NCBI GenBank assembly: GCA_903840435.1 | Contig: CAIMFV010000035.1 | Coordinates: 1-64,000, forward strand | Direction of reading: 5' to 3' | Length of the DNA: 64,000 bases | DNA from: an uncultured Caulobacterales bacterium | GTDB taxonomy: Bacteria; Pseudomonadota; Alphaproteobacteria; Caulobacterales; Caulobacteraceae | In this document: in pieces, positions 1-64,000 of the stretch | Layout: every line of letters starts with the position of its first letter | Position numbering within the stretch: the stretch's first letter is position 1 | Notes under the pieces: generated by a model | What the model was told of the DNA's origin: nothing | The model's input: only the letters and a program-made list of their open reading frames with translations | Databases searched by the model: none | Position numbers and translations under genes: made by a program

Positions 1-37
1 AGGGCGCTTTTTTTTGCAACGGGACAGGTTTTTGACG

Positions 38-535
38 ATGGGTAAGGAAAAGACCTCTTTCCGGGTCTGGATCGCAGCAGGTTTGGCGACGGGCGCACTG
101 AGCGCCGCGCTCAGTGGCTGTGCGCCGATCACCTCCTATAACGGCTTTCAGCCGCAAGATGTGAAGCCCGAACAGATTAAGATCGGCGAAGACACGCGCT
201 CGACCGTGCTGACCAAGCTTGGCTCGCCCTCCATGCAGTCGACCTTTGATGCCAACACCTGGTTCTATGTCACCCAGGTCGCAGACAAGTATGCCTATTA
301 CCGACCGAAGATTCGCGAGCGGACCGTGGTGCAAATCACCTTCGACAAGTCGGAAAAGGTGGTGGCGCTGAAGACGACGGGTCTGACCGATGGGGTGCAA
401 TTAGCCTTTGACAAGCACGAAACGCCGACCCGAGGTCGCGAACTATCAGTGCTTGAGCAGATCCTCGGCGGCCTTGGCCGCGGTGGCTTCCTGCCGCAGG
501 ACGACGATCCAGGCAATCCGCGCGGCCACCGGTAA
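38..535 (+). CDS. bamE: BamE-like outer membrane lipoprotein (SmpA/OmlA family)
   Basis: Small lipoprotein of the BAM complex, which inserts beta-barrel proteins into the outer membrane. The 165-residue product starts with a basic n-region and a hydrophobic stretch ending in the lipobox L-S-G-C, so Cys28 should be the lipidated residue. The SmpA/OmlA fold is suggested by the segment I-K-I-G-E-D-T-R-S-T-V-L-T-K-L-G-S-P near residues 48-65, followed by W-F-Y-V. An upstream in-frame TTG at 14 exists, but ATG at 38 gives a cleaner signal peptide and has a GGACAGG purine run upstream. The gene stands alone, with a bidirectional terminator between it and the convergent hppA. The C-terminal tail (about residues 140-165) is low complexity. 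The family call is fairly sure; membership in BAM is inferred from the family. Confidence 0.85.
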   Translation: MGKEKTSFRVWIAAGLATGALSAALSGCAPITSYNGFQPQDVKPEQIKIGEDTRSTVLTKLGSPSMQSTFDANTWFYVTQVADKYAYYRPKIRERTVVQITFDKSEKVVALKTTGLTDGVQLAFDKHETPTRGRELSVLEQILGGLGRGGFLPQDDDPGNPRGHR

Positions 536-594
536 GGGGGCAAGCCCTTTGCCTTGCGCGCCCGATCCGATAATTCTGCCTTAAAACAAGGACA

Positions 595-632
595 CAAAAA
601 AACCCCGGAAGTCGCCTTCCGGGGTTTTCTTA
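595..632. terminator. bidirectional Rho-independent terminator
   Basis: An 11-bp stem AACCCCGGAAG / CTTCCGGGGTT (601-611 with 616-626) is flanked by an A-run on the left and a T-rich run on the right. It can therefore end transcripts from both bamE (plus) and hppA (minus), which converge here. Confidence 0.9.
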
Positions 633-654
633 ATTTAGGTGGCAATAGCTTGGC

Positions 655-2820
655 TTAGCTGCCGAGCGCGCCCTTGGCCAGGACGGCCAGGAGGAGCAAG
701 GCCACGATATTGGTGATCTTAATCATCGGATTGACCGCAGGACCGGCCGTATCCTTGTAGGGATCGCCGACGGTGTCGCCGGTGACGGCGGCCTTGTGGG
801 CTTCAGAGCCCTTGCCGCCATAATTGCCCTCTTCGATATACTTTTTGGCATTGTCCCAAGCGCCGCCGCCCGAGGTCATTGAGATGGCGACGAACAAGCC
901 CGTGACGATGACGCCGATCAGCATGGCGCCCAGCGCTGCAAAGGCATTGACCTTGCCGCCCCCCGGAAGGGAGACGATGGCAAAGAACAACACGATGGGC
1001 GACAGGACCGGCAGAAGCGACGGCACGATCATCTCGCGGATGGCGGCCTTGGTCAGGATGTCCACCGCGCGAGCATAGTCGGGCTTTTGCTCATAGGTCA
1101 TGATGCCCGGCATGGTCTTGAACTGCCGCCGGACTTCTTCAACCACCGCGCCAGCCGCCCGGCCCACCGCCGTCATCGACATGCCGCCGAACAGGAAGGG
1201 CAAGAGCCCGCCGAACAACAGACCGACGATGACGAACGGATTGGAGAGGTCAAAGGTGATCTGTCCAAGGCCCGCAAAGTAAGGGAACTGAGAGGCGTTG
1301 GCCGGATCGGCGAAGAAGTGCAGGTCTTGGGTATAGGCGGCGAACAGAACGAGCGCGCCAAGGCCAGCCGAACCGATGGCATAGCCCTTGGTGACGGCCT
1401 TTGTGGTGTTACCCACAGCGTCCAGCGCATCGGTCGACACGCGAACATCGGCCGGAAGCCCTGCCATTTCGGCAATGCCGCCCGCATTGTCGGTCACCGG
1501 ACCAAACGCGTCGAGCGCTACAATCACGCCAGCCAACGACAACATGGTCGCTGTGGCAATCGCCACGCCGAAGAGGTTGCCCAAGAGGTAGGTGGCAATG
1601 ATCGCCACAATGATGACCAGAGCTGGCGCCGCCGTTGATTCCAACGACACGGCCAGACCTTGGATCACATTGGTGCCGTGACCAGACATGCTGGACTTGG
1701 CGATGGAGCGCACCGGCCGGAAGCCTGTGCCCGTATAGTATTCAGTGATGACGACGATGGCCGCCGTGACCAGGAGACCAATCAGGCCGCAAAGGAAGAG
1801 ATTATCGGCGGTGATGGAGATGACCCCACCCCCCGACAAGGCAACCTCGACCGGCGCCGTGACCAGAGCGTGGATGACCCACCAGATCGCCCCAGCTGAC
1901 AAGACACCCGTGACGATCAAGCCCCGATAGAGGGCCGCCATGATGTTGTTGTCCTTGCCCAGTTGGACAAAAAAGGTGCCGATAATCGAGGTGACAATGC
2001 AAACGCCGCAGATCGCCAGCGGCAGGAGCATCATGGTGCCAATGGTTGCCGCCGACGCACCCCGGAAGAAGATCGCCGCCAAAACCATGGTGGCGACCGT
2101 GGTCACCGCATAGGTTTCGAACAGGTCCGCCGCCATGCCCGCGCAGTCGCCGACATTGTCACCGACATTGTCAGCAATGGTTGCAGCGTTTCTCGGGTCA
2201 TCTTCGGGGATACCCGCTTCAACCTTGCCGACCATGTCACCGCCGACGTCAGCCCCCTTGGTGAAGATGCCGCCGCCGAGACGGGCGAAGATCGAGATCA
2301 AGGACGCGCCAAACCCGAGCGCGACCAGGGCGTCAACCACTTCGCGGCTGGTGGCTTCCAGGTGCAGGGCACCGGTGAGGAAGGCATAATAGCCCGTGAC
2401 GCCGAGGAGCGCGAAGCCCGCGACGAACAGGCCGGTGACCGCGCCAGAGCGGAAGGCCAAGGAGAGGCCAGCGCTAAGGCTGACCGAAGCCGCTTGGGCC
2501 GTGCGAACATTGGCGCGCACGCTGATCAGCATACCCGCAAAACCGGCAGCGCCGGAAAGCACGGCGCCGATCAGAAAGCCAATGGCCGGATAAACGCCAA
2601 GCGCGACGAACAAGGCCACCAAGATGACCGCGCCGACAATGGCGATGGTTGTATATTGGCGCTTCAGATAGGCTTCAGCGCCTTCCTGGATCGCCGCAGC
2701 GATTTCTTGCATTTTGGCGTTGCCAGCGGGCGCGCGGAGCAAGGCTGCTGTTTGCACGACGCCGTAGGCCACCGCGAGCAATCCCGCGAGGATCACCAAG
2801 AGTAAACTATTCATCTCCAC
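655..2820 (-). CDS. hppA: membrane-bound H+-translocating pyrophosphatase, K+-independent type
   Basis: Integral inner-membrane pump that couples hydrolysis of pyrophosphate to proton export; 721 residues, the usual family length, with many hydrophobic helices. The catalytic signature is plain: [20 protein letters not shown], followed by [18 protein letters not shown], with conserved acidic residues that bind Mg-PPi. The segment G-N-T-T-K-A-V-T carries Lys where K+-dependent enzymes have Ala, and Thr three residues later where they have Gly. By established family rules this marks a K+-independent H+-PPase. ATG start at 2820. It is monocistronic, convergent with bamE across a terminator. The 160 bp upstream hold no gene and probably contain its promoter. 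Confidence 0.97.
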
Positions 2821-2979
2821 CCCTGTGGTTTCACATGCCCGACTTCAGCCTGGGCCCTGGGCGCTTGGCCTGACCGAATTTCGGCGCGCTTGCAAGCCTT
2901 TTCCCCTATCAGGGTGTCCGCCAAACGGCGAATGGCGCCCAGATGTGTTGGGCGCTCGCGGCGTGCCGGCATCGACAGA

Positions 2980-3444
2980 TCATTCACTGACCGCAGCAGG
3001 TCTGGGGAGGGCGTGTTGAGCGACCTGCTCATAGACCTCAAGGCTTTGGAGCGGATCGCCACCCAGAAGCGTATTCAAATCCTTGAAGATTGCGCGGCAC
3101 AAAGCCGGGCCGTCGATATGGTTGACATCGTCGACGAGCGTAAAGGGCGTGCGATGGGCGGCGTGGACCACAAGGTCGCGCAAAAACGGTTCCTTTGATC
3201 TTACCCGATCATTATCCGAGGCTCGCTTGAGATGCAGGCGCAAGCGGATAAAGACATAGTTGACAATGCGCCCATGCCAGATGATCGGCACCCCTATCGG
3301 CGTGGTCTCAACCGTATCCATCGGGGGTGGCTTCGAATCTTTCTTTTCCTCAGCCTGCACAGTTCCCATCGCTGCCAAGCCAACGAGACAGCTGGTCGCC
3401 AGCATCGCCAAGCCTTTAAAAACCACGATACGTCGGCTAGCCAT
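2980..3444 (-). CDS. uncharacterised secreted protein downstream of thiL
   Basis: A 154-residue protein of unknown function. The N-terminus has a basic start and a hydrophobic core ending V-Q-A-E-E, consistent with a type I signal peptide cleaved near residue 31. The mature part begins with a charged linker, then a compact region (P-I-I-W-H-G-R-I-V-N-Y-V-F-I-R-L-R-L-H-L). No catalytic motif is obvious. It lies 23 bp after the thiL stop on the same strand, so it is probably the last gene of the nrdR-nusB-thiL operon. That places it with housekeeping genes but does not reveal its job. Confidence 0.75.
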   Translation of the reverse strand: MASRRIVVFKGLAMLATSCLVGLAAMGTVQAEEKKDSKPPPMDTVETTPIGVPIIWHGRIVNYVFIRLRLHLKRASDNDRVRSKEPFLRDLVVHAAHRTPFTLVDDVNHIDGPALCRAIFKDLNTLLGGDPLQSLEVYEQVAQHALPRPAAVSE

Positions 3445-3467
3445 GGCGAAGCCCTCTCTCGGGTCAC

Positions 3468-4466
3468 TCAGCGAATCTCACCTTCGCCAAGATGATCATA
3501 GCCTAAGCGCGGCGGGGTCGCATCGTGCTCGCCGTCGCGAACCGAGATGCCCTCCCCGGCCCGCACGCGCCCTATCGGGGTGATCGGAAGGCCAAGGGAC
3601 TGTCCCTCCGCCTGAAGCGCCAAGGCGTGAGGCTCAGACGCGGTCAGGACAATTTCATAATCATCGCCTGCACTGGCAAGCCACAGCCTGTCCGACCTTT
3701 GATCGGCGCGCCCAGCCATCCACCGGCGAGCGGCGGCGGAAACGGGTATTTCCCCCAAATCGATTTCGAGATGCACACCGCTTGCCGATGCGAGATGGCC
3801 CGCATCAGCAAACAGTCCATCGGACACATCGGCAGCTGATGAGGCTAAACGTCGCAGAGCCTCTGCCAGGTCCAGGCGGGGTTCGGGGCGGAAATAGCGC
3901 GAGAGCAGTTTGGTCTCAGCAGCAGGCCCAAGGTCAAGTTCGCCACGGGCGGTGAGCAATCCAAGCCCGCCATCGCCAATCTCGCCTGTAACCAGAACAA
4001 TATCTCCGGCCTGCGCCCCCGACCGCAAGACCGCAGTTCCACTCGGCACATAGCCCAGCAAGGTTAGGCTGGCCGTCAACGGACCTGGCGTCGTCACCGT
4101 ATCGCCGCCGAACAGCCTCACCCCAAAGCGCTCGGCATCAGACTTCAAGGCTGCTGCAAAGCGGGCGCGATAGGTGTCATCGGTCCCGCTGGGCCAAGCG
4201 ATGGCGAGGAAGGCCGCATCTGGCTTGGCCCCCTTGGCGGCCAGATCTGACAGATTGGAGCGCAAAAGCTTCGCGGCGAAATCTTCCGGCGCAGCATCCG
4301 AGACAAGATGGACGCCAAGCACCACGGCATCCTTGGTGACCACCAGGTCAAACCCAGGTCGCGCAGGGATGATTGCGGCGTCGTCCTTCAGGTCGAGCGC
4401 TTCGGGGGCGCCAAAGCTGATCGGCGCAAACAGGCGGGCAATTTCGTCAAACTCGGAGCGGCTCAC
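3468..4466 (-). CDS. thiL: thiamine-monophosphate kinase
   Basis: ThiL uses ATP to phosphorylate thiamine monophosphate to thiamine diphosphate, the last step of cofactor synthesis in the cytoplasm. The 332-residue product has the AIR-synthase/PurM-like architecture. Visible family features are L-K-D-D-A-A-I near residue 26, K-D-A-V-V-L-G-V-H, D-L-A-A-K-G-A-K-P, F-G-G-D-T-V-T-T-P-G and D-V-S-D-G-L, carrying the Asp residues that bind metal and phosphate. The start is GTG at 4466, eight bases after the nusB stop. NusB-ThiL adjacency is typical of proteobacteria. Confidence 0.95.
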   Translation of the reverse strand: MSRSEFDEIARLFAPISFGAPEALDLKDDAAIIPARPGFDLVVTKDAVVLGVHLVSDAAPEDFAAKLLRSNLSDLAAKGAKPDAAFLAIAWPSGTDDTYRARFAAALKSDAERFGVRLFGGDTVTTPGPLTASLTLLGYVPSGTAVLRSGAQAGDIVLVTGEIGDGGLGLLTARGELDLGPAAETKLLSRYFRPEPRLDLAEALRRLASSAADVSDGLFADAGHLASASGVHLEIDLGEIPVSAAARRWMAGRADQRSDRLWLASAGDDYEIVLTASEPHALALQAEGQSLGLPITPIGRVRAGEGISVRDGEHDATPPRLGYDHLGEGEIR

Positions 4467-4474
4467 AGCGCCGC

Positions 4475-4987
4475 TCAGGCGACAGGATCCGACTGCGGAT
4501 CGGGACGCAGATCGCGGGCTAAGCCGTCCAAGGCGCCATTGACGAAGCCCGCATCGGTCGGATCAAAAAACGCCTTGGCCAGCTCAACATATTCGTCGAT
4601 GACGACCTCGGTCGGAACCTTTGGTTGGTCGAGAAGTTCATAACATCCCGCCCGCAACGCCGCCCGTAACGTCGCATCAAGTCGATCAAGTCGCCAATTG
4701 GCCGCGAGACGTCGGGTGATCGCGGCATCAATTCTGGCTTGGTGCGCCACCACGCCGCGGACAATTTCCGCGAAGAAAGCTTCATCGGCTTCAGCCAAGA
4801 CACTCCCCTCCCCTTCAGGGGCGAGGCCGTCTGGGTCGACCGCTGCGCCAAAGCGATGGTCAGCGAATTCCCGTACAACCGCCTCCACGCCTGCGCCCGC
4901 CACATCCATTTGATAGAGGGCCTGCACTGCGGCAAGCCGTGCAACCGAGCGCGAAGGTCTGGCGGGCTTAGAGGACGGTGTTTTCAC
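4475..4987 (-). CDS. nusB: transcription antitermination factor NusB
   Basis: NusB binds boxA RNA with S10 (NusE) and supports antitermination on rRNA operons. The 170-residue all-helical protein shows the family entry [16 protein letters not shown] and the C-terminal [14 protein letters not shown] segment with F-V-N-G-A-L-D. The N-terminal tail ([10 protein letters not shown]) is a short basic extension. The GTG start at 4987 overlaps the nrdR stop by four bases (GTGA), pointing to translational coupling. In many alphaproteobacteria rib genes sit between nrdR and nusB; here they are absent. Confidence 0.95.
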
Positions 4988-5460
4988 AAATCCCCCGCTT
5001 CGGTGTCTTCCGACAGGCCTTCTGCGCCCAAAAACCTTGCAAAATCATGGGTTTCCCGAAAATCGCGATAAACTGAGGCATAGCGCACATAGGCGACTTC
5101 ATCCAAGGATTTCAAAGCCTTCATCACCAATTCGCCGATCACTTCCGATTGAACGTCGGTTTCGCCGCGACTTTCGAGCTGACGCACAATACCCGACACC
5201 ATGCGCTCAAGCCGCTCCGAATCGACCGGCCGTTTACGCAGAGCCACCGACAAGGACCGCACCAACTTTTCGCGATCAAAAGGCGCGCGACGCCCAGAGC
5301 GCTTTATAATGGTCAATTCGCGCAGTTGCACGCGCTCAAAGGTCGTGAACCGCCCGCCACATTCCGGGCAGGACCGGCGACGACGAATAGCCGAACCATC
5401 CTCGGAAGGACGGCTATCCTTCACCTGACTTTCCAGATGTCCACAAAAGGGGCAACGCAC
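4984..5460 (-). CDS. nrdR: transcriptional repressor NrdR
   Basis: NrdR represses ribonucleotide reductase genes by sensing ATP/dATP. The 158-residue product has the N-terminal zinc ribbon C-P-F-C-G-H and [12 protein letters not shown], then an ATP-cone domain ([16 protein letters not shown]). The start is GTG at 5460, giving M-R-C-P-F-C, where family members normally begin. It is the first gene of the nrdR-nusB-thiL run. No ribonucleotide reductase gene lies in the window. Confidence 0.97.
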
Positions 5461-5570
5461 CCGACTCTCATCCCCGAACGCGCCAGCGCCGAAGAGCCAA
5501 CCTCTCCGTTTACGCTTGCAGGCCCCCTATTTAGGCCTGCAACCGTCCAAAGACCATAGGGCTTGTGGGA

Positions 5571-6872
5571 TTAAGGGTAGATCGGGAAGGCTTCGAGCAG
5601 TTTTGCGACCTTGATGCGGACCGCCGACTCGGCGGCCCGATTGTCTTCGCCGCCCTTGGCCAAGCCTTCCACCACCTCGGCGATCAGCTCGCCAACCTGA
5701 CGGAATTCCGCCTCGCCGAACCCGCGCGTCGTGGCGGCGGGTGTGCCAAGCCGAACGCCCGAGGTGACGGTGAAGGGAGCTGTGTCGAAAGGAACGCCGT
5801 TCTTGTTGCAGGTGATGTCGGCATGTTCGAGACTTGCTTCCGTGGCCTTGCCTGTCACACCCTTGGGGCGCAGGTCGACCAGCATCAGATGGCTGTCCGT
5901 GCCACCCGACACGATGGCGACGCCAGACTTGACCAGGGTGTCAGCCAAGACCTTGGCATTGGCCACGACTTGGGCGGCATAGGCTTTAAATTCCGGTTGC
6001 AGGGCCTCGCCAAAGGCCACGGCCTTGGCGGCAATGACGTGCATCAAGGGCCCGCCTTGCAGGCCTGGGAAGACGGCGGAATTGATTTTCTTTCCCAACT
6101 CTTCGTCATTGGAGAGCACCATGCCGCCCCGGGGGCCGCGCAAGGTCTTGTGGGTGGTCGTTGTCACCACATGGGCGTGGGGTAAGGGGCTGGGATAGAC
6201 GCCGCCGGCGATCAGACCTGCATAATGGGCCATATCGACCATCAGATAGGCGCCGACGGAATCAGCGATCTCGCGGAAGCGCTTGAAGTCGATCGCGCGG
6301 CTATAGGCCGAACCTCCCGCGATGATCAGTTTTGGCTTTTCACGTTCAGCGGTGGCCGCCAGGGCGTCATAATCGATCAGATGGTCGTCAGGCCTGACGG
6401 TGTAGGGGATGGGTCGGAACCACTTGCCTGACTGGTTGGCCGGGCTTCCGTGGGTCAAGTGCCCTCCTGCCGCCAAGTCCATGCCCATAAAGGCGTCGCC
6501 CGGCGTCAACAGCGCCTGAAAAACGGCCTGATTGGCTTGCGCGCCTGAATGGGGCTGAACATTGGCGAAAGTGCAATTGAACAAGGCCTTGGCCCGCGAA
6601 ATGGCCAGGCGCTCGGCGATGTCGACATATTCGCAGCCGCCATAATAGCGCCGACCGGCATAGCCCTCCGCATATTTGTTGGTCAGGATCGAGCCTTGCG
6701 CCTGCAAGACGGCGCGACTGACGATATTTTCCGACGCGATCAGTTCGATCTGTCCCTGCTGACGCGCCAACTCCTTCTCGACGGACTGAAAAAGTTCCGG
6801 ATCGGCTTCGACCAAAGGGGCCGAGAAAAAGCGCGAAGTGAAGGCGGCCGAGGTGTGGGAGGTGTCAGACAC
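5571..6872 (-). CDS. glyA: serine hydroxymethyltransferase
   Basis: PLP enzyme that interconverts serine and glycine while charging tetrahydrofolate with a one-carbon unit. Length is 433 residues, as expected. The active-site region [16 protein letters not shown] holds the PLP-binding lysine; [15 protein letters not shown] and G-S-P-A-N-Q are also family hallmarks. It precedes nrdR on the same strand with a 110-bp gap, a common neighbourhood in alphaproteobacteria. The gene has its own upstream region, shared with the divergent mucR-like gene. Confidence 0.98.
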
Positions 6873-7175
6873 AGCGAGAATCTTTCCTGCTCGACAAGCG
6901 ATGAGGACGGCCTTTTAGGCGGGAGGGACTCCGCGCGCAATCCACCGCAAGTCTTTGCCCCTCATAAATGAACGCCCGTTAAGCCGTGCCCAGTTTGGGT
7001 AGAACGCCCATAATGGGCGGACAAACAGATAAAATCGCGTCTATACTGCATCGTATTGGCACGGCCCGGGGTTTGACCAGATCGACCGCCCTGCGGAAGT
7101 CCGATTTACGATGTGTCTTTCGCGATCACAGATCGCTGATCGAGGCATACAACCCCGAGGTAAAGGTTTGTACCG
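6873..7175. other. divergent intergenic region glyA / mucR-like
   Basis: About 300 bp between the divergent starts of glyA and the mucR-like gene. It must hold both promoters. I see no convincing ORF and no clear -35/-10 pair. A purine run GAGGTAAAGG ends about ten bases before the mucR-like ATG and fits a ribosome binding site. Confidence 0.5.
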
Positions 7176-7613
7176 ATGAATGGATCAACTGAACATCCAG
7201 CAGGGGCGAGCCAAGACCTGCTCCGCCTTTCGACCGAAGTTGTGGCGTCCTATCTCTCGAACAACAATCTTGCGCCCAAAGACATTCCCGATGTGATCCG
7301 CACCGTCCATGAATCCCTCGCACGGCTCGGAACCCACGAAATGCCGGTGCGCATTGTTGAAAAGCAGAAGCCAGCCGTCCCAATTTCCAAATCCATTCAA
7401 GATGATGTGATCATCTGCTTGGAAGACGGCAAGAAGTTGAAGATGCTGAAGCGCTATTTGCGCTCTAAATTTAACCTCACCCCGGATGAATATCGCCGCA
7501 AGTGGGGCCTGCCGCCCGACTATCCCATGGTCGCGCCGAACTATGCGTCTCGCCGGTCGGATTTTGCCAAGCAGATCGGCCTCGGCAAGGGCGTACGCCG
7601 CCGGAGCGCGTAG
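7176..7613 (+). CDS. MucR/Ros-family transcriptional regulator lacking zinc-ligand histidines
   Basis: A 145-residue member of the MucR/Ros family, DNA-binding regulators of surface, motility and virulence genes in alphaproteobacteria. The family core is clear: A-S-Q-D-L-L-R-L-S-T-E-V-V-A-S-Y at the N-terminus, then I-C-L-E-D-G-K-K-L-K-M-L-K-R-Y-L, L-T-P-D-E-Y-R-R-K-W-G-L-P and D-Y-P-M-V-A-P-N-Y-A. Classical members coordinate zinc with C-x2-(C or D) and two His in K-R-H-L and the following loop. Here these positions read Tyr (K-R-Y-L) and Phe (S-K-F). The first Cys and the Asp variant are kept. The fold may be held without zinc, as reported for some relatives. The target genes are unknown. 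Confidence 0.9.
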   Translation: MNGSTEHPAGASQDLLRLSTEVVASYLSNNNLAPKDIPDVIRTVHESLARLGTHEMPVRIVEKQKPAVPISKSIQDDVIICLEDGKKLKMLKRYLRSKFNLTPDEYRRKWGLPPDYPMVAPNYASRRSDFAKQIGLGKGVRRRSA

Positions 7614-7715
7614 AAATTATCTAACGAAAGCGGGCACTTCCGGCGGCGCACCGGTCTCCACGGCGCCGGAAACTGCTCGATATCTGCCCATTTTGAGGGT
7701 GATCACAGATCCTTG

Positions 7716-7748
7716 AGGGACTGGTGGCTTCGGCGACCAGTCCCTTTC
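7716..7748. terminator. Rho-independent terminator after mucR-like gene
   Basis: A perfect 10-bp stem AGGGACTGGT / ACCAGTCCCT (7716-7725 with 7736-7745) with a GC-rich loop is followed by TTT on the plus strand. It separates the mucR-like gene from the convergent hemA. Confidence 0.8.
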
Positions 7749-7766
7749 GGAATTGCCCGCTAATAT

Positions 7767-8990
7767 TTAAGCAGCGACCCCGTGGCGCTTTACATTACAG
7801 CGGGTCCACAGCGTATTCATCGCCTCGACCAGCCGGTCCATCATCTCGTCGGTGTGGAAAGGCGTGGGCGTAAACCGCAGACGCTCCGTTCCCCGAGGCA
7901 CGGTCGGATAGTTGATCGGCTGAACATAGACGCCGTGATCAGCCAGCAAGAGGTCAGAGATCAGCTTGCAATGGACCGGATCGCCAACCAGGACCGGGAC
8001 GATATGGCTCACAGACGGCATGACCGGCAGACCCGCAGCCTTAAACCTTGCCTTTAGGCTCGCCGCCCGCTCTTGATGGCGCGTGCGTAACTCAGGATGG
8101 GTTTTGAGATAGCGGATGCTCGCCGCAGCACCTGCCGCCAACGCAGGCGGCAAAGAGGTGGTGAAGATAAAGCCTGCGGCGTGCAGTCGCACCGCATCGA
8201 TCAGGTCTTCATCGGCGGAAATATAACCGCCCATCACCCCAAAGGCCTTGCCAAGCGTGCCTTCGATAATGTCGATCTCGCCCATGACGCCGTCGCGCTC
8301 GGCAACGCCTGCGCCCCGCGCGCCATAGAGGCCGACAGCGTGTACCTCATCGAGATAGGTCAAGGCGCCATAGGCCTTGGCCAATGCAATGGTTCCGGCA
8401 AGGTCGGCAATATCGCCGTCCATGGAATAGACGCTCTCAAACGCGATCAATTTCGGGGCTTGCGGCGGTGCGGCCGCCAAGAGCTGCTCAAGATGGGCCA
8501 GATCATTGTGACGGAAAATGTGGCGCTCTCCGCCGCCATTGCGGATCCCGGCAATCATGGAGGCATGATTGAGCGCGTCAGAGAAAATGATCAAACCCGG
8601 GAGGATCTTGGTCAGGGTCGATAGCGCCGCTTCGTTGGCCACATAGCCAGAGGTGAAGAGCAGAGACGCGGGCTTGCCGTGCAGGTCTGAAAGCTCACGC
8701 TCCAGCGTCACGTGATACGACGTCGTGCCGGAAATATTGCGCGTGCCGCCCGAGCCCGAGCCCGCGGCGTCAATGGCCTCATGCATGGCAGCGATAACGT
8801 CTGGATTTTGGCCTTGGCCCAAATAGTCATTGGAACACCAAACCACCACATCGCTAGCGATGCCGTCGGCATTGGTCCATCTGGCCTTAGGGAATTCGCC
8901 GCAATGGCGATGCAGGTCGGCAAACACACGGTAACGCCCTTCGTCACGCACACGGGCGACAGCAGACTTGAATGCGGCCTTGTAATCCAT
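7767..8990 (-). CDS. hemA: 5-aminolevulinate synthase
   Basis: PLP enzyme that condenses glycine and succinyl-CoA to 5-aminolevulinate, the first committed step of tetrapyrrole synthesis by the Shemin (C4) route typical of alphaproteobacteria. At 407 residues it matches the family. Signatures are V-W-C-S-N-D-Y-L-G near the start, [12 protein letters not shown] (cofactor-ring Asp and His) and G-T-L-G-K-A-F-G with the Schiff-base lysine. The N-terminus M-D-Y-K-A-A-F fits known members. hemB lies about 3 kb away, so two early haem steps are close but not co-transcribed. Confidence 0.97.
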
Positions 8991-9145
8991 CGATCTATTC
9001 CTTCCCGCACGGGAACGCGGCGGGCCTAGGTCATTTGCTGCGTGTTTTGCACGTCAGGCGGGCGTCTGTCCACGATCCGAAGCTTAAAAAAGCTAGGTTT
9101 CGCCCAGACTATGGTAGGAAATGACTGCCAATTCCTTGCGACGGA

Positions 9146-12022
9146 TCAAGGTGTAACAATGGCGGGGGCCCCCTCGCGCGGCAAGCCAAACGCCAAGATT
9201 GGTGGACGCGCCAGCCAGGCTTTTGCAGCGGCGCTGACCTCGCTGGCGGGGATGGTGGCATAGTCATTCCACCAGGTTCGCGCCTGCGCCAGTCGATAGG
9301 GATCGCGCGCCGACCCATCCAAGGTATTGAGCCACCAGCCCGCCCGCTCCCTTTGGTTGGCGGAATCGTCCAGGATCGGCTTGCGCATGCGCTCCAATTC
9401 TTCCGACCCCACACCTCCCTGGGCGAGCTCTTGGCCGATATTGACCAGCACATCGGCAACCGCCTTGGCGGTGGTCGGGCTGGTTTCAATGGCGACTTGT
9501 AAATGTCCTTGGTCCCCGCCCCGCTCCGTATTGAAAACGATGGAAGGCGTGTAGGTCAGCCCAAGCTTTTCGCGCACCTGGCGACGGATGCGATCGCCCA
9601 AAACTTCGCGCAACAGCGTGATCGCCCGGACCTCTCTTTGGCGCAAGGCGTCCCAGGCAAAGGTCGGCCATATGGCCACCACAGCGGCCCGGTCGGCCAG
9701 TCCGAGATGATGGCCGGTCGCCGGCTCTGAGGCAGCGGTGGGAAACCGTAAGCGCGCGGCGTCTGGCGAGGTTAGCGGAAAGCTGGCATTGCGCGGTCGA
9801 ATGCGGCCGAGCGTGTGCGCCAGGGCATCGATGGCGTCGTCTTCCGAAAGATCGCCGACAACTGTGACCTCGACAGGTGCATCGTGCAGGGTTGGGGCGA
9901 GATAGGCTTTGATATCAGCCGGGCGCAAACCGAGCGCGGCGGCTTCTTCAGGCAGAGGCGCAACATCGAGGCTTGGCAGTTCTGCCTTCATTGCCCTTTG
10001 GGCGCTGATGATCGGGTTGAGGTCGGATTCGGTGTAGTAGGTGCGCACGTGGTCCGAGAGGTGGGTCTCAATTTCGTCGCGAAACCCTGGATCGTCGAGA
10101 TAGGCGCACATGACTGACCCCAGCAAGGCCAGATCCTTGGCCTGGGCTGACCCAGCAAAGGCGAAATGGTCGCGCTCAAGACTTAAACCAACCCCGAGCG
10201 CATGACGGCGCAAAACCCGTTCAACGCTGGCAAAGTCCGATTTCCCGAGGCCGCCATCCAAAAAAACGCCGGTCGCAAGCACGGCCGGAATCACATCCTT
10301 AGGTGCATACTGCAACTGCCCCCCGCCAAAGCGTAACCTCAGATTGACCCGCCCGGCCTCAGACGGCAGTCGCTTGATATTGGCGATGACGCCATTGTCG
10401 AAGGTCACGCGCAGAAAAGCCGGATCAAGGAAGCGCTCGCGCGCCACCACCTTGGCGGATTGAGCGTCCACACCATAGGGCCAGTCCGCACTGCTCGCCG
10501 CCAGCGCCTCTGGCACGGGACGCGCTAGAACACCTGCCCAGACCTTGTCGAGATTTCGAACCGCGTCGGCGCCATTGGAAACCACCGCCACGAGTGGCTC
10601 GGAGGCATTACCCCAGTCCCGGTCAAACGCGGCCTTAACGCCCGCCACCGTGACCCGGCTACGCACCGCCTTGAAGAGCTGTAACCGTGTCGCTGGCGAA
10701 ACGGGCGGTTCCTTGCGGCGCAAGCTCTCCAGCAAGTCCGCTGCAATCTCTTCGGAAGAACGAGATCGCCCGGCTTGGGATTCCAGCGCCGCTTGGGTGC
10801 TGGACATGGCGTCTTCTAGCTCATCAGCCGACACGCCATAGGCCGCCAAGCGGCGCAATTCGTCAGAGACAGTGGCCAAGGCTTGGCGCCAAAGGTCTGG
10901 CTTTGGTGTGACCAAAACACAGGTTTCGATGGCCCGCTTTTGTAAATCGCGACGCAAAAGACGAGTTGAAATCAACGGACTGTCTGGCTTACGCGCCAAG
11001 CCTTCCAGCCGGATTTGCAGCGGCGACATCCAGCCGATCTGTTCCGCCTGGCGCAAGGTCAAGGCCTCGCTCGGTGGCAGCTGGGGATCGGGTGGCGACA
11101 TCCGACAAATATTGACGCCACCTTGGGAAAAGTTTGGCGCATGAACCTGATAATATTCGGTTTTCCGAGCAAGATCGACCTTGCCCGGATCGACCTCCCC
11201 CGGGGGCGGCGTCGCGGCTCGCCAATCTGCAAATGTCGCCTCAATGCGGTGGACGATCTCGGCAGGGGGGGCATCGCCAACCACAACAATGAAGGCCCGT
11301 TCGGGGCGATACCAGGTCTGATAATAGTCGCGCAGGGTCGCCGAATTCATCGCCTTGAGGCTGGCTGGTGTGCCCGCCGGGCTGCGGTTCGGTGCGGTCA
11401 GTTGTGGGGTCAAGAAAGACGACAAGCTTTCGCCCACCGCCGTCCCGGCATCGCGGCGCACGGAAATTTCCGTCGTCACAACGCCACGCTGCCGTTCCAC
11501 ACCCTCAGGCGTTAGATCAAGCCCATCTGCCACGTCGCGCAGCCAGGTGAAGGCAATATCGAGCTTCTCCCGACTGATGTCGGACAGGTCCAGAACATAG
11601 AAGGTGTGTTCGAGCGTCGTGAAGGCGTTCCTGTCGCGGTCCATGGACACGCCAGCCTTCTGAAAGCCGCCTGACACAGCCTCCGCCGAAAGGCGCTTTC
11701 CGCCCTCAAACGCCATATGTTCGAGAAAGTGCGCCCCGCCGCGCTGAACCTCGGTTTCCTGTAGACTGCCGGAGTCAAAATCAAAGCGGATAGACAGCCC
11801 GTGGCTTGGCTTTGCGCTTTGCGACACGGCATAGCGCATGCCGTTGGGCAAGGCGCCGACAATGACATTGGGGTCGGCCGGCGCAACCACCGTTGACGGG
11901 CCTTGGGCCAGGATCGGGCTTGCGCCACACAGCGCCAGCGAGACACCCAAGAGAAACCCGACGATTGCGCGGGGTCGCCGCAGCGGAGGCTTCCTCCCGC
12001 AAAGCCCCTGTGTCATCCGCAT
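9146..12022 (-). CDS. periplasmic M16-family zinc metallopeptidase (PqqL/insulinase-like)
   Basis: A 958-residue, two-lobe M16 peptidase. After a type I signal peptide (basic start, hydrophobic A-I-V-G-F-L-L-G-V-S-L-A-L-C, cleavage near I-L-A-Q) comes the inverted zinc motif H-F-L-E-H (HxxEH), with the downstream Glu region where the third ligand is expected. The second half repeats the M16 fold without an obvious zinc site. The ORF is open up to 12181, but ATG at 12022 is preceded by AAGGAG at five-base spacing and opens directly into the signal peptide, so this start is chosen. It sits between hemA and the divergent hemB; no functional link is implied. Such enzymes degrade peptides in the periplasm; the substrate is unknown. 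Confidence 0.93.
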   Translation of the reverse strand: MRMTQGLCGRKPPLRRPRAIVGFLLGVSLALCGASPILAQGPSTVVAPADPNVIVGALPNGMRYAVSQSAKPSHGLSIRFDFDSGSLQETEVQRGGAHFLEHMAFEGGKRLSAEAVSGGFQKAGVSMDRDRNAFTTLEHTFYVLDLSDISREKLDIAFTWLRDVADGLDLTPEGVERQRGVVTTEISVRRDAGTAVGESLSSFLTPQLTAPNRSPAGTPASLKAMNSATLRDYYQTWYRPERAFIVVVGDAPPAEIVHRIEATFADWRAATPPPGEVDPGKVDLARKTEYYQVHAPNFSQGGVNICRMSPPDPQLPPSEALTLRQAEQIGWMSPLQIRLEGLARKPDSPLISTRLLRRDLQKRAIETCVLVTPKPDLWRQALATVSDELRRLAAYGVSADELEDAMSSTQAALESQAGRSRSSEEIAADLLESLRRKEPPVSPATRLQLFKAVRSRVTVAGVKAAFDRDWGNASEPLVAVVSNGADAVRNLDKVWAGVLARPVPEALAASSADWPYGVDAQSAKVVARERFLDPAFLRVTFDNGVIANIKRLPSEAGRVNLRLRFGGGQLQYAPKDVIPAVLATGVFLDGGLGKSDFASVERVLRRHALGVGLSLERDHFAFAGSAQAKDLALLGSVMCAYLDDPGFRDEIETHLSDHVRTYYTESDLNPIISAQRAMKAELPSLDVAPLPEEAAALGLRPADIKAYLAPTLHDAPVEVTVVGDLSEDDAIDALAHTLGRIRPRNASFPLTSPDAARLRFPTAASEPATGHHLGLADRAAVVAIWPTFAWDALRQREVRAITLLREVLGDRIRRQVREKLGLTYTPSIVFNTERGGDQGHLQVAIETSPTTAKAVADVLVNIGQELAQGGVGSEELERMRKPILDDSANQRERAGWWLNTLDGSARDPYRLAQARTWWNDYATIPASEVSAAAKAWLARPPILAFGLPREGAPAIVTP

Positions 12023-12138
12023 CTGCGCTCCTTCGTCCATCGATATCTTCGCATTCGGATCAGGGAGGTCCATGAGAGCTCTTGCCGCACCCGCAGGGAT
12101 TCGGTCAAATCCCAAACTTAAGCCCACGGAGTGTTCTG

Positions 12139-13140
12139 ATGTCACGCGCCCCCCTCGCCGCTTTTCCCGCCATTCGGCCACGGCGACTTCGTCAGTCCGA
12201 TTGGATGCGCCGTTTGGTCAGAGAAACCGTGCTGACGCCTGCCGATCTGATCTGGTCGATTGTGGTGCATGAGGGCGAAGCAGACACGATCGAGGTGGCC
12301 TCCATGCCCGGCGCGCCACGGCTATCGGTGGCCGAATGCGGTCGGGCGGCGGCAAGAGCGAAGGCCTTAGGCATCCCCGCCATCGCGGTCTTTCCCCATG
12401 TCGATCCCCGCAAGAAAGACGAGCGTGGAACCGCGGCCCTCGATCCGGACAATGTCGTGTGTCGCGCCGTCAAGGCCATGAAGGACGCAGCCCCAGAGGT
12501 CGGGGTGATGTGCGATGTGGCACTCGACCCATTTACGAGCCATGGCCATGACGGCTTGGTCGAAGGGGGGCGCATTCTCAATGATGCGACCGTGGCGGTT
12601 TTGGTCGAGCAGGCCCTCGTCCAAGCGCGCGCCGGATGCGACATCCTTGCCCCGTCCGACATGATGGATGGTCGCGTGGCGGCCTTGCGGGCAGCTTTGG
12701 AAAGCGATGGTCACTCCGACGCTGCCATCATGGCCTATGCGGCCAAATATGCCTCGGCCTTTTATGGCCCCTATCGCGACGCGATTGGCTCAGCCAGCGT
12801 GCTGACCGGAGATAAGAAGACCTATCAGATGGACCCCGGCAATTCTGAAGAAGCCCTGCGCGAGGTTGCGCTCGATATTTCCGAAGGCGCCGACATGGTG
12901 ATGGTCAAGCCCGGCATGCCCTATCTCGACATTGTGCGCCGGGTGGTCGAGGCCTTTTCCCTGCCGACCTTCGCCTTCCAAGTGTCAGGCGAGTACGCCA
13001 TGATCCAGGCGGCAGCGGAACGCGGTTGGATCGATGGCGACCGGGCCATGTTGGAAAGCCTGACCGGCTTCAAGCGCGCCGGGTGCGCCGGGATCATCAC
13101 CTATTTCGCGCCACGCGCCGCCCAGGCACTTGGGGCCTAG
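12139..13140 (+). CDS. hemB: delta-aminolevulinic acid dehydratase (porphobilinogen synthase), Asp-type
   Basis: Condenses two 5-aminolevulinate molecules into porphobilinogen. The 333-residue product carries C-D-V-A-L-D-P-F-T-S-H-G-H-D-G. The Asp residues replace the zinc-binding Cys cluster of animal and yeast enzymes and mark the magnesium-dependent type. The catalytic-lysine segment M-V-K-P-G-M-P-Y-L-D and F-Y-G-P-Y-R-D-A are present. ATG at 12139 is chosen; an in-frame ATG at 12082 would add an unconserved stretch overlapping the M16 gene's upstream region. With hemA it supplies early haem steps. Confidence 0.97.
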   Translation: MSRAPLAAFPAIRPRRLRQSDWMRRLVRETVLTPADLIWSIVVHEGEADTIEVASMPGAPRLSVAECGRAAARAKALGIPAIAVFPHVDPRKKDERGTAALDPDNVVCRAVKAMKDAAPEVGVMCDVALDPFTSHGHDGLVEGGRILNDATVAVLVEQALVQARAGCDILAPSDMMDGRVAALRAALESDGHSDAAIMAYAAKYASAFYGPYRDAIGSASVLTGDKKTYQMDPGNSEEALREVALDISEGADMVMVKPGMPYLDIVRRVVEAFSLPTFAFQVSGEYAMIQAAAERGWIDGDRAMLESLTGFKRAGCAGIITYFAPRAAQALGA

Positions 13141-13163
13141 ACCGACGCGGCGGCACCGCTGGT

Positions 13164-13197
13164 ATGGCTCTCAAGAAAGCGGTTTCCTGAGAGCCAT
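13164..13197. terminator. possible terminator hairpin after hemB
   Basis: A perfect 10-bp inverted repeat ATGGCTCTCA / TGAGAGCCAT (13164-13173, 13188-13197) lies 23 bp after the hemB stop, between convergent genes. There is an inner AAA/TTT pairing but no U-tract, so its terminator role is inferred from position. Confidence 0.5.
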
Positions 13198-13203
13198 CGC
13201 CCA

Positions 13204-13728
13204 TTAGGCCGCCGCTTGCGATGAGACCGAGGAGACCGCAGACGGCCCGCTACCGCTCGCGCTTGTCGAGGCGGGCGCGGGAGGTGGTGCCAGCGCGCTT
13301 GCCGGTGGAGGCGCAAAGGCCAAGGCCGCGGCACTGACGACTGCCGGGCTTGTGGCATTGGCCGTGGCGGTCGCAGTAGCTGAAATGCTTTGCAACTGCG
13401 CCTGAGCATTGGCTGCACCGGTTTGCGCCACAGCTTGAGCGACCGGTTGCGCCGCTGGCGGCGTCACCAAGCTCGCTGCGGGTGCGAGGGCGGTTGCAGA
13501 CTGGGAGACCGGCGGGATGGTTGCCTGGACTGCGGCTGCATAGGCTTGCGAAACGGCTGGATTTTGCGGCAAAGCAGGCGAAGCTGCCGTTTGCGGCACG
13601 AGCGGTGCTTGAGGTTGGGCCGTATAGACCGACTGCGGCGACACCGGCGCGACGGGTGCCGTCTGGGGTGTCGAGGTTGGGCCATAATAGGTGGCTAAGC
13701 CACCCGAAAATCCGCTGATTGCTGACAT
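13204..13728 (-). CDS. Ala/Pro/Gln-rich low-complexity protein of unknown function
   Basis: A 174-residue protein made mostly of Ala, Pro, Ser, Thr, Val and Gln, with no recognised domain. After M-S-A-I-S-G-F-S-G-G-L-A-T-Y-Y-G it runs into P-Q-T-A-P-V-A-P-V-S-P and long A-T-A-T-A-N-A stretches, then a Pro/Ala tail. There is no signal peptide. ATG at 13728 is preceded by a strong GGGAGGAAGG, a good sign that the ORF is translated, so this start is preferred over 13764. Its upstream region is markedly AT-rich. It could be an intrinsically disordered linker or surface protein; I cannot name it. Confidence 0.6.
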   Translation of the reverse strand: MSAISGFSGGLATYYGPTSTPQTAPVAPVSPQSVYTAQPQAPLVPQTAASPALPQNPAVSQAYAAAVQATIPPVSQSATALAPAASLVTPPAAQPVAQAVAQTGAANAQAQLQSISATATATANATSPAVVSAAALAFAPPPASALAPPPAPASTSASGSGPSAVSSVSSQAAA

Positions 13729-14031
13729 GTGAACCTTCCTCCCGTGCCGATCAAATCGACACATGTGAGATACTGAAGGCCAGACTATGTACTCAAGGCT
13801 TCAAATTATATCTCTACAATCGTCCTTAATGTAATCGCGAATAACGAGAATCTTCTGATTACCTTAAACACACTGAATTTCCCGGAATTTTGGGGCATTT
13901 TCCCTATAAATTGCCGTGGAATTTAATGATAAACGCGCCAATAACCCTAATGAAAGGCCCTGGGATCGGAGATTTATCCGCGACAATTGCAAACCACGCG
14001 CCTTCGGCCCGGCGTTTAAGTAACCAATGCC
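13729..14031. other. AT-rich intergenic region
   Basis: About 300 bp without a credible gene, clearly richer in A and T than its surroundings. It holds the ribosome binding site and presumably the promoter of the Ala/Pro-rich protein gene, and the downstream side of the dehydrogenase gene. I see no repeat or strong terminator in it. Confidence 0.5.
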
Positions 14032-14895
14032 CTAAGGCTTTCGCGCTTTCAGGCGCGCCACCAAGGAGGAGGTATCCCAGCGGCGCCCGCCCATGGCTTG
14101 AACCTCGGCATAGAATTGATCGACCAACGCCGTCACCTCCAACCGGGCGCCATTGGCCCGCGCGGCGTCGAGCACAAGCGAAAGGTCCTTGCGCATCCAA
14201 TCGACGGCGAAACCGAAGTCGTAACGCCCCTCCACCATGGTCGGCCAGCGGTTTTGCATTTGCCAGGAGCCAGCCGCCCCCTTGGAAATGGCCTCGAAGA
14301 CCGCGCCGGTGTCGAGCTTGGCCTGCTCCGCAAAATGCACCGCCTCAGCCAAGCCTTGCACCACGCCAGCAATACAGATTTGGTTGCACATTTTGGCAAG
14401 CTGACCTGATCCAGCCACGCCGATCCGCTGCACAGCTTTGCAATAGGCGCCAATCAGCGCCGTCGCGCGCGCACAGTCCTCCTCTGCTCCCCCCAACATG
14501 GCGGTGAGTGTCCCCGCCTCTGCGCCTGCTTGACCGCCGGACACAGGCGCATCAACAAAGGCGCGTCCGGTAGCCGTCGACTCCGCCGCCATGTCCTGGG
14601 CCAAGCGCGCCGAGGTTGTGGTGTGATCAATGATGAGCGCGCCTGCTGCCAGATGCGGCATGACCGCCCGGACAATCTGGCGAACATCGTCATCATTGCC
14701 GACGCACAGAACGAGGGCATCGACGCCCGCCACGGCCGCCTCCACCTGCGGCGCTGACTTTCCACCATGGGCGGCGATAAATCGGTCAGACTTCTCCGCG
14801 CTTCGGTTGAACACCGACACCTCATGACCGGCCGCCGCCAAATGGCGCGCCATCGGAAAGCCCATGACACCCAGTCCAACAAACCCGATCCGCAT
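14032..14895 (-). CDS. NAD(P)-dependent oxidoreductase, 3-hydroxyisobutyrate dehydrogenase family
   Basis: A 287-residue beta-hydroxyacid dehydrogenase. The N-terminal Rossmann motif is G-F-V-G-L-G-V-M-G-F-P-M-A. The family substrate loop D-A-P-V-S-G-G-Q-A-G-A-E-A-G-T-L-T follows, then G-S-G-Q-L-A-K-M-C-N-Q with the catalytic lysine. Members reduce or oxidise 3-hydroxyisobutyrate, tartronate semialdehyde or short semialdehydes; the substrate cannot be told from sequence alone. The start ATG at 14895 (M-R-I-G-F-V-G-L-G) is preferred over 14922, with AGAGG upstream. It is divergent from motB. Confidence 0.93.
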   Translation of the reverse strand: MRIGFVGLGVMGFPMARHLAAAGHEVSVFNRSAEKSDRFIAAHGGKSAPQVEAAVAGVDALVLCVGNDDDVRQIVRAVMPHLAAGALIIDHTTTSARLAQDMAAESTATGRAFVDAPVSGGQAGAEAGTLTAMLGGAEEDCARATALIGAYCKAVQRIGVAGSGQLAKMCNQICIAGVVQGLAEAVHFAEQAKLDTGAVFEAISKGAAGSWQMQNRWPTMVEGRYDFGFAVDWMRKDLSLVLDAARANGARLEVTALVDQFYAEVQAMGGRRWDTSSLVARLKARKP

Positions 14896-15045
14896 GGTCT
14901 TGCCTCTTCCCTGCACGCCCAACCCAAGAGGTCAGCCAATTTGAGGCTGGAGTTAGGTGGATCACGGCTGAGAAGCAACCGCATCTTAACCACGACCGGG
15001 CTAGAAAGCCGCCAGACAGGCTCATTTTTCTGGGAAGCGCACACA

Positions 15046-15942
15046 ATGGCCTATGGCGATCAGCCGATCATGATCAAAAAGGTCAAGAAGGTCATGGGTG
15101 GCGGCCACCATGGTGGGGCCTGGAAGGTGGCCTATGCCGACTTCGTAACGGCCATGATGGCCTTCTTTCTGCTCATGTGGCTGATCAACACCACCTCGCC
15201 GGAACAAAAGCGCGGCATTGCTGACTATTTCGCGCCGGCCAGTGTTTCAGCATCAACCTCAGGGTCCGGCGGCGTCTTAGGCGGCACGGCCATGGGCGAG
15301 CAAGGCGTGAAGAGCGACGGGTCGGTCTCGATCGTGCAAAAGCAGGCCGCGCCAGCGCCGCAAGATCCAAAGGTCTCCGGCCAGTCAGCCACGGCGGGGG
15401 GCGATGGCACCTCAGCCAATCAGCAGGCCTTACAGCGCAAGGAAGCGGATAATTTCCAAAGCGCGGCGGAATCCCTGCGCCAAGCCCTCCAGGATATGCC
15501 TGAGCTGGCGGAACTTTCGAAGCAGGTTCTGGTTGATGTGACGCCGGAAGGCTTGCGCATCCAACTGGTCGACCAAGAAGGTCGGTCCATGTTTGATCAA
15601 AGCTCGGCTCGTCCCAATGACCGCGCCCGGCTCTTGCTGCGCTCCGTGGCCAAGGTGATCAACCAGCTGCATAATCGGGTTACGGTGGCTGGCCACACCA
15701 GCGCCACCGCACCGGGTGAGAAATCGGCTGGCGATGACTGGGCCTTGTCGGCCTCGCGCGCCAATGCCTCGCGGATGGTGTTGCAAGATGCAGGCGTGCC
15801 AGCCGACCGCATCTACCAAGTGTCAGGCAAGGCCTCGTCTGAGCCGCTCTATCCGGACGACCCCACTCTTCCTGGCAACCGCCGCATCGCGATTGTGCTG
15901 CTGCGCGAGGCCCCCGTTTTACCGCCCGCCGCGGCGCAATAG
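15046..15942 (+). CDS. motB: flagellar motor stator protein MotB
   Basis: Inner-membrane stator subunit that, with MotA, conducts protons and anchors the motor to peptidoglycan. The 298-residue product has a short basic cytoplasmic N-terminus, then one membrane helix starting W-K-V-A-Y-A-D-F-V-T-A-M-M-A-F-F-L-L. Asp32 in it is the proton-carrying residue (same number as in E. coli). The C-terminal half is an OmpA-like peptidoglycan-binding domain with V-A-G-H-T-S-A-T and L-S-A-S-R-A-N-A. ATG at 15046 is chosen because upstream in-frame starts would add nonsense sequence. No motA or other flagellar gene is adjacent. Confidence 0.96.
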   Translation: MAYGDQPIMIKKVKKVMGGGHHGGAWKVAYADFVTAMMAFFLLMWLINTTSPEQKRGIADYFAPASVSASTSGSGGVLGGTAMGEQGVKSDGSVSIVQKQAAPAPQDPKVSGQSATAGGDGTSANQQALQRKEADNFQSAAESLRQALQDMPELAELSKQVLVDVTPEGLRIQLVDQEGRSMFDQSSARPNDRARLLLRSVAKVINQLHNRVTVAGHTSATAPGEKSAGDDWALSASRANASRMVLQDAGVPADRIYQVSGKASSEPLYPDDPTLPGNRRIAIVLLREAPVLPPAAAQ

Positions 15943-16104
15943 GCCGGTTCGGCAAGACATAGGGGCTTTGCGAGGAAGCTCTTTTCGGATGCTTCGCGGG
16001 TTGCAGTGTCTGAAGCCTTGCAGTTCGGTGCGTCCTTTGCCCTAATTGCATGGCGTGCGCGCCTAAGCGTGTGAGTCGCAGGCCGTGTGGAGAGTGACGT
16101 CGTC

Positions 16105-16857
16105 GTGACCCAGCATTTTGCAACCGGCAAATTGCGTTTTTTCCTCACCGCGCCCTCCCCCTGTCCCTATCTGCCAGGGCGGGAGGAGCGGAAGGTGTTT
16201 GCGCACCTGCCCTTGAGCGAAGGCGCGGCGGTCAATGACAGCCTGACAGAAATTGGGTTTCGGCGCTCGCAAAACATTGCCTATCGCCCCGCCTGTGAAA
16301 CCTGCGACGCCTGTGTTTCGGCGCGCATCCCGGCGGCCGACTATGTTTTTTCACGCACCGAGCGCAAAACCCTCAATCGCAACGCCGATCTGGTCCGTCA
16401 CTTGGTCGAGGCTGAGGCGACGACCGAGCAATTCGATCTGCTGAAACTCTACCTGTCCGCGCGCCATCCGGAGGGTGGCATGGCTGAGATGGGCTGGACC
16501 GATTATGCGGCAATGGTCGAAGACACCGCTGTACGCACCCACCTGATCGAATATCGTCGGATCACCGATGATGGCGGTCCTGGCCAATTGGTGGCCTGTG
16601 CTTTGATCGACCTGCTCGCCGATGGCCTATCGCTCGTCTATAGTTTTTACGACCCAAGGCTCAGTAAGCGAAGCCTTGGGGCATTTATGATCCTGGATCA
16701 TATCCAACAGGCCTGTGCGGTTCAGACCCCTTATGTCTATTTAGGCTATTGGGTGATGGGCAGTCCGAAAATGGCCTATAAGGCCAATTACCAGCCGCTC
16801 GAAATCTTGAAGCCGGGAGGCTGGCGGCTGATCTCGCGCCGCGAGTTGGACCCTTAA
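16105..16857 (+). CDS. bpt: arginyl/leucyl-tRNA--protein transferase (Bpt/Ate type)
   Basis: Transfers an amino acid from tRNA to the N-terminus of proteins bearing acidic or modified residues, tagging them for ClpAPS degradation (N-degron route). The 250-residue product has the family start T-Q-H-F-A-T-G-K-L-R-F-F-L-T-A-P, the conserved G-F-R-R-S-Q-N-I-A-Y-R-P-A-C with C-x-x-C-x-A-C, and the GNAT-like C-terminus (Y-L-G-Y-W-V-M-G-S-P-K-M-A-Y-K). The GTG at 16105 gives the typical N-terminus and has GGAGAG ten bases upstream; GTG at 16087 is the alternative. It ends tail-to-tail with the ChaC-like gene, sharing TTAA. Confidence 0.95.
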   Translation: MTQHFATGKLRFFLTAPSPCPYLPGREERKVFAHLPLSEGAAVNDSLTEIGFRRSQNIAYRPACETCDACVSARIPAADYVFSRTERKTLNRNADLVRHLVEAEATTEQFDLLKLYLSARHPEGGMAEMGWTDYAAMVEDTAVRTHLIEYRRITDDGGPGQLVACALIDLLADGLSLVYSFYDPRLSKRSLGAFMILDHIQQACAVQTPYVYLGYWVMGSPKMAYKANYQPLEILKPGGWRLISRRELDP

Positions 16858-17450
16858 GCCGACGCCTCTCCCTCAAGCGCCATCACCGCCTTGAGAAGCG
16901 CCTCCAAGCCACGATCACGCGCGCCCTCGTCCCGCAAATGGTCGACCAGATCGCGGAGATAGTCGATATTTCGTCCCGATAACCCGCGCGCGCCGGCGAT
17001 CAACCGCGCTTGCGCCTCGGGCTTAAGCCCCCCAGCCCATTGGGCGTGATTGCGATCTGAGAGAAAGCACAGCGCCGCCACCTTCACGCCCGGATTTGTG
17101 CCGTCGGTCAATTTCACCTGGACACGCCGCTCGACATAGGTCTCGGTCGGTTGCTCGCGTTCGAGCAGATAGGCATAGGTGTTCGGCCAGGCCTTTGCCT
17201 CGACCGCATAGGCGATGCCAAGCGTCGCCCCGCCATCGCGCAAGCCCAAGACAAGACCCGGCCGCTCAGGTGTGCCCCGGTGATGCACTGAATAGATGCA
17301 AAAGGCGCGATGTCGGCCATGGAGTAAGGCACGCCTGCGGTCTACAAAGGCGAATCCGGGTCGCCACATTAACGATCCATATCCGAACACCCAATGTACG
17401 CCGCCGCTCACTGGCTCCACCCCTTCGCTCCCATTATCGCAATCCTTCAT
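16854..17450 (-). CDS. ChaC-like gamma-glutamylcyclotransferase
   Basis: Cytosolic enzyme family that splits glutathione into 5-oxoproline and Cys-Gly. The 198-residue form has W-V-F-G-Y-G-S-L-M-W-R-P, the family hallmark, and L-L-E-R-E-Q-P-T-E-T-Y, where the catalytic Glu is expected. The start is uncertain: ATG at 17450 is taken because it lies closest to the domain and its codon overlaps the divergent neighbour's ATG in the sequence CATG. In-frame upstream starts at 17486 and 17555 would overlap that neighbour. The C-terminus (G-L-S-G-R-N-I-D-Y-L) is typical. Confidence 0.9.
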   Translation of the reverse strand: MKDCDNGSEGVEPVSGGVHWVFGYGSLMWRPGFAFVDRRRALLHGRHRAFCIYSVHHRGTPERPGLVLGLRDGGATLGIAYAVEAKAWPNTYAYLLEREQPTETYVERRVQVKLTDGTNPGVKVAALCFLSDRNHAQWAGGLKPEAQARLIAGARGLSGRNIDYLRDLVDHLRDEGARDRGLEALLKAVMALEGEASA

Positions 17451-18393
17451 GTCTGACCCCACACCTTCCGGCAAGTCGTCCCGCATCTGGCTGTTATTGC
17501 CCCTGGTGGGTCTCGCGCTCGGCTTTCTGGTCGCGAGCAGCGTGTGGCTCGTCACTCGCGAGCGGGCGCTGACGGGGATCAGCGCCTATGCCAGCATGTT
17601 GCGCGCGCAAGGTTATGGCGTTGAGTACAAAGACCTCGTCCTTGATGGGTTTCCGTTTCGCCTTCACCTGCGGGCCGATCAAATCCGCATTGTCACGCCG
17701 TCCGGTTGGGCTTTCGACACAGATCGCCTCGAAGCCTTGAGCCTCACCTATGGGTCTGATCGGTGGGTGATTGCGTTGCCAGCTCCCGTCACCGTGGTTC
17801 GCCCTCGGGGCGGCCCCCTCATCCTTAAGGCGCAAAGTTTGCGCGCCAGCCTGTCAGACCTGCAAACTCCAGTGTGGAAGATCGGCATTGACGCCAAGGC
17901 CGTGCAAATCCTCACGCCCTCCGGCGCGGCCGCCTTTAGCCTTGCTTCCGCAGATCGCGTGCTGGTGAATACCCGCAAAAGCCCAAGCGTTCGCGGCGCC
18001 GCTGAGGCGATGGTTGAGATCGTCAATGGCCGGGCCACGCCCCATACGGCACTGTTCGAGGTCTTGGGCGAACACCGTACCACAGCGGCTTTGGCGGTGC
18101 GCATGACAGCGTCAGAACAGTTTCAGGGCTTGGGGTGGAGTGCGGCGGGACGGCGTTGGGTCCGGGCGCGCGGCAAGGTGATTATCGACCCAACCTCACT
18201 CACCGGTGACGATCAGGGCTTGACGACGCCGGGCGGGCAATTTGTCTTCGACCGCTACGGTGTCGCGACGGGCGCCCTGCCCCTCACCTTGCGGACGCGG
18301 TCTGGGGACGTCAAGTCGGCCACCTTCCTCATGTCGCCCGGCCAGGTCAGGCTGGGCGAGGTCATCACTGCCCCCGAGCCACGGTTCTTTTAA
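17449..18393 (+). CDS. DUF2125-like exported/membrane protein
   Basis: A 314-residue protein with one N-terminal membrane helix or uncleaved signal (I-W-L-L-L-P-L-V-G-L-A-L-G-F-L-V-A-S) after a short polar start. The beta-rich periplasmic region follows with Y-G-V-E-Y-K-D-L-V-L-D-G-F-P-F-R-L-H-L, the pattern I associate with DUF2125. Function is unknown. ATG at 17449 is used; its start overlaps the divergent ChaC-like start. Ribosome binding site evidence is weak. It is followed after four bases by the chorismate-mutase-like gene, so the two are probably co-transcribed with hisC. Confidence 0.82.
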   Translation: MSDPTPSGKSSRIWLLLPLVGLALGFLVASSVWLVTRERALTGISAYASMLRAQGYGVEYKDLVLDGFPFRLHLRADQIRIVTPSGWAFDTDRLEALSLTYGSDRWVIALPAPVTVVRPRGGPLILKAQSLRASLSDLQTPVWKIGIDAKAVQILTPSGAAAFSLASADRVLVNTRKSPSVRGAAEAMVEIVNGRATPHTALFEVLGEHRTTAALAVRMTASEQFQGLGWSAAGRRWVRARGKVIIDPTSLTGDDQGLTTPGGQFVFDRYGVATGALPLTLRTRSGDVKSATFLMSPGQVRLGEVITAPEPRFF

Positions 18394-18397
18394 GGCC

Positions 18398-19099
18398 ATG
18401 GCCCAGCCCCCCCTCTCTTTGGCGAGCCTCGAAGGGCTTTGTGGCACACTGGCCGAACCCGGCCTCGACCTGGAAGCCGATGCGGTCGCGCTTCGCCAGT
18501 TGATTGCCCAGTCCAAGGTTCCCGCGCCGCTGGTGCGCCAGCTTTGGCGCGCTTTGGCGGGTGAGCGTCGGCGATTGCGCGGACTTCCTCCGATTGGCCT
18601 CTTCAGCGACCCAGCGCGTGCAGCCCATAGCGACTTTATGGCTCTCGCCAGCGCCTATTGCGGGCCGACAGCCCCGGTTGCGAGCTTGGCTTCGGTAGAG
18701 GCCGCGCTTCGGCACGCCGCCCAGCCGGAAGGTTTGGTCATAATAGGCCTGCAAGCCGAGACGCCCTGGTGGTTACGGCTCTTGGCCGAGCCAAGCGTTC
18801 GCGTCGTTGGCGCCCTGCCAGAAGCGCTCGACCAAGGTCCGCCACGCGCCTTGATCTTGGCCGCTACACGCCTGGGTCCAACTGGATCCGATGAGACCTT
18901 CTTTGTGACGGATCAGAAAGCCCCGCTGCGCCAGACCCTGGCAGACCTTGCCCGCATCGGTTTTGCCGCCGAGGGCCTGTGCGCGATCGGCGACTTGAAG
19001 CTCGTCAGTCTGGCGGGCTATGTGCAAGAGGAAGACCCCCGGCTCGCTGAGGCGGGAGGTCGCCTGAAGGGCGTGATTGGCGCACGTCCCTTCACTTGA
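18398..19099 (+). CDS. chorismate-mutase-like protein
   Basis: A 233-residue protein whose first 90 residues are helical and resemble the AroQ-type chorismate mutase layout (L-D-L-E-A-D-A-V-A-L-R-Q-L-I, then L-V-R-Q-L-W-R-A-L-A-G-E-R-R-R-L). The rest is less conserved. AroQ enzymes turn chorismate into prephenate for Phe/Tyr synthesis, and the position directly before a HisC-type aminotransferase supports such a role. Start ATG at 18398, four bases after the preceding stop. I do not see a full set of catalytic residues, so the activity is tentative. Confidence 0.6.
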   Translation: MAQPPLSLASLEGLCGTLAEPGLDLEADAVALRQLIAQSKVPAPLVRQLWRALAGERRRLRGLPPIGLFSDPARAAHSDFMALASAYCGPTAPVASLASVEAALRHAAQPEGLVIIGLQAETPWWLRLLAEPSVRVVGALPEALDQGPPRALILAATRLGPTGSDETFFVTDQKAPLRQTLADLARIGFAAEGLCAIGDLKLVSLAGYVQEEDPRLAEAGGRLKGVIGARPFT

Positions 19100-19127
19100 T
19101 CGGAATAGGCAAAGAAAGACCTCACCC

Positions 19128-20231
19128 ATGACAGGCGCTCTCAAACAGCCTCGCCCCAAGGCGGGTATCCTGGATATCTCGCCCTATGTCGGCGGCAAGG
19201 CCAAGGTCGATGGCTTTGCAAACCCGGTGAAACTTTCGTCTAACGAGAACTGTCTGGGCTGCTCAGAGGCGGCGCGCGCGGCCTTTCTTGAAACTGCGGC
19301 CAGCCTGCACCTCTATCCGGATGGGCATTGCGGGCTCTTGCGCCAGGAGATTTCTGAGGACCTGAATCTCGACCCGCATCGGCTGATTTTCACGGCAGGA
19401 TCGGATGAAATTTTTGATCTGTTGGCCCAAGCCTATCTGGAGCCGGGCGACAACGCTGTCCAAGGCCAATATGGCTTTCTGTCCTACCGCATTGCCGTGC
19501 GCGCCGCCCAAGGCGAGGTGCGGTTCGCGCCAGAACCCAATCGCTGCGTTGATATTGACCTGATCCTGGCAGAGGTTGATGACCGCACACGGCTGGTCTT
19601 TATCGCCAATCCCGCCAACCCAACGGGCGCTTGGCTAAAGGGCGACGACATAGCCCGCCTGCACGCCGAATTGCCGCCCGAGGTCATTCTCGTGCTCGAC
19701 GGTGCCTATGCAGAGTTCTGCGACGACCCAGACTATCGCGACGGCCTTGACCTTGCCCGCAATGCCGAAAATATCGTCGTCACCAAAACCTTTTCTAAAA
19801 TCCATGGTCTGGCGGCGCTGCGGGTCGGATGGGCCTTTGCACCACGGGCGGTTGTCGATGCGCTTGACCGCATTCGAAGCCCCTTCAACGTCAATGCGCC
19901 CGCCCAGGCTGCCGCGCTGGCGGCCTATCGCGATCACGACTTTGTCGAAAAGTCCAAAGCCCACGCCCGTACCTGGCGTCTGTGGCTGGCCCAGCAGCTC
20001 GGCGGCCTTGGTTTGGAAGCGCAGCCCTCGGCCGCCAACTTTGTCCTGGTCCGCTTTCCAGACACACCCGGCCGCACCGCGGCTGAGGCCGAGGCCCGTC
20101 TGGCTAGCCAGGGCTTTCTGGTGCGCGGACTGGCGGGCTATGGACTGCCCGATAGCCTACGCATCACGCTTGGCCTGGAAGCGGAAAACCGCGCGCTCAT
20201 CGATCATTTGAGCCAGTTTATGAGGGGCTGA
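19128..20231 (+). CDS. hisC: histidinol-phosphate / aromatic aminotransferase
   Basis: Class I/II PLP aminotransferase of the HisC group; it can act in histidine synthesis and often also on aromatic keto acids. The 367-residue product shows K-L-S-S-N-E-N near the start, N-P-A-N-P-T-G, L-D-G-A-Y-A-E-F and the PLP lysine in T-K-T-F-S-K-I-H-G-L-A-A-L-R-V-G. ATG at 19128 gives the usual start near the conserved N-terminus; 19077 is an alternative. It follows the chorismate-mutase-like gene, suggesting aromatic amino acid work. A tyrC-type dehydrogenase, often next in alphaproteobacteria, is missing. Its 3' end overlaps the convergent neighbour by 14 bp. Confidence 0.93.
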   Translation: MTGALKQPRPKAGILDISPYVGGKAKVDGFANPVKLSSNENCLGCSEAARAAFLETAASLHLYPDGHCGLLRQEISEDLNLDPHRLIFTAGSDEIFDLLAQAYLEPGDNAVQGQYGFLSYRIAVRAAQGEVRFAPEPNRCVDIDLILAEVDDRTRLVFIANPANPTGAWLKGDDIARLHAELPPEVILVLDGAYAEFCDDPDYRDGLDLARNAENIVVTKTFSKIHGLAALRVGWAFAPRAVVDALDRIRSPFNVNAPAQAAALAAYRDHDFVEKSKAHARTWRLWLAQQLGGLGLEAQPSAANFVLVRFPDTPGRTAAEAEARLASQGFLVRGLAGYGLPDSLRITLGLEAENRALIDHLSQFMRG

Positions 20232-21333
20232 AGCCTGCCATCAAACTGTCGAAATCGAGAATGAGGTCGGAATACTCTTTGAGCGGCATCCGACTAGAGA
20301 TTTGGTTGTCTTGACGATAGCGCCAAAACTGTAACACGTGTTGCAGCACGCCGACCAATTCGCCAAGCTCGATAAATAAGATTGGCGAGCTCAACAGGAA
20401 ATGGCGGAAGGCCATCGGATTTTGCGCCTTCACCATCACGGCATAGGCCTCATCATAACCGGCAATAAAGGTGTGAGCCCTGGCAAGCACACTGAGGAGG
20501 TTGCGACTTAAACGCTTGCGCGCCGTATCGAGCGGCCCAAAGCGGTTCTCGCCATCCCGAGAGACCGGCATGCCCGCTTGCATTTCCCGAATGGCCATAG
20601 AGATTTCGGCCTCTAATGGCGCACAAATCCATTTGTAATAGAGAAAACCCTTCCAGCCGAACATGCCTTCGCTGAACTCTTCCAGGCCCATGCGCAACAT
20701 CCGCCGCAAGGGCTCGGTGGCGTCGCCATAGTCGCCGGACAACAAGACCCTAATCATCCTTGCCGGTTCCGGCTTTTCGCGAACCCCGCGCAAGGCAAGC
20801 TCGACGAGCTCCGAGATTTCGGCGCTGACAAAGCTTTCCATCTTGGCGATTTCAGCCTCGCCAAGATTGAAGTACCGATGATCGGGTCGCACCTCGAGCC
20901 GCCCCAGTCTCTCCCGCAGTAGGAAGGGATCGAAGGATGGCAGGCCATCAAGCGCCTTCAGCACACGAAGATCGCTTGGCCGGTTGTTGAGATGGACGCC
21001 GGTCACCTGACTGAGGCTGTCCATCCAATCGGTTTCCCCGAGAAATAGATAGCGGCCACCGACGCGCAGGTCGTCGGGATCAATCGGCAGAACCAATTTG
21101 GTGGCAATGGAACGACCATCGCCGAATACCCGTGACTCTTCCTGACGCAGGCGATGTTTGACAATGAAACACCGGTTCAGTCCTGCTGTTGCGAAGAGCG
21201 GCGCGGTGATGGGCGCATCGGCAGATTCCGCCGTTTCCCAAACCCGCAGCAGATTGAGCACTCGCGAAGTCGACGCGCCGCTATGTAATCGGGTCAAGCT
21301 CCGAACATCGGCATTAGCGAGCATTCGCGACAT
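20218..21333 (-). CDS. uncharacterised protein, paralogue A of the 59.3-60.4 kb protein
   Basis: A 371-residue protein of unknown function with a clear paralogue at 59298-60419. Shared blocks include R-V-L-N-L-L near the N-terminus, V-K-H-R-L-R, T-K-(L/I)-(V/L)-(L/F)-P-I-D, D-L-R-(V/I)-L-K, D-P-F-L-L-R-E and E-G-(M/V)-F-(G/C)-W-K-(G/A)-F-L-Y-Y-K-W, then F-R-(H/E)-F-L-L in the C-terminal third. No signal peptide, membrane helix or known catalytic motif is seen. ATG at 21333 (M-S-R-M-L-A-N) is preferred because it matches the paralogue's start and has GAGG upstream; 21375 and 21324 are possible. It looks like a soluble cytoplasmic protein. Confidence 0.8.
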   Translation of the reverse strand: MSRMLANADVRSLTRLHSGASTSRVLNLLRVWETAESADAPITAPLFATAGLNRCFIVKHRLRQEESRVFGDGRSIATKLVLPIDPDDLRVGGRYLFLGETDWMDSLSQVTGVHLNNRPSDLRVLKALDGLPSFDPFLLRERLGRLEVRPDHRYFNLGEAEIAKMESFVSAEISELVELALRGVREKPEPARMIRVLLSGDYGDATEPLRRMLRMGLEEFSEGMFGWKGFLYYKWICAPLEAEISMAIREMQAGMPVSRDGENRFGPLDTARKRLSRNLLSVLARAHTFIAGYDEAYAVMVKAQNPMAFRHFLLSSPILFIELGELVGVLQHVLQFWRYRQDNQISSRMPLKEYSDLILDFDSLMAGFSPS

Positions 21334-21487
21334 TGAGGATCCGGCCTCTACGCCTCTGCAGTATTGAGAGGACAAGGCCTTAGCTTTAAGCCTGTGGACT
21401 TAAAATTTTGAAAATTTGCCCAACACTTAAATTCGGTGGGAATTTGAAGATTAACTGCATTTTTTAAGGCGACTTTACCAGAACGAC

Positions 21488-21883
21488 CTAGCTTCCCTCA
21501 GCTTCATCGTCAGGGGCTCGCTTTAACAAGGCGTCTGCCATGGCGTCGAACAGGCTTTGCATGCCAATCGGCTTCATCACCAAACCGTCGGCCCCGCTTT
21601 GGATGCAGGTATCGAATAATCCAGGCGATGCATCTGCGGTAACCACAACGATCGGAATGTTTGCCTTGCCATCGCTTCGGGCGCGAATCTCGCGGATGGC
21701 TGTCAGGCCGTCCATTCCCGGCATGCGCAGGTCCATCAAAATGATGTCATAATCCGCCGCCTCAATCATTTTCAGACCAAGAACCGCATCCTCAGCCTCG
21801 CTCATCTCGCAGCCCCCAACTTCGAGCATGTTGCGGACGATAACCCTGTTCATCGGGTTGTCTTCGACAAACAGAACATTCAT
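21488..21883 (-). CDS. single-domain response regulator (receiver only)
   Basis: A 131-residue receiver protein with no output domain. The acidic pocket is in F-V-E-D-N-P, the phospho-acceptor is Asp51 in I-I-L-M-D-L-R-M-P-G-M-D-G, the switch Thr is in V-V-V-T-A-D-A, and the conserved lysine is in V-M-K-P-I-G. Its ATG overlaps the stop of the upstream hybrid kinase by four bases, so it is almost certainly the kinase's partner. With no DNA-binding domain it should act through protein contacts or pass phosphate onward. Confidence 0.93.
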   Translation of the reverse strand: MNVLFVEDNPMNRVIVRNMLEVGGCEMSEAEDAVLGLKMIEAADYDIILMDLRMPGMDGLTAIREIRARSDGKANIPIVVVTADASPGLFDTCIQSGADGLVMKPIGMQSLFDAMADALLKRAPDDEAEGS

Positions 21884-24408
21884 GGCGCTGCGCCCGCGCG
21901 ATCGGCGTCCGAGCTTACGCCGGTGGCAGCCAGCTTGGCCGTGTCTGGTCCACGGCGCTCAAGCAGCACCGAGGTCAGGCGGGCGGGTTGCAACGGTTTG
22001 ACCAAAAAGGCGTCCGCGCCGGCGGCCAAAATTCGGGTCTCAAATTCCTGAGCGGCTTTGGCGCCCAGCACAATCACGGGCAGGCTAGCGCTCATCGTCC
22101 CGATACGGGCCAAAGCCGTCTCGACATCTTGATCGCCCCCCAAGGCCGCCCAATCACAGACAATGCGGTCGAAGCCCGACTCGCGTATGAGGTCAGACGA
22201 TGCTGCGTAATCTGCTGCAAAATCAAGTCGTTTCGCCACTTTTCCAACCATAGCGCGTAAGAAACTCTGCGCCATGGGATTGGGTTCAAGCGCGAGGATG
22301 CGCAAGTCTTCCAGCCGTTCAGCCACGCCGACCAAGGGACCGCTTGAGATCTGTTGCCGCGGCCCATCTTCAACGACCTGCAGTGGCAGTTGAAAGGTGA
22401 AGGTCGAGCCGACGCCAAGCGCGCTCTCCAAACGAATGGTGCCTCCCATGGCGTCAGCGATGCGCCGACAGATGGCAAGGCCCAAACCTGCGCCACCAAA
22501 CCGTCGCGACAGCCCGACTTCAACCTGGGTGAAGGACTCAAAAATCAGCGCCTGGTCCTTGGGCGCAACGCCAATGCCGCTGTCACGCACCGAAAAGGTC
22601 AAGGTCCCGCTTTCGACAGCGCCCACCACCTCAATCTCGACAAAACCTGTCTCAGTAAACTTGATGGCATTGGACACGAGATTGAGGATCACCTGACGTA
22701 AGCGATCAGCGTCTTCAAAAATCCTTTGCGGCGCACGCTCCAGCGACACCCTGAGGCTCAACCCCTTAGACTGCGCGTGATCTTGCCAATTGGCCACCGC
22801 ATCGCGCACCACCGCGTGCAGGTCGATGACGCTGCGTTTGACCGTAACCTGCCCATTCTCGGCCTTGGCGAGATCAAGCAGGTCGTCGACCATGGCGCGC
22901 ATAGCCCGGCCCGCGCCCATGACCACATCCAACCGATCCCGGGTCGAGGCTGGCAAGGCACTATCGGCAAGCAGCACCTCGGTCATGCCCAAAATGCCGT
23001 TGAGCGGCGTGCGAATTTCGTGGCTGGTTGAGGCGAGGAAGTCGGTCTTGGCCTTTAACGCCTTACCAAGTTCGGCATTGCTCGCCTCGAGCTCTTTGTT
23101 CATCGCCCGCACTTCGTTGCGGCTGCGACGCATGGAGAAAAAGCCGAAAGTGACCAGGGCCAAGACCACGGTCGCGGCGGCACCCAGCACCAAGCTGATG
23201 GCGAGACGCATCTGCTCTTGTGACCTGGCGAGCTGGGCGGTCTTTTGCAATTCTTCCGCCCGCAGCCGGGCGATTTTTAAGTCTTGATTGGCAAAATCAA
23301 ATTGCGCACTCATCAAGGCCGCATTGGTCGAGGCGGCAAGATCGCGGGCAGCGTCCTCTAACCGCTTGACAGCCTTCAGGTGCAGCATGGCCAAATGGTC
23401 TTGGCCAAGGCGGGTATAGATATCGACGGCGGCCCGATGAAAATCGAGATAGGCAGGCCCTGAGGTGGCGAGATCAACGCCTTTGAAGGCCTCCTCGATC
23501 AGCGGCCGAGCCCGCGCAGCATCGCCTCGCTTTAAGCTGACCACCGCCAACTCACCAATCAAATAGGGCCTCTCTTCAGCGGCCTCAGCTTGAGAGGTGA
23601 GCTTTAGGGCACGGGAAACGGTCGTCTCTGCATCAGAAAATCTACCCAAAGCCACCAAGCAAGAGGCGATATTGTTTAGTATCTGCGCTTGAAGAAAGGG
23701 ACTTTGGAGATTCCTTGCAACCTCATACGCCTTTTCAAATTCTAGTACGGCATCTCCAAATCGCCCCATACCCTTGTAGCCAAGAGCAAGATTGTTATGC
23801 GTTGAAATATTTAGCGAAAGGTCATTTGGGAATATTTCGTTCGATTCTCGATAATATTTAAATTCATGCTCATAGTCCCGCGCCGCCAAGTATATTGACC
23901 CAATCCGTTGTAGGGCCATGGCCTGGGAACGCGGGAGATTAATCTTTCGGAAAATTTGAAAGGCAGTGTGAAAGTCGCTCAAGGCTTCTTGGACCCGACC
24001 CACAGCGGCTAGAACGCTTCCGGAAGCGATATTGATGTCGCCCTCCAACTTCGTGTCGCGCGCATAAGCATGCGCGTCGGAAGTTGCCTGAGCGACAAAA
24101 GAAGCTGCCTTCGCGTCTTCGTTCAGTCGATTCAGCGCGGCGATTTCCAACCAGCGCGTCGCGAGCACATCCAATGGACGTGCCGCCTGTCCGCTCATCC
24201 GACTGACAACATCTCGCGCACGACGGGCGTGATCCAATGCAGACTTTGGATCGTTGAGCATTGCTTGCTTCGCCTGGGACATCTCAACTTCAAAAGTCGG
24301 CACGTCCGCCGCGGTAGCGCGGGAATCATGGAGAAGTAGGGCGGCGGCAATAGCGAATGCGCATTCGCTCGAACGCTTGCTATTTCTTTTGCTTCTGAAC
24401 CCGGACAT
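21880..24408 (-). CDS. hybrid sensor histidine kinase with exported TPR sensor domain
   Basis: An 842-residue kinase. Order of parts: signal-like N-terminus ending near A-T-A-A; an all-helical TPR region to about residue 385; one membrane helix at about 399-425 (L-V-L-G-A-A-A-T-V-V-L-A-L-V); a coiled linker; HisKA with S-H-E-I-R-T-P-L-N-G (His463); HATPase with N-L-V-S-N-A-I-K-F, D-S-G-I-G-V and G-G-A-G-L-G-L-A-I; and a C-terminal receiver with C-D-W-A-A-L and L-V-K-P. The receiver's first acidic pair reads L-E-P, so it may be weak. The topology places the TPR sensor outside the inner membrane. ATG at 24408 is chosen for the signal peptide; 24432 is possible. It is transcribed with the receiver gene and divergent from the YGNINAW peptide gene. 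Confidence 0.9.
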   Translation of the reverse strand: MSGFRSKRNSKRSSECAFAIAAALLLHDSRATAADVPTFEVEMSQAKQAMLNDPKSALDHARRARDVVSRMSGQAARPLDVLATRWLEIAALNRLNEDAKAASFVAQATSDAHAYARDTKLEGDINIASGSVLAAVGRVQEALSDFHTAFQIFRKINLPRSQAMALQRIGSIYLAARDYEHEFKYYRESNEIFPNDLSLNISTHNNLALGYKGMGRFGDAVLEFEKAYEVARNLQSPFLQAQILNNIASCLVALGRFSDAETTVSRALKLTSQAEAAEERPYLIGELAVVSLKRGDAARARPLIEEAFKGVDLATSGPAYLDFHRAAVDIYTRLGQDHLAMLHLKAVKRLEDAARDLAASTNAALMSAQFDFANQDLKIARLRAEELQKTAQLARSQEQMRLAISLVLGAAATVVLALVTFGFFSMRRSRNEVRAMNKELEASNAELGKALKAKTDFLASTSHEIRTPLNGILGMTEVLLADSALPASTRDRLDVVMGAGRAMRAMVDDLLDLAKAENGQVTVKRSVIDLHAVVRDAVANWQDHAQSKGLSLRVSLERAPQRIFEDADRLRQVILNLVSNAIKFTETGFVEIEVVGAVESGTLTFSVRDSGIGVAPKDQALIFESFTQVEVGLSRRFGGAGLGLAICRRIADAMGGTIRLESALGVGSTFTFQLPLQVVEDGPRQQISSGPLVGVAERLEDLRILALEPNPMAQSFLRAMVGKVAKRLDFAADYAASSDLIRESGFDRIVCDWAALGGDQDVETALARIGTMSASLPVIVLGAKAAQEFETRILAAGADAFLVKPLQPARLTSVLLERRGPDTAKLAATGVSSDADRAGAAP

Positions 24409-24458
24409 GTCACCGCCTATCCATGCCAACATAATAGGCTCACCCGGCTAATTCGGGG

Positions 24459-24473
24459 TTAATTCTTGCTTCA
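24459..24473. promoter_or_regulatory. imperfect CtrA-like site upstream of the TPR kinase
   Basis: TTAA-N7-TTCA, seven of eight consensus bases, about 50 bp upstream of the kinase start. It is suggestive only because a perfect pair lies in the same intergenic region. Confidence 0.25.
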
Positions 24474-24688
24474 CTATAGACTCAATAAATTCGTCTCCAT
24501 TCTAGACCCTAGCTGTCGACACTTCAAAGTCATCCGCAAATTAGTTTCAGGCCAGCCGTGGGCGCAGCTTCGTATGAACCGCTCTATTCCCCTGGAAAAA
24601 GATAATAGCGGCGCACCTCGTCCCAGTCGGTCATCTCCTGACGCCGACCGTACGCGGCTAATCAGTCGTTCAGAGTTAAGGCCTTGGC

Positions 24689-24704
24689 GTTAATATATAT
24701 TAAC
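24689..24704. promoter_or_regulatory. 16-bp perfect palindrome GTTAATATATATTAAC
   Basis: The sequence equals its own reverse complement. It resembles two TTAA half-sites separated by six bases, one short of the CtrA spacing. It may be an operator for a dimeric regulator, or chance in AT-rich DNA. Confidence 0.4.
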
Positions 24705-24783
24705 AGCCACCCCTAGGTTGGACGTCGACTCCCTGAATTTTTTCCAGATTCGCGCAAAAGGGTTAATCGAGCCTGCAAAATTT

Positions 24784-24798
24784 TTAATTTATGCTTAA
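24784..24798. promoter_or_regulatory. CtrA-type box 1, TTAA-N7-TTAA
   Basis: TTAATTTATGCTTAA matches the full CtrA consensus used in Caulobacterales for cell-cycle control. It lies about 100 bp before the peptide ATG at 24895. Confidence 0.6.
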
Positions 24799-24815
24799 TT
24801 AGTGATTGACGATCA

Positions 24816-24830
24816 TTAACTATGTCTTAA
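24816..24830. promoter_or_regulatory. CtrA-type box 2, TTAA-N7-TTAA
   Basis: TTAACTATGTCTTAA, a second perfect match, begins 32 bp after the start of box 1 and ends about 64 bp before the peptide ATG. That is a plausible place for activator binding over a -35 region. Confidence 0.6.
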
Positions 24831-24894
24831 ACATTGCGTTCAGGAGAGGGAGCGGACGCATAACCTTCTCCCCGCCCAACCAATGGAGAAAGCC

Positions 24895-24999
24895 ATGTCA
24901 GTTCGTTCCAAAATGTTCGCTATTGCTACCGCCGCTATGGGCGTCGCGCTTGCAGTTGCTTCAGCCGCCCAAGCGTATGGCAACATCAACGCCTGGTAA
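24895..24999 (+). CDS. 34-residue secreted-peptide precursor ending in YGNINAW
   Basis: Not recognised as any named gene. ATG at 24895 follows GGAGAAAGCC, a good ribosome binding site at six-base spacing. The product has a basic start (M-S-V-R-S-K), a hydrophobic core (F-A-I-A-T-A-A-M-G-V-A-L-A-V) and a type I cleavage site S-A-A-Q-A. Only Y-G-N-I-N-A-W and TAA follow. Cleavage would release a heptapeptide into the periplasm. The same heptad occurs five times in tandem near the N-terminus of the adjacent convergent subtilase autotransporter. Two perfect CtrA-type boxes lie upstream and a strong terminator downstream, so this looks like a complete small transcription unit. Role unknown; a signal, protease ligand or decoy are all possible. 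Confidence 0.75.
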   Translation: MSVRSKMFAIATAAMGVALAVASAAQAYGNINAW

Positions 25000-25073
25000 G
25001 CTTCGTTTTCGAACAGAAGCGGGTTCGTAGGCGATTTTTAAACCTGCAGCACCCAGTGAAGCTTGAAAACATG

Positions 25074-25106
25074 AAAGGCCGCTCGTCACTGACGAGCGGC
25101 CTTTTT
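25074..25106 (+). terminator. strong Rho-independent terminator after the peptide gene
   Basis: An 11-bp perfect stem GGCCGCTCGTC / GACGAGCGGCC (25077-25087 with 25091-25101), extended by AAA/TTT, has a 3-base loop and is followed by TTTTT on the plus strand. It lies about 75 bp after the peptide stop and 30 bp from the convergent autotransporter stop. Confidence 0.92.
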
Positions 25107-25136
25107 AGTTATGTCGCAAACAGAGGGACTTGCGGT

Positions 25137-28100
25137 TTAGAAGACTTGGCGGATTTTCCCGCCGACAAGGTAATCCATGGGCTTGCCGACGGAAGCATCA
25201 TAGGCGTCGGTTCCGGCGCGCATATAGACTGACACCTCGGTTCCTGATCGGGGAAGTACCCGCCCATAAAGTAACTCGGCTGAAACTGGGGTCCGTTCGG
25301 CGGCCGGATTGATGGCCTCATGAATAACACCCAGTTGACCCGTCTGGCGATCAATGACGCCATAGGTGTCGTATCCAAGCTGGCCGGCGCTAACTTGTAA
25401 TTCTTGGCTGACGGAGATGCGCAACCGATCAGATTTGGCAAACAGGCCAAACTTCGACAAGGCAACCTCACCAGACGAGCTTGCAAGGCCAGACCCCAGG
25501 GTATGCAAGCCTTGAGCGCCGTCGGTCTTGCTGTTGGCAACCATGCCCGTGGCGCTTAGGCTCATATTCAAGGGCAGGTTCAGATCAAAACCAAGGCTTG
25601 CCCCCGTCGTGACCGATCCGCGCCCAAGATCAGAAGCGTTGGTCGATTGGACACCCAAAAGGGCCGAATTTTCATTCAGTCGGGTCAATCCGACATGCAG
25701 GGTCAGATTGCGGTTCGCCGCAATATCAACACCGGCATGCTCGGCGCTCGCCTCATACAGCGTAGCACTATAGCTGGTTGACGGATCGGTCAGGCCAAAC
25801 ACGGTCGGATCCCGCAGGTCACGTCTTTGGGTCATGCCGACATTGAGGCTGACGCCCTTTACCACTTCCTGACGCAGGTCCAGATAGGCGCCGCCCGATG
25901 CAAGTCCTAAGAGCGGATTGACGCCCCCTTGGCTGACCTGGTAGTCAGTCGCCTGATCAAGACCGGGCTGGCTGGTCAAGGCTTGTGCGCCAGACCCAAC
26001 GCCGAACCGCAGCGCGGTTTTGGCGCCGATCAAGGCAAGTTCGGTCTTATAGGGCAAGGCCGACTGGGTGAAGCCGAGTTGCTCGGTGTTCGGTGCCATG
26101 GACATGCGCAATTGCATGCCGCCAGCCCGCCCAACCGGAACGCTCGATTGAATGAAGCCGGTCATCGAATTTTCAACCGGCGAAGCGTCGGCAAATCCCG
26201 ATCCGCTCTTCACCCAAGACTGCAACGCCACACCAAGATAGCTCTGGAACTGCTGCTGTCCGCCTTTGGAGCCAACCGTTTGTCCAACCAGATTGGAGGA
26301 CAGTGGAATTTGGAAGTCACGGGTGGTCGAGCCGACCTTTTCCAAGGCCACATAATAAAGGTTTTGTGAATTCCAGGTGGACTGGGTCCCAGCAATGCCA
26401 GAGGTCATAACGCTGGTGGCACCAACCGCCTGTTGTGGTGTGCCATTGACCACCGGGGTCAAGGTAACATTGGCCCAGTTCAACGGCGATTGCGACGCTT
26501 GGATATTGAGTTCGCCAACGCCATAGAGGGGGTCCGCGCCAGGTTTGGACCCGAGCCGGGTGGCTGACTGCAAGATAATGTTGGCGGTGTCAGTCGGGTC
26601 TTTGGCGAGCCAAGGCCAGCGGGCTTGCAGCAAGCCGACCGCTCCTGAGACCAAGGGTGCTGCCAGCGACGTGCCAGTTTGCCGCGAAATATTGCCCGAA
26701 TTATCCGAAATCAGCACCAATTCGCCTGGGGCGACGATAAACCGACTGGCAAGCGTTGCAGTGCAGGCGCCCGCCGCAGCTGTCGTTGCCGTCAAGCACG
26801 CGGTTCCCGGTGTGTTGGAGAAGTTCGAAATCGTTCCTTGAGCGTTCACAGACCCCACAATAATCAAGGTGGGATTGGTAGCGAAGTTCCAGGGCACATT
26901 GGCCGACTGGCTTATGCCATCATTCCCAGCCGCAACAACAAGAATGGTGTTGTGGGCCTGCCCTCCCGCCAAGGCGGCGTTGCCGGAGAAAACCGTGTTC
27001 CAGCCAGGATTTAGGGTCCAACCCGGCACCCCGAGCGACGCATTGATCACAGTCGCACCAGGGTCGGTATGCCCCCATTCCGACTGAGAAATCGTCGGGG
27101 TCGTGAGGGCTGCTATTCCCGACGCGACGTCCGTCCAGTTGGTTGTGTTGGTCGCATCATAAGGGTCGTACACCACAACATGGGCCGAACGCCTGGGCAT
27201 GACACCCATAATGCCCGAACCGTCGACCGACCCCGCGATTAAGCCTTCGACCGCAGCCCCGTGGCCTGTGCCAAATTGATCAGAACCCAATTCAACAATC
27301 CTACCCTTGGGATTCGCCGTCCCATTGGTTGCGGTAAAATCGAGCATGCCGACAGTGATGGGCGTCTGGTTTTCGCCGACACTGGCGGCAATGGCTGCAA
27401 GCGCCGGACTCCAATTGGCAGAGCCCATCCACCAGTCCACATGACCGGTGCCGGAATAGGACATCAACTGGTCATAGAAGTTGACGAAGAACATCGCCTG
27501 ATTGGTTTGCGAAACACCAGACAAGCTGGTCGGGTCAATGGTGCCCGCCGCTGTATAGCTGACACCGGCATTGGTCAGGAGCGATTTAGCGATCCCTGAA
27601 ACCGTTGTCGACGCGGCAGCCTGTCCGTTTTGATATTCGCCGCTCCCCCAATAGGCACTTTCAGGATGTTTCACCGCCTTGCCCCAAAAACTGTCCGCGT
27701 TGGAGACAAGGGACTGCAATTGAGAGGCGATCGCTTGGTAATCTGTGGCAGTTTTTGCGGTCGACCACGCGCTCATAATCGACGAATAGCTGGTGAACTC
27801 ACCCTGCCAAAACGGTTGGATCGCTGAATATTTTACATAGTAACTCGGATTGTTCACATACGGGTTTTTGGCACCCCAAAACGGATCATAGCCACTTGGG
27901 TTGTAAAGCCCATAGCCTGGAGACGTTGTAGCCTGGGGCGCAAACGGATTAGGACCGGTCCCGACCCAAGGTGCAGCTACAGGCGCGCCTGCCGTCCCGC
28001 CAGACCAAGCATTGATATTGCCGTACCAGGCATTAATATTACCGTACCACGCATTGATATTGCCATACCACGCGTTGATATTACCGTACCATGCGTTGAT

Positions 28101-28265
28101 ATTACCATAGAGCGGCGACACCACCACCGGAGGCGGCGTTTGGGGGGCTGGCGGCGTTGGCGCCGTTTGGGCCTGCGCCGAACCTGCAACCAGCGCAGCG
28201 GCAGAACAAGAGACCAGGGCAGCGCGACGCGCCCATGCGACCAAGACCTTACGCGATTCAACCAT
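25137..28265 (-). CDS. S8 (subtilisin-like) serine protease autotransporter with YGNINAW tandem repeats
   Basis: A 1042-residue secreted protease. A signal peptide ends G-S-A-Q-A (cleavage after residue 32); a Pro-rich stretch leads into five exact Y-G-N-I-N-A-W repeats (residues 53-87). Next comes a Tyr/Trp-rich region, then the subtilase domain with Asp309 (G-M-L-D-F), His335 (G-T-G-H-G-A-A-V-E-G), Asn448 (A-A-G-N-D-G) and Ser533 (G-T-S-L-A-A-P). The last 250 or so residues look like an autotransporter beta-barrel, ending in a hydrophobic-aromatic C-terminus (R-Q-V-F). ATG at 28265 is taken; 28298 is a TTG. Convergent with the heptapeptide gene across a shared terminator. The barrel should thread the protease to the cell surface. 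Substrate unknown. Confidence 0.93.
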   Translation of the reverse strand: MVESRKVLVAWARRAALVSCSAAALVAGSAQAQTAPTPPAPQTPPPVVVSPLYGNINAWYGNINAWYGNINAWYGNINAWYGNINAWSGGTAGAPVAAPWVGTGPNPFAPQATTSPGYGLYNPSGYDPFWGAKNPYVNNPSYYVKYSAIQPFWQGEFTSYSSIMSAWSTAKTATDYQAIASQLQSLVSNADSFWGKAVKHPESAYWGSGEYQNGQAAASTTVSGIAKSLLTNAGVSYTAAGTIDPTSLSGVSQTNQAMFFVNFYDQLMSYSGTGHVDWWMGSANWSPALAAIAASVGENQTPITVGMLDFTATNGTANPKGRIVELGSDQFGTGHGAAVEGLIAGSVDGSGIMGVMPRRSAHVVVYDPYDATNTTNWTDVASGIAALTTPTISQSEWGHTDPGATVINASLGVPGWTLNPGWNTVFSGNAALAGGQAHNTILVVAAGNDGISQSANVPWNFATNPTLIIVGSVNAQGTISNFSNTPGTACLTATTAAAGACTATLASRFIVAPGELVLISDNSGNISRQTGTSLAAPLVSGAVGLLQARWPWLAKDPTDTANIILQSATRLGSKPGADPLYGVGELNIQASQSPLNWANVTLTPVVNGTPQQAVGATSVMTSGIAGTQSTWNSQNLYYVALEKVGSTTRDFQIPLSSNLVGQTVGSKGGQQQFQSYLGVALQSWVKSGSGFADASPVENSMTGFIQSSVPVGRAGGMQLRMSMAPNTEQLGFTQSALPYKTELALIGAKTALRFGVGSGAQALTSQPGLDQATDYQVSQGGVNPLLGLASGGAYLDLRQEVVKGVSLNVGMTQRRDLRDPTVFGLTDPSTSYSATLYEASAEHAGVDIAANRNLTLHVGLTRLNENSALLGVQSTNASDLGRGSVTTGASLGFDLNLPLNMSLSATGMVANSKTDGAQGLHTLGSGLASSSGEVALSKFGLFAKSDRLRISVSQELQVSAGQLGYDTYGVIDRQTGQLGVIHEAINPAAERTPVSAELLYGRVLPRSGTEVSVYMRAGTDAYDASVGKPMDYLVGGKIRQVF
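28005..28109 (-). repeat. five 21-bp tandem repeats encoding YGNINAW
   Basis: Five head-to-tail 21-bp units inside the autotransporter gene. Every unit differs from the others at silent positions (for example TAT/TAC, GGT/GGC, AAC/AAT, GCA/GCG/GCC/GCT), yet each encodes the same seven residues. This points to selection on the peptide rather than recent DNA duplication. Confidence 0.97.
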
Positions 28266-28394
28266 GAGAGTGCCCACCCGTTTAAAACAGTGGGCCAAGC
28301 TTTACCCTCGGGTCCATTTAATAAGCGTGATTATATTACGTGAATAAAACTCTCACTAAATAGTATTAATAGCCGTTATCCATAGATGGCATCG

Positions 28395-29933
28395 CTACAG
28401 TGGAATATTGTCATGCTTCTTCCACGGATTGGTGAGCTGCTTGGTTTTCAGGCTCTCGAATGCCCGCACGATCCGGCGGCGCGTTCCGTGAGGCATGATC
28501 ACATCATCAATATAGCCGAGGCTGGCGGCGACAAACGGATTGGCAAAGCGCGCCTTATATTCAGCTTCCCGCTCGGCGAGCTTTTCCGGATCCTTGGCAT
28601 CGGCCCGAAAGATAATCTCCACCGCACCCTTAGCCCCCATGACTGCGATCTCCGCCGTCGGCCAAGCATAGTTCACATCACCGCGCAGATGCTTTGAACT
28701 CATTACATCATAGGCGCCGCCATAGGCTTTGCGGGTGATGAGCGTCACCTTCGGCACGGTCGCTTCCGCATAGGCGAAGAGCAGTTTAGCGCCGTGTTTG
28801 ATCAGACCGCCATATTCCTGCTTGGTGCCCGGCATAAAGCCTGGGACGTCCACCAAGGTCAGCAAGGGGATACTGAAGGCATCGCAAAACCGCACGAAAC
28901 GGGCCGCCTTCCGACTGGCGTCAATATCGAGCACGCCCGCCAAGACCTGGGGTTGGTTCGCCACCACACCGACCGTGGCGCCGTCAATCCGCGCAAACCC
29001 TGTAATGATGTTTCGCGCAAAATCGGCTGAAATTTCGAAGAAATCCGCTTCGTCGACTATCTTGAGGATTAATTCCCTCATGTCATAGGGCGTGTTTGGA
29101 TTGCTCGGCACCAAGCTATCGAGCGAGGGCTCGTCGCGATGGGGGTGGTCGAAGCTTTCGCGCTCTGGGGCGGTTTGGCGGTTGGAGCTTGGCAAGAAGG
29201 CAATCAGGCGACGCACCTGCAACAGGGCCTCGACATCATTGTCAAACGCGCCATCAGCGACACCGGATTTTTGCGCATGCACCCGTGCGCCGCCAAGGTC
29301 TTCATGGGTGACGGTCTCATTGGTGACCGTCTTCACCACATCGGGCCCGGTCACATACATATAGCTCGTATCGCGCACCATGAAGATGAAGTCGGTCATG
29401 GCTGGGGAATAGACGTCGCCCCCGGCACAGGGGCCCATAATGACGCTGATCTGCGGGATCACGCCAGACGCCAGCACATTCTCCATAAAGATATCCGCAT
29501 AGCCCGCCAGACTTTCGACGCCCTCTTGGATCCGCGCCCCGCCTGCATCAAAGAGCCCAATGATCGGCGCCCCGACCTTGGCGGCCATACGCTGGACCTT
29601 GGTGATCTTGGCGGCATGGGCGCCGGAGAGCGATCCGCCAAAGACGGTGAAGTCTTTGGAAAATACATAGACCTGTCGCCCCTCGACCGTACCCCAGCCT
29701 GTGACGACACCGTCGCCAGGAATTTTTTGGTCAGCCATGCCAAAATCATGGGCGCGGTGTTCGACAAACATATCGAACTCCTCAAAGCTGCCCTCGTCCA
29801 GCAGGAGTGAGATGCGTTCCCGGGCTGTCAGCTTGCCCTTGGCATGCTGGGTTGCGATCCGCTTTTCACCGCCACCCATGCGCGCCTGTTCGCGGCGCTT
29901 GGCCAGTTCGTCGATAATATGCTGCACGGGCAA
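28395..29933 (-). CDS. pccB: propionyl-CoA carboxylase beta subunit (carboxyltransferase)
   Basis: Carboxyltransferase half of a biotin-dependent acyl-CoA carboxylase that turns propionyl-CoA into methylmalonyl-CoA. The 512-residue product carries the crotonase-like halves: [25 protein letters not shown], then [15 protein letters not shown] and [13 protein letters not shown] at 29933. The biotin-carrying alpha subunit is not in the window. It is the last gene of the minus-strand run from the Deg protease, after a 78-bp gap. Acetyl-CoA or methylcrotonyl-CoA specificity is less likely from overall similarity. Confidence 0.93.
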
Positions 29934-30011
29934 GGTCTCCGCCGGAACCAGATCCGCTGAAGGGTTTAGAAGGAAGGACGCCTGCTGACAATCGGTGACG
30001 GAGCGGCGGGT

Positions 30012-30767
30012 CTAACCCGGCCCAAGCGCCCGAAACCACACGCCGATCATCTGCGCCTCCCGCGCCAGCGCAGCCCGCCGGGCCGCGGCTTCCTCGTCCT
30101 CGCCCCAAAGCCGTGCCTGGAAGCGTTCGTCCACAAAGGCGAGTTCGAGTGCTGCTTCAGACGCGAGCGCGCCTGCGCTCACAGCAAACGCCAAGACGGC
30201 GGACCCATAAAGCGCTGCGGCGAAGCTAAGCCCCATCAAACGAAAGGCATCGGCGTCTCGCGCGCGGCGAAAGATCACGTCAAGGCCCTCAGGCGCTTGG
30301 GGCCTGTGCATCACTCCCGACCCAGAGGTGAGCGTGACCCCCAGGTGGGTCCTGGCCCACGACAGCCAAGGGTCCCAGGCTGCGTCTTCTTCGGCGCGCA
30401 ATTCTTTCGGGGCGTCGGCGCGGTAGCAAAGCAGGTCATGGTCGGCGAAGCGCACCATTTCCGTCGCCAAGGCCTCCCGCGTCGCCTCAGCGCGATCCAG
30501 GACCGTAAAGGCCAGCCGCGTCAGAGGCATGCGGCTCATCAGCACCACCTCCTCCTGGGCCGCCCACTCCTGCGCCACTGCATCGGCCAAGTCGCGGGTC
30601 GGCAATCGCAGAGGTTTTGCTTGCGGCGACTTGGGGTGACGTCCGTCGAGCAGGACGACGTAGCCCTCGCTGGCGGAACCGTCACCTTGAGCCTCGACCC
30701 GCACCTCACGATAGAAGCGCCGGGGCGCGCCGCCTTGGGGGCCTGGCCTTGCGGTTTCAGACGGCAT
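30012..30767 (-). CDS. ATP12-family F1-ATPase assembly chaperone
   Basis: The 251-residue product belongs to the ATP12 family, which in mitochondria assists the F1 alpha subunit; alphaproteobacteria keep homologues. Visible are R-F-Y-R-E-V at the start, L-L-D-G-R-H-P-K-S-P-Q-A-K-P-L-R-L-P, A-E-E-W-like A-Q-E-W-A-A-Q and the C-terminal A-L-E-L-A-F-V-D-E-R-F-Q. Its ATG lies within the 3' end of the upstream HAD gene (11-bp overlap), implying coupled translation. Confidence 0.9.
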   Translation of the reverse strand: MPSETARPGPQGGAPRRFYREVRVEAQGDGSASEGYVVLLDGRHPKSPQAKPLRLPTRDLADAVAQEWAAQEEVVLMSRMPLTRLAFTVLDRAEATREALATEMVRFADHDLLCYRADAPKELRAEEDAAWDPWLSWARTHLGVTLTSGSGVMHRPQAPEGLDVIFRRARDADAFRLMGLSFAAALYGSAVLAFAVSAGALASEAALELAFVDERFQARLWGEDEEAAARRAALAREAQMIGVWFRALGPG

Positions 30768-31452
30768 GGCCGCGTGCCCCGCTCAAGATTTCCCCCCGCT
30801 CAAACCGAGCAAGCGCGATCCAGAGCTGATCAAAGTCGGTGCAAATCAGGTCAGCTTCGGCGGCTTGCAACTCCTGGAGCGTATGGAAACCCCAGGTGAC
30901 CGCGAGGCAGGCGACACCGGCGGCCTTGGCCATGGTCACATCGTGGGTCGTATCGCCAATCATCACGGTTTGATGCGGCTCTGCCCCCACCGCCGCCATG
31001 GCCGCCTGCAGCATGGCGGGATCAGGCTTGCCCGGACCATCATCAGCGCACTGGGTGGTGTCGAACACCTCGCGCCAGCCATGGTCGACAAGCCAACGCT
31101 CAACGCCTGCCCGCGACTTTCCCGTCGCCATGCCGATGCGCCAGCCTGTCGCTTTTACCCGATGCAACAGATCAGCTGCGCCCGGATAGAGGCTATCTTC
31201 GCGTCCGCGAGCGCGGCGAAGCGCGGCAAACCCTTCACGGTAACCGGCAATGAAGCGGTCCAATTCTTCGGGGCTGAGATCGGGCGCAAGGCGGGATAAG
31301 CCTTCCTGCAAAGAAAGACCGACGATTTGCCGCACAGCGTCATAGGTGGGCGGCGGTCGGTTCAGCGCCGCAAAGGCGGCATCCGCCGAAGCCTTGATCG
31401 CAGCGCGGCTATCGGCCAGCGTGCCATCCACATCAAAGACGGCAAACTTCAC
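30757..31452 (-). CDS. HAD-family phosphatase (Gph-like)
   Basis: A 231-residue HAD hydrolase. Motif I is F-D-V-D-G-T-L-A-D-S with the nucleophile Asp; motif II is A-T-G-K-S; motif III/IV is K-P-D-P-A-M-L and M-I-G-D-T-T-H-D. A helical cap lies between them. It resembles phosphoglycolate phosphatases, but substrates vary widely in this family. The ATG overlaps the upstream rluC stop by four bases. Confidence 0.92.
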   Translation of the reverse strand: MKFAVFDVDGTLADSRAAIKASADAAFAALNRPPPTYDAVRQIVGLSLQEGLSRLAPDLSPEELDRFIAGYREGFAALRRARGREDSLYPGAADLLHRVKATGWRIGMATGKSRAGVERWLVDHGWREVFDTTQCADDGPGKPDPAMLQAAMAAVGAEPHQTVMIGDTTHDVTMAKAAGVACLAVTWGFHTLQELQAAEADLICTDFDQLWIALARFERGEILSGARGHAV

Positions 31453-32459
31453 CGACGACGCCCCTGCCCTCGCCCTTCAAACGGCTCTGGATCGGCCTCG
31501 CCCGCGTCAAATCCGAAGCGCTCCATGCCCGCCTTAAACTCCGGCGAGACGGGGGCTTCCAAAATCAACCGACCCGCAGAGGGATGGGGCAGGCTGATCC
31601 GGCGGGCGTGTAACAGGAGTTTCAGTCCGCCGCTCAACTCCGCTGATTCGGCATTGGCGTATTTGGGATCACCGAGAATGGGATGGCCGATGGCCAGCAT
31701 GTGAGCCCGCAATTGGTGGGTGCGGCCGGTGTGGGGTCGCAGGGCCATCCAGGCCGCGCGGTGGGCCGCCCTGCCCAAGGTCACATATTCTGTTTCTGCC
31801 GCCTCAGCGCCGATCTCGTGCGGCTCGGCTGGCACCACCAGCTCGCGGTCATTGACGCCCTTTTTGATCAGCGAGAGCGCGATGACGCCCTGCGGCGGCT
31901 TCACATTGCCCGACACAATGGCCCAATAGGTTTTCTCAGCCTTGCGTTTGGCAAAGGCGCCCGAAAGCCTCGCCGCCGCATCGGGGGTTTTGCCGAGAAT
32001 CAGCACGCCGGATGTGTCGCGGTCCAACCGGTGCACCAATCGAGGGCGATCAAGACCTGAACCAAAGGCCGACAAAAGCCGGTCAACATGTTTGCTGGTT
32101 TTCGTGCCGCCCTGCACCGCCAAGCCTGCGGGCTTGTTCAGCGCCAGCACCTCGTCATCTTCATAGAGCACCAGGCCCTTGACATAGGCGACATCGCGAT
32201 CAGACAGCTCGCCCTTTTCTGCCTCTGGTCGCGCAAACGGCAAAGGCGGCACGCGGATTTGCTGGCCCGACACCACCCGATCCTCCGGCTTGGCCCGCGA
32301 GCCGTCGACGCGGATCTGGCCCGAGCGGGCGAGACGCTGAATTTGAACATGGGTCAGGTGCGGCCATCGCCGTTTAAACCAACGATCAAGGCGCACCCCG
32401 TCCTCGCCCGCCCCGACATAAAGCAGCCGGACCTCGCGCGCCTCGCCGCCGTCGCTCAT
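31449..32459 (-). CDS. rluC: RluC-type ribosomal large subunit pseudouridine synthase
   Basis: Modifies uridines in 23S rRNA. The 336-residue product has an N-terminal S4 RNA-binding domain (L-D-R-W-F-K-R-R-W-P-H-L) and the RluA-class catalytic motif H-R-L-D-R-D-T-S-G with the active Asp. G-R-T-H-Q-L-R-A-H follows. The true start is ATG at 32459, in ATGA overlap with the crcB stop; the ORF's upstream extension is only crcB in another frame. Exact target positions are inferred from the family. Confidence 0.93.
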   Translation of the reverse strand: MSDGGEAREVRLLYVGAGEDGVRLDRWFKRRWPHLTHVQIQRLARSGQIRVDGSRAKPEDRVVSGQQIRVPPLPFARPEAEKGELSDRDVAYVKGLVLYEDDEVLALNKPAGLAVQGGTKTSKHVDRLLSAFGSGLDRPRLVHRLDRDTSGVLILGKTPDAAARLSGAFAKRKAEKTYWAIVSGNVKPPQGVIALSLIKKGVNDRELVVPAEPHEIGAEAAETEYVTLGRAAHRAAWMALRPHTGRTHQLRAHMLAIGHPILGDPKYANAESAELSGGLKLLLHARRISLPHPSAGRLILEAPVSPEFKAGMERFGFDAGEADPEPFEGRGQGRRR

Positions 32460-32842
32460 GCCAGCACCTTGCGCGTCAGAAAGAGCCCAAGCATCAGGGC
32501 CAAAATCGACAACACGACCGAGCCCAGCACATAGACGCCTGCAATCGGATAGTCGCGCCTTTGCAACATCATCACCGCTTCCAGCGAAAAGGTTGAAAAG
32601 GTGGTGAAGCCGCCCAGGACGCCAACGCCTAAAAACAGCCGCCACTTGTCTTGATCGCCGCCGCCCCGTAGCGCCAGGGTCGAAATCAATATTCCCATGG
32701 CAAGCCCGCCCAAGACATTGATCACCAAAGTCGCACCCCAGCCAAAGCCATGGCCAAAGGCGCGGCCCCACAGCACGCCCCCAAGATATCGGATCACGGC
32801 GCCAAGGCCGCCGCCAAGAAAGACGAACAGATAAGGGATCAT
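32456..32842 (-). CDS. crcB: fluoride exporter CrcB/Fluc
   Basis: A 128-residue four-helix membrane protein forming dual-topology dimers that export fluoride. Family hallmarks are G-G-G-L-G-A-V-I-R-Y-L near the start, N-V-L-G-G-L-A-M-G in helix 2 and G-G-F-T-T-F-S-T-F-S in helix 3, which lines the pore. It overlaps both neighbours by four bases and sits between two pseudouridine synthase genes. No fluoride riboswitch could be recognised, as no intergenic space exists. Confidence 0.96.
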   Translation of the reverse strand: MIPYLFVFLGGGLGAVIRYLGGVLWGRAFGHGFGWGATLVINVLGGLAMGILISTLALRGGGDQDKWRLFLGVGVLGGFTTFSTFSLEAVMMLQRRDYPIAGVYVLGSVVLSILALMLGLFLTRKVLA

Positions 32843-33576
32843 GAGGGTCTTATAACGAGTTGAGCGGCCTGCGCCACGGCTTTGAAGTCCTCGGGCGGTT
32901 CGGTTTGCAAACGACGCATCACCCCGTCAGGGTGGCGAAACTCAAGCTGATAAGCATGCAACATCATGCGTGACGGCGAAACCCCTGCCAGACGTAAGGT
33001 GCCGCCGTAACGAACATCGCCGACCAGGGGCCGTTGAATATGGGCGAAGTGGGCGCGGATCTGGTGCATCCGACCGGTTTCGGGCCTGACCTCCATCCAG
33101 GCGCCAAAGGGGCTCGAAGCCAGGGTCCGATAATGCGTCAGCGCCGCTTGTGCCTCGGGGTCGTCCGGTTCGGCTGGGCGCATAAATACCTCCCGACCCT
33201 GCTCAACCCGTTTGAGCGCCACCTCAATACGCCCGCTCGGCGGCTCCGGCGCCGACGGGCTCACCAATGCGTAATAGGCCTTATTGACCCGCCGGGCGGC
33301 GATTTCCTTGCCCAAAAAGGCCGCCGCCGGTTTGGTTTTGGCGGCCAAGATGACGCCGGACGTGTCTCGATCCAGCCGATGGACGAGATGCGGGCGCTTA
33401 CCGTTCGACCGGGCAAAGACTGCGAGCAAATCCTCAAGCGCATTGACCCCACCCCGGGCGCCTTGCGACGATAGGCCCGGCGGTTTGTTAAACGCCATGA
33501 GGTCTGCATCTTCGAAGATCACCATGGCGCGCACATTGGCGATCTCTTCGGCGGAAGGGGTCTGTTTCGGCGTCAT
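32839..33576 (-). CDS. RluA-family pseudouridine synthase without S4 domain
   Basis: A 245-residue synthase with the catalytic H-R-L-D-R-D-T-S-G and G-R-M-H-Q-I-R-A-H motifs and K-P-P-G-L near the start, but no N-terminal S4 domain, unlike its neighbour at 31449-32459. The length fits short RluA/TruC-like enzymes acting on tRNA or rRNA. It is joined to rarA upstream and crcB downstream by 4-nt stop/start overlaps. The RNA target is not readable from sequence. Confidence 0.92.
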   Translation of the reverse strand: MTPKQTPSAEEIANVRAMVIFEDADLMAFNKPPGLSSQGARGGVNALEDLLAVFARSNGKRPHLVHRLDRDTSGVILAAKTKPAAAFLGKEIAARRVNKAYYALVSPSAPEPPSGRIEVALKRVEQGREVFMRPAEPDDPEAQAALTHYRTLASSPFGAWMEVRPETGRMHQIRAHFAHIQRPLVGDVRYGGTLRLAGVSPSRMMLHAYQLEFRHPDGVMRRLQTEPPEDFKAVAQAAQLVIRPS

Positions 33577-34898
33577 GGCTTGCCCGCCTGCCCATTGCGC
33601 AGGGCCGCCCAGCGGTCAAGCCGCTCACGAATCCGCGCCTCTGCGCCCTCTCCTTTCGGCTGATAAAAGCTCTGCCGCGCCATTGCGTCGGGAAAATAGG
33701 ACTGACCTGAAAAGCCGCTCTCGGTGTCGGGGTCGTAGACATAGCCCTCGCCATAGCCGAGCGACTTCATCATCTTAGTTGGCGCATTGCGGATATGCAG
33801 CGGCGGCGGCAGCGAGCCGCTCGCCTGAGCGGCGGCTTGCGCGGCTTTGAAGGCCTTATAGACGGCATTGGATTTTGGGGCGCAGGCCAGGTGGACGACT
33901 GCATGGGCGAGCGCCAATTCTCCCTCGGGACTGCCCAGGGTTTCAAAGGTTTCTCGCGCTGCCACTGCGATCAATAGAGCGGTCGGATCGGCGGCGCCTA
34001 TGTCTTCCGAAGCCATGCGAATCAGGCGGCGCGCAATAAAGCGGGGGTCCTCGCCCGCCGCCAACATCCGGGCCAGCCAATAGAGGGCGGCATCCGGATC
34101 TGAGCCGCGCACAGACTTATGTAAGGCGCTGATAAGATTATAGTGCTCCTCGCGGTCCTTATCATAGGCAAGGCTGCGCTTCTGGAGCACCTGGCCAAGG
34201 GCCGCAACGTCTAAGGGCGCGGTCGCCTTGAGTGAGAGGAGGGTTTCGGCTAGGGACAAGAGATAGCGACCATCCCCATCGGCCATGGCGCACAAGGCCT
34301 CGCGGGCCTCAGCTGTTAAGGGAAGCGCCGCACCAACCCGCGCTTCGGCGCGGGTGAGTAAGCCGGTCAGCGCGACCCCGTCGAGCCGGTTCAGCACAAA
34401 GACTTGGCACCGGGATAGCAGCGCCCCGTTGAGTTCGAACGAGGGGTTTTCCGTTGTTGCCCCGACCAAGGTGACAATCCCCTCCTCGACAAAGGGCAAG
34501 AACCCGTCTTGTTGGGCGCGGTTGAAGCGGTGGATCTCGTCGACAAAAAGCAAGGTTTGTCGCCCGCGTGCGCGGGTGATACGAGCGGCTTCAAAGGTTT
34601 TCTTCAAGTCGGCAACGCCGGAAAAAACGGCCGAAATCTGAATAAAATCATAGTCGACGGCACCTGCCAAAAGTCGCGCCAGGGTGGTTTTGCCCACCCC
34701 AGGCGGCCCCCAGAGAATCATGGAGGAAAGCCGCCCCCCCGCCGCCATGCGCCCAATGGGCCCGTCTGTGGCCAGCAGGTGATCCTGCCCCAGAACCTCA
34801 GCCAAGGTCCTCGGCCGTAACTGCTCGGCCAGCGGCTTCGCGTCGTCGGAAACCGCCGCCTCGGTCGATACGCCTGCAACTGAAAATAGATCGGCCAT
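33573..34898 (-). CDS. rarA: replication-associated recombination protein A (RarA/MgsA)
   Basis: AAA+ ATPase acting at stalled replication forks. The 441-residue product has Walker [11 protein letters not shown], Walker [12 protein letters not shown], sensor region G-A-T-T-E-N-P-S-F and the C-terminal tetramerisation part with R-N-A-P-T-K-M-M-K. It is in the tight run with the two pseudouridine synthases and crcB. ATG at 34898, 98 bp after the upstream protease stop. Confidence 0.96.
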
Positions 34899-34996
34899 GC
34901 TTCAGGCTTAGACCAATATTGGCTGCGAAGTGAGTCTTGGCGCGGAATTTTGACCGAAATGCTGAGGCTGGCGCGCGCCCCTTCCCGTTTCCCGGC

Positions 34997-36406
34997 TTAG
35001 AAGCGCACTGTTATTGTTTCGCCACCGCGCTGCAGAACCAAAGAGCCGACGCGACCAGCTTTGAGCGCGCTTTCCAATTCCGCAACCGAAGCCACGGGCT
35101 GGCCATTGACGGCGCGCACCAAATCGCCAGGCCGAAAGCCGAACTGGGCAGCGATCCCCGGCGTCAATTTCACAATCACGACGCCATGGGCGAATGGATC
35201 GAAGCCTAGGCTATCGGCAAGGCTGGGCGTCAGATCGGCAATGACGGCGCCCTGCAAGGGATTGCGTCCGTGCAGGGTCTTCTGCCCCTCGCTCGTCTGA
35301 GAGGCCGCCGCTTCGAGCTTCAAGCGCAAGGCCGTGATCTGGCCATTGTGGCGCACCTGCAAAGTCAAGGTGTCGCCCAAGCGATGGGTCTGGGCGATGT
35401 AGTCCAAAGAGGCGTCGTCGCCGACGGGGGCCTGATCCGCGCTAAGCACGATATCACCGAGGGTTAGCCCGGCCTTTTCCGCTGGTGATCCCGGATAGAC
35501 AGCCGTCACAACCGCACCTTCTGGCTTGGCGAGGCCGAGGCTCACCGCAATGGCGCTATCCACGGGCTTCATCCGCACACCGATCCAGGCGCGCTTTAAG
35601 GTCTTTGCGCCCCCAACGGCGGTTTCGACCACGCGTTGCACCAGGGCGGCGGGAATGGCGAAGCTGACGCCGCTATTTGATCCAGACCGACTGACAATAA
35701 AGGTGTTGAGGCCAATAAGATTGCCCTCCATGTCAACCAAGGGGCCTCCGCTATTGCCAGGATTCACCGCCGCATCGGTTTGGATATATTGACTAACGCC
35801 CGAACCAACCTCGGTTCGCGCAAGCGCGGAAATGATACCATTGGTCACGGTTTGGCCGACGCCGAACGGATTGCCGATGGCCAGCACGAGATCTCCGACC
35901 TCAAGCGGCTCCTTACCGGCAATCGGCAGGACCGGCAGCTTTTCCGCGCCAAGATCAATCTTGAGCACAGCAAGGTCGGAACGCTCGTCAGCCAGCAGCA
36001 CCTTGGCCTTGAACTGACGCTTGTCGGTCAACTGCACCATGACCTCGTCAAAGCCAGCAATGACATGGTTATTGGTAACAATGACGCCATCGGACCGCAC
36101 TACGGCGCCGGACCCTAAGGACCCCTCAAGCCGCTCGCGGGGCACTCCTGCGCCAAACAGCTCAAAGAACGGGTCCGCTTGGCGAACCATACGTTGGCTA
36201 AAGACGCTGACCACGGCAGGTGCTGCAAGCTTCACGACCGGCGCGAAACTCATCTTCATGGTGGCGAAATTGGCAGGCGGCGCCGAGTGCGGCGCGTCTA
36301 GCCCGTCTGCGCTGAGGGCCGGCGAGGCAGACGTCTTCGGCGCTGGCCCAGAACAGGCTGCCACAAGCGCGAACAGAGATAGGGCGAGCGACCGAAACAA
36401 CCGCAT
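34997..36406 (-). CDS. Deg/HtrA-type serine protease, predicted lipoprotein
   Basis: A 469-residue periplasmic quality-control protease of the Do family. The N-terminus has the lipobox L-V-A-A-C (Cys18), so it is probably anchored in a membrane rather than free. The trypsin-like triad is His114 (T-N-N-H-V-I-A-G), Asp144 (S-D-L-A-V-L-K) and Ser219 (N-P-G-N-S-G-G-P-L). Two PDZ domains follow at roughly residues 270-360 and 375-465. A linker of about 35 residues rich in Ala/Pro/Ser separates the Cys from the protease. It is the first gene of the rarA run. Confidence 0.94.
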   Translation of the reverse strand: MRLFRSLALSLFALVAACSGPAPKTSASPALSADGLDAPHSAPPANFATMKMSFAPVVKLAAPAVVSVFSQRMVRQADPFFELFGAGVPRERLEGSLGSGAVVRSDGVIVTNNHVIAGFDEVMVQLTDKRQFKAKVLLADERSDLAVLKIDLGAEKLPVLPIAGKEPLEVGDLVLAIGNPFGVGQTVTNGIISALARTEVGSGVSQYIQTDAAVNPGNSGGPLVDMEGNLIGLNTFIVSRSGSNSGVSFAIPAALVQRVVETAVGGAKTLKRAWIGVRMKPVDSAIAVSLGLAKPEGAVVTAVYPGSPAEKAGLTLGDIVLSADQAPVGDDASLDYIAQTHRLGDTLTLQVRHNGQITALRLKLEAAASQTSEGQKTLHGRNPLQGAVIADLTPSLADSLGFDPFAHGVVIVKLTPGIAAQFGFRPGDLVRAVNGQPVASVAELESALKAGRVGSLVLQRGGETITVRF

Positions 36407-36487
36407 AACAATCCCCTCATCAGGGCCAGAACCGAAAACCTGGCTAGATCAGCCGATCAGATGGGCGAAATTTCGGCAATTTCAACA

Positions 36488-37744
36488 TCAGACCGAAAGG
36501 GAAGCGGTCGGCGCAGAAGGTGCCGCTCGCGCGGCGCGAAACGCCAGCGCCAAAGCGGTGACGTTCAGCAAGGCCGCCGCCAAGATGGGCAGGCCGGGCA
36601 GGTGCAAGACCGCCTCTTGGCGAACGGCAAAGGCAAGCAGGGTGAGGTAGATGCCCGGCCCCAAAATGGCGGAAATGCCCATCATCGCCGAATTCGCACC
36701 TTGCAGGCGACCTTGCTCGGACGGCGAAACCCTCTGGCTCATCAAGCCTTGGATGCCCGGGGCGATCAGGCCGGAAAGGCCGCCAATCAAAATGCCAGAC
36801 AGGAAAATCAGCGGCGACGGCGCAAGCGCATAGATGAAAAAGGCAGTCGAGGTACAGGCAAGGCCAACCAATAGCGCCCGCCGCTCGCCCAGCCACTTCA
36901 CCGCCGGTCCGACAACCGCGCCCTGCACAATAATCGACACGACCCCAGTCACCACCAACATCAGCGAGGCCTGCCGCACGCCCCAGCCGAAGCGATGGCC
37001 CACGTAGAGCACGAAAATACTGGGGAAGGCATTGTGCGCCAGCTGGAAGATGAAATAGACGCTCGCCAAACTGAAGAGGCCGGGCTTTGAGCGTAACAAC
37101 ACCAAGGAGCCCACCGGATTGGCCTTGCTCCACTGAAACTTCGGCGCCCGTTTTTCGGGCGGTAGCGATTCGGGCAAGATGAAGAAGCCATAGAGCCAGT
37201 TGATCAGCGCCAGTCCCGCGGACAAATAGAAAGGCCAGCGCAGATTATACCCTCCGAGCCAGCCGCCGATGGCGGGGCCGACAACAAAGCCAATGCCAAA
37301 GGCCGCCCCCATCAAGCCATAGGACTTAGCCCGGTCCTTAGGCTCGGTCACGTCGGCAATATAGGCATTGGCGGTCGAAAAACTGGCCGAGGTTGCGCCA
37401 TTGATCAGCCGACCAATAAAGAGCCACGCCAGTGTCGGGGCGAGCGCCATAAACAGATAATCGATCCCAAGCCCAAAAATTGACAGGAGCAGGACAGGCC
37501 GGCGGCCAAATCTGTCAGACAACATGCCCTGGACCGGGCTCATGAAGAACTGCATCACGCCCCAGGAGACGGCGAACACCATGGTGTAGTCGGCAGCCGT
37601 CGCCGTATCACCGCCCACCATGGATTTGACCAGATTGGGCAGGACCGGGATCATCACGCCGAAGGACAAGATGTCCATCACCGCCGTGGCGAAGATAAAG
37701 GCGACCGCTGCCTGACGCCGTCCCTTTGTTACCGGTTCACTCAC
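36488..37744 (-). CDS. MFS transporter of the TCR/Tet type
   Basis: A 418-residue protein with twelve predicted membrane helices. The family motif between helices 2 and 3 is G-M-L-S-D-R-F-G-R-R-P-V-L-L, and helix 5 has G-P-A-I-G-G-W-L-G-G. This resembles TetA-like drug/H+ antiporters, but such exporters are common in chromosomes and the substrate is unknown; resistance should not be assumed. GTG start at 37744. It ends about 80 bp before the Deg protease gene and is separated from the ribosomal operon by a terminator. Confidence 0.9.
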   Translation of the reverse strand: MSEPVTKGRRQAAVAFIFATAVMDILSFGVMIPVLPNLVKSMVGGDTATAADYTMVFAVSWGVMQFFMSPVQGMLSDRFGRRPVLLLSIFGLGIDYLFMALAPTLAWLFIGRLINGATSASFSTANAYIADVTEPKDRAKSYGLMGAAFGIGFVVGPAIGGWLGGYNLRWPFYLSAGLALINWLYGFFILPESLPPEKRAPKFQWSKANPVGSLVLLRSKPGLFSLASVYFIFQLAHNAFPSIFVLYVGHRFGWGVRQASLMLVVTGVVSIIVQGAVVGPAVKWLGERRALLVGLACTSTAFFIYALAPSPLIFLSGILIGGLSGLIAPGIQGLMSQRVSPSEQGRLQGANSAMMGISAILGPGIYLTLLAFAVRQEAVLHLPGLPILAAALLNVTALALAFRAARAAPSAPTASLSV

Positions 37745-37767
37745 AGCCTCAGCCCTTCAAAACGTAC

Positions 37768-37799
37768 AAAAGCCCCCAGGGCGCACCCCAGGGGCTTTG
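37768..37799 (-). terminator. terminator of the ribosomal protein operon
   Basis: Inverted repeat AAAGCCCC / GGGGCTTT (37769-37776 with 37791-37798), read on the minus strand as a GC stem followed by TTTTGT, lies 35 bp after the rplQ stop. The GTG start of the MFS gene follows just beyond it. Confidence 0.75.
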
Positions 37800-37832
37800 G
37801 TTCAAATGCTTATAGAAGCGCCCGTTCGGCGC

Positions 37833-38246
37833 CTATTCATCGGCGAAGACTTCCATCTTCGGACCGCTGTCCTTGCCCTTTTCGCTGACGTCACGATCGA
37901 CAAATTCGATCACAGCCATCGGCGCATTATCCCCATGGCGATAGCCCGCCTTGAGCACCCGGATATAGCCGCCGAGCCGGGCCTGATAGCGCGGGCCAAG
38001 GGTCGCAAACAGCTTGCCGACCTGTTCGTTGTCGCGGACCTTCGAAATGGCTTGGCGACGCGCATGCAGATCGCCCCGCTTGGCCAAGGTGATCAGCTTT
38101 TCGACGAACGGACGCAGTTCCTTGGCCTTTGGCAAGGTCGTGACGATTTGCTCGTGCTTGATCAGGCTCGCCGCCATATTGGCGAACATAGCCGTCCGGT
38201 GGGCCGAGGTCCGGCCGAGTTTGCGGTGCGCAACGCCGTGGCGCAT
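37833..38246 (-). CDS. rplQ: 50S ribosomal protein L17
   Basis: L17, 137 residues, lines the polypeptide exit region of the large subunit. The start [17 protein letters not shown] is diagnostic. The C-terminus has a short acidic extension (K-M-E-V-F-A-D-E). It is the last gene of the cluster, 51 bp after rpoA, and is followed by a terminator. Confidence 0.98.
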
Positions 38247-38297
38247 AGGGGTCTCTCCAGTGCGAGCGGGCCGTCTCGCGACGGGCCGGTGTCGGGG

Positions 38298-39314
38298 TTA
38301 GATCTGGTCTTCGAACTTACGCGCCAGATCCTCGATGTTCTCCGGTGGCCAATTCGGCACATCCATGCCGAGGTGCAGGCCCATACCGGACAACACTTCT
38401 TTGATCTCGTTCAGCGACTTGCGGCCAAAGTTCGGCGTGCGAAGCATTTCCGCTTCCGTCTTTTGGATCAGGTCACCGATATAAACAATATTGTCGTTCT
38501 TCAAGCAGTTAGCCGAACGGACCGACAATTCAAGCTCGTCAACCTTCTTCAGCAGGGCTGGGTTGAACGGCAGCTCGGGCTTGGACTCGTCGGCAGATTT
38601 CCGTTGTGGCTCTTCAAAGGTGATGAAGATCCGCAGCTGGTCTTGCAAGATACGCGCCGCAAAGGCGACCGCATCAACCGGTGTCACCGCGCCATTGGTT
38701 TCGACTTCCAAGATCAACTTGTCATAGTCGAGGCTTTGACCCTGACGGGTGGGCTCAACGCGATAGGCGACCCGCTTGACCGGGCTGAACAAGCTGTCAA
38801 CGGCGATCAAGCCGATCGGCGCATCCTCTGGGCGATTACGCTCAGCGGCGACATAGCCCTTGCCCGTCTGCACGGTGAATTCGATGCGAATTTGCGCGCC
38901 TTCATCCAAGGTGCAGAGCACGTGGTCTTTGTTGAGGATTTCAATATCGGAAGGCGCGTCGATCTGACCCGCCGTCACCGCGCCTGGGCCTTGAGCGCGC
39001 AGCGTCATACGCTTTGGGCCCTCGGCATGCATGCGCAGCGCCAATTGCTTGATATTCAGGATGATGTCGACGACATCTTCGCGCACGCCCTCAAGCGAGG
39101 AGAATTCATGCACGACACCGTCAATTTGCACCGCTGTCACGGCCGCGCCTTGCAGCGACGACAATAGAACGCGACGCAAGGAATTTCCCAAGGTGACACC
39201 AAAGCCGCGCTCGAGCGGTTCAGCAATCATCCGGGCCTTGCGAGTCCCATCGCCGCCCGCTTCAATGACGGGCTTTTCAGGACGGATCAGCTCTTGCCAG
39301 TTTCTTTCGATCAC
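38298..39314 (-). CDS. rpoA: DNA-directed RNA polymerase subunit alpha
   Basis: The 338-residue alpha subunit. The N-terminal assembly domain has [16 protein letters not shown], and the C-terminal domain (after about residue 250) has the helix-hairpin-helix [15 protein letters not shown] used for UP elements and activator contacts. ATG at 39314, 90 bp after rpsK. Confidence 0.99.
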
Positions 39315-39404
39315 GACGGTCTAGACTCTCGATCAGGGGCCAGGAGACGGACGGGTCCGCAGGGCGGCCCGGCGCGCCGCTCGGCATAATGGGAAGGACG
39401 GCTA

Positions 39405-39794
39405 TTAGACTCGACGACGCTTCGGCGGACGGCAGCCGTTGTGTGGGATCGGCGTGACGTCGCGAATGGTGGTAATGGTGAAGCCAACTGACTGCAAAGC
39501 CCGCAAGGCCGACTCGCGACCCGAACCGGGACCCGCGACATTGACCTCAAGTGTTTTGACGCCGTGCTCCATCGCCTTACGGCCCGCGTCTTCGGCGGCC
39601 ATCTGCGCGGCATAAGGCGTCGACTTCCGCGACCCCTTAAACCCCATCGCGCCAGCTGACGACCAGGAAATCGTATTTCCTTGCGCGTCGGTGATGGTCA
39701 CCATGGTGTTGTTGAACGAGGCGTTCACGTGAGCGACGCCCGAGGTGATGTTTTTGCGTTCGCGCTTTTTAACGCGTGCGGGTTCCTTGGCCAT
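39405..39794 (-). CDS. rpsK: 30S ribosomal protein S11
   Basis: S11, 129 residues, on the 30S platform. [12 protein letters not shown] and the C-terminal [13 protein letters not shown] are typical. It follows rpsM with an 11-bp gap. Confidence 0.98.
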
Positions 39795-39805
39795 GTCGGC
39801 TAGCC

Positions 39806-40174
39806 CTACTTCTTCTTGCCGGCGATCGGCTTGGCGGGACCCTTACGGGTACGTGCATTGGTGTGGGTGCGCTGACCGCGAACCGGCAAACCCTTACGAT
39901 GGCGGAAGCCGCGATAAGACGCGAGGTCCATCAAACGCTTGATGTTCATCGACACTTCACGACGCAGGTCCCCTTCCACCGTGTAGTCACGGTCGATGGC
40001 TTCCCGAAGCGCCAAGACTTCGGCGTCGGTCAACTGATTCACCCGGCGGCTCTCGTCGATGCCGACCTTCGACAGAAGGTCCTTAGCGGCGCGAGGGCCA
40101 ATGCCATGAATATACTGGAGCGCGATTTCAACGCGCTTTTGGGTCGGGATATTGACGCCTGCAATACGGGCCAC
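39806..40174 (-). CDS. rpsM: 30S ribosomal protein S13
   Basis: S13, 122 residues, in the 30S head where it contacts the large subunit. The start [11 protein letters not shown] and [14 protein letters not shown] are characteristic. A 204-bp gap separates it from adk, so the alpha-operon section may have its own promoter there. Confidence 0.98.
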
Positions 40175-40378
40175 GTCTGAAGTTCTCCTGGTGCGCGCGC
40201 ACAGAAACGCAAAAACGCCCCGCCCTTTTGGAAAGGCCGGGAGAGCTGACGCCGGTTAGGCGCCATTTCGCGGAAGGGCCTCGTTATAAGGAGGAAACGT
40301 CTGGCGTCAATGGCGGATTGATGAAAACCTTTAAAAAGTCTCAGTCTGTCTGGGAAATTGGCTCTCGACGCGAAGGTC

Positions 40379-40948
40379 TTAAGCTGTCTCGCCCAGGGTG
40401 CGGTCGATCTCTTGGGCAACAACGGCGATATCGGCCATTCCGTCCACTTCGTGCAACTTTCCCTGCTCGCGATAATAGGGGAGCAAGGGGGCTGTTTGGG
40501 TCATATAGGCGTCTAAACGGACCTTGAAGGCGTCCGGATTGTCATCCGCCCTCCCCTCGGCCTCGAATCGCTTGGCGATTCGCGCCATTAAGGCTTGCGG
40601 GTCCACGACAAGGCGCACGACCAGATCGATTTTCGCGCCGCGCCGCTGCAGCATATCATCCAAAGCCTGAGCTTGGGCGACTGTGCGCGGGAAACCATCG
40701 AAAATCGCCCCGCCCGCAGCCTCAGCTTCGGGCAATTTCTCTTCAATCAGAGCGATGACAATGTCATCGGAAACAAGTTCGCCCCGATCCATAATGCCCG
40801 CCACCCGTTGACCGAGCTCAGAACCCGAGGTGCGGGCGGCGCGTAGCATGTCGCCGGTCGATAGCTGAACCATACCGCGCTCGGTGACGAGACGCTTCGC
40901 CTGCGTGCCCTTACCTGCCGCGGGCGGCCCAAAAAGGATGAGGTTCAT
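40379..40948 (-). CDS. adk: adenylate kinase
   Basis: Converts AMP and ATP to two ADP. The 189-residue short form has the P-loop G-P-P-A-A-G-K-G-T-Q, F-D-G-F-P-R-T with the AMP-binding region, and only a short lid (no zinc cysteines). ATG at 40948 (M-N-L-I-L-F-G-P-P) is preferred over an in-frame upstream start at 40969. Placed after secY, as in many bacteria. Confidence 0.98.
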   Translation of the reverse strand: MNLILFGPPAAGKGTQAKRLVTERGMVQLSTGDMLRAARTSGSELGQRVAGIMDRGELVSDDIVIALIEEKLPEAEAAGGAIFDGFPRTVAQAQALDDMLQRRGAKIDLVVRLVVDPQALMARIAKRFEAEGRADDNPDAFKVRLDAYMTQTAPLLPYYREQGKLHEVDGMADIAVVAQEIDRTLGETA

Positions 40949-41026
40949 GCCTGTTCCGATCCTCCCCACACATTCCCAGCGCGCGATGCGCCGTTGGTTT
41001 CTTATGTCGAGCGCGCCTGTCCTGGC

Positions 41027-42382
41027 TTAGCGGCCAGGACGGTTGCCACGCAACTTCGACTTTTTGATAAGGCCCTCATATTGGTGGGCCAAGAGATGGG
41101 ACTGGATCTGCGCCACCGTGTCCATCGTGACAGTGACGACGATCAGGATCGAGGTGCCGCCGAGATAGATGCTCGGACCAAATGCATTGGTCACAGCTTC
41201 CGGCAGCAGGCAGACAAGCGCGATATAGCCGGCGCCGATCACCGTCAGACGGGTCAGCACATAGTCAATATAGGCAGCCGTGCGCTTACCTGGCGGATAG
41301 CCCGGCAAAAACCCGCCATACTTGCGCAAGTTCTCCGCCGTCTCCTCCGGGTTGAAGACGATAGAGGTGTAGAAAAAGCAGAAGAAGACGATCATCAGGC
41401 CATAGGCAACCATGAACAAGGGCTGGCCATGCTGCAATTGCCCCACCACGGAAGGAACCCATTGGGCCCAGCTCGGCAAGTTATTGTTGGCGCTGAGAAA
41501 GCCCAGCACGGTTGTCGGCAAGAGCAACAGGCTTGAGGCAAAGATCGGCGGAATGACCCCGGACGTGTTGATCTTCAACGGCATGAAGCTGGAATCTCCG
41601 CCATACATGCGATTTCCCACCTGCCGCTTTGGATATTGCACCAGCAGGCGCCGCTGCGAGCGCTCCATAAAGACGATGAAGAGGATAACGCCGACCGCAA
41701 TGGCGGCGATGGCCAGCAGCATGGCCGGGTTCATTGCCCCGGTACGCGTGAGAGACAAAAGCTGCCAAATGGCGCGCGGCAAGGTCGCCACAATGCCGGC
41801 AAAGATGACGAGCGAAATGCCATTGCCCACGCCCCGGCTGGTGATTTGCTCGCCCAGCCACATCAGGAACAAGGTGCCGCCGGTCAAGGTCGCAACGGTG
41901 GAAAGTACGAAGAACACACCCGGCTGGTCGACCATGCCTTGGGTGTTCTGCAAGCCCATGGCGATGCCAAAGGACTGAACCAGCGCCAAGAGGACTGCCA
42001 GATAGCGGGTATATTGGTTGAGCGTCTTACGCCCCGCCTCCCCGCCTTCCTTCTTCAGCTTTTCCCAGGGCGTGTAGAAGGTCGCCAAAAGCTGAACGAT
42101 GATCGAGGCCGAAATGTAAGGCATGACGTTGAGCGAAAAGATCGCCATGCGTTGCACCGCACCGCCAGAGAACATGTTGAACATGCCCAATATGCCCTTG
42201 GCCTGACCGGAAAAGGCGGCGGCGAAGTGCGCGGTGTCGATGCCGGGGATCGGGATATAGGTCCCGAGCCGATACATGATCAATGCGCCAAGCGTGAACC
42301 ACAGACGCTTATGCAGGTCCGTAGCACGCGTGAAAGCGCCGACATTCATATTCGCGGCAAGCTGTTCTGCGGCCGAAGCCAT
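41027..42382 (-). CDS. secY: preprotein translocase subunit SecY
   Basis: Core channel of the Sec translocon, 451 residues with ten membrane helices. P-G-I-D near residue 48 begins the plug region; F-S-L-N-V-M-P-Y-I-S-A-S-I and the large cytoplasmic loop Q-R-R-L-L-V-Q-Y-P-K-R are family marks. It exports several signal-peptide proteins seen in the window. Confidence 0.98.
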   Translation of the reverse strand: MASAAEQLAANMNVGAFTRATDLHKRLWFTLGALIMYRLGTYIPIPGIDTAHFAAAFSGQAKGILGMFNMFSGGAVQRMAIFSLNVMPYISASIIVQLLATFYTPWEKLKKEGGEAGRKTLNQYTRYLAVLLALVQSFGIAMGLQNTQGMVDQPGVFFVLSTVATLTGGTLFLMWLGEQITSRGVGNGISLVIFAGIVATLPRAIWQLLSLTRTGAMNPAMLLAIAAIAVGVILFIVFMERSQRRLLVQYPKRQVGNRMYGGDSSFMPLKINTSGVIPPIFASSLLLLPTTVLGFLSANNNLPSWAQWVPSVVGQLQHGQPLFMVAYGLMIVFFCFFYTSIVFNPEETAENLRKYGGFLPGYPPGKRTAAYIDYVLTRLTVIGAGYIALVCLLPEAVTNAFGPSIYLGGTSILIVVTVTMDTVAQIQSHLLAHQYEGLIKKSKLRGNRPGR

Positions 42383-42440
42383 CTGGCGATCCTAACCTCT
42401 GTCTCGACAGCCTAAGATGTAGGCGCTAGCCGAGGGATTG

Positions 42441-42923
42441 TCAGCCCTCGACAGCCGCAACAGGCTTGGTCAGTGTCAACACACCGCCCGCAGCCTCAAT
42501 GGCCGCCTTGGCCTTGGTGGTGGCGGAATAGGCCGTAATGGTGATCTTGGTCGAGATCTCGCCGTCGCCGAGCAACTTCACCCCGTCGCGTTCGCGGCGG
42601 ATGACGCCCGCAGCCTTGAGGCTCGCCGCAGTGATCGGCTGGGACGCATCCAGACGCCCTGCCTCAATGGCCTTGACGATACGCCATAGATTGACCTCAG
42701 CAAATTGCAAGGCGCCGGGATTATTGAACCCGCGCTTTGGCATCCGCATGTGCAAGGGCATTTGACCGCCCTCAAAGCTATTCATGCCATGACCCGTACG
42801 CGAGGTTTGACCCTTGACGCCGCGACCGGCGGTCTTGCCCTTGCCAGAGCCAGGACCACGACCGACGCGCATACGCTTCTTGTGGGCGCCCGCATTGTCA
42901 GCGAGTTCGTTTAACTTAACCAT
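42441..42923 (-). CDS. rplO: 50S ribosomal protein L15
   Basis: L15, 160 residues. The Gly/Arg/Lys-rich start (G-R-G-P-G-S-G-K-G-K-T-A-G-R-G) and F-E-G-G-Q-M-P-L-H-M-R-M-P-K-R-G-F are diagnostic. It follows rpmD after 84 bp and precedes secY. Confidence 0.98.
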   Translation of the reverse strand: MVKLNELADNAGAHKKRMRVGRGPGSGKGKTAGRGVKGQTSRTGHGMNSFEGGQMPLHMRMPKRGFNNPGALQFAEVNLWRIVKAIEAGRLDASQPITAASLKAAGVIRRERDGVKLLGDGEISTKITITAYSATTKAKAAIEAAGGVLTLTKPVAAVEG

Positions 42924-43007
42924 GGGAGGAGCCTCTCGATTTGAGATGAAACGCCAGATGCGTGCACCTGACTCGGCAAAATAAAGTGAAGTCGCGGAAG
43001 CTTTGGC

Positions 43008-43193
43008 CTAGGCCCGATCTTCGACGACCTCCACGAGGTGAGCAACCTTAGCGATCATGCCACGGGTCGAGGACGTGTCGTCCAACACAGATTCCCGGCC
43101 GATCCGATTCAAGCCAAGACCGACGAGGGTCGCACGCTGATCAGACTTGCGGCGGATGGGGCTGCCGGTTTGGCGAACAGTGATCTTTTTCAT
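43008..43193 (-). CDS. rpmD: 50S ribosomal protein L30
   Basis: L30, 61 residues, with [11 protein letters not shown] and L-G-L-N-R-I-G-R. It sits 11 bp after rpsE. Confidence 0.97.
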
Positions 43194-43204
43194 AACCCCT
43201 CTCC

Positions 43205-43819
43205 TCAGCCTTCCAGCGCGTCAGGCGCGGACGCACCGTCGACACGACGGCCGATGATGTCCGAAACCTTCTTGCCGCGCTTATTGGCGACTTGACGCGG
43301 GCTGGATTGGCCCTTGAGCGCGTCAAAGGTGGCGCGCACCATGTTGTAGGGATTGGACGAGCCAATGGACTTCGCAACCACGTCTTGAACGCCCAGCGTT
43401 TCGAGAACCGCGCGCATGGGACCGCCCGCGATGACACCCGTGCCCGGAGGGGCCGCACGCAAGGTCACCTTGCCAGCACCGTGCCGACCTGCGCCATCAT
43501 GGTGCAGGGTCCGGCTTTCCCGCAGGGGCACACGGATCATCGCCTTCTTGGCCTCTTCCGTCGCCTTGCGAATGGCTTCTGGCACTTCCCGCGCCTTGCC
43601 ATGCCCAAAGCCGACCCGACCCTTTTGATCGCCGACCACCATCAAGGCAGCGAAGGAGAACCGACGCCCGCCCTTCACAGTCGCTGCGACGCGATTGATG
43701 TGAACGAGCTTTTCGACGATGTCGCTTTCGCCCCGCTCTTCGACAGGTTGATTGCGGTCACGACGATCACGGCGTCCGCCGCCTTCGTTCCCGCCCCGTT
43801 GTTGTTCGCCACGAGCCAT
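43205..43819 (-). CDS. rpsE: 30S ribosomal protein S5
   Basis: S5, 204 residues, involved in translational accuracy. A charged, Gly/Arg-rich N-terminal extension of about 30 residues precedes the S5 domain ([16 protein letters not shown]). [15 protein letters not shown] is the C-terminal hallmark. Confidence 0.98.
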
Positions 43820-43830
43820 TTGCGGTTTCC

Positions 43831-44190
43831 TTAGAAGTTCAGGCCGGCTTCGCGCGCGGCGTCAGCCAGGGCCTTGACCCGACCGTGATAAAGATAGCCG
43901 CCGCGATCAAAGACCACGTCGGTCACGCCTTTTTCCTTGGCGCGTTCGGCGATCAAGCGACCAATAGCGGCGGCAGCCTCCCGATCCGAGCCCTTGGGCA
44001 AGCCCACGGCTGATTCCAACGTCGAGGCCGACACGATGGTCACGCCCTTGACGTCGTCGATCAGTTGCACGGAGATGTTCTTGTTAGACCGAAACACCGA
44101 CAGACGCGGGCGCAGGCCGCCAACCTTGCGAAGGCGGTTGCGATTGCGCTGGGCGCGACGTTGATTTTGTTCGCGAACGGAGAGCGCCAT
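43831..44190 (-). CDS. rplR: 50S ribosomal protein L18
   Basis: L18, 119 residues, binds 5S r[14 protein letters not shown] and the C-terminal [15 protein letters not shown] are typical. Confidence 0.98.
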
Positions 44191-44193
44191 GGC

Positions 44194-44727
44194 TTACTTC
44201 TTCTTGCCTTCTTTGCGGCGAACCGTCTCGCCCTGATAGCGTACGCCCTTGCCCTTATAGGGTTCTGGCGGACGAATCCGGCGAATACGGGCTGCGATTT
44301 CACCGACCAATTGCTTGTCGATCCCAGAGATGCGGATCTCGGTTTGCTTCGGCACCGCAAAAGCGACACCGGCAGGCGCGGCAATATCCACATCGTGGCT
44401 AAAGCCTAGCTGCAAGGACAAGGCCTGGCCCTTCATGGCGGCGCGATAGCCGACGCCGACCAATTCCAAGACCTCTTCATAGCCTTGCGTCACGCCATGA
44501 ACCATGTTGGCGACGAGGGTGCGAGACAGCCCCCACATGCCACGGGCCCGCTGGGTGTCGACACGCGGCGCAAATTGCAACTCCGCGCCCGATTGGGTCA
44601 CTTCGACCTCTTCCGGCAAGACCACGGCGAGTTGACCCTTGGGGCCCTTCACCGCGAGGCTTTGGCCATTCAAAGTCAGCGTGACGCCGGCTGGAATAGC
44701 GACTGGTTTTTTTCCGATACGAGACAT
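44194..44727 (-). CDS. rplF: 50S ribosomal protein L6
   Basis: L6, 177 residues, near the GTPase-associated centre. ATG at 44727 ([12 protein letters not shown]) is the true start; the open frame extends upstream into rpsH without meaning. [11 protein letters not shown] is the C-terminal signature. Confidence 0.98.
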
Positions 44728-44743
44728 GGTCTGACCTTCCCGA

Positions 44744-45142
44744 TCAGTAGACCCGGCACAGGACTTCGCCGCCGACATTTTCGGCGCGCGCAGCCTGGTC
44801 CGACATGACGCCCTTGGGAGTCGAAAGAATGGAAATACCAAGGCCGTTTTTCACCGGCTTCAGATCGCCAATCGAAGAATAGACCCGACGCCCGGGGCGC
44901 GAAACGCGAGCAATGTCGACAATGACGGGTTCGCCATCAAAGTACTTGAGCTCGATCTCGAATTCCGGATGGCCACCCTCGTGCTCAACGAGAGAATAGC
45001 CGCGAATGTAGCCCTCTTCTTGGAGCACGTCGAGCACCCGGCGACGCAAGGTTGACGCTGGCGTCAAAACCTTAGACCGCTTGCGCTGGTTGGCATTTTT
45101 GATGCGAGCGATCAGATCGCTCAGGGGATCGTTGAAGGACAT
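44744..45142 (-). CDS. rpsH: 30S ribosomal protein S8
   Basis: S8, 132 residues, a primary 16S binder and, in E. coli, the spc operon repressor. The start [17 protein letters not shown] and the C-terminal [10 protein letters not shown] fit the family. Confidence 0.98.
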
Positions 45143-45151
45143 GCTCCCCTC

Positions 45152-45457
45152 CTACCAGCTGGACTTGACAAGGCCAGGAACCTGGCCAGCGGACCCGAGC
45201 TCGCGCAACGCGATCCGGCTCATCTTCAATTTGCGATAAAAGGCGCGCGGACGCCCCGTCACTTCGCAGCGATTACGAATGCGGGTCTTTGACCCACTCC
45301 GTGGCATAGCCGCCAGCTTCAGACGCGCCTCAAAGCGGTCCTCCAGCGGCAGTTGCTCGTCGTTCGCAATCGCCTTCAGCGCTTCGCGCTTAGCCTCGTC
45401 TCGCTTCACCAGGCGCTTGACGGCCTCGTTACGATTGATGGCGCTCTTCTTAGCCAT
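45152..45457 (-). CDS. rpsN: 30S ribosomal protein S14 (zinc-free form)
   Basis: S14, 101 residues, the longer form without the CxxC zinc motifs. [14 protein letters not shown] and the C-terminal G-L-V-K-S-S-W are diagnostic. Confidence 0.98.
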
Positions 45458-45478
45458 GACTGTCCTCTCCGCTCCCGA

Positions 45479-46036
45479 TTAGGTGTTGAACGGGAACTGG
45501 AATTCTTTGAGAAGGGCGCGGGCCTCCTCGTCGGTTCGCGCTGTGGTGCACACGACAATGTCCATGCCCCACATTTGGTCGATCTGGTCGTAATTGATCT
45601 CTGGGAACACAATGTGCTCCTTCAAGCCCATGGCATAGTTGCCACGACCATCAAACGCCTTGCCGTTCAAGCCCCGGAAGTCCTTCACCCGTGGCAAGGC
45701 AATGGTGATCAAACGGTCCAGAAACTCAAACATACGATCCTTGCGCAGCGTTACCTTGGCGCCGATCACCATGCCTTCGCGCAGCTTGAACTGCGCCACA
45801 GACTTGCGGGCTCGCGTGGTGGCAGGCTTCTGACCGGCAATCGCCGTCAGGTCCTTAACCGCCGCATTCACCTTCTTCGAGTCGGTGACAGCCTCGCCAA
45901 TGCCCATGTTCAGCACGATCTTCTCGAGCTTCGGCACCTGCATCTCATTGGTATAGCCGAACTGTTCCTTCATCTTGGCGCGAATTTCGTCGCGATAGAT
46001 GGATTTCAGCCGGGGCTCATAAGCAGTCTCAGCCAT
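45479..46036 (-). CDS. rplE: 50S ribosomal protein L5
   Basis: L5, 185 residues, contacts 5S rRNA and P-site tRNA. ATG at 46036 ([10 protein letters not shown]) overlaps the rplX stop by eight bases; the longer frame lies in rplX. M-G-I-G-E-A-V and the F-P-E-I-N-Y-D segment are conserved. Confidence 0.98.
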
Positions 46037-46343
46037 TGATAACCTCACCGGTCGTCTTAGCGACGCGGACCTTCTTGTCCCCATCGATGCGGAAGCCGAC
46101 CCGGGTAGGCTTCCCATTGGAATCCACAATCGCCACGTTCGACACGTGGAGTGCAGCTTCCTTGTTCTTGATGCCGCCTTGGGGATCCCCTTGGCTCGGC
46201 TTGGTGTGGCGCTGAACCATGTTCAGCCCCTCAACTACCAAACGACTTTCCTTCGGCATGACCTTCAAGACGCGGCCCTCACGGCCCTTGTCCTTACCGG
46301 TCAGCACGACAACCCGGTCGCCCTTTTTAATCTTTGCAGCCAT
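46029..46343 (-). CDS. rplX: 50S ribosomal protein L24
   Basis: L24, 104 residues, an assembly initiator of the large subunit. The KOW motif is [14 protein letters not shown]. Its ATG shares one base with the rplN stop. Confidence 0.98.
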
Positions 46344-46711
46344 TACAGCACCTCCGGCGCGAGGCTAATGATCTTCATGTGGTTCTTGGCGCGCAGCTCG
46401 CGCGGAACCGGCCCGAAGATGCGGGTGCCAATGGGTTCGGACTGCTTATTGACGATCACCGCCGCAGACCGGTCGAAACGAATGAGCGAACCGTCCTTGC
46501 GCTTCACGCCCTGGGCGGTCCGCACAACGATGGCGCGCAAAACATCGCCCTTCTTCACCCGGCCGCGCGGAATGGCTTCCTTTACGGAAACCACGATCAC
46601 GTCGCCGATGCCAGCATAACGACGCTTCGCGCCGCCCAGCACCTTGATGCACATCACCCGACGCGCACCTGAATTATCGGCGACGTCTAGGTTGGTTTGC
46701 ATCTGGATCAT
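46343..46711 (-). CDS. rplN: 50S ribosomal protein L14
   Basis: L14, 122 residues, at the subunit interface. The start [16 protein letters not shown] and the C-terminal I-I-S-L-A-P-E-V-L are exact family features. Confidence 0.99.
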
Positions 46712-46729
46712 GACAGTCGATCCTTCCTA

Positions 46730-46984
46730 TTAAACTTGAGCCGACGCCGGGGCGCCCTTGGGCAGGACTTCCCAGGTCTTGGTCTTCGAACGGGGAGCGC
46801 ATTCCACGATCCGCACGGACTCGCCAGACTTGTAGGAATTGGCTTCGTCGTGGGCGTGATACTTCTTCGAGCGACGCACCGTCTTTTTCAGCACAGGGTG
46901 CAAGAAGGTACGCTCCACCTTAACGATGACGGTCTTGTCTCCCTTGTCGGAGACGACCAGGCCTTCGAGAATTCGCTTGGGCAT
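46730..46984 (-). CDS. rpsQ: 30S ribosomal protein S17
   Basis: S17, 84 residues, with [11 protein letters not shown] and Y-H-A-H-D-E. It follows rpmC by 13 bp. Confidence 0.98.
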
Positions 46985-46997
46985 GTTGGTCTCTTCC

Positions 46998-47195
46998 TCA
47001 GGCCTGAGCGGACTTTTGACGCATCACGGTTTTGATGCGGGCAATGTCCTTGCGGATTTGGTCGACCCGGTGGGTCTTCTCCAATTGGCCAGTCGCGGCC
47101 TGAAAGCGCAGGTTGAACTGCTCTTTTTTCAGCTGGAGAAGCTGGTCGTTCAGTTGATCGGACGACAGGGCCCGGACTTCAGCGCTGTTCATCAC
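46998..47195 (-). CDS. rpmC: 50S ribosomal protein L29
   Basis: L29, 65 residues, a helical hairpin at the exit tunnel. [11 protein letters not shown] is the signature. It overlaps rplP by four bases. Confidence 0.97.
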
Positions 47196-47629
47196 GCGGC
47201 CTCCGACTGAATGATGCCCGCGTCAAGACGGGTGACAACCTTGGTGCGGATCGGCAGCTTGGCGGCGCCGAGGCGCAAGGCCTCACGGGCAATTTCGTCC
47301 GAGACGCCATCGATTTCAAACATGATCCGGCCCGGCGCAACCCGCGCGGCCCAGTACTCGACATTGCCTTTACCCTTACCCATCCGAACTTCGGCGGGCT
47401 TGTCGGTGACTGGCAGGTCAGGGAAGATCCGGATCCAAACGCGGCCTTGACGCTTCATCTGGCGAGTGATCGCCCGGCGTGCAGCTTCGATTTGGCGCGC
47501 GGTAATCCGTTCCGGCTCAAGCGCTTTCAGGCCATAGGCCCCAAAGTTCAGTGCGGTTCCGCCCTTCGAGAAGCCGTGAATACGGCCCTTGAACTGCTTG
47601 CGATACTTGGTTTTCTTAGGCGATAGCAT
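47192..47629 (-). CDS. rplP: 50S ribosomal protein L16
   Basis: L16, 145 residues, near the A site. [16 protein letters not shown] and R-M-G-K-G-K-G are diagnostic. Confidence 0.99.
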
Positions 47630-47634
47630 GGTTC

Positions 47635-48399
47635 TTAACCCTCACGCTGGCCGCGACGACCACGCCCGTCACGCTCGCGACCTTCACGGTCGCCGCGTCC
47701 TTGGCGTTCGCCTTCACCGCCGCCGGAACCGGCTTCTTGGGCCCAGCGCTTGTCTTGCGCCATCGGGTCATGCTCAAGGACTTCGCCCTTGAAGACCCAG
47801 GTCTTGACGCCAATGATGCCGTAAGTGGTCTTGGCTTCTGAGAAACCGTAATCAATATCAGCGCGCAGCGTGTGCAAGGGCACGCGGCCTTCGCGATACC
47901 ACTCCATCCGCGCAATTTCCGCCCCGCCGAGGCGGCCCGAAACATTGATCCGAATACCCTTGGCGCCCAGACGCATGGCTGATTGGATCGCCCGCTTCAT
48001 GGCGCGACGGAAGGCAATCCGGCGCTCAAGCTGCTGGCAGATCGATTCCGAAATCAGCTGAGCATCGGTCTCGGGCTTACGCACCTCGACAATGTTCAAG
48101 AAGACTTCGCCCTCGGTCATGTCCGAGAGGTCCTTGCGGAGCTTATCGATGTCGGCGCCCTTCTTGCCGATGATCACGCCAGGGCGTGCGGCATAGATGG
48201 TGACGCGGCACTTCTTGTGCGGGCGCTCAATGATGATGCGCGACACGCCCGCCTGACCAAGGCGCTTTTTCAGCTCCCGGCGCAGCTTGATGTCTTGATG
48301 GAGCAGACGCCCATAGTCCTCGCCATCGGCGAACCAGCGGCTGTCCCACGTGCGGTTGACGCCAAGGCGCAGACCGACTGGATTGACCTTCTGACCCAT
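47635..48399 (-). CDS. rpsC: 30S ribosomal protein S3 with Arg/Gly/Glu-rich tail
   Basis: S3, 254 residues, at the mRNA entry site. [13 protein letters not shown] and the KH segment [10 protein letters not shown] are plain. After about residue 215 a low-complexity tail ([14 protein letters not shown]) is added, as in several alphaproteobacteria. Its ATG shares one base with the rplV stop. Confidence 0.98.
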
Positions 48400-48782
48400 C
48401 AGGCCGCCTCCTGCCCAAGCTCGCGGACCACAATCGTGATCTCGGAGAAGAATTTCTCGATCCGAACGCCGCGACCCCGCGCCCGAGCGGCGAAGCGCTT
48501 CATCAGAATGTTCTTACCCACGAAGGCCTCGGCCACGACCAGATTGTCGATGTCGAGATTGTGGTTGTTCTCAGCATTGGAAACCGCCGAATAGAGCGCC
48601 TTGCGCACATCCTTGGCGATCCGCTTCTGGCTGAATTCCAGCTCGTTCAGCGCGCGTTGCACCGGCAGACCCCGGATCGATTGCGCCACCAAATTCAGCT
48701 TACGCGGGCTGGTGCGCAGATTGACGATCTTGGCGCGGGCTTCGTGCGCGGCTTCGCGGCGAGGTTTGGCTTGTTTGGCCAT
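48399..48782 (-). CDS. rplV: 50S ribosomal protein L22
   Basis: L22, 127 residues; its hairpin lines the exit tunnel. [12 protein letters not shown] and R-A-R-G-R-G-V-R-I are typical. Confidence 0.98.
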
Positions 48783-48784
48783 GA

Positions 48785-49063
48785 TTACTTCCTCTTCGCC
48801 TTCTTGTCGGCGGCGTGGCCATAGAAGGTCCGGGTCGGCGCAAACTCACCAAGCTTGTGCCCAACCATATCTTCACTGACCATGACTGGAATGTGCTTCT
48901 GGCCGTTGTGGACACCAAAGGTCAGGCCCACGAACTGCGGCATGATGGTGGATCGGCGCGACCAGGTCTTGATCACGTCTTTCCGACCGCCAGAATGGGC
49001 TGTTTCGGCCTTCTTTAAGAGGTAGCCGTCGACGAACGGACCTTTCCAGACGGAGCGGGTCAT
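48785..49063 (-). CDS. rpsS: 30S ribosomal protein S19
   Basis: S19, 92 residues, in the 30S head. [14 protein letters not shown] and [12 protein letters not shown] are diagnostic. Confidence 0.99.
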
Positions 49064-49066
49064 CGT

Positions 49067-49903
49067 TTAGCGCGCCTTCTTCAGATGGCGAGACCGGATG
49101 ATGAACTTATCCGTCGCCTTGTTGGTTCTCGTCTTGCGGCCCTTGGTCGGCTTGCCCCACGGGGTCACTGGGTGACGTCCGCCAGAGGTCTTGCCTTCAC
49201 CACCGCCGTGCGGGTGATCGATCGGGTTCATGGCCACACCGCGAACATGTGGGCGGAAGCCCATGTGACGCACGCGACCGGCCTTGCCCAAGCTCTCATT
49301 CATATGGTCAGCATTGGAAACCGCGCCGACCGTCGCCATGCAGGTATCCATCACCATGCGCAGCTCGCCAGACCCCAAACGGATCTGCGCATAGCCGCCA
49401 TCGCGACCAACCAACTGAGCGTAAGCCCCAGCGGCCCTGGCCATCTGGCCCCCCTTGCCGGGCTTCAGCTCGATATTGTGAATGATGGTGCCGACAGGCA
49501 TGGCCCGCAAAGGCATGGCATTGCCAGGCTTCACATCGACCTTCTCACCCGCATTGACCTCGTCACCGACGCGCAGACGCTGCGGCGCGAGGATGTAGGC
49601 CAGCTCGCCATCGGCATATTTGATCAGGGCGATAAAGGCAGTGCGGTTCGGGTCATATTCCAAACGCTCGACGGTTGCGGGCACGCCCCACTTCCGACGC
49701 TTGAAATCGACGATCCGGTAAAGCTTCTTGGCTCCGCCGCCGCGAAAGCGAACGGTGATACGCCCGTTGTTGGAACGGCCGCCCTTGGAGGTCAGACCTT
49801 CAACCAGTGTCTTTTCCGGGCGACCCTTATGGAGGTCTGAGCGGTCGACCAGGATAAGGCCGCGACGTCCAGGCGAGGTGGGATTAAATTGCTTAAGCGC
49901 CAT
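49067..49903 (-). CDS. rplB: 50S ribosomal protein L2
   Basis: L2, 278 residues, needed for subunit joining and peptidyl transfer. The start [14 protein letters not shown] and [15 protein letters not shown], with the conserved His, are present. Confidence 0.99.
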
Positions 49904-49913
49904 GATCCTGCCC

Positions 49914-50213
49914 TCACAAGCCCGTGGTGACGTCGATGGACTGACCTTCGGCCAGCGTCACGATCGCCTTCTTCACGTCAGAGCGCCGACCGGCGATCCC
50001 ACGAAAGCGCTTGGTTTTTCCCTTGGTGACGACAGTATTGACCTTGGTCACCTTGACTTTGAACAGTTCCTCAACCGCGCTGGCAATCTCTTCCTTGGTG
50101 GAATCGAGCGCCACCTTGAACACGACCTTGTTCTGCTCTGACAGCAGGGTCGCCTTTTCGGTGATGTGCGGGCTCAAAATCGTATCGTAGTGGCGAGCAG
50201 TCGCAGCCATCAC
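49914..50213 (-). CDS. rplW: 50S ribosomal protein L23
   Basis: L23, 99 residues, docking site for trigger factor and SRP at the tunnel exit. [11 protein letters not shown] and the basic loop G-K-T-K-R-F-R-G fit. It overlaps rplD by four bases. Confidence 0.98.
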
Positions 50214-50851
50214 GCAGCCTCCTTGCTGGCGACGAAGCGCGCTTCAATCGCTTCGACGGCGGCCCGTGTCAGGACCAGCTTCGAGTGGCGCAGCACGTCA
50301 TAGACGTTCAGGCCAGCGTTCGGCAGCACATCGATCTGGGGGATGTTGCGCGCCGCTAATTTCAAGTTCGAATTCACTTCCGGACCGGCAATCACGAGCG
50401 CATTGGTCAGACCAAGCTTGGCCAATTGGGCGCGGAAAGCGGCCGTCTTGGCGTCAGCCAGTTCGGCCTGATCCAGGATCACCAAAGCGCCATCCTTGGC
50501 CTTAGCGGACAGGGCATGGCGCAGCGCCAGGGCCCGAACCTTCTTTGGCAGATCGAAAGCGTGGCTGCGAACCACGGGACCGTGGGTCTTGGCGCCGCCA
50601 ACAAATTGGGCCGCCTTGCGCGAACCGTGACGGGCGCCGCCTGTGCCCTTTTGCTTATACATCTTCTTGCCGGTGCGTGCGACTTCGTTCCGGGTCTTGA
50701 TCTTATGGGTTCCGGCGCGGCGCTTGGCCAATTGCCAGACAACACAGCGCTGGAGAATGTCGCCGCGAATTTCCTCCAAACCGAAAATGGCGTCGGAGAG
50801 TTCGATGTGACCGGCTTCGGCCGCGTCGAGGGTGATGACGTCGAGCTTCAC
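50210..50851 (-). CDS. rplD: 50S ribosomal protein L4
   Basis: L4, 213 residues; its loop reaches the exit tunnel ([16 protein letters not shown]). In E. coli L4 represses its own operon; whether this holds here is not readable. It overlaps rplC by four bases. Confidence 0.98.
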
Positions 50852-51579
50852 GCTTCGCCCCCTTCTGATTGGGTTTCAGTTTCGACCGCAGCAGCCTGAG
50901 CCCCCGCCGTCTTGAAAGCGCCCGGCTTCGGCGCGTCAGCAGGCAAAGCCCGCTTCACAGCGTCGCGTACCTTGACGTAGGAACCTTCGGCACCTGGAAC
51001 GGCGCCGCGCACCAAGATCAAGCCGCGCGCTGCATCAATGCGCCACACGAGCACGTTTTGGGTGGTGACCGTTTCTTGACCGAGATGGCCGGCCATCTTC
51101 TTGCCCTTGAACACCTTGCCGGGGTCCTGGCGTTGGCCGGTCGAACCATGGCTCCGGTGCGAGACCGAAACACCGTGCGTGGCGCGAAGCCCGCCGAAGT
51201 TCCAGCGCTTCATGGCACCGGCAAAACCCTTACCAATGGTGACGCCCTGGATGTCCACCCGCTGGCCCGGAACAAAATGATCGGCGGTGAGCTCAGCGCC
51301 CACCTCAATCAAACCCTCTTCCGGCACGACGAACTCAGCGACAACGCGCTTGGGCTCAACCTGGGCCTTGGCAAAGTGACCACGCTCGGCTTGCGACGTG
51401 TTCTTGGCCTTTTTCACGCCCGCGCCGAGTTGCAACGCGACATAGCCGTCGCGGTCCTTGGTGCGGTGATCAATGACCTGACAACCGTCCAGCGACAGGA
51501 CAGTGACGGGGACATGGTTTCCGGCTTCGTCAAAGAAGCGGGTCATGCCGAGTTTTTTGGCGATTACGCCCGTGCGCAT
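50848..51579 (-). CDS. rplC: 50S ribosomal protein L3
   Basis: L3, 243 residues. ATG at 51579 ([14 protein letters not shown]) has GAGG about ten bases upstream; the TTG at 51594 overlaps the rpsJ stop and is rejected. [16 protein letters not shown] holds the Gln that is methylated in E. coli. The C-terminus has an Ala/Glu-rich extension. Confidence 0.98.
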
Positions 51580-51590
51580 CGGATCGACCC

Positions 51591-51899
51591 TCAAAGCTTG
51601 ATTTCGACGTCGACGCCAGCCGACAGGTCGAGCTTCATCAGCGCGTCCACCGTCTGCGGCGTCGGATCAACGATGTCGAGAACCCGCTTATGGGTGCGGA
51701 TTTCGAACTGTTCCCGCGACTTTTTGTCGACGTGGGGCGAACGGTTGACAGTGAACCGCTCGATGAGCGTCGGCAGCGGAATCGGACCCCGAACGGTCGC
51801 TCCCGTGCGCTTGGCGGTCTGCACGATCTCGCGGGTTGAATGATCCAAGACCCGGTGATCGAAGGCTTTTAGCCGGATGCGGATGTTCTGACGATCCAT
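51591..51899 (-). CDS. rpsJ: 30S ribosomal protein S10 (NusE)
   Basis: S10, 102 residues, both a 30S-head protein and the NusB partner in antitermination. ATG at 51899 gives [16 protein letters not shown]; the frame open to 51953 adds an unconserved stretch. It is the first gene of the S10-spc-alpha run. nusB lies elsewhere in this same window (4475-4987). Confidence 0.98.
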
Positions 51900-52241
51900 A
51901 TCGCTCAATATCCCTCGCGCGCTCGCCACGCTCTCTAACAGTTCAAAGACCAAAGGTTTGGACTTACGCCCTCACCCCTTCACGCGCCTCGAACGCCAAA
52001 CTCCCAACAGGGATCGGCAGTGAGACACGCAAAAACGAAAACAAGGCCTACACCTCATCGGAGGCGGCAGGCCTTGGGAAACTTTCCGACGTCCGACACG
52101 CGGGTGGAAGGAAAGTGTTCGCCTTTGCGGGCCGCGTCTAGATCAAATGATCTACAGCCGGTCCAGCAGGAGCGCGGTGAATACGCGGAGATTCCGGCGG
52201 CGTCAAGCGCAGATTACGGCGCGCGCGAAATCAACTGTCGG
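51900..52241. other. leader/promoter region of the ribosomal operon
   Basis: About 340 bp between rpsJ and the GSGD-repeat gene, both on the minus strand. It must contain the main promoter of the ribosomal operon. An inverted repeat CAAGGCCT / AGGCCTTG (52042-52049 with 52069-52076) could form a leader hairpin. No gene is seen, and I cannot place the -35/-10. Confidence 0.45.
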
Positions 52242-53183
52242 TCAATGCGGTCCAATGCGAATATCGCCCGATCCATTACGAACCTTGGCGATTGGACCGC
52301 TGGCTGCGGTGATCTGGATTGAGCCAGAGCCATTGTCGCTGGCGCTCACCGCACCCGCTGCGCCGCCAAAGCTAAAGTCACCTGAGCCATTTAGCGCCAC
52401 TTGCACCCTAGGCGCCGAGCCGGTGTCGATTTTGACATCGCCCGATCCGCTGAGTGCCGCCGAGAGCGGGCCGGCAATCTGGTGGATGCGAATGTCGCCC
52501 GACCCCTGTAACGCCAGGTCAGCCCCGCCGACAGACCCCACCTGCACTTCGCCCGAGCCGCCCACGACCGCCTTCAAAGTGCCGGTGACGCGCACCAGGG
52601 TCACATCGCCCGATCCAATGACCGCAACAGCTGCCGCGCCGGCCGCGCCGCCACGCACATCTCCTGAGCCGTTCAGATGGAGGGCTAAATCTGCAGCCAC
52701 ATCGCCGAGCCGCCAATCGCCGCAGCCATTCACATCAAGCGCGAGAACCCGGGTTGGGCCGACATCGCCATAAACCCCGCCATCGGCGGAGATATTGGCT
52801 GATCTCGGCATCCGCACGATGATGCGCGGCGCATGGTCGAGCGCAATCTCGCCAATGCCAGACACCTTGACACGCTGCGGCGCACGCTGGGCGTCCCGAT
52901 TGCGCCAGTGCAACAGATCGAGGCCATAGGTTCCGCAGCTGATCGCGCGACCCGCAAGGCCCCCATCGACAACAATCGTCGCGCCGTCGTGATGGACAGT
53001 TGGGGATGGAAGTCGGCTATTGCCGGGCTGGATACTCACCGCCACATCGGTGCGATCCTCAGGAATGACCTGAACCTGCGCCACCGCGTGGGAAATCTTG
53101 ATGCCGGGTTCAGCCGCAAGCGTGGCGCCGGCCCAGGTGAAGGCCATGCCCAGACCGATACAGATGGCTCGATTGTCACGCAC
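52242..53183 (-). CDS. secreted GSGD-repeat protein (GIN/DUF2807-like)
   Basis: A 313-residue protein with a signal peptide (I-C-I-G-L-G-M-A-F-T-W-A-G-A-T-L-A-A) and a C-terminal half of about nine repeats spaced some 20 residues apart, each centred on G-S-G-D (or G-C-G-D, G-S-G-E, G-S-G-S). This pattern resembles the DUF2807 'head GIN' beta-solenoid domains often linked to surface or adhesin-like proteins. GTG at 53183 is chosen: it opens the signal peptide and has GGGGAG eight bases upstream; the longer frame to 53465 runs through repeats. It lies between tuf and rpsJ, genes often adjacent in related genomes. Function unknown. Confidence 0.8.
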   Translation of the reverse strand: MRDNRAICIGLGMAFTWAGATLAAEPGIKISHAVAQVQVIPEDRTDVAVSIQPGNSRLPSPTVHHDGATIVVDGGLAGRAISCGTYGLDLLHWRNRDAQRAPQRVKVSGIGEIALDHAPRIIVRMPRSANISADGGVYGDVGPTRVLALDVNGCGDWRLGDVAADLALHLNGSGDVRGGAAGAAAVAVIGSGDVTLVRVTGTLKAVVGGSGEVQVGSVGGADLALQGSGDIRIHQIAGPLSAALSGSGDVKIDTGSAPRVQVALNGSGDFSFGGAAGAVSASDNGSGSIQITAASGPIAKVRNGSGDIRIGPH

Positions 53184-53354
53184 GAAATCTCTCCCCAATG
53201 TGTGACGCGAGCTTAAGGGCGATGGTGCCCCGCGACGACTTAATAATTGGTCATTCTCGCCCCCCTGCCCGCGCTTGGCTTGGCTTGAGGTTCCACTGGC
53301 TTCCGGCATTCGCAGGTCATGAGCGGAAGATATTGAAAACACGCACCTTTCCGC

Positions 53355-53444
53355 CGCTCGTCCCGGCGCAGGCCGGGATCCAGAGACAGGCCCGCCAAGG
53401 TTTGCAAATAACCCCCTGGATACCGGCCTTCGCCGGTATGAGCG
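53355..53444. repeat. REP/BIME-like inverted repeat pair
   Basis: Two 29-bp palindromic units in opposite orientation (53355-53383 and 53416-53444) share the core CTGGAT-CCGGC-CGCCGG-GAGCG, differing at a few positions, with a 32-bp spacer. Each can form a hairpin (TCCCGGC/GCCGGGA and TACCGGC/GCCGGTA). Such dispersed elements are common between genes in proteobacteria; copy number elsewhere is unknown. Confidence 0.75.
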
Positions 53445-53473
53445 GATATAATCTCCCCCCACCACGCCAACAA

Positions 53474-53504
53474 AAAACCCCGCCAGTTGGTCTGGCGGGG
53501 TTTT
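53474..53504. terminator. Rho-independent terminator after tuf
   Basis: A 13-bp stem AAAACCCCGCCAG / CTGGCGGGGTTTT with a short loop lies about 25 bp after the tuf stop on the minus strand. A/T runs on both sides allow use in both directions. Confidence 0.92.
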
Positions 53505-53530
53505 GAGATTTTAGGTCAGGCCGTGCGCGT

Positions 53531-54721
53531 CTATTCGACGATCTTGGCCACGACGCCCGCGCCGACCGTGCGGCCGCCTTCACGGATGGCGAAGCGGAGC
53601 TTCTCTTCCATCGCGATTGGGGTGATCAGCTCGACATCCAGTTCCGCATTGTCGCCCGGCATGATCATTTCCACGCCTTCACGCAGACGGATAATCCCCG
53701 TCACGTCCGTGGTGCGGAAGTAAAACTGCGGACGATAATTGGTAAAGAATGGCGTGTGACGGCCACCCTCTTCCTTGGTCAAGATATAGGCCTCGGCCAC
53801 AAACTTCGTATGCGGCGTGATCGAGCCCGGCTTGCACAGCACTTGGCCGCGCTCAACATCTTCGCGCTTGGTGCCGCGCAGCAGAATGCCGACATTGTCG
53901 CCCGCCTGACCTTGGTCAAGCAGCTTGCGGAACATTTCAACGCCCGTGCAGGTCGTCTTTTGGTTCGCGCGCAGGCCGACAATCTCGACTTCCTCGCCAA
54001 CCTTGACAATCCCGCGCTCAACCCGACCCGTCACAACCGTACCCCGGCCCGAGATCGAAAAGACGTCTTCCACAGGCATCAGGAACGGCAGGTCAATCGG
54101 ACGCTCAGGCTGGGGAATATAGGCGTCAACCTGGGTCATCAGCTCAAGGATCCGATCCTCGCCAATCACCGGGTCGCGGCCTTCAACCGCGGCCAAGGCC
54201 GAGCCCTTGACAATCGGAATGTCGTCGCCAGGGAAGTCGTAGGACGACAGAAGTTCGCGAACCTCCATCTCCACCAACTCCAGCAATTCCTCGTCGTCGA
54301 CCATGTCCACCTTGTTCATGAACACAACCAGAGCCGGAACGCCAACCTGACGGGCCAGCAAAATGTGCTCGCGCGTCTGAGGCATCGGACCATCCGCCGC
54401 CGAAACCACCAAGATCGCGCCGTCCATCTGCGCCGCACCCGTGATCATGTTCTTCACATAGTCAGCGTGTCCTGGGCAGTCCACGTGCGCATAGTGACGG
54501 TTCGCCGTCTCATATTCCACGTGCGCCGTATTGATCGTGATCCCACGCGCCTTCTCTTCAGGAGCCGCATCAATCTCGTCATAACGCTTCGCCGTCGCAC
54601 CACCAGACTTCGCCAACGTCATCGTAATCGCCGCCGTCAGCGTCGTCTTACCATGGTCAACGTGTCCAATCGTGCCGATGTTGCAATGCGGCTTCGTCCG
54701 TTCAAACTTTTCCTTGGCCAT
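53531..54721 (-). CDS. tuf: elongation factor Tu
   Basis: GTPase that delivers aminoacyl-tRNA to the ribosome; 396 residues. [10 protein letters not shown] (P-loop), D-C-P-G-H-A-D-Y and N-K-V-D are present. It lies downstream of tRNA-Tyr and tRNA-Gly on the same strand, a classic arrangement. fusA, rpsL and rpsG are not beside it. Confidence 0.99.
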
Positions 54722-54768
54722 CAGGTCACCTTCAAGGCGGAGTGTTCGCGTGAATTGGGTCTTAGATC

Positions 54769-54842
54769 TGGAGCGGGTAGCCGGGATCGAACCGGCATCC
54801 TCAGCTTGGAAGGCTGCTGCACTACCATTGTGCTATACCCGC
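54769..54842 (-). tRNA. tRNA-Gly (TCC)
   Basis: Folds as a 74-nt cloverleaf on the minus strand with encoded CCA. Acceptor GCGGGTA/TACCCGC, anticodon loop CTTCCAA (anticodon 54808-54810), T-loop GGTTCGATCC. It lies just before tuf. Confidence 0.97.
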
Positions 54843-54922
54843 CCGATTAGGCTCGTCCGTCGATAGAGGCGCCCGCCGCGACGACGCGGATACCGCGACC
54901 GCCGAGACGGGCAAACAAAAAG

Positions 54923-55008
54923 TGGTGGAGGGGGTTGGATTCGAACCAACGTAGACATTCGTCGGCAGATTTACAGTCTGCTGCCATTGACCGCTCGGCC
55001 ACCCCTCC
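54923..55008 (-). tRNA. tRNA-Tyr (GTA)
   Basis: An 86-nt class II tRNA with a long variable arm, acceptor starting GGAGGGG, anticodon loop CTGTAAA (anticodon 54972-54974), T-loop GGTTCGAATCC and encoded CCA. First of the tRNA-Tyr / tRNA-Gly / tuf set. Confidence 0.97.
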
Positions 55009-55187
55009 GCAGGACAAAGAGCTTGGTTTTCACCCTTCTCGTTCGCCCGGCTCGCTCAGCTTGCGCTCCCTCGCCAAGACGATGGCGGTGAAGCGCGGAC
55101 CGAACAAAGAAATTAGGCCCTCCCCCTCGCGCGACGTGCTAGACCCGCTCGCCAGAGGGAAGACCCCAAATCGGAGCGCGTCTTATA

Positions 55188-56069
55188 GTGTCGTCTTTTC
55201 GGGAACGCAACGACCGCCATCGGCCTAATTTCAACAGCCCGCAAACCGGTCCGGCGGGACCGGGGCGGGAAGACCCCCATGGCAAGCGAAGAGCGCCGCA
55301 TAAACGCTTTCCTGCCGAAGACCTGGATCAGTGGATTTGGGGCTGGCACGCCTGCGAGGCGGCGCTTTGCAATCCTGACCGCCCGGCGCCGAAACGCATC
55401 CTGGCAACCCCAGAACGGGCCGAAGCCATCCAAAGGTTGCGCGGCGCGGACGGTCGGCCCTTGGCGGTCGATTTGAAAGCCGAAATCATGGCCAATGGCG
55501 ACATCGCCCAGGCCCTGCCGCCTGGCGCTGTGCATCAAGGTCTTGCCATCCGCACTCCGCCCTTGGAGTCAGCTGATCTCGAGGCTTTTTGCCTAGCGCC
55601 ACAAGGTTTGCTGGTCATGCTCGACTGCGTCACCGATCCGCAGAATGTTGGCGCGATCTTTCGCGCCGCAGCTGCGTTCGGCGCAAAGGGTGTGATCTTG
55701 CAGGATCGACGCGCCCCTCCTCTCGCCGGGGCGCTGGCCAAGGCGGCGGCTGGCGCCTTGGAGCGCCTGCCCTGCGCCCAGGTGACCAACCTATCGCGGG
55801 CGCTTGACCAATTGGCCGAAGCCGGATGGCGGGCGGTTGGCCTGGCCGGTGATGCGGAGCGCGATCTAGAAGCCGTCTTAAGCGACGATCCCACCGTCTT
55901 GGTGTTAGGCTCAGAAGGCGACGGCTTGCGGCGTTTGGTGTCTGAGCGATGCGACAGTCTTGCCCGCATTGATATGCCAGGCGGATTTGAAAGCCTGAAT
56001 GTCGCTTCAGCAGCCTCAGTGGCGCTCTACGCCGCATCGCGGTTTATGGCACGCAAAGGAACGCCTTAG
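55188..56069 (+). CDS. rlmB: 23S rRNA (guanosine-2'-O-)-methyltransferase RlmB-like (SPOUT)
   Basis: TrmH-family RNA 2'-O-ribose methyltransferase, 293 residues. A basic low-complexity N-terminus (about residues 1-45) precedes the substrate domain (W-G-W-H-A-C-E-A-A-L). The SPOUT motifs are D-P-Q-N-V-G-A-I-F-R-A-A, L-V-L-G-S-E-G-D-G-L and E-S-L-N-V-A-S-A-A-S-V-A-L-Y, forming the knot that binds SAM. GTG start at 55188; an in-frame ATG at 55278 would lie further in. Divergent from the tRNA/tuf unit. RlmB rather than TrmH is inferred from the domain layout. Confidence 0.92.
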   Translation: MSSFRERNDRHRPNFNSPQTGPAGPGREDPHGKRRAPHKRFPAEDLDQWIWGWHACEAALCNPDRPAPKRILATPERAEAIQRLRGADGRPLAVDLKAEIMANGDIAQALPPGAVHQGLAIRTPPLESADLEAFCLAPQGLLVMLDCVTDPQNVGAIFRAAAAFGAKGVILQDRRAPPLAGALAKAAAGALERLPCAQVTNLSRALDQLAEAGWRAVGLAGDAERDLEAVLSDDPTVLVLGSEGDGLRRLVSERCDSLARIDMPGGFESLNVASAASVALYAASRFMARKGTP

Positions 56070-56207
56070 CTTAAACTTAATTTCGGTTAACTTTCCCGCA
56101 GGAAGAGAACGGGGTTGAACCCGCTTTCGCGATAGGCGACATCTGACGCGATCTTTCGTTGCCCTCCTCCCCCTTGGAGCGCGTGCGTTTTGTCTTGGAG
56201 TTCCGCC

Positions 56208-57212
56208 TTGTCTCTTGCAGCATCGACTGGCCCCCGCGCACACCTGCACAAGCGCCTGGTAAATGGTCTTTTGGGCGGCGCCGCGCTTTTAGCGCTGGCC
56301 GCCTGTGGCGATACGCCAAACCCAGGCCAACCGAGCGAGCCGCCCCCGCCGCCGCCGCCGCCTTCCTATCAAGCGCCGCCCGCGCCCATGCCTGCGCCAC
56401 CACCTGCCGCAGCCCCGAGCGCGCCCGCAACGAGCCCTGCCCCGGACCAAGGCCCGGCCATGGCGCCAATCGTCGACATGGCGCCTATCCCAAATCCCAC
56501 TGACTCTGGCGACGGGCGCCAGCGTGTGCATGCCCGTTATGGCGTGGGTGTCGCGGGTCGCCATCACGCTGCGTCCCACGCGGGGGCAGTCGCGGCGGCT
56601 GTAGCGGGCGGAGCGGCGGTCGCGGAATCCAAGGCTGCGAAGGTCGCAGCCGCTGTGGCAGATACGCCCGACCAAGTTCGGGCGAAAAAGCTCGCCTTGG
56701 TGCAAGCCGCCCTGGTGTCTGGATTAAAGAGCGCTGTCTTGACGGAGCCGGTGGCCGGGTCAGCGGGCAAGCCCACCCAAGTTACCTTGGACGTGCCCGC
56801 GACCGTCGGCGATGCCGTGCGCAAAGCCGCGGAAGAGCAAGGTTTGGTCGCCGCGGGTTCTGCGATTAGCTTGGCCGCGGGTCTTGGAATCGAAGGCTAT
56901 TCGATTGACTCTCCAGCCGTGCAAACCCAGCCCGTGGTTGCCGGTCAGCCCACCCAGTTCCACTGGAACGTCACTGCCAAGGAGGGCGAAAAGTCTGCGC
57001 CCAAGGCCAGTGTCTGCGTCCAACTGGCGTCTGGCGATCCGCAAATGTGCGGCACAGGCGTTGAAGGCCCAGATCCAAACTCTGATATGCGCACCAAATA
57101 TTGGGGCCTTGGACTGTTGGTCGCCGCCGCCGTGGCTTTGATCGCTTGGGTGGTTGTGCGCCGTGAACAGCCAAAGTCGGGTCGCTCAAATCGCCCGCCA
57201 TTAGGCTACTAG
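56208..57212 (+). CDS. proline-rich lipoprotein with C-terminal membrane helix
   Basis: A 334-residue protein of unknown function. The lipobox L-A-A-C gives Cys33 with Gly at +2, not the Asp inner-membrane retention signal. A poly-Pro/Ala stretch follows (about residues 45-80), then a helical Ala-rich part and a region with T-Q-F-H-W-N-V-T. Near the C-terminus is one strong membrane helix (G-L-L-V-A-A-A-V-A-L-I-A-W-V-V-V) followed by a basic tail. TTG at 56208 is chosen, with GGAG seven bases upstream; TTG at 56190 is the alternative. The two membrane anchors could tie both membranes together. Confidence 0.75.
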   Translation: MSLAASTGPRAHLHKRLVNGLLGGAALLALAACGDTPNPGQPSEPPPPPPPPSYQAPPAPMPAPPPAAAPSAPATSPAPDQGPAMAPIVDMAPIPNPTDSGDGRQRVHARYGVGVAGRHHAASHAGAVAAAVAGGAAVAESKAAKVAAAVADTPDQVRAKKLALVQAALVSGLKSAVLTEPVAGSAGKPTQVTLDVPATVGDAVRKAAEEQGLVAAGSAISLAAGLGIEGYSIDSPAVQTQPVVAGQPTQFHWNVTAKEGEKSAPKASVCVQLASGDPQMCGTGVEGPDPNSDMRTKYWGLGLLVAAAVALIAWVVVRREQPKSGRSNRPPLGY

Positions 57213-57260
57213 GTAGGGTCTGGTCAGGCGTCGGTCAAACCTGCGCCTGACGGCTAAAAA

Positions 57261-57292
57261 TTTTCCGACGAACTGGAGGCCGGTTCGTCGGA
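57261..57292 (-). terminator. Rho-independent terminator after metG
   Basis: A 10-bp stem TCCGACGAAC / GTTCGTCGGA (57264-57273 with 57283-57292), read on the minus strand and followed by AAATTTTT, lies about 60 bp after the metG stop. Confidence 0.75.
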
Positions 57293-57349
57293 TAAAGCTC
57301 GATTTCTCTAGAGTTCAGCGCAAAACCCGATCCAATCGGATCGCATCGA

Positions 57350-59071
57350 CTAGCCGACAGTGTCTGTGCCGCCAAAGCGTTCCGTCCAGGCGGAAATGGC
57401 CTCATCATCGATTTTGCGGAACAACAATTCCGGCGCCGCAACCGAGCGGCCCGGCGTCAGTCCGTCAAGTACGGTTTGCGCCACCCCCGCGCTCGGCCAT
57501 GCGTCGAGGTGGTCGGCTTCCCCCACCGAGTCGGCCATGATCTTTGCCGCAAACGGAATGAAGGGCTGTGAGAGCCGGGCATAAAGACCGATCAAGCCCA
57601 GGGCCGTGCGGACGATTACAGCGCCTCGCTCAGGGTCTTGTTTGATCGCCGTCCACGGGGCCGCCTCTTGCAAGTACTCATTCCCGAGCACCCAGATTTG
57701 ACGCAGGATCTGCGCCGCCCGGCGGATTTCCACCGCCTCCAGTGCTGCGGTAAGGGTGTCGACTTCACGCGCCACCCGCTCAGCCAAAGCCAGTTCCAGC
57801 GCAGACGGCGTCCCGCCAGACGGAGATTGGCCCGCACATTTGCTTTCGGCAAATTTCAAGATTCGATTGACGAAATTCCCCAGCACATCGGCCAGGTCCT
57901 TATTGCAGACAGACTGAAACTGTTCCCAGGTGAATGCCGTATCGCTCGATTCAGGGGCTTGCGCGCTGAGATACCAGCGCCAATAGTCTGCGGGCAGAAG
58001 CTCGAGCGCCGCATCCATAAAGACGCCACGGCGCTGCGAGGTGGAAAACTTGCCGCCATACCAGTTGAGCCAGTTGAAGCTCTTCAAATAGTCGACGGTT
58101 TTCCACGGCTCGCGCGATCCAAGCAGGGTGACGGGAAAACTGACCGTGTGGAAGGCGACATTGTCCTTCCCCATGATTTGGACATAGCGCACATCGTCTG
58201 CACCAGCGTCGGTGCGCCACCAGCGGCGCCAGTCGACGCCCTGGTGCGTCGCCCATTCCCGCGTCGCGGCGATATATTCAATCGGCGCGTCAAACCAAAC
58301 GTAAAATACCTTGTCTTCGAAGCCAGGGCGGGCTTGGCCATCCTTGGCAACCGGCACGCCCCAGGAGAGGTCCCGAGTGATGCCGCGATCAATCAAGCCC
58401 TCTTCCAAATGCTTATAGGCGATGGCGCGGGTTAGATGCGGCCAGTCGTCGTGGTGGTCGATAAAGGCTCGAATCTCATCTTGGAGTTTCGATTGCAGCA
58501 GATAGAGGTGGCGGGTCTGGCGAACTTCCAGATCCCGGGCGCCCGAGATGGTGGAATAGGGATTGATCAACCGCACCGGGTCCAAGAGCGAGCCACAATT
58601 GTCGCATTGATCCCCCCGCGCCCGCTCGAAACTGCAAATCGGACAGGTGCCTTCGACATAGCGATCCGGCAGGAACCGCCGATCGGCGGGGGAGTAGATC
58701 ATTTCGTCGAGCCGCTCTTCGATCAGGCCCTGCTTTTCCAAGGCGGCGGCGAAATGTTGCGTTAGCTCGCAATTTTCCGGACTGGACGAGCGGCCAAACC
58801 AGTCAAACGACAGCCCAAACCGCTTGGCGATGTCAGCCTGAAGCTGATGCTGCTCATCACAATAGGTACGCACGTCTTGATGCTTCTCCGCCGCCGCCAA
58901 TTCGGCCGGCGTGCCGTGCTCATCGGTGGCGCAGATGAACAGCACTTCCCCGCCCTGGGCCCGCTTGAACCGCGCCAGGACGTCGGATGGCAACATGGAC
59001 CCCGCCAGATTCCCTAAATGCTTGATTCCATTGATATAGGGTAAGGCGGATGTGATCAGCGTCCGGGTCAT
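57350..59071 (-). CDS. metG: methionyl-tRNA synthetase
   Basis: Charges tRNA-Met. The 573-residue product has the HIGH-type motif K-H-L-G-N, the zinc knuckle C-P-I-C and C-D-N-C-G near residue 145, and the KMSKS-type loop K-F-S-T-S. There is no C-terminal tRNA-binding EMAP extension. ATG at 59071 ([12 protein letters not shown]) begins directly at the Rossmann fold; the open frame to 59110 is not conserved. A tRNA-Thr gene lies just upstream on the same strand. Confidence 0.97.
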
Positions 59072-59137
59072 CGCGGGTCCTGGGGACATGTCTGGGAAGG
59101 TGTCCTGCATGCGAGGCTTGGGATCGCATGCGAAAAA

Positions 59138-59213
59138 TGGTGCCGGTTGCAGGGATCGAACCCGCGACCTCCTGATTACAAATCAGGCGCACTACCAACT
59201 GTGCTAAACCGGC
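59138..59213 (-). tRNA. tRNA-Thr (TGT)
   Basis: A 76-nt cloverleaf on the minus strand with acceptor GCCGGTT/AACCGGC, anticodon loop TTTGTAA (anticodon 59178-59180), T-loop GGTTCGATCC and encoded CCA. Confidence 0.97.
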
Positions 59214-59297
59214 GCTTGAGGGAGCCCTATAGCAATGTCTGAAGCGGAAGACAAAGGGCTGGGACCGCCTTTGGGCAAAGGCGTTTAAATCACGCCT

Positions 59298-60419
59298 TTA
59301 GAGGGCGAGCGTCGCTTCCTCATCAAACGAGAGACCATTCTCGAAATCGACAAAGATATCGTACAGGTCATCCGGCTGGACGACGGCCAACTTATCCTTG
59401 GGAAAACGGTAGCGCCAAAAGCTGACCACATGGTCGAGACCGGCCAAACGCTCACCGAGTTCGCGAAATAGGCTCGGTGCCGTCAAAAGAAACTCGCGAA
59501 ACCCGCGCGCCTTTCCCGATTGGGTCAAGTCGCCATAGGCGCGGTCATAGACGGACAGCGTCAATTTCACCTTCTCAATATTGTGCGAAATGCCTTTGCG
59601 GATCTGCTTCCTGGAATGCTCGATCAGTTCCGTCTCTTCGCCCCGGGCGCGAGTGGTTGGCCGAATGGTGGCGATCTGCTGTAAGGTGCCCTGAAGCGGC
59701 TTCATCAACTCAGAAAGCTGCCACTTGTAGTAGAGAAACGCCTTCCAACAGAACACACCCTCGTCGAACTGCACGCGGTCGAGTTGCAAGGTTTCCCGCA
59801 GGGGATCCAAGTCGCCATCCACCTGATTGGACAGGATCTTATTGCAGAGGCGGACAGCGTGCGAGGCGATTACACGGTCGTCGGCATAGGACATGTTGAC
59901 CAGGGGCATGATTTCATTCTTGGCGAAATTGAACATGCGCGTGGTGTCGGATTCAGAAATGTCAAAATAGCATCGACCGGGCTCATACCCATACCGGCGC
60001 ATTTGTTCGCGCAGCAGAAAGGGGTCGAGGGATGGAATTTGGTCAATGACCTTCAAAATCCGCAAGTCTTGGCCATGGGCGGAGCTATTGCCGAGCGCCT
60101 CATTCAACTGATCATCATAGCCAATCTGGCCAATGAACAAAAAGCGCGCGCCCATTTTCAGGTCGTTTTGGTCGATAGGAAATAGGATCTTGGTGGCGGA
60201 GGTACGCACCTCATCAAACATCTCGACTTCGTTGGAGCGAAGCCGATGCTTCACGACGATGCAGCGATTGAGCAGTTGGTGCTTAAAGAACGGCTTTTCG
60301 GAATATTCAGGTTCATTGCTGTGTTTGCGGTACACGCCAAGCAGGTTCAACACCCGCCCCGTCGAGGCGGAATGCTGAAGACGCGCCAAACTCCGAACGC
60401 TTCGATCCTGTCCAGCCAT
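59298..60419 (-). CDS. uncharacterised protein, paralogue B of the 20.2-21.3 kb protein
   Basis: A 373-residue soluble-looking protein of unknown function, a clear paralogue of the product at 20218-21333. In the block at E-G-V-F-C-W-K-A-F-L-Y-Y-K-W the two share 12 of 16 positions. V-R-S-L-A-R-L, R-V-L-N-L-L, V-K-H-R-L-R, D-L-R-I-L-K, D-P-F-L-L-R-E and F-R-E-F-L-L also align in the same order. The pair therefore spans its whole length. No motif, signal peptide or membrane helix gives a function. It stands alone between tRNA-Thr and a divergent pilus-N-domain gene. Confidence 0.82.
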   Translation of the reverse strand: MAGQDRSVRSLARLQHSASTGRVLNLLGVYRKHSNEPEYSEKPFFKHQLLNRCIVVKHRLRSNEVEMFDEVRTSATKILFPIDQNDLKMGARFLFIGQIGYDDQLNEALGNSSAHGQDLRILKVIDQIPSLDPFLLREQMRRYGYEPGRCYFDISESDTTRMFNFAKNEIMPLVNMSYADDRVIASHAVRLCNKILSNQVDGDLDPLRETLQLDRVQFDEGVFCWKAFLYYKWQLSELMKPLQGTLQQIATIRPTTRARGEETELIEHSRKQIRKGISHNIEKVKLTLSVYDRAYGDLTQSGKARGFREFLLTAPSLFRELGERLAGLDHVVSFWRYRFPKDKLAVVQPDDLYDIFVDFENGLSFDEEATLAL

Positions 60420-60480
60420 AACCGCGAGCGACCCTTACTAGTCCCCCGAACTAAGGGGAGACGCTGGCACCCTAGAGAAA

Positions 60481-60497
60481 ACCACTTACGAAGTGGT
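60481..60497. promoter_or_regulatory. inverted repeat upstream of paralogue B
   Basis: ACCACTT-ACG-AAGTGGT, a perfect 7-bp inverted repeat about 60 bp upstream of the paralogue B start. It may be an operator or a short transcript hairpin; evidence is positional only. Confidence 0.35.
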
Positions 60498-60643
60498 GAA
60501 AGGCGAATAATCAGTGCTCAAAATAGGCTCCCCCCCGCCACCAGCGCCCAATCGTGAACACAACTTAAGCTCTGTTGAGATTTTGTTGAGGAATGTCGCC
60601 GTAAAAACGGGAGCGCTCGCAGGCTCCGGCCCCAGGCACAGAA

Positions 60644-61165
60644 TTGGATTGCGTTTTGTGGACACGCCCTAGACCGTCACTGCGTCCCGTCACCCTGTTG
60701 ACCGGCGCCTTGGCCTCAGTGCTTGCGCTGGGCGGCCTTGCGCCTGCGTCAAATTCACAAACCGCACACGTCGGACTCGCCGTGGCGGTGGAACACTCGA
60801 TCCGCCTTCCCTTCACGGGTTCGGCGCAGTCGGTGGTGATTGGCAACCCCGCTATTGCAGACGTCACCATCGTCGATAGTCACACGGCCTATATCAGTGG
60901 ACGCGGAGTTGGCGACACCGATGTGGTTATTCTGGACCAGGCGGGACACGTGCTGTTTGCGGGCGACATTTTGGTGATGGCCAGCCAGACCGGTCGCCTG
61001 ACGGTATGGTCCGGGCCGTCTCGCACCGACTACAGCTGCGCCCCTGTCTGCGTGGCGACCTCCCATACTGACGCCACGGGGGGCGGGGGGGCTTCAAGCG
61101 GCGGCCCCTCTCCCGCCAAACCGGCAAACCCACTGGGCGCCCTTGCAGCCGCCTCGGGACTTTAG
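60644..61165 (+). CDS. secreted protein with pilus assembly/secretin N-terminal-type domain
   Basis: A 173-residue protein with a signal peptide (T-L-L-T-G-A-L-A-S-V-L-A-L-G-G-L-A-P-A) and a domain resembling the N-terminal part of CpaC-type secretins: S-I-R-L-P-F-T-G-S-A-Q-S-V-V-I-G-N-P-A-I, then A-D-V-T-I-V, I-S-G-R-G-V-G-D-T-D-V. The secretin part itself is absent; the C-terminus is Gly/Ser/Pro-rich. TTG at 60644 is the annotated start but no clear ribosome binding site supports it; TTG at 60656 is equally possible. No pilus genes lie nearby, so its role is unclear. Confidence 0.75.
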   Translation: MDCVLWTRPRPSLRPVTLLTGALASVLALGGLAPASNSQTAHVGLAVAVEHSIRLPFTGSAQSVVIGNPAIADVTIVDSHTAYISGRGVGDTDVVILDQAGHVLFAGDILVMASQTGRLTVWSGPSRTDYSCAPVCVATSHTDATGGGGASSGGPSPAKPANPLGALAAASGL

Positions 61166-61168
61166 GCC

Positions 61169-62377
61169 TCAGTGGGCTTCGTGATCTAAGCCTGCCAAGA
61201 TCGAGCTGATAAGACCCGCACGCGCCACGCTCTCCGCTTTGTCTGTCGCATGTGGCCAGGCGCTGACAATCACCACGACGGCGTCACGGGCCGGGTCAAC
61301 ATAGATCATCTGCCCAAAAATGCCGCGCGCATCATAGGATCCATCGGGGTGCGTCCACCATTGGAAGCCATAGCCGACAGTCGGGTCTGGGGTCGCGGCT
61401 TGCTGATGGGTGGCGCTGGCCAACCATCCGTCAGGCAAAACCGGTGCCCCATTGGCCCTGGCTCCTTGCAGCATGAAAAGGCCCATGCGGGCATAGTCGC
61501 GCACCGTCACCGAGATGCAACAGCCGCCCTGCTCTTGGCCGCGTTCATCGACCATCCACACCGCGTCACGTTCCATCCCAAACGGAACCCAAATCTTTTC
61601 TGACAGATAGTCAGCCAACGACATGTGCGTGGCGCGCGCCACCAGCACGCCAATCAGATTGGTTTCGCCGGTCTTATAGTCCCAGTGGGTTCCCGGCGGA
61701 TAGGCGCGCGGCAAACGGCGCATATAGCTCAAAGTGCGGTCGACGCCGGGATCTGGCGGAACCACAAACATCTGAGCCACATCCGAGTGGGGATCGGTAT
61801 AGTCCTCATTCCATCGCACCCCCGATGTCATGGTCAACACCTGACGGATGCTGACGCCGTCATAGCCGCTGCCCTTCAATTCGGGCAGATAGTCGGTAAT
61901 CGGCGCATCGACACTGCGGATATAGCCATCGCGCACCGCCGCGCCGACCAGGGTGGAGGTAAAGGACTTCGCGACCGAGAACGACGTCCAACGGCCCTCG
62001 CCACCAAAGCCCAACCCATAGGCTTCGGTTCGGATGACGCCATGTTGCAGAACGAAGAGGCCCGCTGTCTTATGGGCGGTCATATAATCCGCCAAGCTAG
62101 GCATTGTACTGTCGCTAAGCTTGATCTGAAACCTGAGCGGCTCGCCTTGCGCCAGGGTGCGGACCTTGTCGCCGTGGCGCACGACATGGGTGGGGAACTG
62201 CGCCTCCATAGCCGGAAAGCCCTTCTCGCGCTGGGCTTGGGACCAGAAGAGCACGCTGGCGGGCGCAGGCAGGCTGGGCGGGGTTTGGGCGGTGCAGGCT
62301 CCGGCTAAGACGGCAGACAGGATCGCCGCGTAAAGGGCGATGCGCGGAAAGCTTCGCCTAAATCGTGCGCTTACCAT
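61169..62377 (-). CDS. serine hydrolase lipoprotein, class C beta-lactamase family
   Basis: A 402-residue periplasmic protein with lipobox L-A-G-A-C near residue 28. The S-x-x-K motif is S-V-A-K near residue 138, within the family context F-S-V-A-K-S-F-T-S. Y-K-T-G-E-T-N supports the penicillin-binding fold. Members include esterases, D-amino-acid peptidases and beta-lactamases, so antibiotic activity should not be assumed. ATG at 62377 is preceded by GGGGAGGG; the longer frame to 62476 overlaps the phospholipase gene and is rejected. It lies 19 bp after the phospholipase stop and is likely co-transcribed. Confidence 0.9.
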   Translation of the reverse strand: MVSARFRRSFPRIALYAAILSAVLAGACTAQTPPSLPAPASVLFWSQAQREKGFPAMEAQFPTHVVRHGDKVRTLAQGEPLRFQIKLSDSTMPSLADYMTAHKTAGLFVLQHGVIRTEAYGLGFGGEGRWTSFSVAKSFTSTLVGAAVRDGYIRSVDAPITDYLPELKGSGYDGVSIRQVLTMTSGVRWNEDYTDPHSDVAQMFVVPPDPGVDRTLSYMRRLPRAYPPGTHWDYKTGETNLIGVLVARATHMSLADYLSEKIWVPFGMERDAVWMVDERGQEQGGCCISVTVRDYARMGLFMLQGARANGAPVLPDGWLASATHQQAATPDPTVGYGFQWWTHPDGSYDARGIFGQMIYVDPARDAVVVIVSAWPHATDKAESVARAGLISSILAGLDHEAH

Positions 62378-62396
62378 GGTCCACCCTCCCCGGGTC

Positions 62397-64000
62397 TTAT
62401 GCGTCTTCTTTGCCGATGGCCGGATCGGAGCGACTCTCAAGGCCGGTTTCTTCGTGGCCGGTATAGCGCCGGACAAACTCGGGCCTGTCCTTCACGGTCA
62501 GGCTAAAATCATACCAATTATCCTGCTCAGCAATGTCAACCCAATCGCTGAGGGTTTGCCCGGGCTTAAGGGTAAAGGTCCGGGGCGGACTTCCCACGGG
62601 ATCATAATGGGAGACGAGGGCCACTTCGGTGAATGGCTCGGCGCCACCCCGAAGCCGAATTTTCAACCCGCCTCGACCCTTATCAAACACCGCTTCCAAT
62701 TCGGGCCCGGTTTCGGTGGGCGTGCCTTGAAAGGTTCGAGAAAAACCGTTTGGGCCCGTTAAGCTATAGCCATAGCTCAGCGCGGTGGCGGGAAGGCGGG
62801 CCTCAATCGATTTGCCTGCCTCGACAGTATAAAAATACGGGCCATCGCCTAGGTCCGAGGCCAAGCGAAAGGCCGCTCCCGCCGCGCCGCGATTTTCTAT
62901 CCGCAAGACAAAGGTTCCGCGCTCGATCTTGGCGTCGGCTTTGAAGGCATAGGGCAAAGGCCGCGTGGGTCGCCGCCCGGGCTCCTGGCGCACCATTGGC
63001 GCTTCTGGATAGGGCTTTGGGAAGGGCAAGGCCTTGGCAGCCTCCGCCAATCCCGGCAGGTCAGAAGCGTCAGGTAATTTGGCGACCACGGCGGGCGAGG
63101 CTGGCGCCTTAAAGTCGAACAGGCTGGTCAGGTCGCCACAGACGCATCGCCGCCAGGAACTGATCTGTGGCTCCAAAACTCCAAAGCGCGCCTCGAGGAA
63201 CCGTAAGACCGATGTGTGGTCAAAGACTTGCGAATTGACATAGCCGCCCTTGGTCCAAGGCGACACGACCAGTAAGGGCACCCGTGGGCCAAGGCCAACA
63301 GGGACGCCGTGATAGTCTTCACCCACCATTGAAACCGTCGACTGGCCAAGCTCAGCCCTTACCGGCGGCGTCGGCGGCGGCACGTGATCGAAAAAGCCGT
63401 CATTCTCATCATAGTTGAGGATAAAGACCGTTTTCGCCCAAATATCAGGATGATCGGCCAAGGCCTTGATCAGCCGGGCGGTAAACCACTCGCCCGCCGC
63501 CGGGCTGGCGCTCGGATGTTCACAGAGCTTGTAAGGGGCAACGATCCACGACACCTGCGGAAGGCGACCTGCGGCAATGTCGGCCTCAAACGCCGCCACA
63601 AGGTGTTCGCCATCGGAGGTTTTGGCGTTTTCCGGCGTTGAGCCCTCCACCCAGGCTCGGCCCTTCTGATAAAGCGGTGAGGCAGGGTCCACGCCGCGAA
63701 ACTTGGCGAAATAGGCAAGGCCGTTATCGCCATAATTGTCATATTCTTGATAGAGCTTCCATGAGACGCCCGCCTTCTGCAAACGCTCGGCATAGGTCGT
63801 CCAGTCAAGGCCTGGAAAGGCCTTTGCATCATTGCGCGGATCGGCGGTTTCGTTGGGCTCCTCCGGCGGATTTTCAATCGCGATCTTGCCGCCCCGGCCG
63901 ACGCTCAGGCCACTGGTTCCGGAAAACAAAAACAGCCGATTGGGATTTGTCGGGCCATGGATAGACGCATGATAGGCGTCACAAATGGTGAAGGCGTCGG
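62397..64000 (-). CDS. phospholipase C, phosphocholine-specific type (partial, 5' end outside window)
   Basis: The gene enters from the right edge: the frame stays open to base 64000 and reads C-D-A-Y-H-A-S-I-H-G-P-T-N-P-N-R-L just upstream of the listed ORF, a known family segment. So the N-terminus is missing. Family marks are N-Y-D-E-N-D-G-F-F-D-H-V and G-P-R-V-P-L-L-V-V-S-P-W, from the alkaline-phosphatase-like core. The C-terminal 250 residues hold two beta domains of the phospholipase C type (S-R-T-F-Q-G-T and Y-D-F-S-L-T-V). It should release phosphocholine from lipids outside the cytoplasm; the substrate is inferred. Confidence 0.9.
   Translation of the reverse strand, partial: DAFTICDAYHASIHGPTNPNRLFLFSGTSGLSVGRGGKIAIENPPEEPNETADPRNDAKAFPGLDWTTYAERLQKAGVSWKLYQEYDNYGDNGLAYFAKFRGVDPASPLYQKGRAWVEGSTPENAKTSDGEHLVAAFEADIAAGRLPQVSWIVAPYKLCEHPSASPAAGEWFTARLIKALADHPDIWAKTVFILNYDENDGFFDHVPPPTPPVRAELGQSTVSMVGEDYHGVPVGLGPRVPLLVVSPWTKGGYVNSQVFDHTSVLRFLEARFGVLEPQISSWRRCVCGDLTSLFDFKAPASPAVVAKLPDASDLPGLAEAAKALPFPKPYPEAPMVRQEPGRRPTRPLPYAFKADAKIERGTFVLRIENRGAAGAAFRLASDLGDGPYFYTVEAGKSIEARLPATALSYGYSLTGPNGFSRTFQGTPTETGPELEAVFDKGRGGLKIRLRGGAEPFTEVALVSHYDPVGSPPRTFTLKPGQTLSDWVDIAEQDNWYDFSLTVKDRPEFVRRYTGHEETGLESRSDPAIGKEDA

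Follow-up and report, generated by a model that had tools for sequence, protein, structure and literature searches.

What role could be played by a gene of only 34 codons whose predicted product ends in precisely one unit of the heptapeptide that the neighboring protease carries in tandem? In the window considered here (the whole stretch of DNA analyzed, 64,000 nucleotides), such a small gene lies convergent to the gene of an autotransporter-like S8 protease (Table 1). The initial annotation had described an ORF with a ribosome binding site, a predicted signal peptide and a YGNINAW end, five more copies of which reside in the protease, and had read it as a secreted precursor; these features were all found again, and the predicted mature part would correspond to exactly one repeat unit of the adjacent protease. 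The translation reads MSVRSKMFAIATAAMGVALAVASAAQA up to the predicted cleavage point, followed by YGNINAW and the stop codon; its hydrophobic segment has a mean hydropathy of 2.2, and the cut after AQA was placed by reading the usual A-x-A pattern of signal peptides. The 34-codon ORF would then encode a short precursor made up of an export signal and, at the C-terminus, the mature peptide.

Table 1. Positions in the window of the features discussed in the text.
Feature	Position	Strand	Basis or remark
Autotransporter-like S8 protease: five YGNINAW repeats, an S8 domain and C-terminal strands by prediction	25137..28265	-	Pfam PF00082, structure model, fold search
Five tandem YGNINAW, protease residues 53-87, in a predicted disordered stretch	28005..28109	-	sequence, structure model
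S8 peptidase domain, protease residues 330-584	26514..27278	-	Pfam match PF00082
C-terminal region, protease residues 709-1039, mostly predicted beta strands, barrel-like	25149..26141	-	structure model
Small gene, 34 codons: predicted signal peptide, heptad YGNINAW, stop	24895..24999	+	sequence, codon usage
Predicted signal peptide of the small gene	24895-24975	+	sequence
Heptad YGNINAW codons of the small gene	24976-24996	+	then stop
GGAG, likely ribosome binding site, 6 nt to the ATG of the small gene	24885-24888	+	sequence
Perfect inverted repeat, 14 pairs, separating the convergent stop codons; probably a terminator	25074-25104	.	folding, terminator scan
TPR hybrid histidine kinase, conserved neighbor of the protease	21880..24432	-	domain search, neighborhood comparison
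TPR sensor domain, kinase residues 45-395, likely periplasmic, Rap/NprR-like fold	23248..24300	-	domain search, structure model, fold comparison
Stand-alone receiver protein adjoining the kinase	21488..21883	-	domain search, neighborhood comparison

Codon usage favors frame 0 of the small gene as coding (+13.4 bits), with -11.9 and -7.7 bits for the other forward frames and -0.9 for the reverse; upstream intergenic windows, scored in one frame, averaged -12.9 bits with a maximum of -3.6. A promoter scan found no sigma-70-like promoter upstream of the small gene. An RNA gene at this locus was considered and not accepted, the best Rfam match being RcsR1 with an E value of 0.06 and 22 bits, where the gathering score is 60. 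The inverted repeat downstream has a strong fold on either strand (-28.1 and -26.8 kcal/mol; z scores of -7.7 and -6.9), and the terminator scan marked it on the minus strand only, with 2 sites found against 1.0 expected.

Exact degenerate search of the bacterium's own genome (3.5 Mb) located YGNINAW at six places, namely the small ORF and the five protease repeats, whereas about 0.0002 would be expected from the base composition of the window; a chance match of the heptad is therefore rejected. Base comparison agrees with the earlier claim that the copies differ in codons and are identical in protein: all six DNA versions are distinct, and the ORF copy is 3 to 5 bases apart from each protease repeat, always at third codon positions. 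A decayed or truncated protease copy is an unlikely origin of the small ORF, because DNA similarity between the two regions ends 1-2 bases past the heptad, other matches being 7-10 bases long. Such an origin is also disfavored by a missing Pro-x pair: at least 89 of the 116 tandem-repeat homologues have this pair before their first heptad, and the small ORF lacks it. Decay from the 5' end of the protease gene, named by the initial annotation as evidence that would speak against its reading, was thus not seen: extended shared DNA is lacking and the codon bias is intact. Trp at position 7 occurs in one of 617 repeats of homologous proteases and yet in all six copies here, and the match between the ORF and protease heptads, as judged from these sequences, is therefore species-specific.

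All our searches combined gave no homologue of the small ORF, whether next to related proteases or at other places; the initial annotation had named the lack of such an ORF beside orthologous autotransporters as something that would refute it, so on this point the outcome went against it. A family-wide pattern search of 299 genomes gave matches in 12 (13 places), among which, judged by the letters matched, only the place described here has a stop right after an aromatic-GNI heptad; the remaining places begin with Cys or Leu or read on into TGG (Trp). None of 25 genomes with the protease or the TPR kinase held a small gene fitting the pattern with N, K, D or E at position 3. Scanning wider genome contigs, with a pattern that demanded Ala before the heptad and so reached neither longer nor differently cut forms, yielded 18 matches, none of which was accepted as a second small gene: 15 were without an in-frame start codon, one (L068) had a stop within the motif, one (L075) had a TTG start and lower hydrophobicity, and one from a Cytophagaceae MAG (L067), with FAYGNIIPF-stop after a hydrophobic stretch, TTG/GTG starts and no protease match within 8 kb, is probably a chance occurrence. 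Protein search gave no candidate of about 23-73 residues with three words in common, and a plasmid search gave no match. Since no second such gene was found, the argument for selection on the small gene is limited to one genome.

As for the protease, it contains an S8 domain with an Asp-His-Ser triad, and D309, H335 and S533 are invariant in an alignment of 60; the subtilisin fold extends over residues 273-593, the fold-search matches spanning the S8 part only. The C-terminal residue is Phe. Residues 51-104, including the heptads, have pLDDT under 50 in the structure model. It may be compared with S8 autotransporters such as fusolisin (PMC4214739), a serine protease (subtilase) of the autotransporter class; the protease here differs in its N-terminal YGN[IL] heptads and linked TPR sensor, and has no match to the Pfam autotransporter domain at 0.001. 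The suggestion in the initial annotation that other S8 proteases have aromatic-Gly-Asn-Ile-like repeats proved sound, at least two tandem heptads being present in 116 of the 120 listed homologues. The number of repeats per protein reaches 9 among these 120, where Pro/Ala-Phe prevails at positions 6-7, and 12, by detection, in a further comparison.

The TPR sensor kinase and receiver adjacent to the protease, both conserved neighbors, were absent from the initial annotation. Of 22 carrier genomes within the family, 18 have the heptad-bearing protease next to a TPR sensor; in a genus of another family (that of G466, with 31 of 32 protease places fetched and G810 left out) the sensor stands beside 29 of the 31 fetched protease genes, the other two reaching contig ends. 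The protease and TPR sensor genes are thus conserved neighbors in two bacterial families, and the module was met in dozens of their genomes. One of two protease copies in G639 is without a TPR-sensor neighbor, and in four genomes the TPR kinase is encoded with no such protease in its vicinity. The sensor is joined through a predicted membrane helix to variable output halves, either HisKA-HATPase-receiver or GGDEF-EAL, and the stand-alone receiver also adjoins the kinase in most kinase-type relatives; the N-terminal hydrophobic segment of the kinase is weak (mean hydropathy 1.46). Because the TPR sensor kinase and receiver are conserved neighbors of the protease, they point to "signal" among the roles initially offered for the peptide (signal, inhibitor, decoy, assembly ligand).

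Mantel tests, which remove shared ancestry only in part, indicate that heptads and TPR domains vary together to a greater extent than the protease explains. Removal of the three W-first genomes, and of P0002, L082 and P0109 as well, from the 26-pair set (n=20) lowers the co-variation to 0.14 (ranks 0.24); a comparable set of the kinase type, controlled for the protease only (n=23), gives 0.39, and in the non-kinase subset (n=24) co-variation is absent (partial 0.02, p 0.41). In the full set the stretch directly after the heptads has a larger partial value than the heptads, 0.44, and the protease barrel a small one too (0.14, p 0.007). The coupled TPR columns favor concave helices, an enrichment of borderline significance within the kinase subset (19 to 12, p 0.052); the 30 listed most conserved TPR columns (11 A, 16 B, 3 loop) have no bias to A helices. 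The 26-pair test left out G309 (protease frame split), L084, L092, L094 and L095 (protease loci with the sensor partner missing on the same stretch), P0004/P0217 (short sensor) and P0037/P0198 (contig equal in length to that of G014), and G234 was represented by its open frame up to its stop only; the 56-pair test further left out L140 (too few heptads) and five protease places without a sensor partner.

We consider that YGNINAW is perhaps the ligand of the neighboring, predicted periplasmic TPR sensor kinase, with the small gene supplying one free copy to the periplasm, and give this an even chance. It builds on the five units in the disordered stretch of the protease and on the neighborhood of protease and sensor genes in two families; counting against it are the absence of a second small gene from everything searched, the uneven co-variation, the values seen for other protease regions, the marginal or missing helix bias, the alignment of other TPR proteins, the kinases and the G639 protease copy that lack their partner, and the weak hydrophobic segment of the kinase. 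In such a scheme, signal peptidase would cut the small precursor after AQA to leave exactly YGNINAW, while the protease repeats might be freed as the same units by cuts after the aromatic residue at position 7, which the S8 domain itself might make; alternatively, they might be presented while the protease N-terminus is still in the periplasm. The heptapeptide would bind the TPR superhelix on its concave side and switch the kinase and receiver, or a GGDEF-EAL output in relatives, and the small gene would be a source of the protease-borne signal independent of protease secretion.

Other arrangements can be imagined. The TPR sensor might bind heptads still attached to the protease N-terminus and report stalled or ongoing secretion, the small gene providing a soluble competitor that lowers the signal. 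The same heptad-TPR pairing evidence applies to this scenario; the heptads are N-terminal, the N-terminus of classical autotransporters is the last part to leave the periplasm, and no return of peptide from outside would be necessary. However, a free unit is not required for tethered sensing, although the small gene holds one in exact register, and so many repeats would be superfluous for a tether; we regard it as rather unlikely. Quite improbable, in our estimate, is that the heptads form a substrate-like inhibitory pro-segment in the S8 active site, with the small peptide as a periplasmic inhibitor or protector of the protease: the residues at positions 6-7 would suit a subtilisin substrate and the small gene adjoins the protease gene, but the heptads have no confident structure in the model, and their divergence tracks that of the TPR sensor, not that of the S8 domain (heptads versus protease given TPR 0.09, not significant; S8 partial value -0.24, n=56).

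The small ORF might, finally, be a functionless evolutionary accident, a recent fusion of a signal peptide and a heptad fragment, as the failure of every search to find a homologue would allow. Its intact codon bias, ribosome binding site and terminator-like repeat speak against this, as do the exact register, the purely synonymous differences from every repeat and the mere 1-2 bases of flanking DNA in common, and we judge an accident improbable.

The ligand reading invites comparison with the Rap-Phr and other RRNPP systems, in which a short precursor bears an export signal and has the active peptide close to its C-terminal end. The TPR model resembles the Rap and NprR pheromone receptors by fold comparison of a predicted structure, although other TPR proteins (LGN, TTC7B) align to it equally well or better than Rap. 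RRNPP/RRNPPA receptors of Bacillota (PMC3601965, PMC11343458) are cytoplasmic TPR superhelices with a conserved peptide-binding Asn, their peptides are imported, and some precursors carry several pheromone copies matured by extracellular proteases. The TPR fold of the sensor, multi-copy precursors and a short precursor with a C-terminal peptide would, by prediction, be common to both. In contrast to RRNPP, the TPR domain here is predicted to be periplasmic and connected by a membrane helix to kinase or GGDEF-EAL outputs, rather than being part of a cytoplasmic receptor acting on DNA or as a phosphatase, and it is a protease that carries the tandem copies; import by an oligopeptide permease would be superfluous with a periplasmic receptor. 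Also comparable are VbrK and VxrA of Vibrio, sensor kinases with TPR-like and PAS-like domains, the TPR-like domain being periplasmic, as is predicted here; the available text of the source (PMC8534201) treats their beta-lactam ligand as disputed and the ligands of the periplasmic TPR-like kinases it lists as not settled, and mentions no linked heptad-bearing protease such as the one found here.

To our knowledge, linear peptide signaling is rare in Gram-negative bacteria, and among titles and abstract beginnings, mostly outside subscription journals, we found no report of such a module in them. We tentatively propose, with rather less than even confidence, a form of Gram-negative peptide signaling in which a secreted protease bears its own signal as tandem heptapeptides, excises them and informs a periplasmic TPR receptor encoded alongside, whose output (two-component or c-di-GMP) is exchangeable, a one-unit pheromone gene having split off in this species and displaying the exact mature ligand. 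The genome anatomy here proposes the ligand, its exact ends and the receptor of a module, and predicts that the heptapeptide would bind the TPR domain, be released from the protease and change kinase or c-di-GMP output.

The heptapeptide YGNINAW links the 34-codon small gene to the S8 autotransporter-like protease that adjoins it, and the best overall explanation of our observations is that the heptad is a likely ligand of the neighbouring TPR sensor, the small gene supplying one free unit of this ligand. The initial annotation had described the heptad as present once in the ORF and five times in the protease, in copies different in codons and identical in protein, and both statements were borne out: the small-gene copy differs from each protease repeat by 3–5 bases, at third codon positions only. 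A degenerate search of the whole assembly returned these six places, against 0.0002 expected. The likeness in DNA ends one or two bases outside the heptad, and the small-gene frame is backed by codon usage (+13.4 bits). Tryptophan at position 7 occurs in 1 of 617 tandem heptads from 116 of the 120 listed protease homologues, counted with a pattern that accepted F, W, Y, L or M in this place; F stands there even in P0001, a homologue of 90% identity. This residue is thus nearly private to the species, and therefore the small gene matches its own genome's version of the heptad. P0002, with alternating repeats FAAIKPW and FGDVNAM/YGDVGPQ, is alone among the listed protease homologues in having Trp as residue 7 of a tandem heptad.

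Features of the small-gene locus
Feature	Position	Strand	Remarks
Small gene, 34 residues: charged start, hydrophobic stretch, ...ASAAQA, YGNINAW, stop	24895-24999	+	from sequence
GGAG	six bases 5' of small-gene ATG	+	from sequence
S8 protease gene, convergent with small gene	25137-28265	-	YGNINAW x5, residues 53-87
Perfect inverted repeat, 14 pairs, between protease and small-gene stops	25074-25104		
TPR hybrid histidine kinase, divergent from small gene, on the side opposite the protease	21880-24432		
Stand-alone receiver, divergent from small gene, same side as TPR kinase	21488-21883		
385-residue ORF without Pfam match	20218-21375	-	same strand as receiver, 112 bases after receiver gene

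The 385-residue ORF possibly forms one operon with the receiver gene. A weak match to the Rfam sRNA RcsR1 (E 0.06, well below the gathering score; 24983-25106, +) covers the small-gene 3' end and the inverted repeat.

The protease is present in 22 of 299 Caulobacteraceae genomes, all 22 falling within the 26 whose kinase match spans the TPR half, a count of listed matches with weaker ones lying outside the list. The protease and TPR sensor genes are close neighbours in 18 of the 22 carriers, the own genome counted; G013 and G159 have them on different contigs, and in G002 and G312 the view is limited by the ends of small contigs. Between the two homologue lists, 11 pairs of proteins come from contigs of matching size (within one base, >10 kb; 73 and 73 such sizes), compared with 0 or 1 in each of 12 shifted controls; for P0037/P0198 the contig size is that of a genome already counted, an overlap of at least one pair. 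A class-wide draw found the protease in 4 of 385 genomes, including the own, and the genus of G107 in 17 of 101; among three new carriers in that genus the TPR gene adjoins in G728 and G724 (there cut by the contig end), and the neighbourhood is cut off in G722. In another family, the genus of G466 has the protease in 27 of 114 genomes at 32 places, and at 29 of the 31 fetched a TPR sensor gene follows immediately downstream in the same orientation, the remaining two being cut by a contig end. In a third family (G639), one of two protease copies has a TPR neighbour; at L138, in the same genome, a heptad-bearing S8 protein lacks an adjacent TPR sensor and has a kinase-only match nearby. L082 (G126) carries three tandem protease copies by one TPR kinase and receiver, and L097-L100 (G187, G196, G238, G105) hold full-length TPR kinases with no protease nearby.

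Among 26 protease-sensor pairs, the correlation between heptad-profile and TPR distances is 0.70; with kinase, protease, linker and barrel distances partialled out it is 0.58 (p 0.0002). Neither the kinase (0.05) nor the protease (0.09) term is significant given TPR, and when 87 windows were scanned, the best 14 all fell in the TPR part. With more controls and without the W-first and three other outliers, the partial correlation in this set falls to 0.14. It is 0.23 (p 0.006) for 56 pairs, 0.38 (p 0.001) for the 32 of kinase type, 0.39 (p 0.001) once the W-first, GRIRIF and P0002 cases are left out of the latter (23 pairs), and 0.02 (p 0.41), no signal, for the 24 non-kinase pairs. In the full set the stretch directly after the heptads reaches 0.44, above the TPR part, and the barrel is weak (0.14). 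Taken together, the sequence co-variation supports, short of proof, a pairing of heptad and TPR part. The A helices of TPR domains line the concave face, and the 40 TPR columns most coupled to the heptads comprise 26 in A helices, 11 in B helices and 3 in loops, versus 91 A and 129 B among the remainder (A enrichment p 0.001; kinase subset 19 A versus 12 B, p 0.052), helices being assigned from Pfam TPR positions and those of a predicted model. The A-helix residues N213, N214, N254, Y181, W94 and H332 are 98–100% conserved; the 30 most conserved TPR columns have no A-helix bias (11 A, 16 B, 3 loop).

The initial annotation had also proposed looking for homologous small ORFs in related genomes, and none was found within the databases and genomes searched. 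A heptad-plus-stop pattern matched in 12 of 299 family genomes, with an aromatic-GNI heptad and true stop only at the place studied here; 5.8 billion predicted proteins, searched over lengths of ~23–73 residues, yielded no candidate, and a broader pattern had no match in 25 genomes having the protease or TPR kinase. Of 18 matches in a scan of genome contigs, 15 lack an in-frame start codon, and among the other three a marked hydrophobic stretch together with an intact frame is seen only in L067 (1982-2008, +; a Cytophagaceae MAG), where the frame has TTG/GTG starts and the end FAYGNIIPF-stop. No protease match occurs within its 8 kb, and this short frame is probably due to chance. The small gene appears not to be conserved as far as could be searched, and the case for it rests on internal evidence.

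These observations establish the identity, register and species specificity of the heptad, together with gene order, co-occurrence and co-variation. In the scenario favoured here, signal peptidase would cut the small precursor to yield YGNINAW, the protease repeats would be released by cleavage on the C-terminal side of the F or W in position 7, and the heptad would bind in the TPR groove and switch the sensor output. The last four heptad residues in the listed homologues are mostly I/L, any, P/A and F, and such a C-terminal end is compatible with subtilisin specificity; structures listed by the fold search include subtilisin complexed with Ala-Pro-Phe chloromethyl ketone. In the Rap-Phr systems, a precursor can hold several pheromones, which extracellular proteases mature and Rap receptors read (PMC11343458). 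The present module differs in predicted compartment, in receptor type and in that the signal copies are borne on the protease itself. Full-text searches on the module, its parts and Phr, in a collection covering few subscription journals, listed no paper that describes it.

The constant partner of the protease is the sensor half. Of 31 adjacent sensors, 6 match the kinase and 25 do not, four of the latter being frames of 359–429 residues with the TPR part alone; GGDEF-EAL was found in both scanned non-kinase sensors and in the sensor beside the G309 protease. At L123 (G760) two modules stand back to back, one with GRIRxF-type repeats, a TPR kinase and a receiver, the other with YGNI-type repeats and a TPR sensor not matching the kinase. 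These paired modules offer a natural test of ligand-receptor specificity.
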